Shown in pieces: positions 1 to 33,402 of a DNA stretch of 33,402 nucleotides; position 1 is the stretch's first letter; each line of letters opens with the position of its first letter. A program made the position numbers and the translations under genes. This stretch comes from Acidobacteriota bacterium (lineage in GTDB: Bacteria; Acidobacteriota; Vicinamibacteria; Vicinamibacterales; UBA8438): contig JAGWAJ010000013.1 in assembly GCA_021296475.1 (NCBI GenBank), positions 538 to 33,939 of the forward strand, in the 5' to 3' direction. The notes beneath the pieces were generated by a model, which did not search any database, was not told where the DNA came from, and saw only the letters and a program-made list of their open reading frames with translations.

Positions 1-490
1 AGACCTTCGGCCCGCTGCGCGACGCCTTCAACCACGAGCACGGCTGGAGCCGGCCCGACGACCCGGCGCGGGCGCGGACGCAGCAGCCCGGGCACCGCGC
101 CTACCTCGAAGCGGCGAAGCTGCGCGCCGGGCTGGCGGTCGAGACCGACCCGCGCGAGGTCATCCGGGACTACCTGGTGCAGCGCGTCGAGCACGGCGTC
201 GTGCGCGACCGCGCCGATGTTGTCGCCGCGCTGCAGGAAGCGGGACTCGACGTGCCGCGGCAGGGCACGGACTACCTGACCGCCCGCGACCCGGAGAGCG
301 GGAAGCGGTGGCGGCTGAAGGGTGCGCTGTACGAGCAGGACTTCAACCCGGAGCGACTGGTCGGCGCGGCTGCGGCAGAAGTGGGAGACCGACCGGCAGG
401 AGGCGGAACGGCGGAGCTGCGGCGGCGTGGCGAGAGCTGGAGCAACGCTGCGAGCAGCGCGCAGCGTTTCATCGGAGCCGATACGGCGGC
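1..490 (+). pseudogene. MOBP/ColE1-like relaxase, C-terminal remnant with frameshift
   Basis: The reading frame is open from the window edge and its start lies outside. The encoded stretch includes HEHGWSRPDDP, REVIRDYLVQRVEHGVV, LQEAGLDVPRQGTDYLT and DPESGKRWRLKGALYEQDF, which is the pattern of the post-catalytic region of ColE1 MbeA-like (MOBP) relaxases. The catalytic N-terminus with its Tyr and His triad is not in the window. After about position 370 the family-like end (AWRELEQRCEQRAAFHRSRYGG) continues in a different frame, ending near 490, so the gene carries an indel between roughly 365 and 410. Such relaxases nick oriT and pilot plasmid or IME DNA. Downstream remnants of other mob genes support the call. 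I infer a non-functional copy, although a sequencing indel is possible. Confidence 0.6.
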
Positions 491-821
491 GTGGACCGGA
501 CGGATCCACGTACCGCCGATGCAGGGGTGGCTCCTGGCCGCGGCGACGGGCCTGAGTCTATTGGTGGCTATCTGCGGCGCCGGCTCGGGGACGATGCGCT
601 GGTTGTCGAAGAGCATCGAGAACCGGCTCCGGACTCTGCCGGTTCTCAACAGGAGCATCGATCAGGACCGCCAGCCCCTGGCCCGGTTCCGGACGGCGGC
701 ATGGCGCGTGGAGCGGCGCGAAATCGACGGCGGGCGGCTCGCCGCGCTGCCGGCTGGCTCGATGGAGCGTCCGCCCTGGACCGTGGGCGGGCCGCCTGCC
801 GTGAAGCTGTCGAGCGAGTGA
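491..821 (+). pseudogene. single-TM mobilization accessory protein, 3' remnant
   Basis: In the frame that ends at the TGA at 819-821, one hydrophobic segment (about 525-590, beginning GWLLAAATGLSLLVAIC) is followed by a polar region and a tail reading WTVGGPPAVKLSSE. Small one-TM proteins with this kind of tail lie between the relaxase and coiled-coil genes in ColE1-like mobilization modules of this type (compare MbeB/MbeC positions). No start codon or intact N-terminus is visible, because the frame runs straight back into relaxase sequence. The simplest reading is that a deletion fused the relaxase 3' part to this gene. The predicted location is the inner membrane. Its function in mobilization is inferred only from position. 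Confidence 0.4.
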
Positions 822-836
822 GGGAGGGTACGCCAG

Positions 837-1069
837 TTGTTGACGGCCTTTCGCGCGTTGTCCAGGCAGTACGAGACGGAACAGCAGCGGCACTGCGAGG
901 AGCAGCGGCGGCACTCCGAGCTGGTCGAAGCCTTGCAGCAGCGGGTCGAGCAGCAGGCCGCGGAGAACAGGACCTTGCGGCAGCTGGTCGAACACTTCGG
1001 CGGGCAAGTGATGCGCTTGACCGCGGACTTAGGACGCTCGCCGAGACGTTGCGCGGGTCGTGGAACTGA
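837..1069 (+). pseudogene. MbeD-like coiled-coil mobilization protein, frameshifted
   Basis: A TTG at 837 opens a frame encoding a heptad-rich, charged coiled coil (LLTAFRALSRQYETEQQRHC, then repeated E, Q and R residues, QVMRLTADL). Family members of this small entry-exclusion/mobilization type (MbeD-like) usually end in a short LAETLRG-type tail. That tail exists here but in the next frame (LRTLAETLRGSWN, stop 1067-1069), so one indel falls near 1028-1033. The gene starts 16 nt after the previous stop, as expected in a mob operon. A GTG at 818 that overlaps the upstream stop is in the other frame. Identity rests on composition and order, not on a diagnostic motif. Confidence 0.4.
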
Positions 1070-1147
1070 TGCAGCGCCACGGCCGGCAGCGCCGGCCGGA
1101 GAGGGGCCATGGCCCGAGCCGCTAGAGCCGCAGCGGGACCGAGCGCA

Positions 1148-1385
1148 TCAACGTCCGTCGCGGGCGAGGTACCTCGCCCAATCGTCCATCAGCAGCCGCC
1201 GCCGCTCGAACAGGTCCGACCGCGCATAGGCCGCCTCGACCTTGTTCTGGACGTGGGCCAGAGCCGCTTCGATGACCTCCCGCGGGTGGTCGGTCTCCTC
1301 GGCCGCCCAGTCCCGAAACGACGACCTGAAGCCGTGTGCAACGGCGGCGATCTCGTGGTACTGGAGCATCTTGGGCAACGCTAGC
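1148..1385 (-). pseudogene. P4-type tyrosine recombinase, C-terminal fragment
   Basis: The minus strand encodes about 76 residues that match the last 75 residues of the integrase at 3156-4350 almost position for position: PKMLQYHEIAAVAHGFRSSF, DHPREVIEAALAHVQNKVEA, then the tyrosine segment AAYARSDLFERRRLLMDDWA. The HxxR box and the nucleophilic Tyr context are kept, and one codon is deleted (AHVQNK against AHVVQNK). Similarity stops abruptly near 1385, and the Arg box and core-binding domain are gone, so it cannot be active. It sits just after the mob remnants and converges with them, which repeats the mobC/integrase arrangement at 2770-4350. I read it as the stub of an earlier or tandem element. 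Confidence 0.75.
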
Positions 1386-1533
1386 AGGACGCGACGTTGG
1401 GTCGTCGGTCACATCATGTGGCGAGATCCGCAACCGCATTCGCGAAACCAAACGATCTTGCGCGACCGAACACGCGCCGCGAATTTCTCGGTCAGGGTTG
1501 TCCCGTCCCTCCACCCAACCGGCACCTCCTCGG

Positions 1534-2280
1534 TCACCGCCCGCTTCTCCTCATACTGCCAACTAGCTTACGACCCTCCATGTGATGCACGGAGCAGACC
1601 ACTTCCCTATCTCTTCGGCGCGCAAAGGACTCCCCGGTTGGATACATCGTCAAGATATCCAGGACCGAGGCCTCGTATTCTTGCCCAACGAAGGCTGAGA
1701 ATCTCTCCAGACACGCCTCCCCAGCAAGGACGGCAATCTGTTCCTGGCCCGGAAATCTGGCAAGGTCCAGATCGAACACGGCGTAGACCTCGTTGTCATG
1801 CGGGGCAGTGCAAGGTACGGCTGCGATTCCGGCTATTTCGGTCTCCGATGCCTGCTCGGACGGAGCTGCAAGCGGAACGTCGTCGTTGAAACAGTCACCC
1901 AACCGTACCTGAAAAACACTGACTTCGCCTTCGCCCACGATAGCGCCCGTTTGGTCTCGTTCGGCCGGAGTAGGTACGAGGACATACACAAGCGCCACGG
2001 CCAACACCGCACCAACCACGAGGCTGTACCTATCCCAAAACGGTATCGACGGTTTGCCTATGACTGACTCAACCTTGTCGGGCGTGAGTTCCCACCCCTG
2101 CTCGCAGACAACACAGGATAGCCAGTATTTCTTCTTTGTGACTAACCTGAAGATCCTGTACACGTGGAAAAACCTGTAGCCGAGACTCAACTGAAACGGC
2201 TGTATCCTCCCGCAGTTGGCACACTCACGCTCATCTCTGCCCAGGTTCAGCAGCCGTCCGTCCGAACCCCACATGATCAC
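1534..2280 (-). CDS. zinc-ribbon, single-TM protein with septum-formation-like domain
   Basis: This 248-residue protein begins with a probable zinc ribbon: C20xxC23 and C56xxC59, spaced by an aromatic-rich stretch (GYRFFHVYRIFRL). A transmembrane helix follows at about 86-103 and then an outer domain starting near GDCFNDD. That domain holds VPCTAPHDNEVYAVFDL and later Cys residues, the pattern of the septum formation domain (PF13845) common in actinobacterial membrane proteins. The topology is zinc ribbon inside, domain outside. Its GTG start (2280) overlaps the stop of the truncated methyltransferase ORF by 4 bases (GTGA), and an in-frame ATG lies two codons on (2274). A run of G residues about 10 nt upstream could serve as the ribosome binding site. 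Its local A+T content is higher than its neighbours', which fits cargo of the mobile element. Its biological role is unknown to me. Confidence 0.6.
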   Translation of the reverse strand: MIMWGSDGRLLNLGRDERECANCGRIQPFQLSLGYRFFHVYRIFRLVTKKKYWLSCVVCEQGWELTPDKVESVIGKPSIPFWDRYSLVVGAVLAVALVYVLVPTPAERDQTGAIVGEGEVSVFQVRLGDCFNDDVPLAAPSEQASETEIAGIAAVPCTAPHDNEVYAVFDLDLARFPGQEQIAVLAGEACLERFSAFVGQEYEASVLDILTMYPTGESFARRRDREVVCSVHHMEGRKLVGSMRRSGR

Positions 2281-2477
2281 TCGCTACCCCCTTGGGCTTC
2301 TGGGTCGCGAAGAGCCTTCGGCGCGATGCCCCCTTCGACGGCGCGCTGCGGGCCTCTGAAGATGTCGAGGAACTCGTTGTAGAAGCTCTGGGTCTCGCCC
2401 TTCTCGTACGTGGCGGCAGCCGATTCACGGGCGAAGCCGGCGGCCCGCGTTCGGACTTCGTTCCACGAAAGCCTCAT
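2277..2477 (-). pseudogene. MmeI-type (type IIL) DNA methyltransferase, N-terminal stub
   Basis: The ATG at 2477 opens a 66-codon frame. Its first 40 or so residues (MRLSWNEVRTRAAGFARESA, then GETQSFYNEFLDIF) have the look of the N-terminus of large class I SAM-dependent DNA methyltransferase/restriction fusion proteins of the MmeI family. Those proteins run to about 900 residues or more. After FLDIF the likeness ends, and a 26-residue tail leads to TGA at 2279-2277. The SAM-binding and NPPY motifs are absent, so no methyltransferase activity is possible. The stop overlaps the start of the zinc-ribbon gene, so the stub may now act as a translated leader for it. I infer a deletion that removed a restriction-modification cargo gene. 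Confidence 0.5.
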
Positions 2478-2769
2478 CGCCGCCGTCAGTCGGTAGGGTC
2501 GGTCCAAGGGCCGCCCCGTTGCGACCACGCCGCAGACGGTCGAGAATGTCTGCGCCAGCATCGGCGACAGCGTATCACGGCCGGACGTAGAGCAACGGAG
2601 CTGAACCACCCCGTCGGTCGGCGCGTCAAACCCGCTCCGCGGGTCCTCCACTGCGTGCCGGCCTTCCAGGTGACCCGCCGTCCGCCGGGGCGGTGGTTGC
2701 AGTTGTGCCGCAAGCCAGCTTGCGGCCCTGGAACGGAGCGGCGGGCCGTGCCCCCGCTCCGTCCAGGCG
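2478..2769. other. intergenic region of the mobile element, candidate oriT-containing stretch
   Basis: I see no convincing gene here. The only clear structure is the perfect 8-bp inverted repeat at 2707-2726 just upstream of mobC. In ColE1-like and related mobilization modules the origin of transfer commonly lies upstream of mobC, so this is the natural place to look for oriT. No nic consensus could be assigned by eye. Confidence 0.35.
2707..2726. repeat. inverted repeat upstream of mobC (possible oriT stem)
   Basis: GCCGCAAG (2707-2714) and CTTGCGGC (2719-2726) are perfect inverted copies separated by four bases. The repeat lies about 45 bp before the mobC start. Inverted repeats beside the nick site are typical of relaxase recognition regions. 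It could equally be a transcriptional hairpin. Confidence 0.4.
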
Positions 2770-3180
2770 GTGCGCCGATGCGTGACCGCCGCAACCGTCA
2801 GGGTGCACGCCCGCGTGTCGCCGGCGGAACACGCCGACTGGCAGGCGAAGGCGGCGGCGGCCGGCGTGCCGGTGTCCGACCTGCTGCGGCAGGCGATAGC
2901 GCGGACCCGGACGTGGACCGCGCCGGCCGCCGACGCCGAGCGCGAGCGTACCCGGCAGATCGCCCGCATCGGCAACAACCTGAACCAGCTCGCCCGCTGG
3001 GCCAACCGCCACGCCTCGGCCGTCGAGGCCGTCGAGGTGATCGCCTACCTCGTGGCGTTCGAGCGGGAACTGCGCAAGGCCACCCGCCTCGGCGGACACG
3101 GCGGCGATGCACACGCGGTGCCTCCCGGCGCGGACTCGGCTCCGGTCCGAGCAGGTCACCGGCCCCTGCGAGCCAGGTAG
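2770..3180 (+). CDS. mobC: MobC-like relaxosome accessory protein
   Basis: The sequence matches the MobC/mobilization protein family: an N-terminal beta strand and helix region (TVRVHARVSPAEHADWQAKA, AAAGVPVSDLLRQAI) of ribbon-helix-helix style, then ERTRQIARIGNNLNQLARWA, the signature helix of the family, and a helical end (VEVIAYLVAFERELRKA). Such proteins bind oriT and help the relaxase open the strands. Normal members end shortly after this point. Here the last 25 or so residues are unrelated and run over the end of the convergent integrase. The GTG at 2770 is the first start. An ATG at 2779 in another frame reads MRDRRNRQ, a more typical family beginning, so a small indel near 2795 may have displaced the true start. 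No relaxase gene follows, so the protein has no partner in this copy. Confidence 0.75.
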   Translation: MRRCVTAATVRVHARVSPAEHADWQAKAAAAGVPVSDLLRQAIARTRTWTAPAADAERERTRQIARIGNNLNQLARWANRHASAVEAVEVIAYLVAFERELRKATRLGGHGGDAHAVPPGADSAPVRAGHRPLRAR

Positions 3181-4350
3181 TCGGCCCAATCGTCCATGAG
3201 ACGCCGCCGACGCTCGAACAGGTCCGAGCGCGCGTAGGCCGCCTCGACCTTGTTCTGGACGACATGCGCGAGCGCCGCCTCGATGACCTCCCGCGGGTGA
3301 TCGGTCATTTCCGCCGCCCAGTCCCGGAACGACGAGCGGAAGCCGTGGGCAACGGCGCCGATCCCGTGGTACTGGAGCATCTTCGGCAGCGTCGACGGCG
3401 AGATCGGCCTCCCGCTCCGCATCGGGAACACGAGCGGATTGCCGTCGCTGAGCGCCCGCGCCGCATCGAGGACCTCCAGCGCCCTCCCGCACAGCGGAAC
3501 GCGGTGCTCGCGCTTCGCCTTCATCCGCAGCTCGGGAACGGTCCACACGCGTCCGGCCACGTCCATCTCGTCCCACGTCGCGAGCCTGACCTCCGCCGAC
3601 CGAGCGGCAGTCAGCACGAGAAACTCGAACGCCAGCTTGACGGCGGGCTGCCCGGACTTCGACGTCCGTACCGTCTCGACGGCCGCACCTACCTCCTTGT
3701 GGGGCAGCGCCAGCCGGTGCGTCACGATGTCGTTCTGCGGGCCGAGCACCGGCAGCACTCGATCGCAAGGGTTGTCGTTCCGCATGTCCAGCGCGATGGC
3801 CCACTCCAGCACCGACCGGATGCGCTGGCGGACCTCCCTGGCCGTCGCCGCCTTGACGTGCCAGATCGGCGACAGGATCTCCAGCACGTCGGCCGTGTTG
3901 ACTTCGGAGACCGGCCGGCTGCCGACGCGGGGGAACACGTACCGCTCCATGCTCCGCCACCAGTTGTGCACGTGCCACCGGCCCCGCCAGCCGCCGCGCT
4001 TCTGTTCGAGGACCCGTCGGGCAGCTTCGGCGAACGTCGGAACGCCCTGGACGCGGCGTTTCTCCGAGAGGGGGTCGCCGCCAGAGCGGGCCAGCATGCG
4101 GTTGGCGAGGGCCTGCTCGCGGGCCTTGGCGAGCGGGACGAGCGTGGCGGCACCGAGTCCGAGTTCGCGGCGGCGGCCGCGGATGACGAGGCGTTGGACC
4201 CAGCTTCGCGTCCCGGACGGCTGGACGAACAGGTACAAGCCGTTGCCGTCCGCGTGGCGTCCAGGCGGTGCGGGAGAGGGCCTTGTCGGGGTGGCGTCCC
4301 CGGCGCTTGGTTCTGCGGGGCGAGGGGGCGGGTTTGGCTACAACATCCAT
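3156..4350 (-). CDS. P4-type tyrosine recombinase (integrase), N-terminus frameshifted
   Basis: The main frame (about 4238 to 3156, 360 residues) contains the end of the DUF4102 arm-binding domain (LYLFVQPSG, RRRELGLG), a core-binding domain and the catalytic domain. The recombinase residues are present: R213 (LTAARSAEVR), H298xxR301 (AHGFRSSF), H325 and nucleophile Y335 (AAYARSDLF). The only in-frame start upstream is a TTG at 4238, in the middle of the arm domain. The true N-terminus (MDVVAKPAPSPRRTKRRGRH, starting ATG 4350) lies in another frame, which rejoins near 4260-4290 where ADGNGLYLF would begin. One indel therefore separates the two. P4-like integrases insert elements at tRNA or other target sites. 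A 3' fragment of a close relative lies at 1148-1385. The gene is probably inactive unless the indel is an assembly error. Confidence 0.8.
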
Positions 4351-4356
4351 TCCCCC

Positions 4357-4362
4357 ATTATA
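4357..4362 (-). promoter_or_regulatory. candidate -10 box for the integrase
   Basis: A perfect TATAAT on the minus strand ends 6 nt before the ATG at 4350, which would place transcription start at or very near the start codon (a leaderless mRNA). No good -35 hexamer is visible. A perfect -10 is notable in such G+C-rich DNA. Confidence 0.35.
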
Positions 4363-4418
4363 TGCGGGATTGGGCGGGATTCCGCCACACGTCCTGACCC
4401 GCTCAATCCGCGACGACG

Positions 4419-4442
4419 AATCGTAAACGATTACTGGCCAGT
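4419..4442. repeat. two adjacent palindromes upstream of the integrase
   Basis: AATCG-TAAA-CGATT (4419-4432) is followed directly by the perfect 10-bp palindrome ACTGGCCAGT (4433-4442). They lie between the integrase and the convergent end of the core dehydrogenase gene. This is the expected side for the recombination site or for integrase or excisionase binding, but no tRNA gene or matching direct repeat was found to define an att core. Confidence 0.3.
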
Positions 4443-4496
4443 AGTTTGCGGCCTGTATCGCACAACCATCGGACGCTGGCGGACTACCGTTGGGTG

Positions 4497-6281
4497 TCAA
4501 GGAAGCGCGAACACGAAGAGATTGTTGGCCGCGCCGGGCCGGATCTCGGGCGTCAGGACGGTGAATCCCGAGGCGGTGCCCGCGTTGCCGGTGCTGACCG
4601 CCACGTACTGGCGGCCGTCGACGGCGTAGCTGATCGGGAAGCCGGTGACGGCGGACCCGAGATTGATCTCCCAGAGCACCTCGCCGGTCTCGTCGTCGAA
4701 GGCCCGGAAGCGGCCGTTGACGTCCCCGCCGAAGACCAGCCCGCCACCGGTCGCCACGAGCGACATCGTCGCCGTCCGCTGCGAGTGGATCCACCGCGTC
4801 ACGCCCGTCTCGGCCGAGATCGCGTGGACCGCGCCGAGGTCGTCCGTGCCCGGCGAGAGCTGGTTGCGCACCGCGAGCGCGTAGATCGCAAGGGCGCCGC
4901 CTTCGGTCGCCAGCATCCGCGCGCAGGTGTTGCGCAGCGGGTAGTACATCGTGTTGGTCCGCGGGCTGTAGGCGCCGGCTTCCCAGTCCTTGCCCCCGAG
5001 CAGGGTCGGGCAGGCGAGCACCTCCTGGCCCAGGGCGCCGAAGACGACCTCCGAGTTCTCCGAGACCGCGCCGGTCGCCCCGTCGATGTTGCTGACGACG
5101 TTCTGGGTCACGGTCGGGGTCGCCCAGAGGAACTCCCCCGTCTCGCGATCCAGCGTGTAGACGATGCCGGTCTTGCCGGGGATGCCGGTCAGCACGCGCC
5201 GGATCTCCCCCGCCCGGATGCGCGGGTTGATCCAGCTCACCGCCGCCGGATCGGGCGCGACGGCGGTATCGACCAGCAGCCGCTCGAAGGGATGGTCGAG
5301 GTCCCAGTGGTCGTTCAGGTGCTGGTAGTACCAGCGAATCTCGCCGGTCGCGCCGTCGAGGGCCAGCGTCGAGTTGTGGTAGAGGTGCTTGTTGCCGGTG
5401 CCCCCGAGCATGAACTTGGGCGCGGGCGAGGTGACCGACGTCCCGATGTAGACGAGGTCCAGCTCCGGGTCGTAGCTCGGCGCCATCCAGGCGCCGACGT
5501 GCTTGCGGTCCTCGAAGGGGACGCCGCCCCACGTCTCGTCGCCCGGCTCGCCGGGGGCCGGAATCGTCCGCCGGCGCCACAGCTCCTCCCCCGTCCGCGC
5601 GTCATGGGCCGTGATGACGCAGGCGTCCGGCCCGCCGGCCGGCATGCAGCTCCGGCCCGAGATCGCCCGGCCGCCGGCGACGATCGGACCCGAGGTCTGG
5701 GTTGCCGGGTTGATCTGGTAGTCGAGGATCTGCGTCTCCCACGCCTGCTCGCCGGTCTCCGCGTCGAGGGCAAAGATGTGGTCGTCCGTGCTGGTGTCGA
5801 TGATGTAGCGGCCGTGGATGGCCACGTTGCGGTTGGTCTGCAGCAGGTAGGGGAAGACGTATTCCTCCATGTCCTCCGGCACCTCGCGCCGATGCTCCCA
5901 GATGAGGTCGCCGGTGACGGCGTCGATCGCCTGGATGACGTCGCTCGGGTTCGGCATGTAGAGCACGCCGCCGTAGGCCAGCGGCGTCCCCTGCTGGCTG
6001 CCCGGGCCGAGGGGGCGGGTCCAGACCATCCGCAGGTCGCCGACGTTCTCCCGGTCGATCTGATCGAGCGGGCTGTAGCCCGAGCCGTCGAGCGTCCGGC
6101 GCCACATCAGCCAGTCGCCCGGCGCCGGATCCTGCAGCATCTCGTCGGTCACCGGCACGAACCCGCCGTCCGGGGCCTGCGCGCCCGCCGCGGCCGCACC
6201 GGCCAGACAGATTGCCGTCACCGCCGCCGCGAACAACAGGCCTCGCATCGATCCGTCTGGCTGGTTCATCTCGCTCTCCAA
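4497..6281 (-). CDS. secreted PQQ-type quinoprotein dehydrogenase
   Basis: This is a 594-residue eight-bladed beta-propeller of the methanol/ethanol dehydrogenase superfamily. The repeated tryptophan-docking patterns are visible (ALDAETGEQAWE, ALDGATGEIRWYY, AFDDETGEVLWEI). A signal peptide follows the MRGLLFAAAVT start-like segment, and cleavage after AAAAGAQA is likely, so the protein works in the periplasm. The ATG at 6281 is the first start; MNQPDGS and MRGLLF are later alternatives. The catalytic region reads HWDLDHPFE with D327 and D329, the Asp-x-Asp seen in lanthanide-dependent enzymes. The usual metal-binding Glu and Asn are not found at the expected places, and the vicinal Cys-Cys pair is replaced by C212 and C221. 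There is no CxxCH haem site. The substrate is unknown. It is transcribed away from the his cluster. Confidence 0.85.
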   Translation of the reverse strand: MESEMNQPDGSMRGLLFAAAVTAICLAGAAAAGAQAPDGGFVPVTDEMLQDPAPGDWLMWRRTLDGSGYSPLDQIDRENVGDLRMVWTRPLGPGSQQGTPLAYGGVLYMPNPSDVIQAIDAVTGDLIWEHRREVPEDMEEYVFPYLLQTNRNVAIHGRYIIDTSTDDHIFALDAETGEQAWETQILDYQINPATQTSGPIVAGGRAISGRSCMPAGGPDACVITAHDARTGEELWRRRTIPAPGEPGDETWGGVPFEDRKHVGAWMAPSYDPELDLVYIGTSVTSPAPKFMLGGTGNKHLYHNSTLALDGATGEIRWYYQHLNDHWDLDHPFERLLVDTAVAPDPAAVSWINPRIRAGEIRRVLTGIPGKTGIVYTLDRETGEFLWATPTVTQNVVSNIDGATGAVSENSEVVFGALGQEVLACPTLLGGKDWEAGAYSPRTNTMYYPLRNTCARMLATEGGALAIYALAVRNQLSPGTDDLGAVHAISAETGVTRWIHSQRTATMSLVATGGGLVFGGDVNGRFRAFDDETGEVLWEINLGSAVTGFPISYAVDGRQYVAVSTGNAGTASGFTVLTPEIRPGAANNLFVFALP

Positions 6282-6361
6282 TCCGCCGGTGCCGGCCCCC
6301 GGCCCATGCGTGCTGCGCGCTCCGGGCTCGGCACCTGTCGCTGTGACGCGCTACGGTGCCG

Positions 6362-6367
6362 TAGAAT
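6362..6367 (+). promoter_or_regulatory. candidate -10 box upstream of hisI
   Basis: TAGAAT fits a -10 element, about 110 nt before the hisI ATG. The same hexamer lies just upstream of the ECF sigma gene and of the copper/haem oxidase gene. No convincing -35 box accompanies it, and it overlaps the outer arm of the hairpin at 6364-6416. Confidence 0.3.
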
Positions 6368-6416
6368 ACGTCAAGAGGCCCCGTCCGCAACGGGTGGGGC
6401 CTCTTTCTGCGTATTC
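6364..6416 (+). promoter_or_regulatory. long stem-loop in the hisI leader (attenuator-like)
   Basis: GAATACG (6364-6370) pairs with CGTATTC (6410-6416). Inside it AGAGGCCCC (6374-6382) pairs with GGGGCCTCT (6396-6404), followed by TTCT. The inner stem with its partial T-tail looks like an intrinsic terminator. The upstream gene is divergent, so there is no plus-strand transcript to terminate except the hisI leader itself. It may be an attenuator or a structured leader, or a terminator of something not recognised. Confidence 0.5.
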
Positions 6417-6477
6417 GCGCGCTCGGACGCCGAGTCCGGGCTCCGCCCGCACGCCGGGAACACGAGGAAGGCGGCAA

Positions 6478-6813
6478 ATGGACTTCTCCAAGCTCGACGG
6501 CCTGATCCCGGCCGTCGTTCAGGACGACGAGAGCGGCGAGGTGCTGATGGTCGGCTTCATGAACGAGGAGGCGTTCGAGCGCACCCGCGCCTCGGGGTTC
6601 GCCACCTTCTTCAGCCGCACCCGCGGCCGGCTGTGGATGAAGGGAGAGACGTCCGGCAACCGGCTCAAGGTCCGCCGGCTGCTGGCCGACTGCGACGACG
6701 ACACCTTGCTGCTGCGGGTGGAACGGCAGGGCGACGGCAACGTCTGCCACACCGGCGAGCGCTCCTGCTTCTTCAAGCCGATCGACGCCGTGCCGGCGCA
6801 GACCGCGGTGTAA
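6478..6813 (+). CDS. hisI: phosphoribosyl-AMP cyclohydrolase
   Basis: HisI opens the adenine ring of phosphoribosyl-AMP, the third step of histidine synthesis, in the cytoplasm. The 111-residue protein has the family hallmarks: MVGFMNEEAFERT, FFSRTRGRLWMKGETSGN, then DCDDDTLLLRV with the Cys-Asp metal site, and the HTGERSCFF end with a second conserved Cys preceded by GNVCHTG. The length equals that of stand-alone HisI; no HisE domain is fused. The ATG at 6478 is preceded by AGGAAGG at a good distance, which fixes the start over longer in-frame openings upstream. It is the first gene of the his cluster, separated from hisG by 206 bp that contain a possible promoter and a terminator. No hisE was found in the window. 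Confidence 0.95.
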   Translation: MDFSKLDGLIPAVVQDDESGEVLMVGFMNEEAFERTRASGFATFFSRTRGRLWMKGETSGNRLKVRRLLADCDDDTLLLRVERQGDGNVCHTGERSCFFKPIDAVPAQTAV

Positions 6814-6929
6814 CCCGCTGCCCGCCGCGGACTGACCGGCGCCACCGCGTGGAGCCTGCCCCTCCCGCGGACGGCGTAGCCCCCCGAATCGTCGCCCGAC
6901 GGCTCCGCCTGGTACCCGGGCAACTCCGG

Positions 6930-6959
6930 TTGACGGCCCTCGCGCGGCTGGGATAGGGT
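6930..6959 (+). promoter_or_regulatory. candidate promoter for hisG
   Basis: TTGACG (6930-6935), an 18-nt spacer and TAGGGT (6954-6959) form a moderately good sigma70-like pair. Transcription from here would begin just before the terminator hairpin at 6978-7009, giving a very short attenuated leader. The -10 match is weak. Confidence 0.35.
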
Positions 6960-6977
6960 ACAGGGTCACTTACCGCG

Positions 6978-7009
6978 AGCCTCGCCGACTCTGCGGCGGG
7001 GCTTTTTTT
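6978..7009 (+). terminator. Rho-independent terminator just before hisG
   Basis: AGCCTCGCCG (6978-6987) and CGGCGGGGCT (6994-7003) form a 10-bp stem with one G-T pair and a 6-nt loop, followed by seven T residues. It ends 10 nt before the hisG ATG. It could end the hisI transcript, but its position also makes it an attenuator for any promoter between hisI and hisG. Confidence 0.85.
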
Positions 7010-7019
7010 GTGCTTCGAC

Positions 7020-7901
7020 ATGACACTCAGACTCGGGATCCCCAAGGGCTCGCTGCAGGACGCCACGGTGCAACTGTTCGCGCGGGCCGGCTTCAACATC
7101 TACGTCAGCTCGCGCTCCTACTATCCGACCGTCGACGATTCGGAGATCGAGTGCACGCTGATCCGCGCCCAGGAGATGGCACGCTACGTCGCCGACGACG
7201 CGGTCGACGCGGGCCTCACCGGCCAGGACTGGATCGCCGAGCACCATGCCGCGACCGGCCGCGAGGTCACCAACGTCGCCGACCTCGTCTACTCGAAGCA
7301 GAGCTTCCGCAAGGTACGCTGGGTGCTCGCGGTCCCGGAGGACTCGCGCTACCGATCGCCGCAGGACCTCGACGGGGCACGGGTCTCGACGGAGCTGGTG
7401 CGCGTGACCGAGGCCTACTTCGAGCGGCTGGGCGTCGACGTCAACGTCGAGTTCTCGTGGGGCGCGACCGAGGTCAAGCCACCCGATCTGGCCGATGCGA
7501 TCGTCGAGGCGACGGAGACCGGCTCGACGCTGCGCGCCAACCACCTGCGGATCATCGACACCGTTCTCGAATCGAACCCGCAGCTCATCGCCAACCCGCG
7601 CGCGCTCGACGACCCCGCGAAGCGGACGAAGATCGAGAACGTCGCGATGCTGCTCCGGGCCGCCATGGAGGCGCAGGGCAGCGTCGGGCTGATGCTCAAC
7701 GTGGAGCGGACGCACCTCGACGCGGTCCTCGCGCTGCTGCCGGCGCTCCAGCGGCCGACCGTGTCGCCGCTCAGCGACCCCGGCTGGATGGCCGTCTCGA
7801 CCGTGCTCGAGGAGCGGACCGTGCGCGAGTTGATTCCCAAGATCAGCGCCGCCGGCGGCCACGGCATCGTCGAGTACCCGCTGAACAAGATCGTCCGATG
7901 A
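7020..7901 (+). CDS. hisG: ATP phosphoribosyltransferase, long form
   Basis: HisG condenses ATP with PRPP, the committed and feedback-regulated first step of histidine synthesis. The 293-residue length and the C-terminal ACT-like regulatory region ([10 protein letters not shown] at the end) mark the long form, which does not need HisZ. Visible family motifs are [14 protein letters not shown] at the N-terminus, [10 protein letters not shown], and the phosphate-binding [15 protein letters not shown] chose the ATG at 7020 because it gives the standard N-terminus; a TTG at 7008 in frame falls inside the T-run of the terminator. There is no normal Shine-Dalgarno between terminator and start, since the nearest purine-rich GGCGGGG lies in the stem. 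It is followed 7 nt later by hisD. Confidence 0.95.
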
Positions 7902-7908
7902 CAGTCCG

Positions 7909-9144
7909 ATGAAGATCGTCGCGTCCTCCAACCGGCGGGCGGTGCGGGCGCTGGTGGAACGGGGCCGGTCCCCCGACCCGGAAGTGGCCGCCCGCGTGGC
8001 GGAGATCGTCGACGACGTGCGGCGTCGCGGCGACCGCGCGGTCCGCAAGTACGCGCGGGCCCTCGACCGGCAGCAGGGACCGCTCGAGCTCGACGCGGAC
8101 GAGATCCGGCGCGGCGCCGCGTTGGCACCGCCGGCCGTCCGCAGCGCCATCCGGAGCGCGGCACGCCACATCCGCCGGGTGGCCGCCCGGCAGATCCCGA
8201 AGGGCTGGCGCATGACGGTCGCGGCCGGCGTGGTGATCGAGCAGCGGGTGACGCCGCTCGAACGGGTCGGCTGCTACGTGCCCGGCGGGCGGCACCCGCT
8301 GCCGTCCTCGCTCCTGATGACCGCGATCCCGGCGCGCGCGGCCGGCGTGGGCGAGGTCGTCGCGACCTGCCCCGATCCGGCCCCGGCGGTGCTCGCGGCG
8401 GCGGTGGAAGCCAGGGTGGACCGGTTGTTCCGGCTCGGCGGCGCGCACGCCGTCGCGGCGCTGGCCTACGGCACCGCCACGGTGCCGCGCGTGGACAAGA
8501 TCGTCGGTCCCGGCAACGCCTACGTCGCCGCCGCCAAGGCCCGCGTGGCTCCCGACTGCGCCATCGACTTCTACGCCGGACCGACCGAGATCGTCGTCGT
8601 GTCCGAGGACGGCAACCCCGACTGGATCGCGTCGGACCTGGTCGCGCAGGCCGAGCACGACCCCGAAGCCCGCGCCGTGCTCCTGACGCCGAGCCGCCCG
8701 CTGGCGCGCGCCGTCGCCGCCGCGGTTGCGGCCCAGCTCGAGGATCACCCGGGCGCGGGCCCTTCGATCGCCGCCCATGGGGTCGCCGTGGTGACGAGCT
8801 CGCTCGACGAGGCGGTCGAGCTGGCGAACGCCATCGCGCCCGAGCACGCCGCGACCGACAACCTGACCGTCGCGCACCGCATCACGCGCGCCGGCACCGT
8901 GTTCGCCGGTCCCTACGGCGCACAGGCCGCCGGCGACTACGCGACCGGCTCGAACCACGTCCTCCCGACGGACGGCGCGGCCCGCGTACGGGGCGGATTG
9001 AGCGCGGCGGATTTCGTGCGCGTCCACAGCGTGCAACGGCTGACGCGCGCGGGCCTGCGGCGCCTGGCCCCGAGCGCGATCTCGCTCGCCAACGCCGAGG
9101 GGCTGCGCGCCCACGCCGCTTCCGTGGCCATCCGGGTGCTGTAG
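7909..9144 (+). CDS. hisD: histidinol dehydrogenase
   Basis: HisD carries out the last two oxidations, histidinol to histidine, with NAD and a zinc ion. The 411-residue protein has all the expected residues. The zinc ligands are Q247 and H250 (DLVAQAEHDPEA), D343 (AGDYATGSNHVLPT) and H402 (EGLRAHAASVA), and the catalytic pair is E312-H313 (AIAPEHAATDN). The signature GCYVPGGRHPLPSS and the NAD-site segment KIVGPGNAYVAAAK are intact. The ATG at 7909 follows the hisG stop by 7 nt, and hisB starts 18 nt after its end, so the genes are co-transcribed. Nothing suggests altered function. Confidence 0.96.
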   Translation: MKIVASSNRRAVRALVERGRSPDPEVAARVAEIVDDVRRRGDRAVRKYARALDRQQGPLELDADEIRRGAALAPPAVRSAIRSAARHIRRVAARQIPKGWRMTVAAGVVIEQRVTPLERVGCYVPGGRHPLPSSLLMTAIPARAAGVGEVVATCPDPAPAVLAAAVEARVDRLFRLGGAHAVAALAYGTATVPRVDKIVGPGNAYVAAAKARVAPDCAIDFYAGPTEIVVVSEDGNPDWIASDLVAQAEHDPEARAVLLTPSRPLARAVAAAVAAQLEDHPGAGPSIAAHGVAVVTSSLDEAVELANAIAPEHAATDNLTVAHRITRAGTVFAGPYGAQAAGDYATGSNHVLPTDGAARVRGGLSAADFVRVHSVQRLTRAGLRRLAPSAISLANAEGLRAHAASVAIRVL

Positions 9145-9162
9145 CCGAAGGACGCAGCAGGA

Positions 9163-9783
9163 ATGTCCGCCCTGCCCGAGTCGGCGAACGCACCGCGGCG
9201 CGCCCGGATCTCGCGCGAGACGACCGAGACGCAGATTGCGCTCGATCTCGCGCTCGACGGGCAGGGCCGTTACACGGTCCGCACCGGCATCCGCTTCCTC
9301 GACCACATGCTGGAGCTCGTGGCGCGCCACGGCGCCTTCGACCTGACGATCGAGGCCGCCGGCGACCTCGACGTCGATCAGCACCACACGGTCGAGGATG
9401 TCGGCATCGCGCTCGGCCAGGCGGTCGCCGGGGCACTCGGCTCGAAGCGCGGCATCCACCGCGCCGGCTACTTCGTCATGCCGATGGACGAGTCGCTCGG
9501 CGTCGCGGCCGTCGACCTGAGCGGCCGGACGCACGCGGTCGTGGACCTTCGCCTGCGCGTCCGCCAGGTCGGCGACCTGCAGGCCGAGCTCGTGCACGAC
9601 TTCTTCGACGGCTTCGCCCAGGGAGCGCGGGCGAACGTCCATCTGAAGGTGCTCTACGGCCGGTCGAGCCACCACCAGGTCGAGGCGATCTTCAAGGCCT
9701 TCGGCCGCGCGCTGCGCGCCGCCTGCTCCCGCGACCCGCAGCTCGGCGAGATGCTCCCGAGCACGAAGGAGCTGCTCCAGTGA
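9163..9783 (+). CDS. hisB: imidazoleglycerol-phosphate dehydratase
   Basis: HisB dehydrates imidazole-glycerol phosphate to imidazole-acetol phosphate, the sixth step of the pathway. The 206-residue length matches the monofunctional enzyme; the histidinol-phosphatase domain of the enterobacterial fusion is absent. The two manganese-binding repeats are present as [10 protein letters not shown] and [12 protein letters not shown], with the early [16 protein letters not shown] segment that carries further ligands. The N-terminus has about ten more residues than usual. AGCAGGA lies just before the ATG at 9163 and supports that start. A histidinol-phosphatase must be encoded elsewhere. Confidence 0.95.
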
Positions 9784-9892
9784 CCGGCGGCCGCCCACAC
9801 GGACGCGGTCCGCTGGCGACCCACACCCCTGCCGTGCGGCGGGACGGGAACCGCCGGGGCCGCAGCGGAGCAGGAGAAGGAGAGACGGACCG

Positions 9893-10567
9893 ATGACGGT
9901 CGCGTTGATCGACTACGGCGCCGGCAACCTGACCTCGGTCCGCAAGGCCCTGACCCACCTCGGGGCACCGTTCGTCACCCCGGCCGGGCCGCACGAGCTG
10001 GCCGGCGCGGCCGGCGTGATCGTGCCGGGCGTCGGCAACTTCGAGGCGACCGCCGCGCTCGCCGGCGGGTGGCACGCCGCCATCCGCGAAGCGGTGGACC
10101 GCGGACGCCCGCTGCTCGGGATCTGCCTCGGCCTGCAGTGGCTGTTCGAAGGGAGCGACGAGGCGCCCGACGTGCCGGGCCTCGGCGTCATCGCCGGCCG
10201 CTGCACCCTCATCGAGAACGATGCCGCCAACGAGGCCACCGCCTATCGGGGCGGCATCTTCAAGGTGCCGCACGTCGGCTGGAACAGCCTCGAGCGCCGG
10301 CGCGACGACTCGTGGGCCCTGGACGGGGTGCCCGACGGGGCCCAGGTCTACTTCACCCACTCCTACGCCGCGCCCGTCACCGCCGACTGCGTCGGCGCGA
10401 CCACCTACGGCCTCTCCTTCGCCAGCGTCGTGGAGCAGGGCCACGTCGTGGGAGCGCAGTTCCACCCGGAGAAGTCGGGCGACGTCGGCCTGCGGGTGCT
10501 GGCCAACTTCCTGCGCCGGGTGACGCGGACGAGCTCGACCGCGGCGCCGGCCATGTCCGGATCCTGA
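9893..10567 (+). CDS. hisH: imidazole glycerol phosphate synthase, glutaminase subunit
   Basis: HisH is a class I glutamine amidotransferase that feeds ammonia to HisF. The 224-residue protein carries the nucleophile C78 in LLGICLGLQ and the His-Glu pair H191/E193 in AQFHPEKSGD, with the family start MTVALIDYGAGNL. A strong ribosome binding site (GGAGAAGGAGAG) precedes the ATG at 9893 within a 109-bp gap after hisB. That gap shows no clear terminator. The stop and the hisF start overlap by one base (TGATG), which is consistent with stoichiometric synthesis of the two subunits. The last 15 residues (TRTSSTAAPAMSGS) are a low-complexity extension. Confidence 0.95.
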   Translation: MTVALIDYGAGNLTSVRKALTHLGAPFVTPAGPHELAGAAGVIVPGVGNFEATAALAGGWHAAIREAVDRGRPLLGICLGLQWLFEGSDEAPDVPGLGVIAGRCTLIENDAANEATAYRGGIFKVPHVGWNSLERRRDDSWALDGVPDGAQVYFTHSYAAPVTADCVGATTYGLSFASVVEQGHVVGAQFHPEKSGDVGLRVLANFLRRVTRTSSTAAPAMSGS

Positions 10568-11361
10568 TGCTCTCGAAGCGCATCATCGCCTGCCTCGACG
10601 TCCGCGACGGGATGGTCGTCAAGGGAATCAACTTCGAGGGGCTGCGCTCCGCCGGCGATCCGGCCGCGCTCGCCCGCCGCTACAACCGCGAGGGCATCGA
10701 CGAGGTGGTGATCCTCGACGTCACCGCTACCCTCGAGAAGCGGAAGGCGCTCGCCCGCACGATTCAGGCGGTGGCGCAGGAGATCTTCCTCCCGCTCTGC
10801 GTCGGCGGCGGCATCAAGGACGAGGAGCACGCCGATGCCGCGATCGAGGCGGGCGCCGACAAGGTGAGCCTGAACACCGCGGCCATCGCACGGCCCGAGC
10901 TACTGACGGCGCTCGCGCGGCGCTACGGGAGTCAGGCGGTCATCGTCGCCATCGACGCCAAGCGGGACGGCGACCGCTTCCGCATCTATGTCCGGAGCGG
11001 GCAGCGCCCGACCGAGCGCGACGCGGTCGAGTGGGCGCGGGAGGCGGCCGACCGCGGCGCCGGCGAAATCCTGCTGACCTCGATCGACCGCGACGGCACG
11101 AAGCGGGGCTTCGACTGCGAGCTGAACGCGGCGGTCTCCGAGGCCGTGTCGATCCCGGTGATCGCATCGGGCGGCGCGGGGACGTTCGATCACTTCGTGG
11201 ACGTCTTCACCGAGGGCAAGGCCGACGCGGCCCTCGCGGCGTCCATCTTCCACTACGCCGAGCACGCGGTCGTCGATCTCAAGGAGCATCTGCGGGACCG
11301 GGGCATTCCGGTCCGCATGCTCGCGGGCTGGGAACCCGGCGGCGACGCATCGCCCGGATGA
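10567..11361 (+). CDS. hisF: imidazole glycerol phosphate synthase, cyclase subunit
   Basis: HisF is the (beta/alpha)8-barrel partner of HisH and makes imidazole-glycerol phosphate plus AICAR. The 264-residue protein contains both catalytic aspartates, D11 ([10 protein letters not shown]) and D130 ([11 protein letters not shown]). It also has the phosphate-binding loops [13 protein letters not shown] and [15 protein letters not shown]. The start overlaps the hisH stop by one base, so translation is probably coupled. It is followed by a 115-bp gap before hisA. The order H-F-A differs from the more usual H-A-F. Confidence 0.96.
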
Positions 11362-11476
11362 CGCCCGGGAGCCTGCGCCCAGGAGCGCGCGATGCCGGCG
11401 CCGCGCCGGCGAGACCCCCGGCCCGCCCGTCAGGGGGCCCGCGCGGCCGGAATCGTCGACATCCGAGGAGCCGACC

Positions 11477-12181
11477 GTGCTGATTCCCTCCATCGACCTC
11501 ATGGGCGGCCAGGTCGTCCAGCTCGTCCAGGGCCGGAGCGACCGGGCCGCCGTCGCCTCCAACGACATCGATGCCTGGGTCCGACGGTTCCAGCGGTTCC
11601 CGCGCGTGCAGCTCATCGATCTCGACGCCGCCCTCGGATCGGGGACCAACGATGCGCTGGTGCGTTCGATCGCGCCGCAGCTTCCGTGCCGCGTCGGGGG
11701 CGGGATCCGGACGGTGGACCGCGCGCGGGAAATGCTCGGATACGGCGCCCAAGCGGTCATCGTCGGGTCGTCCCTGTTCCGGGGCGGACGGCCCGACACC
11801 GGCTTCGCCGAGGCGCTCGCCGGCTCCGTCGGCCCCGAGAACATCATCGCGGCGGTCGACAGCAAGGGGGGGCGGGTCGTAGTCAAGGGATGGACGGAGG
11901 CGACGCCGCTCACGGCGGTCGAGGCGGTGCAGGCGCTCGAGCCGTACTGCGCAGAGTTCCTCTACACTCACGTCGACCGGGAGGGGCTCATGCAGGGCAC
12001 GGACATGGACGCCATCCTGGCCGTCGGCCGCGCCACGTCCCGGCGCCTGACCGCGGCCGGCGGCATCACGACGCGGGAAGAGATCGACCGGCTCGACGCA
12101 GCGGGCATCGATGCGGTGGTCGGAATGGCGATCTACACGGGCCGGCTCGACGTCGCGGCTCCCGGCGGCAAGCCGGACTGA
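11477..12181 (+). CDS. hisA: phosphoribosylformimino-AICAR-phosphate isomerase
   Basis: HisA performs the Amadori isomerization (ProFAR to PRFAR) that precedes HisHF. This 234-residue barrel has the catalytic aspartates D7 (LIPSIDLMGGQVVQL) and D128 (IIAAVDSKGG), the phosphate loop PCRVGGGIRTV and the THVDREGLMQGTD segment typical of HisA rather than HisF. The start is a GTG at 11477, chosen because GAGGAG lies six bases upstream and the sequence begins at the family's normal first strand. It is the last recognisable his gene; the following gene is an unrelated methyltransferase after 133 bp. Confidence 0.95.
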   Translation: MLIPSIDLMGGQVVQLVQGRSDRAAVASNDIDAWVRRFQRFPRVQLIDLDAALGSGTNDALVRSIAPQLPCRVGGGIRTVDRAREMLGYGAQAVIVGSSLFRGGRPDTGFAEALAGSVGPENIIAAVDSKGGRVVVKGWTEATPLTAVEAVQALEPYCAEFLYTHVDREGLMQGTDMDAILAVGRATSRRLTAAGGITTREEIDRLDAAGIDAVVGMAIYTGRLDVAAPGGKPD

Positions 12182-12314
12182 ACCCGGCGCTCCCCGGCGG
12201 CGGACCGGAGCTCGTTCGCGCCCTCACTGCGCTCCGCCGCCCGAGTCGACGGCGCAGGCCGGTCGGGGAGCACCCCGGAGGCCGCCGCCCGCGGTCGGCG
12301 AAGGATGCACGACC

Positions 12315-13151
12315 GTGCAGACGTGGAACCCGGAGCAGTACGCCACGCACGCGCGCTTCGTCTCCGACCTCGGGCAGCCGCTCCTCGAGCTGCTGGCCCC
12401 GCGGGCCGGCGAGCGCGTGCTCGACGTCGGGTGCGGGGACGGCGCGCTCACGGAGCGCCTCGTCGCCGCCGGCTGCCGGGTGGTCGGAATCGACAACAGC
12501 GCCGCGCAGGTCCGGGCGGCACGCGCCCGCGGGATCGACGCGCGGGTGGCCGATGCCGCCGCGCTCGACTTCGACCGCGAGTTCGACGCGGTGTTCAGCA
12601 ACGCCGTGCTGCACTGGATCACGCGCCCCGACGCCGTGCTGGCCGGCATCCGCCGGGCCCTTGCGCCGGGAGGCCGGCTCGTGGCCGAGCTCGGCGGGCA
12701 CGGCTGCGTTGCGGCGGTTCGCGAGGCGCTGGGCATCGCTCTCGACCGGCGCGGCATCGACGCCGAGGGCTGCGACCCGTGGTACTTCCCTACCGCGGCG
12801 GAGTACCGCGCGCGGCTGGAGGAGCACGGCTTCGCGGTCGACACCATCGAGCTGTTCCCGCGGGCGACGCGGCTCCCGTCCGACCTGACGGACTGGCTGC
12901 AAACCTTCGCGCAGCCCTTCCTCGCCGCGGTGCCGGCCCCGGAGCGCCCGGCGGTCTGCGCCGAGGTGCGCCGCCGGCTCGAGCCGCAGCTGCGCGGAGG
13001 CGACGGCACATGGGTGGCCGACTACGTCCGGCTGCGCGTCGCCGCGAGGAATCTGCGCCGCGCAGCGTGCGACGCAGGAGCTTCGTCCGAGCGCAGACCT
13101 CCAACGCGCCCGCCAGGGCGCGGCGCGGCAGCCCGAGGAGGCGCACGATGA
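12315..13151 (+). CDS. class I SAM-dependent methyltransferase (trans-aconitate methyltransferase-like)
   Basis: The 278-residue protein has the Rossmann-fold motifs of small-molecule methyltransferases: motif I VLDVGCGDGALTERL near the N-terminus, an acidic end of strand 2 (VVGIDNS), AVFSNAVLHWI (motif IV region) and LAPGGRLVAELGG. The overall pattern is closest to trans-aconitate 2-methyltransferase or malonyl-ACP O-methyltransferase-like proteins; the substrate cannot be read from sequence. The GTG at 12315 (MQTWNPEQYATH) is preceded by GAAGGA. The last 25-30 residues are Arg/Pro-rich and lie over a dispersed repeat-like sequence. The stop overlaps the start of the acyltransferase gene (ATGA), so the two form an operon. 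Confidence 0.85.
   Translation: MQTWNPEQYATHARFVSDLGQPLLELLAPRAGERVLDVGCGDGALTERLVAAGCRVVGIDNSAAQVRAARARGIDARVADAAALDFDREFDAVFSNAVLHWITRPDAVLAGIRRALAPGGRLVAELGGHGCVAAVREALGIALDRRGIDAEGCDPWYFPTAAEYRARLEEHGFAVDTIELFPRATRLPSDLTDWLQTFAQPFLAAVPAPERPAVCAEVRRRLEPQLRGGDGTWVADYVRLRVAARNLRRAACDAGASSERRPPTRPPGRGAAARGGAR
13072..13120. repeat. dispersed repeat-like block, copy 1
   Basis: The stretch contains CGCAGGAGCTTCGTC followed about 18 bases later by ACGCGCCCGCC. The same two blocks in the same order recur at 19564-19597. Here it forms the C-terminal codons of the methyltransferase gene. Confidence 0.35.
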
Positions 13152-14545
13152 CCGCACCGTCCCCGGCGGCCGAACCAACCGCGACGCCGGGCCGGATCAG
13201 CCCGTGGGTCTGGGCGCTCGCCCGCCTGACCATCCGCATCTTCTACCGCGCCGAGCAGATCGGCGGCAAGCTGCCCGACGGCCCGTTGCTGCTCGTCGCG
13301 AACCATCCCAACACCTTGGCCGACCCGGCGCTCATCCAGGCGACGGCGGGCCGGACGGTCCGCTTTCTCGCCAAGTCGACGCTCTTCGCCGACCACGTCG
13401 TCAGCCCGCTCATCCGGCGCTCCGGGGCAGTACCGGTGTACCGCAGGATGGATCCCGGCGTGGACACGTCCCGGAACGTGGAGACCTTCGCCGCGGTCGG
13501 GGCGGCACTCGATGCCGGCGAGGCCGTCTGTCTCTTCCCCGAGGGCAAGAGCCACGCCGCGGGGCGGCTCGAGCCGCTGCGCACGGGCGCCGCCCGCATG
13601 GTGCTTGCGAGCCGCCGGCCGGTGACCCTCGTGGCCGTCGGCCTGAACTTCAGCCGGCTCGCCCGCTTCCGCTCCCGGGTCACGGTGATCTTCGGCCGGC
13701 CGTTCGACGCCGGGGACCTGCGCGGGCCCGGTGCCCCGGACGCGGGCGCGGCGGACGCCGTGCGGCGCCTGACCGAGCGGATCGAGGAACGGCTTCGCAA
13801 CCTGATGATCGAGGCCGAGCCCCGCCGCGACCTGCCGATCGTCGAGCGGGTCGATCGCCTCTACACCGCGGCCAGAGGCGTGTCGCGGGATCCGCGCGAG
13901 CGGGTCGGCCGACGCCGCCTGATCGCCCGCGGGATCGAGGAGCTCCGGGCGCGCGATCCCGAGCGGCTGGCCGAGATCGTCGCCCGTGTGGACGACTACG
14001 ACGCCAGCCTCGCGCGCTTCGGCCTCCGCGACCGGGACATCGACCGCGAAATCCCGTTCGCCGCGGCCGCGCGGTTCACGGTCCGCGAGGGTCTGCTGGC
14101 GCTGGTGCTCGTGCCCCTGGCGCTCCTTACCCTGGTCGTCTTCGCGGCGCCGTACTGGGTCACCGGGCAGTTCGCCCGGCGCGCGCCCGACATCCAGAGC
14201 CGCGCCACGTGGCAGCTTCTTGCCGGAGCGGTCGCCTACCCGGTGTGGATCGGCACGGTCGCGGCGACGGTCGGCGTCGGGGCTGGACCGTTCGCCGGCG
14301 CGGCGACGGTCCCCGGCCTCGCCGGGCTGGCGCTCGCCGGGATGGCCGCGGTCGAGCGCCAGCTGTCCGTGCTGCGCACGGTCCGCGCGTTCCTGGCGCT
14401 CCGCCGAGCGCCGCTCGAGGCCCGCGCCGCCCTGCACCGCCAGCGGGCGGCTATCGCCGACGTGCTCGACCGCGCCCGCGAGTGGCTGGACGAACCGGAG
14501 CACCGCGCCCTCGGCTCAGCGTCTCCGTCAGACCGGCCTCGATGA
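13148..14545 (+). CDS. PlsC-like 1-acylglycerol-phosphate acyltransferase family protein
   Basis: The 465-residue protein carries the acyltransferase motifs in its first third: a catalytic block NHPNTLADP (H53, D59; the spacing is one residue longer than the classical HX4D), a substrate-binding segment AVPVYRRMD and FPEGKSH at 130-136. The middle is a helical, Arg-rich region. Two hydrophobic segments near the C-terminus (about LLALVLVPLALLTLVVF and a Gly/Ala-rich one) place it in the inner membrane. Members of this family move acyl chains onto lysophospholipids or related acceptors; the acceptor here is unknown. The start ATG overlaps the preceding methyltransferase stop by four bases. Its 3' end overlaps a VapC remnant on the other strand. 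Confidence 0.85.
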   Translation: MTAPSPAAEPTATPGRISPWVWALARLTIRIFYRAEQIGGKLPDGPLLLVANHPNTLADPALIQATAGRTVRFLAKSTLFADHVVSPLIRRSGAVPVYRRMDPGVDTSRNVETFAAVGAALDAGEAVCLFPEGKSHAAGRLEPLRTGAARMVLASRRPVTLVAVGLNFSRLARFRSRVTVIFGRPFDAGDLRGPGAPDAGAADAVRRLTERIEERLRNLMIEAEPRRDLPIVERVDRLYTAARGVSRDPRERVGRRRLIARGIEELRARDPERLAEIVARVDDYDASLARFGLRDRDIDREIPFAAAARFTVREGLLALVLVPLALLTLVVFAAPYWVTGQFARRAPDIQSRATWQLLAGAVAYPVWIGTVAATVGVGAGPFAGAATVPGLAGLALAGMAAVERQLSVLRTVRAFLALRRAPLEARAALHRQRAAIADVLDRAREWLDEPEHRALGSASPSDRPR

Positions 14546-14747
14546 TCCGGCGATCCTGCGTGAGCAGCGTCGCCCCGAGCAGCCGGGCCGTAGCCACCAG
14601 GATGCGATCCGCCGGGTCGCGGAGGAACCGGTCGGGAAGCCCGGCGACCTCTGCCTTCTCCCGCCCCTCCGTCGAGCCCTCGCGGATGCGGCGCGCGCGG
14701 GCGCCGCGGACCTGCTGCGAGCCCCGCATTCTCGATGCTGTCAGCAC
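14451..14747 (-). pseudogene. VapC-like PIN-domain toxin, C-terminal remnant
   Basis: About 40 residues in this minus-strand frame (GLPDRFLRDPADRILVATAR then LLGATLLTQDRRIIEAGL) match the end of VapC ribonuclease toxins: the conserved RDPxDRxL segment with its metal-binding Asp, and the second acidic residue in TQD. The N-terminal half with the first catalytic Asp is absent, as is any antitoxin, and the flanking codons are low-complexity. It overlaps the 3' ends of the acyltransferase and of the quinoprotein gene. I regard it as a dead fragment of a toxin-antitoxin pair. Confidence 0.55.
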
Positions 14748-16543
14748 TGGCAGTCGAGAGCGAAGGCCACGACGATGCTGCCGGCGGGCGGCGTGCCGGG
14801 AATGTCCAGTCTCCGTGCGGGAGCCTCGAACTGCACCGCGACGTACTGCACGCCGCTGACCGCATAGGTCACCGCGACACCGGTGGGTCCGTGCCGATTC
14901 AGGCTGTGCTGCCAGAGCGGCTCGCCGGACCGGGCGTCGAAGGCCCGCAGCGCTCCGTCGACGTCGAAGAAGACCAGGTCACCGGCAGTCGCCAGCACGG
15001 AGCCGCCGCGGGTGGGGAACTCGCGGACCCACTCGCGGCGGCCCGTGTCGAGGTTCCATGCCTGCAGCTCGCCGACGTGCCCTGCGCCGTCGCGCTTGAA
15101 CACGACGTCGTTCCTGCCGTTGCGCTCGAACCGGTCGAGCCTTGCGCCGACGAAGATCTCGCCCGGTTCGTACTCGACCGCTCGCCCTTCCATGATCGAG
15201 CAGAGGTTGTTGATGACCGGGACGTAGAGCAGACGGGTCCGGGGGTTGAACGCCTCCGGGCGCCAGCCTCGCCCGCCCGCGATCGACGGGCAGTACAGCG
15301 CGCGGTAGCCGATGCGGGGCACGTGCGCCGGATCGTACGAGGGGCGGCCGCTCACCGGATCGATCGCCGTGAACACGTTGTGGTGCACGAACGGCTGCGC
15401 CTCCAGGAACCGGATGCCGGCGTCCTCGCGCGCAAGCAGCCACAGGTAGCCGTCGCGCCCCGGGTGCACCAGAGCGGGAACGGGCCGTCCTCCCCGCTCG
15501 ACGTCGAGCAGCAGGGGGGCGACCGCCTCGTCCCAGTCCCAGGATCCGTTCCAGTGGTACTGGTGGTGCGCCTCGAGCTCGCCGGTGTCCGGGTCGAGAG
15601 CGACGGTGGAGTTGGTGAAGAGGTTGTCGCCGGGGCGCGCGTCGCCGGTCCAGGGACCGCCGTTGCCGACCCCCCAGTAGGTCCGGTTGCGCGCGGCATC
15701 GTAGGTGCCGGTCAGCCAGACCGCCCCTCCACCCGTGCGCCACGCATCGCGCGGCCAGGTCGCGCTGCCCGGCTCCCCCGGCGCCGGAATCGTGTGCCAC
15801 CTCCAGACCTCGGCGCCCGTCGTCGCGTCGAGGGCCGCGATGAAGCCGCGGACGCCATGCTCGCCGCCCGACGTGCCGACGATCACCTTGCCGTTGACCA
15901 CGAGCGGCGCCATGGTGATGTAGTAGCCGCTCCGGTAGTCCGCAATCGCGCGCTGCCAGACGAGCCGGCCGGTCGCAGCTTCCAGCGCCACGACGCGCGC
16001 GTCGAGCGTCCCGACGTACGCCATGTCCTCGTGGAGGGCCACGCCGCGGTTCGTCGAATGGGGACGGTTCGCGTCCGCGGGAATCGGATGCACGTACCGC
16101 CAGACCGGGACGCCGGTCCCGGCGTCGAGCGCGACCACCTGGTCTGCGGTCGTCACGAACATCGTCTCGCCGTTCACGATCGGGGGCGCCTGCGGTTGCC
16201 CGTCGTCCAGGTGGGTCCGGAAGCCCCACACCGGTACCAGATCCGCGACGTTCGAAGAGTCGATCTGCCGCAGGGGGCTGAATCCCCACCCGTCGTAGGT
16301 GCGCCGGTACATCAGCCAGCTCTCCGGCTCCGGCTCTCGCAGCCGCGCGTCCGACACCGGCAGGTAGGGCCCCCGGTCCGGCTGGGTCGGCAACTCGGGC
16401 GGACGGGGCAGGACCTGTGCTCGGCCGTACGGTGCAGCCGGATCGGCCTGGCCCGGTCCGCCCTGGCCCGGCGCGGCCAGGGCCGGCTGCGTGCCCAGGC
16501 CCGCGAGAACAAGAAAAGGAAGGATTCGCATGGAGATCGTCAT
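14741..16543 (-). CDS. secreted PQQ-dependent dehydrogenase with lanthanide-type metal ligands
   Basis: This is a 600-residue beta-propeller quinoprotein of the methanol/ethanol dehydrogenase superfamily. The ATG at 16543 (or 16531, MRILPFLVLAG) begins a signal peptide ending near ALAAPG, and a Gly/Pro-rich linker of about 30 residues follows. Metal-site equivalents are all visible: E228 (GTSGGEHGVRG), N294 (GVGNGGPW) and D336/D338 (SWDWDEA). The second Asp is the residue that marks lanthanide-dependent (XoxF-like) enzymes in the known families. The adjacent Cys-Cys pair of MxaF and any CxxCH haem motif are absent. It lies 154 bp downstream of the HAD gene on the same strand and may share its promoter. 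The substrate is unknown; identity with the other quinoprotein at 4497 is low. Confidence 0.85.
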   Translation of the reverse strand: MTISMRILPFLVLAGLGTQPALAAPGQGGPGQADPAAPYGRAQVLPRPPELPTQPDRGPYLPVSDARLREPEPESWLMYRRTYDGWGFSPLRQIDSSNVADLVPVWGFRTHLDDGQPQAPPIVNGETMFVTTADQVVALDAGTGVPVWRYVHPIPADANRPHSTNRGVALHEDMAYVGTLDARVVALEAATGRLVWQRAIADYRSGYYITMAPLVVNGKVIVGTSGGEHGVRGFIAALDATTGAEVWRWHTIPAPGEPGSATWPRDAWRTGGGAVWLTGTYDAARNRTYWGVGNGGPWTGDARPGDNLFTNSTVALDPDTGELEAHHQYHWNGSWDWDEAVAPLLLDVERGGRPVPALVHPGRDGYLWLLAREDAGIRFLEAQPFVHHNVFTAIDPVSGRPSYDPAHVPRIGYRALYCPSIAGGRGWRPEAFNPRTRLLYVPVINNLCSIMEGRAVEYEPGEIFVGARLDRFERNGRNDVVFKRDGAGHVGELQAWNLDTGRREWVREFPTRGGSVLATAGDLVFFDVDGALRAFDARSGEPLWQHSLNRHGPTGVAVTYAVSGVQYVAVQFEAPARRLDIPGTPPAGSIVVAFALDCQC

Positions 16544-16697
16544 CGTGCAGGGGCGGCGACCCACCAGCCCGCCGAACGGGTCGGCCGGGCGCCACGCCAG
16601 ACCCGAGTCCGCACCGTTCCTACGGTGCTCTGTGGCAAGCCCTTGCAAGTGGGGTGCCGCCCGGGCGCCGGAGCCGGAGGAGGGGGCGCCCTCCGTA

Positions 16698-17531
16698 TCA
16701 CAGGCCGAGCTGGCCCGCCATGTCGTTGAAGTCGGTGGCGACGAGATCGAAGTCGGGGTCGGGAGTGAGATCGCGCTCGACGTGCGGACCGAACTCCGTG
16801 GGCCGCGGAACGTAGGCGGTCCGGAACCCGAGGCGGGCGGCAGCCCTGAGGTCGCCCTTGTGGGCGGCAACCATCATCACCTGGTCGGGCTCGAGCCCCA
16901 GCAGATCGGCAGCCGTGAGGTACGCCTGCGGGTCGGGCTTGTAGTGGCGGGCGAGCTCCGCCGAGAGCACCGCGTCCCAGGGAATCCCGGCGTTCTTCGC
17001 CATGTTGACGAGCAGCGCCACGTTACCGTTCGAGAGCGAGGCAAGGACGTAGCGGCGCTTGAGCCGAGTGAGACCCTCCACGGTGTCGGGCCACGGCGTC
17101 AGGCGATGCCAGGCACGGTTCAGGTCGTCGAGCTCCTCCTCGGTGAGGCTCTCGAGCCCGTACTGGGGCACGAGCTCGTCGAGGATCATGCGGTGCAGGA
17201 CGTCGATCTTCGTCCACCCCAGTTCCCCGCGGCGGACGCGGCCCATCGCGGGTCCGTAGCCGGCCCGCCAGTCGTCAGCGAACGCGGCCCAGTCGGCCTC
17301 GATGCCCTTGCGCCGCCCGACTGCCTCGCCCTCCCGGGTGATGCTGGTCCGCCAGTCAACGACGGTACCGAAGACGTCGAACGTCATCGCGCGGACGCCC
17401 CGGATGCGGTCGCTGAGATCCTGCCTCCCGCGCGCGCCGCCGGCAGCGGCGGGAGCGGCTGCGGCCGCCATGGCCGTCGAGCCCATCAGAAGGAACGTGC
17501 GACGCGGCATGCGGGGGGTGGTCGGCAACAT
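16698..17531 (-). CDS. Tat-exported HAD-family protein (haloacid dehalogenase type II-like)
   Basis: This is a 277-residue HAD hydrolase. Motif I is MTFDVFGTVVDWR, motif II SLSNGNVALL, the lysine lies in HYKPDPQAY, and motif III reads VAAHKGDLRAA. The layout is that of type II (S)-2-haloacid dehalogenases, where the catalytic Asp attacks the carbon bearing halogen. The motif III Ser and Asn used by well-studied dehalogenases are Ala and His here, so a different leaving group is possible. The N-terminus reads PRRTFLLMGSTAMAAAAA, a Tat-type signal that is unusual because HAD enzymes are normally cytosolic. I chose the ATG at 17531 because GGAGG lies five bases before it; two earlier ATGs (17543, 17549) overlap that ribosome binding site. 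It lies upstream of the quinoprotein gene. Confidence 0.8.
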   Translation of the reverse strand: MLPTTPRMPRRTFLLMGSTAMAAAAAPAAAGGARGRQDLSDRIRGVRAMTFDVFGTVVDWRTSITREGEAVGRRKGIEADWAAFADDWRAGYGPAMGRVRRGELGWTKIDVLHRMILDELVPQYGLESLTEEELDDLNRAWHRLTPWPDTVEGLTRLKRRYVLASLSNGNVALLVNMAKNAGIPWDAVLSAELARHYKPDPQAYLTAADLLGLEPDQVMMVAAHKGDLRAAARLGFRTAYVPRPTEFGPHVERDLTPDPDFDLVATDFNDMAGQLGL

Positions 17532-17946
17532 CGGAACCTCCATGAACATCGGCGCACCAGCGTACCGACAGACCGGCCGTTTGTCGAGGCCACGGCGCCG
17601 GCCGACTCCGTTTCGGTCCCGCTGCGCAAAGACCTCGCGGCGCCGGTCGGCCGGTCGTCGAGGACGCCCGGACCAGGCCGGGGACGGAAACTCCGGTTCG
17701 CATCCACTCGCCCCCCGCCGCGCCGGCGGTACGTCGTGACCGGACGGGACGGCGGCCTCTACGTCCCGCGAGCGACCGCGACGGCTGTGGCGCCCCTCAC
17801 CGACCGCGATCGCATCCTGCCGCTGGCCCCGGCCGGGCAGGAGCCTGCGCGCGTCCTGGTGCCCGGGTGACGCGAGAGGTCCGGCGCGTCCCCGGAGATC
17901 GCCCCCGTCGCGAGCCTCCCGGTTCGGAGTAGAATCTCTGATCGAC
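17532..17946. other. divergent intergenic region between HAD and sigma-factor genes
   Basis: This 415-bp region should hold the promoters of both divergent transcription units. The only recognisable element is TAGAAT at 17930-17935, ending 11 nt before the sigma-factor ATG. Open frames through it are long but lack family resemblance, as expected from the base composition. Confidence 0.5.
17930..17935 (+). promoter_or_regulatory. candidate -10 box for the ECF sigma gene
   Basis: TAGAAT sits 11 nt before the ATG at 17947, implying a very short leader. The hexamer equals the ones upstream of hisI and of the copper/haem oxidase. No clear -35 is visible. Confidence 0.35.
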
Positions 17947-18600
17947 ATGCGGACGAAAGATGCCGCCTCAGGCGGCGCGACGGCGGGCGGCCAGCCCGAC
18001 CCGGGGCGTTCCGTTGCCGCGAACGACGGTGAGCTGATCCGCCGGGTGGCGGGCGGCGACGCGGCGGCCCTGGCTGACCTCTACGACCGGCACGCCGGCG
18101 CCGTGTTCTCTCTCGGCCTGCGCATCGTGCGAGACGAGGCGGAGGCGGGACGCGTCGTCGAGCAGGTCTTCACGTACGTATGGCAGCAAGCCTCACGCTA
18201 CGACCCCGCACGGGCGTCGGTCGCGGGCTGGCTGCTGGCGACGGCGCGCGGGGCCTCGATCGATCGCGTCCGCGCCGCGCCGCGGGGCGTGGCGACCGCC
18301 GCGGAATCGACGGACGGCGGGGCAGCCCCCGCCCCGGGGGAGATGGCGACGCTCCTCCTGCCCAGCCCCGCCGGGACGCAGGGCTACGACGTCTGCTCGG
18401 CCGAGGAGGCGGATCGCTTGCGCGGGGCGCTGGCCGAGTTGCCGGCGCTGCAGCGGCTCGCGATCGAGCTGGCCTACTTCGAGGGCCTGACACCCGGCGA
18501 GATCGCCGCTCAGCTCGAGCAGACCACGGGTACGATCAACGACCGGTTGCTGACGGGTCTCCAGAGCCTGCGGACCGCGCTAGAGGACGGCACGGCATGA
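17947..18600 (+). CDS. ECF-type RNA polymerase sigma factor (SigK-like)
   Basis: The 217-residue protein has the two-domain ECF layout. Region 2 spans about residues 27-105 (ELIRRVAGGDAAALADLYDR, VFSLGLRIVRDEAEAGRVVE, ASVAGWLLATARGASIDRVR). A 45-residue linker follows, then region 4 from about 160 (LPALQRLAIELAYFEGLTPG EIAAQL). It recruits RNA polymerase to a dedicated promoter set when released from its anti-sigma factor. The next gene, an RskA-like anti-sigma factor, overlaps it by four bases (ATGA), so the pair is made together and is most like SigK/RskA. The N-terminal 25 residues are Gly/Ala-rich and probably disordered. The regulated genes cannot be read from this window. Confidence 0.9.
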   Translation: MRTKDAASGGATAGGQPDPGRSVAANDGELIRRVAGGDAAALADLYDRHAGAVFSLGLRIVRDEAEAGRVVEQVFTYVWQQASRYDPARASVAGWLLATARGASIDRVRAAPRGVATAAESTDGGAAPAPGEMATLLLPSPAGTQGYDVCSAEEADRLRGALAELPALQRLAIELAYFEGLTPGEIAAQLEQTTGTINDRLLTGLQSLRTALEDGTA

Positions 18601-19472
18601 CCGAACCGACGTCGGACACGGCGCCGAACGCGTACGACCTCGCGGGCCCCTACGCGCTCGGCGCGCTGACCGAGCAGGAACGGGCCGCATTCGACGCGCA
18701 TCTCGAGGTGAGCCGGGCGTCGGTCGACCAGGTGATGGCGCTGCTGCCGGTCGCGCATCGGCTGGCTTACACGGTACCCTCGCGCACCCTGCCGCCGGAC
18801 TTGCGCGACCGCACCCTGCAGGCCGCCACGGGAACCGCGCCCAAGCCCGTTCCCAAGTCCACCGCAGCGACCCGCCCGCCGAAGATTCCGGCAGTGCGCC
18901 CGGCCACCGGAGCCGCTCCGAGCGGCGGCCGGCGCTGGCCGCTCGTACTCGCGTTGCTCGTGGCCGTCCTCGCCGCGGTCGGGCTCGGCGGGTTCGCCCA
19001 GCAGCAGGCCAGCTACGCCCGCTCGCTTCAGGAGAACCTCGACGAAGCCAACCGGCGGGCGACCATGGCGGAGCTCGACACGGCAACGGCGCGACGGGAG
19101 GCCGCGGAGGCCGCACAGCGCGCCGCGGTGCTGGCCTCTCCGGATGCACAGGAGATCGTGCTCGGGAACCAGGCGACCGCCCCCGACGCGAGCGCCCGCG
19201 TGTTCTGGAGCGCCACCGAGGGCGTGGTCTTCACCGCCAGCGGCATGCCCCCTCTCGCCCCGGGGCGGTCCTACCATCTCTGGCTCGTCCCCGACGCCAC
19301 TCCGGTGAGCGGCGGTGAGCTTCCGCTCGACCAGATTGGACGCATCGCCGCCCTCGTGACCCTGCCGGAGGAGGTGACCGAGCCGGTCCCGATGGCGGTC
19401 ACCGTAGAGCCGAGCGGCGGGGTGGAGACCCCGACGGGCACGGTCTACCTGCTCGGCCGCCCCCCGGCGTAG
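18597..19472 (+). CDS. RskA-like transmembrane anti-sigma factor without zinc ligands
   Basis: This is a 291-residue membrane anti-sigma factor. The N-terminal sigma-binding domain (NAYDLAGPYALGALTEQERA then FDAHLEV) has the anti-sigma helix pattern. The Cys residues of the zinc HxxxCxxC site are replaced (HLEVSRAS), so it belongs to the zinc-free subgroup. A Pro/Lys linker leads to one TM helix (about 114-133), then a coiled coil of about 50 residues and the outer RskA domain, ending LLGRPPA. In this family the outer domain (PF10099) senses the signal and proteolysis frees the sigma factor. It overlaps the ECF gene, consistent with translational coupling. Confidence 0.85.
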   Translation: MTEPTSDTAPNAYDLAGPYALGALTEQERAAFDAHLEVSRASVDQVMALLPVAHRLAYTVPSRTLPPDLRDRTLQAATGTAPKPVPKSTAATRPPKIPAVRPATGAAPSGGRRWPLVLALLVAVLAAVGLGGFAQQQASYARSLQENLDEANRRATMAELDTATARREAAEAAQRAAVLASPDAQEIVLGNQATAPDASARVFWSATEGVVFTASGMPPLAPGRSYHLWLVPDATPVSGGELPLDQIGRIAALVTLPEEVTEPVPMAVTVEPSGGVETPTGTVYLLGRPPA

Positions 19473-19563
19473 GCGGCTGCTTCAGGCGGGCCGCCGGACC
19501 GCGAAGCGCGTCGGGCGTCGTCCGACGCCGCGTGGAGCTCCCCCGGACCCAACGGCCTGGCGC

Positions 19564-19597
19564 GCAGGAGCTTCGTCAGCGAACCCACGCGCCCGCC
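19564..19597. repeat. dispersed repeat-like block, copy 2
   Basis: It contains CGCAGGAGCTTCGTC and, soon after, ACGCGCCCGCC, the two blocks seen at 13072-13120. A third, partial echo of the second block (ACGCGCCCGTCAGGG) lies at about 19629. It falls in the 165-bp gap between two convergent genes. Confidence 0.35.
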
Positions 19598-19637
19598 GAG
19601 CAGGAGTCGCCGCGCCGCCGAACTCCCCACGCGCCCG

Positions 19638-22307
19638 TCAGGGTGCGCTGTCGGCGCCCAGGCTCAACAGGTTGGCGAGCAGCTCGTAGGCGCCGGTCGT
19701 CCCGGCCGGAAGCTGGCGCCACAACCCCAGCCCCAGGTAGATCCAGCGCCCCTCGCCGGGGTGGGTCTCAACCAACGCGCCGCGCTTCACGCCCGGATTG
19801 AACTCGAACGTGTCCTCGATCTCGACCAGGTCGGCGTAGCGCTCGTCGCGCTCGCCCAGAAAGTACAGACCGCGTTCCTGCACCCAGTCGTCCCACGTCG
19901 CGGGGCCGATCGCGTTCGGCCAGGCGAACACCGGATGGTCGTTGGCGAGGACGGTGACGGGCGCCTGCTCGTCGGTCACCCGGTTGCGGCTGACGACGGC
20001 GGCGTAGGGACCGTACTGCGCCTGGTTGAACTCGAACTTGTTGTACTGCACGACGACCGTCCCGCCGCCCGCGACGTACTCCAGCAACCGGTCGTTGTTC
20101 GCCCGCAGGTCCTCGCGCCGCTCGTACGCCCGCACGCCGGTGACGATGACGTCGAAGCGGTCCAGGTCGCCCCACGCCAGGTCGTCCGGGGTGATGAAGT
20201 CCAGGCGGGCGCCGAGCTGCTCGATCGCCTCGGGCACCGCGTCGCCGACGCCCTCGATGTAGCCGACCGTCAGATCGGGCGCGATGGCCACGTCGATGAC
20301 CTTGAACGTGCCGGACGCGGACCGTCCGATGTGCCGTCGTTCGGTGTGGGCGTACTCCACCACCTGATAGCCGCGCGCGAACTCGCGGCCCGCGAGGTCG
20401 ACGACGGCGCCGACCTCGTACTCGCCCGCCGTACTGCCCGCGGCCGACACGCGGAAGCGCACCGTCCGCGACTCGTCCTCCCGCGAGAACGGAACCGGCA
20501 CCGACGCCGGGGTGACGGTCCACCCGGCCGGGGCCTCGAGGCGTACGCGGCCCTCGACCGGCTCGCGGCCGGTGCTGGTGACCGTGACCCGTACCTCGCG
20601 CGGCGCCTCGGAGCCGGCCGGGATGATCGCGATCTCGGGGGTCATCGAGACCGCGAGCCGCGGCACGACGTGCAGCTCCATTCGCTTCTCGCCGGTGAAG
20701 ATGTCGTCCACGTAGCGGTGCTCGACCGGGCGCTCGACCGTCAGCCGGGTAGTCCCCAGCTCGAGGTCGAAGGCCGCGCGGAAGGGGGTCGGACGGAAAG
20801 CCGCCCCGAACGGCACGTCGGGATCGAAAGCGTAGCGGTCCGCACCCTCGACGTGAGTCCAGTGCACGCCGGTCATCGCGGCGCCGGCGGGTACCGACCC
20901 CGCCAGCGAGCACTCGAAGACGCCGCCGGCCGCGACCGGTCCCGCATCGCAGGCGGCGCCGCCGTCGAAGCCCGCCAGCGCGACGCCGCGCACGGCTACC
21001 GGCGCGTCTCCGCGATTCGCGGCCAGGAGCTCCACCGTCAGGCTCTGCCCGGGCGTGACCACCCCGTCGTCCGCCAGGGCCTCGAGGCGCACGCCGTGAG
21101 CCAGCAGTGCGGCCCGTTCGAACTGGCGCTCCTTCGCCTGCAGTCGGAAGTCGATCTCGCGGCGGGCCGCTTCCGAGAGCCCCATCGCTCCGAAACCGCC
21201 GCGCAGGTCGCGCACGGCCTCGAGCCCGGCCACCACCGAGGCCCGAGCCCCCGCCATGCCTTCCGCGTCGAAGCGGCGAAGCGCCTCGCGGGCATGGGCC
21301 GCGACTGCCGCGAGCGCCCGGGTGAGGCGGGCCGGCGGGTTTGCGCCCGCGAACCGCGCGAGCCCCTCCAGGGACGTGTCCACGCCGTCGAACAGCGAGG
21401 TCTCGCCGACGCTCGTCTGTCCCGGAATGGTGGTGTCGGCCAGCCGGTACTGGGCGCCGACCGCCCCGGCCGGCAGCGCGATGAGCTGCGACATGCCCTG
21501 ACACTTGTGCATGCTCCGGGCTCGGCTCCCGATCTCGGCGTAGGTCGTCCCGAGCAACGGGTCGTAGCGGCCGAGGTCGACCGTCGTCAGCTCGGGGTCC
21601 GGCTCGACGCGGAAGCGGAATCCGGGTGGCAGCAGGCCCAGGCCGAACGGGAATCCGGCTCGGAAGTAGAACTTCTGCGCCTGCCAGGGGTGCAAACCCG
21701 CGGCAATCTGCTCCGGGAAGCGCGCCGGATCGGCCGCGGCACGGAACGCCTCCCGCGCCAGCCGGGCCGATGCCTGGTGGTGCTGGCCGCCGCCACGGCC
21801 CTCCGGTTCCATGGCGGAGATGACGTCGGGCCGGACGGTGCGGATCACCCGCACGATGTCGCCGAGTATCTCCTCGCGCCCCCAGCGGTCGAAGGTCTCC
21901 TCGACGCTGAACGAGAACCCGAAGTCGATGGCCCGCGTGTAGAGCTGCTCCGCGCCGTCGTGCCGATGCGCGGCGCGCAGCTCCTCCGTCCGCAGCACGG
22001 CCAGCGCATCGAACAGCTCGGGGCCGATCTCGTTCTGCCCGCCGTCGCCGCGGGTGGCCGAGAGCAGCACGGTGCGGTGGCCCTCCCCCTTCGCCAACCG
22101 CGCCAGGAGCGCGTTGTTCTCGTCGTCGGGGTGAGCCGTCACCATCAGGAACGTGCCGGCGCTGTTCAACTGCCGCAGCGCCACCCCGAGCTCGACACGC
22201 CCGTCGCCGGCCGCCAACGGCTGCGCACCGGCAAGCGTCGCGCTGACAACCACGCCGGCCAGTGCGACCGGAACCATTCCCACCAACCGGATCAGGAGCT
22301 TGGACAT
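19638..22307 (-). CDS. exported LmbE/PIG-L deacetylase-like protein with NEW3-like and amidotransferase-like domains
   Basis: The 889-residue protein starts at ATG 22307 with a signal peptide (MSKLLIRLVGMVPVALAGVV, cleavage near LAGAQP). A longer frame upstream reaches 22397 but has no signal-like start. The N-terminal domain has the LmbE/PIG-L zinc motif AHPDDE (58-63) and the later His pair GGGQHHQ (about 176), so N-deacetylation of an amino sugar is the likely chemistry. A central region of alternating beta strands (about 560-640, EIAIIPAGSEAPREVRVTVT) looks like an NPCBM-associated NEW3 domain. The last 220 residues resemble a class I glutamine amidotransferase-like fold (FDVIVTGVRAYERREDL, YVAGGGTVVVQYNKFEF) without a clear catalytic Cys. 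It works outside the cytoplasm. It follows the BshA-like gene by 126 bp on the same strand. Confidence 0.8.
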   Translation of the reverse strand: MSKLLIRLVGMVPVALAGVVVSATLAGAQPLAAGDGRVELGVALRQLNSAGTFLMVTAHPDDENNALLARLAKGEGHRTVLLSATRGDGGQNEIGPELFDALAVLRTEELRAAHRHDGAEQLYTRAIDFGFSFSVEETFDRWGREEILGDIVRVIRTVRPDVISAMEPEGRGGGQHHQASARLAREAFRAAADPARFPEQIAAGLHPWQAQKFYFRAGFPFGLGLLPPGFRFRVEPDPELTTVDLGRYDPLLGTTYAEIGSRARSMHKCQGMSQLIALPAGAVGAQYRLADTTIPGQTSVGETSLFDGVDTSLEGLARFAGANPPARLTRALAAVAAHAREALRRFDAEGMAGARASVVAGLEAVRDLRGGFGAMGLSEAARREIDFRLQAKERQFERAALLAHGVRLEALADDGVVTPGQSLTVELLAANRGDAPVAVRGVALAGFDGGAACDAGPVAAGGVFECSLAGSVPAGAAMTGVHWTHVEGADRYAFDPDVPFGAAFRPTPFRAAFDLELGTTRLTVERPVEHRYVDDIFTGEKRMELHVVPRLAVSMTPEIAIIPAGSEAPREVRVTVTSTGREPVEGRVRLEAPAGWTVTPASVPVPFSREDESRTVRFRVSAAGSTAGEYEVGAVVDLAGREFARGYQVVEYAHTERRHIGRSASGTFKVIDVAIAPDLTVGYIEGVGDAVPEAIEQLGARLDFITPDDLAWGDLDRFDVIVTGVRAYERREDLRANNDRLLEYVAGGGTVVVQYNKFEFNQAQYGPYAAVVSRNRVTDEQAPVTVLANDHPVFAWPNAIGPATWDDWVQERGLYFLGERDERYADLVEIEDTFEFNPGVKRGALVETHPGEGRWIYLGLGLWRQLPAGTTGAYELLANLLSLGADSAP

Positions 22308-22433
22308 CGTCCCGCAGTATACCCGCGCGTCCGCACGAACCGGGGAGCGGCGGCGGCCTGTCGCGTGCCCCGCGCCATGTGCACTGGCGCCCACCACGTG
22401 CCGCGGCGCACGGAAAGCGACGACGGCGGCAGG

Positions 22434-23591
22434 TCAGGCGGCAGGACGGGCCGTGCGGGCGAGCACGGCCTCGTAGAAGGCCTCGTAGCGGGGGACGATC
22501 TCCTCCGCGCAGAACTGCTCGTGCACCCGGCGGCAGGCGCCGGCGGCCAGATTGCGGTGGAGCGCGGAGTCGGTCAGCAGCCGCACCGCGCTGTCCGCCA
22601 TCCCGGCGAGGTCGTCGGGGTCGTGCAGGAAACCGGACTCGCCGTCGACGATCACCTCGGGCAGGCCTCCGACCCGCGAGGCCACCACCGGCACCTCGCA
22701 CGCCATCGCCTCGAGGGCCGCGACGCCGAAGCTCTCCTGGGCCGACGGCAGCAGGCACACGTCCGCGATCGAGAGCAGCGGGACAACGAGCTCCTGCTCC
22801 CCCACCGCCTCGACGTCGCCTGCCAGGCCGAGCTCTCCCGCCCGGCGGCAGGCGGGCGCGAGGTCGGGCCCGTCGCCCACCAGCAACAGCCGGGCCGGCA
22901 ACCGCTCCCGGATGCGCCGGAAGATGTCGATCACCGCCTTCGCGCGCTTCACCGGCCGGAAGTTGGAGACGTGGATGACCAGCCGGGCGTCGGGATCGCC
23001 CCGCCGATAGCGCGCGCGCAGCGACTCGTCCACCGAGCGGCGGTGATACTGGCAGTCGAGGAAGTTGGGAATGACCTGGATGCGGGCGCGCACCGGCAGG
23101 TGCCGGTAGGTATCGTCGCGCAGGCTCTCGGACACCGCCGTGACTCCGTCGGAGTGGTCGATCGAGAACGCCGCCGTCTCCAGGTAGGACGGGTCGCTGC
23201 CGATGAGCGTCACGTCGGTGCCGTGGAGGGTCGTGATGACCCGCGGCACCTGTCCGTCGCCCCCCGCAGCCAGGATCTGGCGTGCGAGGTACGCGGCCGT
23301 GGCATGCGGAATCGCATAGTGGGCGTGGATAATGTCGAGCCGGTAGGCCCGCGCCACCTCGACGATCTTGCTGGCCAGCGAGAGCAGGTACTGCGGCTCC
23401 CGAAACAGAGGGTAGCCGGGGGTCTGAACGGCGTGGAACGCGAGGCCGGCCTGGAAGTCGCCGAGCCGGACCGGGGGCTCGCTGCTGATCAGCCGCACCT
23501 CGTGCCCGCGGCGGGCGAGCACCTTGGCGAGTTCCGTGGCGACGATGCCGCTGCCGCCGACCGACGCATAGCAGACGATGCCGACGTTCAT
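22434..23591 (-). CDS. bshA: BshA-like glycosyltransferase (N-acetyl-glucosaminyl L-malate synthase)
   Basis: BshA joins UDP-GlcNAc to L-malate, the first step of bacillithiol synthesis. The 385-residue GT4 protein shows the BshA-specific pattern: GIVCYASVGGSGIVATELA, FHAVQTPGYPLFREPQYLLS, DIIHAHYAIPHATAAYLA, ITTLHGTDVTLIGSDPSY and FSIDHSDGVTAVSESL. The GT-B C-terminal motif follows (PSAQESFGVAALEAMACEVP, the E-x7-E site). It is cytoplasmic and starts at ATG 23591. Typical partners bshB and bshC are not in the window: the LmbE-like neighbour is exported, so it is unlikely to be BshB. A minisatellite lies just upstream. The family match is strong; substrate identity is inferred. Confidence 0.85.
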   Translation of the reverse strand: MNVGIVCYASVGGSGIVATELAKVLARRGHEVRLISSEPPVRLGDFQAGLAFHAVQTPGYPLFREPQYLLSLASKIVEVARAYRLDIIHAHYAIPHATAAYLARQILAAGGDGQVPRVITTLHGTDVTLIGSDPSYLETAAFSIDHSDGVTAVSESLRDDTYRHLPVRARIQVIPNFLDCQYHRRSVDESLRARYRRGDPDARLVIHVSNFRPVKRAKAVIDIFRRIRERLPARLLLVGDGPDLAPACRRAGELGLAGDVEAVGEQELVVPLLSIADVCLLPSAQESFGVAALEAMACEVPVVASRVGGLPEVIVDGESGFLHDPDDLAGMADSAVRLLTDSALHRNLAAGACRRVHEQFCAEEIVPRYEAFYEAVLARTARPAA

Positions 23592-23677
23592 GCAGCAGCA
23601 GCCTCCCGGCGCCCATCCGCGCGGGTGGGCGCCGCGTACGTCATGACGCCCCGCCCGCGGCGCGCGTTTAGGTCGCG

Positions 23678-23731
23678 CCGCGCCCGGCTACCGCACCGCG
23701 CCCGACTACCGCACCGCGCCCGGCTACCGCG
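23678..23731. repeat. 18-bp tandem repeat, three copies
   Basis: Three head-to-tail units of CCGCGCCCGGCTACCGCA (copies 1 and 2 differ by one base, copy 3 by its last base) lie in the 243-bp gap between the BshA-like gene and the secreted protein gene on the same strand. A partial fourth unit follows. No spacer sequences separate the units, so it is not a CRISPR array. I see nothing else in this gap. Confidence 0.8.
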
Positions 23732-23834
23732 CCGCGCTGCGCCCGACCTCGGAGGGCGTACGCAGAAACGCGGCCGCTCCAGCGTGCGAGCTTATGCGGC
23801 CGCGGGTCGATCCGATCTCGTGTCGTCCGGGGCC

Positions 23835-24740
23835 CTACGGCGTGACGGTGACGGTCACGTCGTCCGACACGGCCAAGCCGCCGTCGTGCGCCAGCGCGCG
23901 GAGCACGTAGCTGCCCGGCTTGGAGAACGTCGCCTCCACCTCCCACCGGCCGTCCTCGGGGGCTTCCGGAGTGGACCACCCCGGCGACCACGGCGACTCC
24001 TCGCCCTCGCGCGTGTCCTCCCAGACCTTGATCTGGGGCGGATCGAACGTGACGTCGCCGGACCCGCGGTACACGAACCACGACATCCGTAGCCCGGTTG
24101 CGCTGTCGGTGGTGATGCGACCCGGCGAGCGGGGGCTCGTGGGTGCCAGCGGCCGCGCCGTCGGCAGGCCGTCGTCGGTGACGACCGCCCGCAACGTCAG
24201 CGGCTCGCCCGCCGCGACGCTGCGGAACGACTGGCCCTCGACGCTGAGGCCCGGGGGCTCGTTGACCTCCGACTCCGGGGTCGCGCCGGCCGCGCCGGAA
24301 GCGCCGTAGTTGGCCTGCACGACCAGGTCGTTGATGTAGTAGTCGCGCTTCAGCGTCGCGTAGGCCCGCTCGGTCTGCCCGTTGGTCGTCAGGGTCCAGA
24401 TCAGCTCCTTGTCGCCGAAGTCGGCAGGGACGCGAATCCGGAAGACGAACCGGTTGCGCCGCGGGTGAAAGTGCGTCGGCTGTCCCTGATCGGGGCCGCC
24501 GGGCTCGATGCGGTTGTCCGGGCCGACCGGAACGTCGATCGTTTCCTCCCAGTTCCGGTTCATGTAGCCGAACACGAGGTTGAAGGAGCCGTCCTCGTTC
24601 GGCTCCCACCCCTCGTAGGCCGGCGCGATGTTCTGCCCCGTCGCGAACGACTGTTGGGCGTGAGCGGACGGCGCCCCGGCGAGCGCCGCCGCCCCGACGA
24701 AGAGCAATGCCAATGCCGCGCTGCGCACCGTGGTCCTCAC
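23835..24740 (-). CDS. secreted protein of unknown function, partner of the copper/haem oxidase
   Basis: The 301-residue protein begins with a GTG at 24740 and a clear signal peptide (RSAALALLFVGAAALAGAPS, cleavage near AHAQ). The mature part starts NIAPAYEGWEPNEDGSFNLV and contains FGYMNRNWEE and PTHFHPRRNRFVFRIRVP, a beta-rich conserved block I recognise only as a recurrent uncharacterised acidobacterial family. The C-terminal third (GRWEVEATFSKPGSYVLRAL then AHDGGLAVSDDVTVTV) looks like an immunoglobulin-like or PKD-type sandwich. The start overlaps the preceding stop by one base (TAGTG), so it is translationally coupled to the monooxygenase-like protein and probably acts with it in the periplasm or at the surface. 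No enzyme motif is visible. Confidence 0.7.
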   Translation of the reverse strand: MRTTVRSAALALLFVGAAALAGAPSAHAQQSFATGQNIAPAYEGWEPNEDGSFNLVFGYMNRNWEETIDVPVGPDNRIEPGGPDQGQPTHFHPRRNRFVFRIRVPADFGDKELIWTLTTNGQTERAYATLKRDYYINDLVVQANYGASGAAGATPESEVNEPPGLSVEGQSFRSVAAGEPLTLRAVVTDDGLPTARPLAPTSPRSPGRITTDSATGLRMSWFVYRGSGDVTFDPPQIKVWEDTREGEESPWSPGWSTPEAPEDGRWEVEATFSKPGSYVLRALAHDGGLAVSDDVTVTVTP

Positions 24741-26149
24741 TAGTCTTCGTTGTTGTTCGCGTTCGCGGCGTCGTCCGAGGTGCCGCAGGTGATGCAGCCG
24801 ATGTCGCGCCCGCCGGCCGCCATCAACTCCGCCTCGCGCTCGGCGACCTCGGTCGCGAACTCCTCGTCGTCCATGTAGACGGCCTGGATCAGGTTGATGA
24901 ACATGTTGTCAACCGAGCGGTGTCCCGAGCCGGACCAGTTGCGCGGGTCGACCACGTTCGGGTTGGTCGGCGTGTTGTCGAAGTAGCCGGTCAGGTGCAG
25001 GATGGTGCCCTTCGGCAGGAGCGGCGCCGCGTCGTCCTCGTACTTGTAGACCCGCACCCAGTTGTGGTCGTAGCCGGAGCAGTTGAGGGTCTGCACGGTC
25101 GTCCCCCAGACCGCCTCCAGGCACATCCGGACGCCCGGCGCGTGCATGTGCGGCTCGTAGACGCTCAGCTTCGCGTTCTCCGGCAGCGTGAAGTAGGCGT
25201 CCGCGCGCTGATTCGACTCCATCGCCCGGATGTCGAGGTCGGGGCCGTTGCCGAAGAAGAGGAGCTGCATCTCCTTCGTCGGCTCGTAGCCCACCGGGTG
25301 GAACTTGAAGCCGACGTCGAGGTGCGCCGTCGTGTCGATCCCGTTCGCGTGGAGGTGCGTCGAGGGGAAGATGACGACCGAGCCGGCCTTCATCGGAACT
25401 CCCGCCTCCTGATCGAAAACGTCGGCATTGCGCCCCACTTCGTGCACCGGGAGCGTGTACGCCGCGCTCGGGTCCTGCGTGTCCGGGGGCATCAGCGTCG
25501 TCGCCGAATGGTGGACGACGAAGAGGCCGCCGACGGTGTCGGACCGCACGCCGCGCGGCAGGTCGTTGCGCTCCTTGTACTCGATGGCGGCGATGTAGCG
25601 GTCCTCGGTCAGGCCGCTCTCCACCACGCCGAGGGAGCCCCACCAGTCCGGCGCCTCGCCCGGCACCTCGAACGAGGGCGACGAGACGACGAGATCGGGC
25701 TCACCGAGCTCCCACTCGTCCACGTCGATGAACGGCGGCGGCGTCGGCATGTCGGCCGGGTCGCCCTGCGGCGCGCCGTTGTCGGCCCAGCGGGCGATCG
25801 TCGCGATCTCGGCGTCGCTCAGCGACCAGTCGTCCTTGAAATCCTGGATGCCGATGTCCTTCTCGATGTACCAGGGCGGCATCACGCCCATCTGATCGCG
25901 AAGGCCGGTGCGGTACTTGATGGCCCGCGCCCAGGGGCGGACGTCCTCGTAGCTGATGAGCGGCATCGGGGCCAGCGCGTTCGGCCGATGGCACTTCTGG
26001 CAGCTCCGCTGCAGGATCGGGGCGATGTCCTTGCTGAAGGTCGGATGATCGACCGCGGTCTGCGCCGCCGCGGGGGCCGACGCCACCACCAGCGCCGCGA
26101 GGCCGACGAGGCCCGCCAGCCGGCTGAACTTGCGCGTGCTCTCCATCAT
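24740..26149 (-). CDS. secreted cytochrome c / copper type II monooxygenase-like protein
   Basis: The 469-residue protein starts at ATG 26149, since AGAGGA lies nine bases upstream; a longer frame to 26176 lacks this. After the signal peptide (to about residue 29), a cytochrome c-like domain carries C50xxC53H54 (SCQKCHRPN). The larger C-terminal part resembles the bacterial relatives of ascorbate-dependent copper monooxygenases (PHM/DBM). Its histidines are H213-H214 (VVHHSATT), H265/H267 (STHLHANG) and H334/H336 (EPHMHAPGVRM). M416 (VDNMF) is a candidate for the second copper's Met. A Cys pair (GCITC) and an Asn-rich tail close the protein. Together this suggests a periplasmic oxidase or hydroxylase fed electrons by its own haem. 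Its gene is coupled to the next one. Confidence 0.75.
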   Translation of the reverse strand: MMESTRKFSRLAGLVGLAALVVASAPAAAQTAVDHPTFSKDIAPILQRSCQKCHRPNALAPMPLISYEDVRPWARAIKYRTGLRDQMGVMPPWYIEKDIGIQDFKDDWSLSDAEIATIARWADNGAPQGDPADMPTPPPFIDVDEWELGEPDLVVSSPSFEVPGEAPDWWGSLGVVESGLTEDRYIAAIEYKERNDLPRGVRSDTVGGLFVVHHSATTLMPPDTQDPSAAYTLPVHEVGRNADVFDQEAGVPMKAGSVVIFPSTHLHANGIDTTAHLDVGFKFHPVGYEPTKEMQLLFFGNGPDLDIRAMESNQRADAYFTLPENAKLSVYEPHMHAPGVRMCLEAVWGTTVQTLNCSGYDHNWVRVYKYEDDAAPLLPKGTILHLTGYFDNTPTNPNVVDPRNWSGSGHRSVDNMFINLIQAVYMDDEEFATEVAEREAELMAAGGRDIGCITCGTSDDAANANNNED

Positions 26150-26205
26150 GATGCTGAATCCTCTTTGTGCGAACATGGCACACTGCGTGCCGATTCGGTC
26201 CGATC

Positions 26206-26211
26206 ATTCTA
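26206..26211 (-). promoter_or_regulatory. candidate -10 box for the copper/haem oxidase gene
   Basis: TAGAAT on the minus strand lies about 57 nt before the ATG at 26149, in a 59-bp gap after the methyltransferase gene and overlapping its stop region. It would give this operon its own promoter. There is no clear -35. Confidence 0.3.
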
Positions 26212-27033
26212 TCGCAACATCGCGTCGTCGAACGCAAGCCCGAAGCGCGAGGTCCCCTGGGTCGACCCGGCGCGCCCCGGCGGGCGCGCGGACCCCGGGT
26301 TCCCCGCCCGCCGCGACGGAGCCGCGGCCTTGTGGCCGGTGATCACGGTGATCGACCCTTCGCTCCAGACGCAGTCGGAGCGGAAGCCGGCCGCCCGCAT
26401 CGCGGCCAGCTCCTCCTCCACCGGGAAGTAGGTGTCCTCCTCCGCCCACTCCTCGAAGTGCGCGAAGGCCCGCTCCTCGTCGATGCCGCAGGCGACCATG
26501 TGATCGGCCCAGCCGCGCCACGTCGCCGCGCGGGCGTCGGGCTCGGCCGGCAGGGTTGCGTCCGCGTTCACGAAGCACCCTCCCGGCTGCAGCGCATCGT
26601 GGATCCGCCCGTAGAGCGCGCGCTTGTCGTCCATCGACCGGACGTGATGGAGCGCGAGCGACGCGGCAACGCCGTCGCACCGCGGCAGCGGATCGTGAAA
26701 CGACCGGGTGTGGAACCGGGCGCGACCTCCGAAACGCGAAAGCCGGGTGCGGGCCTGCGCCAGCATTTCCGCGTCTACATCGATGAGGGCGACAGACCCG
26801 ACGTCCGGGTGGGCGAGGATGGCCTCCGCCAGCGCCCCGGTTCCGCCGCCGAGGTCGAGGACGAGACCCGCGCCCGGCGAGGCCGTCTCTCCATCGGGCC
26901 ACGCCGCGCCGGCGGCGACCTCGCGCGCCGCAATCTCGATCATCGCCTCGTAGCCCGGAATGAAGCGCCGGATCGTCTCGTCGTAGGCGGCGATCTCGAG
27001 CCGCAGATGGCGGCGGACGGAGTGCGTGGCCAT
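26209..27033 (-). CDS. class I SAM-dependent methyltransferase
   Basis: The 274-residue protein has motif I LVLDLGGGTGALAEAIL, VALIDVDAEMLAQA at strand 2, GVAASLALHHVRSMDDK at the motif IV region and LQPGGCFVNADATLP, a standard small-molecule methyltransferase fold. The ATG at 27033 (MATHSVRRHLRLEIAAYDET) fits the usual N-terminal helix better than longer frames. The last 35 residues are Arg/Gly/Pro-rich and look like an unconserved tail. It lies 22 bp downstream of another methyltransferase gene on the same strand, so the two are co-transcribed. The acceptor is not predictable from sequence. Confidence 0.75.
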   Translation of the reverse strand: MATHSVRRHLRLEIAAYDETIRRFIPGYEAMIEIAAREVAAGAAWPDGETASPGAGLVLDLGGGTGALAEAILAHPDVGSVALIDVDAEMLAQARTRLSRFGGRARFHTRSFHDPLPRCDGVAASLALHHVRSMDDKRALYGRIHDALQPGGCFVNADATLPAEPDARAATWRGWADHMVACGIDEERAFAHFEEWAEEDTYFPVEEELAAMRAAGFRSDCVWSEGSITVITGHKAAAPSRRAGNPGSARPPGRAGSTQGTSRFGLAFDDAMLR

Positions 27034-27055
27034 GCCCTGGAGGTCGGAACCCGCG

Positions 27056-27685
27056 CTACTTCCGGAACACCGCGGCATAGTGGGCGGCCACCGGCCAGTC
27101 GGCGGTCTCGACGTGCGTGAACCCGGCCGCGGCGACCTCCGCGACCACCTGCGCGTCGTCGGTCCAGTGCGGCCAGGCCCGGAGGAAGCCGAAGAGGCCG
27201 CCGAACTCCAGCTCGATGATCGCCAGGCGGCCGCCCGGCTTCAGCGCCGCGTAGAGGCTGGCGTTGGTCGCTGCCGCATCGGTCAGGTGGTGGTAGACGC
27301 GGCGCTGGAAGATCGCATCGCAGCAGTCGGGAGCCAGATTCGTGTCGTGCTCGCCGGCCTCGACCACCGCGACGTTGTCGAGGCCGGCCCCGGCGACCGC
27401 ATCGCGGATGTCGTCACGCCGGGCAGACGAGAGCTCGGTCGCGAGCACGCGGCCGGTCGGCCCCACCGCCCTCGCGACCTCGATGCTCAGCCAGCCGCTG
27501 CCGGCCCCGACGTCGGCCACCGTGTCTCCCGGCTGGAGATCGAGCAGGCGCACGAGCCGGTCCAACTCCGCCTCGCCGCCCCGGCCGGCGAGCAGGAGCA
27601 CCGCCGCCACCAGGCCGGTCACCACCAGGACGACCGCGCCCAACCCGAGGGCAGCCGGGCTCCGCCGATTCTGCGGACGCTGCAT
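27056..27685 (-). CDS. membrane-anchored class I methyltransferase
   Basis: A TM helix near the N-terminus (ALGLGAVVLVVTGLVAAVLL) is followed by a methyltransferase domain. Motif I is DTVADVGAGSGWLSIEVARA, strand 2 RVLATELS, and then come QRRVYHHLTDAAATNASLYA and LKPGGRLAIIELEF. The 209-residue protein is of the type often annotated as an L-isoaspartate or ubiquinone/menaquinone methyltransferase-like protein, but the substrate is unclear. The anchor should keep it at the cytoplasmic face or hold it on the outer side. The ATG at 27685 starts just before the hydrophobic helix. It faces the divergent ankyrin gene across 120 bp that should hold both promoters. Confidence 0.7.
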   Translation of the reverse strand: MQRPQNRRSPAALGLGAVVLVVTGLVAAVLLLAGRGGEAELDRLVRLLDLQPGDTVADVGAGSGWLSIEVARAVGPTGRVLATELSSARRDDIRDAVAGAGLDNVAVVEAGEHDTNLAPDCCDAIFQRRVYHHLTDAAATNASLYAALKPGGRLAIIELEFGGLFGFLRAWPHWTDDAQVVAEVAAAGFTHVETADWPVAAHYAAVFRK

Positions 27686-27805
27686 CCGGCCATTGTGACG
27701 CGGATCGGCGCTCTCCGGTTCCCGGGCCGGGCTCCGCCCCGGCGCCCGCGCTGGCTGGAATCCGACGACGACCGTGCAGTAGGATGCACGCAAGCGAACG
27801 TACAC

Positions 27806-29476
27806 ATGAGAGTAGCTGCCTCGCGCGACCCGGCGGCGTGTCTGCGGGCTCACGCGCACCGCCCAGCGCTCTCGGCGCGCGTCCTGCTCGCCGCGGGTGC
27901 CCTATCACTCGCCGGCGCCGTTCCGGTGGCCGGTGCCGTTCCGGTGGCCGGTGCCACACCGCTCGCCGCCGTCGTCGACAGTGGGTTGGCGGATGCCGCC
28001 GAGCGCCGCGACGTGGGCGCGGTCCAGGCGCTCGTTGCGGCGCAGGCGGACCCCGACGCGCCGCAGGCCGACGGGGCCACGGCCCTGGCGTGGGCGGCGC
28101 ACTGGGACCATCTCGACATCGCCGAGCTGCTGCTGGACGCCGGGGCGGACCCCGACGCGGCGAACGACCTCGGCGTGACTCCGTTGATGCTCGCGAGCGC
28201 CAACGGGAGCGCGGCGATGGTCGAGCGGCTGCTCGGCGCGGGCGCGGATCCGGACACGGCCCGGCCGGCCGGCGAGACCGCGCTCATGATGGCCGCGCGC
28301 GCTGGCGCGGCCGCCGTCGTTCGGCTGCTCATCGCGGCCGGCGCCGACGTCGACCGGTCAACGCGCGGCGGCCACACGGCCCTCATGTGGGCGGCCGGGG
28401 AACGCCACCCGCGGGTCGTCACCCTGCTCGCCGAGGTCGGCGCGGACGTCCACGCGCGCACCCGCATCCGGACCCGGCAGGGGCGCCCCGTCGTGCGGGA
28501 AACGATCGTGCTGAGCCCGTTCGAGGCGGTCAATCCCGCCGGGCTGCCGCGCGACGGAGACCGGGACCCGCCGCGGCCAGAGGGCGGCTTCACGCCGTTG
28601 CTCCACGCGGTGCTGGCCGGCGACCCGGAGGTGGTCGGCGTGCTGCTGGCCGCAGGGGCCGACGTGGACGACGCCGGACCCGACGGCGTCACCGCGCTCA
28701 TGCTGGCGCTCACCAAGCGCCGCACGGCGGTAGCCCACCTGCTGCTCGAACGGGGCGCCGACCCCGACCCCGCCGAGGCGGGCTACACCGCTCTGCACCT
28801 TGCCGCGGCCACCGGACAACCGGCCATCGCCGAGGCGCTCCTGGCGCGCGGCGCCGACCCCGACGCCCGCCTCGAGCGGCCGCAGCGCCTGACGAACGCG
28901 TTCGAGATCGGGGTGTTCACGTCGCCCGGCTCGGGCCGGCTGACCCAGATCGGCTCGACGCCGTTTCTCGTGGCGGCGAAGTCCGCCGACGCCCCGATGA
29001 TGCGCGTTCTGGCCGAGGCGGGCGCCGACCCGCACCGGACGACCGACGACGGGACGACGGCGCTGATGCTGGCCGCCGGCCTCGGCAAGCGGGCGGCGAC
29101 CGACATCACCTACTACGACTGGACGGAGGAGAAGGCGGTCGACGCGCTCGCCGCGGGCCTGGAGCTGGGCCTCGACGTCAACGCGGCCAATGCGCACGGC
29201 GAGACGGCGCTCCACGCCGCCGCCTACCACAACGCGAACCGCGTCATCCGCTTCCTCGTCGACCGGGGCGCGGACCTCGACGCGCAGAACGCGGCCCGGC
29301 AGACCCCGCTGCGGATCGCGGAGGGGCATCTCATCTGCTGCACCACGTTCGTCCGTCACGCCGAGGCCGGAGCCGAGCTTCGTGCGCTCGGGGCCGACCC
29401 GAGTGCCGGCATCCAGTTGACGTTCGGCCTGACCAGCTATGGGGACGAGACCGAGGTGGAGGATCCGCGACCGTGA
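27806..29476 (+). CDS. secreted ankyrin-repeat protein
   Basis: The 556-residue protein starts at ATG 27806. An N-terminal signal-like region (ARVLLAAGALSLAGA, with a duplicated GAVPVA) precedes about twelve ankyrin repeats: the TPLMLA/TALMWA then LLLxAGADPD pattern begins near residue 65 and runs almost to the end. A 40-residue insert between repeats 5 and 6 (RIRTRQGRPVVRETIVLSP) and another near PQRLTNAFEIGVFTSPGSGR break the series. Ankyrin repeats bind other proteins; here the likely partner is the secreted DUF1592/DUF1552 pair that follows. The stop overlaps the next GTG by four bases (GTGA), so the genes are coupled. Confidence 0.85.
   Translation: MRVAASRDPAACLRAHAHRPALSARVLLAAGALSLAGAVPVAGAVPVAGATPLAAVVDSGLADAAERRDVGAVQALVAAQADPDAPQADGATALAWAAHWDHLDIAELLLDAGADPDAANDLGVTPLMLASANGSAAMVERLLGAGADPDTARPAGETALMMAARAGAAAVVRLLIAAGADVDRSTRGGHTALMWAAGERHPRVVTLLAEVGADVHARTRIRTRQGRPVVRETIVLSPFEAVNPAGLPRDGDRDPPRPEGGFTPLLHAVLAGDPEVVGVLLAAGADVDDAGPDGVTALMLALTKRRTAVAHLLLERGADPDPAEAGYTALHLAAATGQPAIAEALLARGADPDARLERPQRLTNAFEIGVFTSPGSGRLTQIGSTPFLVAAKSADAPMMRVLAEAGADPHRTTDDGTTALMLAAGLGKRAATDITYYDWTEEKAVDALAAGLELGLDVNAANAHGETALHAAAYHNANRVIRFLVDRGADLDAQNAARQTPLRIAEGHLICCTTFVRHAEAGAELRALGADPSAGIQLTFGLTSYGDETEVEDPRP
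27917..27952. repeat. 18-bp tandem repeat, two copies, in signal-peptide codons
   Basis: Two perfect copies of GCCGTTCCGGTGGCCGGT encode a repeated AVPVAG in the signal-like region of the ankyrin protein. The period equals that of the two other tandem repeats in this window. Confidence 0.7.
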
Positions 29477-30258
29477 CCCGCTCCCGTCCGGCCCGAGCAA
29501 CGATGGCGAAGCGCGCGATCGGGGTGGCGGGAGCCACCGCCCTTCTCGTCCTGGCCACCGCGTCGCCCGGCTCGGCCGCGTCGCCCGGCTCGGCCGCGTC
29601 GCCCGGCTCGGCTGCGTCGCCCGGCTCGGCCGCGTCGCCCGGCTCGGCCGCGTCGTCCGGCGCTCTCGCGCAGCCCCCTGGCAGCGCCGCGGGCGAGCGG
29701 CGCACGGTCGAAGGCGCGCCGGTTGCGGTCGCGTCGACGCGCGCCCTGCTCGACCGGTACTGCGTCACCTGCCACAACGACCGGCTCCGGACGGCCGGCC
29801 TGACGCTGGCCGGCGTCGACCCGGCGCACGTGGGAGCCGACCCCGCGATCTGGGAGAAGGTGGTCCGCAAGCTCCGCACCGCCACGATGCCGCCCGCCCC
29901 GCGCCCCCGTCCCGACGCGGCAGCCTACGCCGACACCGTCGCCTATCTGTCGGGCGCGCTCGACCGGTACGCGGAAGCCAACCCCGACCCGGGCCGGCCG
30001 GCCGTGCAGCGGCTCAACCGCACGGAGTACGTCAACGCCATCCGCGACCTGCTGGCCCTCGAGGTCGACGGCCGGTCGCTGCTGCCGGCGGACGAGTCGA
30101 GCTACGGCTTCGACAACGTCGGCGACGTGCTCTCCGTCTCCCCCGGCCTACTCGAGCGCTACCTGCTGGCCGCGGCGCGGATCAGCCGGCGCGCCGTCGG
30201 CGACCCGACGCTGCGGCCTATCGGACGTCGCCGCTGCTCTCGCAGGACGACCGCGTGA
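29473..30258 (+). CDS. DUF1587/DUF1592-family cytochrome-like protein, N-terminal part (frameshifted)
   Basis: The GTG at 29473 overlaps the ankyrin stop; ATG 29503 is an alternative. A signal peptide ends in an SPGSAA hexapeptide repeated five times. Then comes a cytochrome c-like motif (DRYCVTCHNDRLRTAGLTLA) and a DUF1587 block (VQRLNRTEYVNAIRDLLALE, ESSYGFDNVGDVLSVSPGLL). The family continues for another 550 residues, but this frame ends at 30258 with an unrelated tail (RPIGRRRCSRRTTA). The expected continuation (YRTSPLLSQDDRV) lies in the next frame from about 30215, so one indel splits the gene. Homologues are secreted and of unknown function, often clustered with DUF1552 proteins. Confidence 0.75.
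   Translation: MTRSRPARATMAKRAIGVAGATALLVLATASPGSAASPGSAASPGSAASPGSAASPGSAASSGALAQPPGSAAGERRTVEGAPVAVASTRALLDRYCVTCHNDRLRTAGLTLAGVDPAHVGADPAIWEKVVRKLRTATMPPAPRPRPDAAAYADTVAYLSGALDRYAEANPDPGRPAVQRLNRTEYVNAIRDLLALEVDGRSLLPADESSYGFDNVGDVLSVSPGLLERYLLAAARISRRAVGDPTLRPIGRRRCSRRTTA
29561..29650. repeat. 18-bp tandem repeat, five copies, coding
   Basis: Five units of CGTCGCCCGGCTCGGCCG (one carries a single T) encode SPGSAA repeats between the signal peptide and the cytochrome-like domain of the preceding CDS. Frame is preserved because the unit is a multiple of three. Confidence 0.9.
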
Positions 30259-32033
30259 GCGACGACCTGCCGTTCGGGTCCCGCGGCGGTCTCGCCGTGC
30301 GCCACCACTTTCCGCTCGACGCGGAGTACGCGATCCGCGTCTCCCTGCGCGGACGCGCCCGGGCGGGCCATGAGCTCGAGGTGCGCCTCGACCGGGCGCG
30401 CGTCGCCCGCTTCGCTCTCGGCTCGCGCGGGCCGCTGGAGGTGCGCGTGCCGATCCGGGCGGGCATGCGGCGCCTCGCCGTCTCGTTCGTCGAGACTCTC
30501 GAGCAGACGCTCCCGGTCGACGGGCGCCCGCCGCCGCCTCCGATTACCAGTTTCGCGTTCACGCTCTACCCGAACGCGCCCTCCGTGGAGCAGGTCGCGG
30601 TGATCGGGCCGTACGAAGGTCAGGCGCCGGCCGACACGCCGAGCCGCGCCGCCGTCTTCACCTGCTTCCCCGACCGGCCGGCGGCCGAGCGGCCCTGCGC
30701 CGCGGACATCCTCGGCAAGCTCGCCCGGCGCGCGTACCGGCGGCCGGTGTCCGAGGCCGACACCGAGCCTCTCCTTGCCGCCTACGCGGCGGGACGGGAG
30801 GCGGGCGGCGGATTCGAGGAGGGCATCCGCTGGGCGCTCGAGGCGCTGCTCGTCTCGCCGAAGTTCCTGTTCCGGGTAGAGCGGGAGCCCGCCGGGACAA
30901 GGCCCGGCATCCCGTACCGCGTCGACGACCTGGACCTCGCCTCGCGACTGTCGTTCTTCCTCTGGAGCAGCATCCCGGACGACGCCCTGCTCGAGGCGGC
31001 GGCGCGCGGAGACCTGCAGGACCGCGAGGGGCTCGGGCGCGAGGTGCGCCGGATGCTCGACGACCCGCGCTCGGACGCGCTCGTCGAGAACTTCGCCGGG
31101 CAGTGGCTCTACCTGCGCAACCTGCGGAGCGTGGCGCCCGACGCCGCCCGGTTCCCGGAGTTCGACGACAACCTGCGGCACGCTCTCCGGCGGGAGACGG
31201 AGCTGTTCTTCGCCAGCCAGCTCCGCGAGGACCGCAGCGTGCACGACCTGCTGCGCGCCGACTACACGTTCGTCAACGAGCGGCTCGCCCGGCACTACGG
31301 CATCCCCAACGTCTACGGCAGCCACTTCCGCCGGGTGACGCACGGCGACGACCGGCGGCCGGGCCTGCTCGGCCACGGCAGCATCCTGACCGTCACCTCG
31401 TACCCGCACCGCACGTCGCCGGTCGTGCGCGGCAAGTGGCTGCTCGAGAACCTGCTCGGCGCTCCGCCGCCCCCGCCGCCGCCCGACATCCCGGAGCTCG
31501 CCGAGGAGGATGGCGCAGCGGAGCGGCCGGCGACGATGCGCGAGCGGATGGCGCAGCACCGCGCGAGCCCGGCCTGCTCGACCTGCCACGCCAAGATCGA
31601 CCCGCTCGGCTTCGCCCTCGAGAACTTCGACGCGGTCGGCCGCTGGCGGACCCACGACGGCGACCCGGCGGCGCCCGCGAACGCGGCGCCCATCGACGCG
31701 TCGGGCGCGTTGCCCGACGGCGTCGGGTTCGACGGTCCGGCCGCGTTCCGGGATGCGCTGCTGGGCGAACCGTGGGCGAGCGAGCTCGCGGCGACGGTCA
31801 CGGAGAAGCTGCTGACCTACGCCCTCGGCCGGGGCCTGGACCATCGCGACGCTCCCGCCGTACGGAAGATCCTGCGGGACGCCGAGCCGGGCGGTTACGG
31901 CTGGTCGTCCCTGATTCTCGGCATCGTCGAGAGCGCCCCGTTCCGGATGCGGATGGCGGCGGCCCCCGACGCTCCCGTCGCTGCGGCGGCCGGTACCGCT
32001 TCCGCAGCGTCCACGAAGGCTGGCTCCCCATGA
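30255..32033 (+). CDS. DUF1592/DUF1588/DUF1585-family protein, C-terminal part (frameshifted)
   Basis: This frame carries the rest of the DUF1592 family protein. After a beta-rich region (SRGGLAVRHHFPLDAEYAIR) come the DUF1595-like CFPDRPAAERPCAADILGKL and the DUF1592 core (LASRLSFFLWSSIPDDALLE, FAGQWLYLRNLRSVAPD). DUF1588 follows (HRTSPVVRGKWLLENLLGAP, ACSTCHAKIDPLGFALENFD, with a second CxxCH), then DUF1585 (TVTEKLLTYALGRGLDHRD to ESAPFRMRM). A GTG at 30255 overlaps the stop of the N-terminal part (GTGA) and could reinitiate. However, homologous sequence extends upstream of it in frame, so a frameshift is the better explanation. Its stop overlaps the DUF1552 start. The haem-like motifs suggest a redox protein. 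Confidence 0.75.
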   Translation: MSDDLPFGSRGGLAVRHHFPLDAEYAIRVSLRGRARAGHELEVRLDRARVARFALGSRGPLEVRVPIRAGMRRLAVSFVETLEQTLPVDGRPPPPPITSFAFTLYPNAPSVEQVAVIGPYEGQAPADTPSRAAVFTCFPDRPAAERPCAADILGKLARRAYRRPVSEADTEPLLAAYAAGREAGGGFEEGIRWALEALLVSPKFLFRVEREPAGTRPGIPYRVDDLDLASRLSFFLWSSIPDDALLEAAARGDLQDREGLGREVRRMLDDPRSDALVENFAGQWLYLRNLRSVAPDAARFPEFDDNLRHALRRETELFFASQLREDRSVHDLLRADYTFVNERLARHYGIPNVYGSHFRRVTHGDDRRPGLLGHGSILTVTSYPHRTSPVVRGKWLLENLLGAPPPPPPPDIPELAEEDGAAERPATMRERMAQHRASPACSTCHAKIDPLGFALENFDAVGRWRTHDGDPAAPANAAPIDASGALPDGVGFDGPAAFRDALLGEPWASELAATVTEKLLTYALGRGLDHRDAPAVRKILRDAEPGGYGWSSLILGIVESAPFRMRMAAAPDAPVAAAAGTASAASTKAGSP

Positions 32034-33397
32034 TGATCACGAACAGGACGCTGCCCCGCCGCACGGTTCTCCGCGGCCTCGGCGCCTCGCTGGCGCTGCC
32101 GTTGCTCGACAGCATGGTGCCGGCGTTCGCCGCCGGCCGCAGCGCGGCGGCGCGCCCGGTGCGGCGATTCGGCGCGGTCTACGTGCCCAACGGGGTGGAG
32201 ATGCGCGCCTGGACGCCGCCGGGGCCCGCGGATGGGATCAGCACGCCGCTGGAGCTCACGTCGGTCCTGGAGCCGCTCGCGCCGGTCAAGGACCAGGTGA
32301 ACATCCTGACCGGCCTCGCCGACAAGGTCGCCATCCCCCGCGAGGGCGAGGGAGTCGGCGACCACGCCCGCGCCGCCTCGACCTGGCTGACCGGCGTGCA
32401 CGTCAAGAAGACGGAGGGCGCGGACATACGGGCCGGCGTCTCGATGGACCAGATCGCGGCGCGCGCGCTCGGGCAGGAGACCCAGCTCGCCTCGCTGGAG
32501 CTGGCAATCGATTCGGTCGAGGTGCTCGGCGCCTGCGACCAGGGCTACAGTTGCGCCTACGCCAACACCGTCGCCTGGCGCACGCCGACCACGCCGCTGC
32601 CGATGGAGAACAACCCGCGCGCGGTGTTCGAGCGGCTCTTCGGCGCCACCGACAGCACGGACGTCAAGGCGCGGCTGGCGCGGCTGCGCCAGGATCGCAG
32701 CATCCTCGACTTCGTCACCGAAGAGGCCCGCGGCCTCCGGGGCACCCTCGGTGCGGGCGACCGGCTCAAGCTGACGCAGTACCTCGACGCCGTCCGGGAC
32801 GTCGAGCGCCGTATCCGGATGGCCGAAGCGCAGAGCGACCGGGAGTTGCCGGTCGTCGAGCAGCCGGTCGGCATTCCGGACACGTTCGAGCAGCACTGCC
32901 GCCTGATGTTCGACCTGCTGCTGCTCGCCTACCAGACCGACCTGACGCGCGTCAGCACGTTCATGTTCGGCCGGGAGGTGAGCGGCCGGTCATTCCCCGA
33001 GATCGGCGTGCCGGGCGGCCACCACGGCTACTCCCACCACCAGAACGATCCCGAGAACCTGGCGATGCTGGCCCGGATCAACACGCACCACATCCGGCAG
33101 CTCGGCTACTTCCTGGAGCGGATGCACGCCACGCCGGACGGCGACGGCTCGCTGCTCGACCACTCCCTGTTCGTGTACGGGTCGGGCATCAGCGACGGCA
33201 ACCTCCACTTCCACCTCGACCTGCCGACGCTGCTGGCCGGCGGGGCGGCCGGCCGCGTCGCCGGCGGGCGGCACCTGCGCTACCCGTCCGACACGCCGCT
33301 CACGAACCTGCACGTCGCCGTGCTCGACAAGCTGGGCCTGCCCGTCGAGCGCTTCGGCGACAGCACGGGAACGCTGGGGTACCTGTCGGAGGTGTAG
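32030..33397 (+). CDS. Tat-exported DUF1552 family protein
   Basis: The 455-residue protein starts at ATG 32030 (or 32033) inside the preceding stop (ATGA). Its N-terminus is a Tat signal: TLPRRTVLRGLGASLALPLL. The rest follows the DUF1552 pattern: FGAVYVPNGVEMRAWTPPG, DQVNILTGLADK, HARAASTWLTGVH, a helical middle (LTQYLDAVRDVERRIRMAEA), SFPEIGVPGGHHGYSHHQND and LFVYGSGISDGNLHFHLDLP. The fold is distantly sulfatase/phosphatase-like in appearance, but no catalytic role is established. Proteins of this family regularly follow a DUF1592 protein, and here both are coupled to the secreted ankyrin protein. The gene ends five bases before the window edge. Confidence 0.85.
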   Translation: MMITNRTLPRRTVLRGLGASLALPLLDSMVPAFAAGRSAAARPVRRFGAVYVPNGVEMRAWTPPGPADGISTPLELTSVLEPLAPVKDQVNILTGLADKVAIPREGEGVGDHARAASTWLTGVHVKKTEGADIRAGVSMDQIAARALGQETQLASLELAIDSVEVLGACDQGYSCAYANTVAWRTPTTPLPMENNPRAVFERLFGATDSTDVKARLARLRQDRSILDFVTEEARGLRGTLGAGDRLKLTQYLDAVRDVERRIRMAEAQSDRELPVVEQPVGIPDTFEQHCRLMFDLLLLAYQTDLTRVSTFMFGREVSGRSFPEIGVPGGHHGYSHHQNDPENLAMLARINTHHIRQLGYFLERMHATPDGDGSLLDHSLFVYGSGISDGNLHFHLDLPTLLAGGAAGRVAGGRHLRYPSDTPLTNLHVAVLDKLGLPVERFGDSTGTLGYLSEV

Positions 33398-33402
33398 CGG
33401 GC

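Follow-up and report, generated by a model that had tools for sequence, protein, structure and literature searches.

In the window, the whole stretch of 33,402 nucleotides analysed here (part of contig C44 of genome G000, an incomplete assembly of 3.17 Mb in 160 contigs), two adjacent genes encode an exported enzyme, in which a predicted c-type cytochrome is fused to a dicopper domain of PHM/DBH fold, and an exported partner with two Ig-like β-sandwich domains. We consider it probable that the two proteins constitute a periplasmic copper monooxygenase fed with electrons through its haem, together with a dedicated partner. As far as a literature search shows, the enzyme and its partner are undescribed, since it returned no bacterial cytochrome-PHM fusion within its reach, which ended short of most subscription journals.

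Organization of the gene pair

An earlier note on this DNA had reported two genes for secreted proteins, coupled by one base, and both genes are indeed present in this arrangement. The enzyme starts from the ATG at 26149, with an alternative in-frame ATG possible at 26176, and its TAG stop shares one base with the GTG start of the partner. The signal peptides of both proteins, as read from the sequence, are of the typical Sec type. The features of the pair and its flanks are as follows.

24740..26149 (-): enzyme gene, 469 aa, exported cytochrome c plus PHM/DBH-fold dicopper domain
26060..26149 (-): predicted Sec signal peptide of the enzyme, residues 1-30 (...APAAAQ), by eye
25988..26002 (-): haem-c attachment motif C50-x-x-C53-H54, invariant in 77/77 copies from four genomes
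25880..25882 (-): Met90 (MPP motif), likely distal haem ligand, invariant in 77/77 copies
25508..25513 (-): His213-His214, CuH ligands, from ligand alignments
25355..25357 (-): His265, third CuH ligand, from ligand alignments
25142..25150 (-): His334-Met-His336, CuM ligands, from ligand alignments
24902..24904 (-): Met416 (D-x-M motif, 'DNMF'), CuM thioether ligand, from ligand alignments
23835..24740 (-): partner gene, 301 aa, exported, two β-sandwich domains
24654..24740 (-): predicted signal peptide of the partner, residues 1-29 (...APSAHAQ), by eye
24348..24644 (-): N-terminal β-sandwich of the partner, residues 33-131, with conserved EGW, FGYxNRN and DxGQPTxFxPRRN motifs
23838..24266 (-): C-terminal Ig/PKD-like domain of the partner, residues 159-301, from the model and weak PKD matches
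26209-27859 (-): two methyltransferases, flanking the pair
22434-23591 (-): group-1 (GT4) glycosyltransferase, flanking the pair, confirmed by Pfam
27784-33397 (+): ankyrin repeat (read from sequence), PSD4/PSCyt3 (DUF1592/1588) and HXXSHH (DUF1552) genes in a row

Because relatives at 65-91% identity likewise have the two genes adjacent, in almost every genome of the family, a chance origin of the pair can be excluded. A functional link to the ankyrin/PSD4/HXXSHH cluster was considered and rejected, as PSD4 and HXXSHH have 22-40 matches each per genome in the family of the window's genome and their proximity is not significant. On the other side of the pair, the GT4 glycosyltransferase lies beside an apparent PIG-L-type deacetylase, read from the sequence (19638-23591, (-)), and these neighbours may represent a BshA/BshB-like pathway for a low-molecular-weight thiol. 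A search of plasmid records gave no match.

Predicted fold of the enzyme

The enzyme obtained no copper-monooxygenase match when Pfam, NCBIfam and PDB sequences were searched with the window proteins and with profiles built from 22-23 members, and neither the window enzyme nor any of 22 aligned members passes a Pfam Cu-monooxygenase cut-off (PF01082/PF03712). The superfamily link was obtained instead via the model fold and bridging paralogues. The enzyme was modelled by AlphaFold2, template-free, from 56 relatives, with a pLDDT of 81.4 and a pTM of 0.79, parts of the haem domain having a pLDDT of 67-71. Structural similarity search with Foldseek against the PDB revealed that the top 30 matches are all DBH and PHM, with a probability of 1.00. 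The best structural match is human DBH (PDB 4ZEL), with a VIA-align Z of 17.0 over 261 residues at 3.4 Å and a Foldseek E of 2.5e-10, and rat PHM gives a VIA-align Z of 14-16 against the model; PNGase F and viral jelly rolls have a Z of about 7, and the next unrelated fold about 7.6. The match to DBH and PHM covers both β-sandwich domains, corresponding to residues about 149-465 of the model.

Against PF03712, whose cut-off is 23 bits, same-family paralogues that are 28-31% identical to the window enzyme gave scores of 22.2-30.6 bits. The paralogue L185 of the same genome reaches 30.6 bits for Cu2_monoox_C (32.9 in a second search), and its alignment with the window enzyme matched all ligands. 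Thus, by model fold and copper ligands, the enzyme would belong to the PHM/DBH superfamily. The proposal that a CxxCH haem domain is fused to a PHM/DBM-like dicopper domain is borne out by the fold match and by the presence of all ligands together with C50-H54.

Conservation of the haem and copper residues

Ligand conservation, like the model fold, was computed directly. In an alignment of 22 sequences, C50, C53, H54, M62, M90, H213, H214, H265, H334, H336 and M416 are all invariant, and every haem and copper residue is still kept after the addition of three more paralogues with 28-31% identity and a Cu2_monoox_C signal. The survey was extended to 77 distinct copies (78 rows, one copy being seen twice) from genomes G000, G006, G007 and G010, of which 72 possess the full set of haem and copper ligands, Met62 aside. 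The five others comprise four copies without copper ligands and one split by a frame break. At one locus (L232, G006:C35:346000-351800), two copies of the haem-copper enzyme apparently lie within one open frame of 1389 codons.

On the haem side, a Cytochrome_CBB3 match at E<=0.1 was found in 21 of 22 members, the best at 1.1e-5. As the likely distal haem ligand, Met90 is to be preferred over Met62 because it is never replaced, whereas Met62 is Phe in three of the 77 copies. To judge from these residues, the enzyme has the features of a c-type cytochrome, namely CxxCH, a likely distal Met and predicted export.

On the copper side, the ligands follow the order HH, H, HxH, M, the same as in the CuH and CuM sites of PHM. 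We take His213/214 and His265 to be the equivalents of PHM His107/108 and His172, and His334/336 and Met416 those of PHM His242/244 and Met314. The earlier note had listed the motifs HH, HxH and HxH, all of which are present (213-214, 265-267, 334-336); the second His of the middle motif is not conserved, and the conserved sixth ligand, Met416, was absent from that list. In the relatives, only H265 of H265-L-H267 is conserved (HYA, HYS and HYT occur), and a single conserved His at this position fits the lone third CuH ligand of PHM.

The four copper-less copies (L243, L244, L245 and L246, from G010, G006, G000 and G007, respectively) are highly divergent, one per genome, and retain CxxCH and Met90. 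They may be pseudo-enzymes or, alternatively, cytochromes that have put the fold to a new use. As these paralogues are devoid of copper ligands, copper monooxygenase activity cannot be common to the whole family.

Structure of the partner protein

The partner was modelled with a pLDDT of 92.6 as two Ig-like folds, which have generic structural matches only, the best with a Z of 8.4. It has no Pfam or NCBIfam family above cut-off, PKD-like and other domains appearing only below it; weak PKD matches occur in a few relatives, and the sequence and profile searches of Pfam, NCBIfam and the PDB gave nothing useful for it. The partner is therefore, as had been described, β-rich, with Ig-like structure and without a named family in Pfam or NCBIfam. 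A role as a metal or redox protein was rejected, as its invariant positions include neither His nor Cys and it has no cofactor motif. Docking of the enzyme or presentation of substrate would be the simplest reading of its role.

The enzyme and its partner share a joint history

In genomes G000, G006, G007 and G010, 52 of 55 partner matches adjoin an enzyme match, and HMM re-scoring with the fetched DNA found 52 of the 77 enzyme copies to be partner-linked. A scan of named genomes yielded 570 relatives; among the best 80 of these, the partner is adjacent at 75 loci from several phyla, and three of the five unpaired loci end at a contig edge. The neighbourhood survey thus agrees with the idea of a dedicated partner: the two families occur together, rather than mostly apart. 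In 77 pairs, the first partner codon that was matched lies 3-291 bp (median 42 bp) from the enzyme stop, so that the one-base overlap was discarded as a conserved coupling, and the conserved feature is adjacency.

In a maximum-likelihood tree of 72 enzymes with a midpoint root, 52 of the 53 members of one clade (support 100/100) have a partner, compared to none of the 19 enzymes outside it. The enzyme and partner distance matrices are correlated with r = 0.79, a value that partly reflects shared species ancestry, against a maximum of 0.15 in 2000 shuffles, and 34 of 48 pairs have the same nearest neighbour in enzyme and partner. Duplicates within one genome show the same enzyme and partner pattern on the tree; therefore, both genes were duplicated together. 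The pairing, its single origin and the co-radiation are direct results of these computations. The single partner-bearing clade and the correlated distances give the simplest history, in which a single recruitment of the partner preceded the radiation of the pair. Related enzymes outside the clade evidently work without a partner.

Both partners of genome G034 adjoin enzymes. In G030, which has no full enzyme, only the C-terminal half of a partner was found, in a 158-codon frame (L250, G030:C1:1085545-1085952), likely the relic of a lost module.

Family size and taxonomic spread

The enzyme query has 13-33 matches per genome in 28 of 28 searched same-family genomes, including 16 in the window's own, and the partner query 7-43, both counts including split matches. 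The enzyme-partner pair has multiplied to roughly 10-15 versions per genome. A direct orthologue of the window pair exists in nearly all 28 genomes, with identities of about 74-91% for the enzyme and 65-91% for the partner. Among the best 80 of the 570 relatives in named genomes, the records are labelled Acidobacteria/Vicinamibacteria, Gemmatimonadota, Gammaproteobacteria (including Pseudohongiella) and, in a few cases, Acidimicrobiia.

Proposed mechanism and alternative explanations

PHM and DBH hydroxylate their substrate with O2 bound at CuM, while CuH passes an electron; the coppers of the animal enzymes are reduced by ascorbate. We propose that the window enzyme is a periplasmic copper monooxygenase module, in which a cytochrome with a His54/Met90-ligated haem is joined to a PHM/DBH-type domain that holds CuH through H213, H214 and H265 and CuM through H334, H336 and M416. 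Once the enzyme is loaded with its metals, the haem would receive electrons one at a time from a periplasmic donor and pass them on until both coppers are reduced, a role that ascorbate plays in animals, and O2 bound at CuM would then hydroxylate the substrate at a C-H bond. The likely function is accordingly C-H hydroxylation in the periplasm, and the label should be monooxygenase rather than the 'oxidase' of the earlier note. The Ig-like partner would be a dedicated companion, which, on genetic grounds, probably contacts the enzyme, be it to present substrate to it or to keep it in place. The many versions that arose after its single recruitment would presumably act on different substrates.

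The haem is the likely point of electron entry because the cytochrome is conserved together with the copper ligands, and because the Cu2_monoox_C matches in the four genomes, apart from a few that are not cleanly readable, all carry CxxCH. A single haem holds just one of the two electrons that the reaction consumes; an outside donor is therefore required, and the description of the enzyme as a 'self-contained' hydroxylase was too strong. The same shortfall would suit an active copper domain for which the haem is not the donor, but serves O2 or redox sensing or docking to the respiratory chain, with another reductant for the coppers. That a single haem cannot give two electrons in one step, that parts of the haem domain were modelled at a pLDDT of 67-71, and that four paralogues have retained the haem after losing the copper ligands all point in this direction; nevertheless, we regard it as unlikely, for 72 copies, some with as little as about 30% identity, have kept the haem motif along with the copper ligands, and the CxxCH in all cleanly readable Cu2_monoox_C matches fits one working unit.

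It is quite improbable that the enzyme belongs to a split PAM-like system, in which PHM-like α-hydroxylation of an amide-linked carbon is followed by cleavage by an NHL-propeller relative of PAL, yielding amidated or N-dealkylated products. PAL-like NHL propellers do lie beside some paralogue pairs (G000:C158 (L208, 26000-31000), G000:C84 (L201), L096, L098, L125 and L137); the propeller P0003 matches rat PAL (PDB 3fvz) with an E of 2.2e-13 and has 15-26 matches in each of four genomes. However, the best PDB matches of P0003 are other NHL propellers, neither the window nor its contig G000:C44 has a PAL-like gene, and in the near-complete G007 none of 15 paired enzymes has one within 6 kb (0.65 expected). 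A link to PAL-like propellers as a general rule was therefore rejected, as it concerns some paralogues only. Moreover, the carboxylate anchor positions of PHM are occupied by Glu332, Ile418 and Leu420 in the window enzyme. This loss of the anchors would also be compatible with a fold and metal sites used for storing or sensing copper, or for a redox reaction other than hydroxylation of a substrate. We give that explanation very little credence: such functions do not need this ligand spacing, both copper sites including Met416 are kept while the remainder diverges, and the 10-15 distinct versions per genome would better fit substrate diversification. The thioether Met of CuM is needed for catalysis in PHM.

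Altogether, the observation of the earlier note is confirmed and extends further than first seen, and its interpretation is partly supported and largely right in kind, the haem-fed hydroxylation mechanism being offered as a proposal. PHM and DBH are textbook dicopper hydroxylases, mainly known from animals. A bacterial clade with many copies and an electron donor apparently built in as cytochrome c offers an evolutionary comparison for electron entry and copper-to-copper transfer in these enzymes, and it points to a large candidate capacity for periplasmic oxidation in Vicinamibacterales, Gemmatimonadota and marine Gammaproteobacteria. In addition, it draws attention to a nameless partner family, overlooked by annotation pipelines, that has travelled with the enzyme since its recruitment. 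More tentatively, cytochrome-fed PHM/DBH-type hydroxylases might form a large bacterial class spread over several phyla and built as a modular system, every enzyme being matched with an Ig-like specificity subunit of its own. With about 10-15 of its pairs in each genome of one acidobacterial family, such a class would attack many different exported or environmental substrates in the periplasm.

Comparison with known copper monooxygenases

Among the closest counterparts are PF03712 Cu2_monoox_C proteins of the same genomes (for example G000:C73 and L185), which are above or close to the family cut-off and, at 28-31% identity to the window enzyme, share its architecture, CxxCH and all ligands. 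The L185 gene (tree row L231) has no partner gene and falls outside the partner-linked clade.

Similar to rat PHM (PDB 1PHM, 1SDW), the window enzyme has both β-sandwich domains and six copper ligands in the same order. It differs from PHM in its identity of only 12-14%, its N-terminal cytochrome c and its dedicated Ig-like partner. In PHM, Arg240, Asn316 and Tyr318 bind the substrate carboxylate; their counterparts, located by reference to the conserved ligands, are Glu332, two residues before the first His of HxH, and Ile418 and Leu420, two and four residues after Met416. Because these anchors are replaced, peptidylglycine is an unlikely substrate, and the residues at these positions place the enzyme outside PHM sensu stricto. 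It likewise differs from PAM, in which PHM and the PAL lyase are united in one protein or operon, as PAL is neither fused nor adjacent in the window.

Human DBH (PDB 4ZEL) is the best structural match of the model. Compared to DBH, whose N-terminal domain is a DOMON, the window enzyme is bacterial, shares 13% identity and carries an N-terminal cytochrome with a covalent-haem motif.

LPMOs contain one copper and have a fold unrelated to that of PHM and DBH. A c-type cytochrome domain has been found to reduce bacterial copper LPMOs (PMC8981238). In Cellvibrio japonicus, the c-type cytochrome CjX183 of Cbp2D feeds secreted copper monooxygenases, the AA10 LPMOs, much as we propose for the window enzyme; CjX183, however, is a domain of a separate protein (PMC8981238), whereas the cytochrome of the window enzyme is fused to the copper domain that it would serve.
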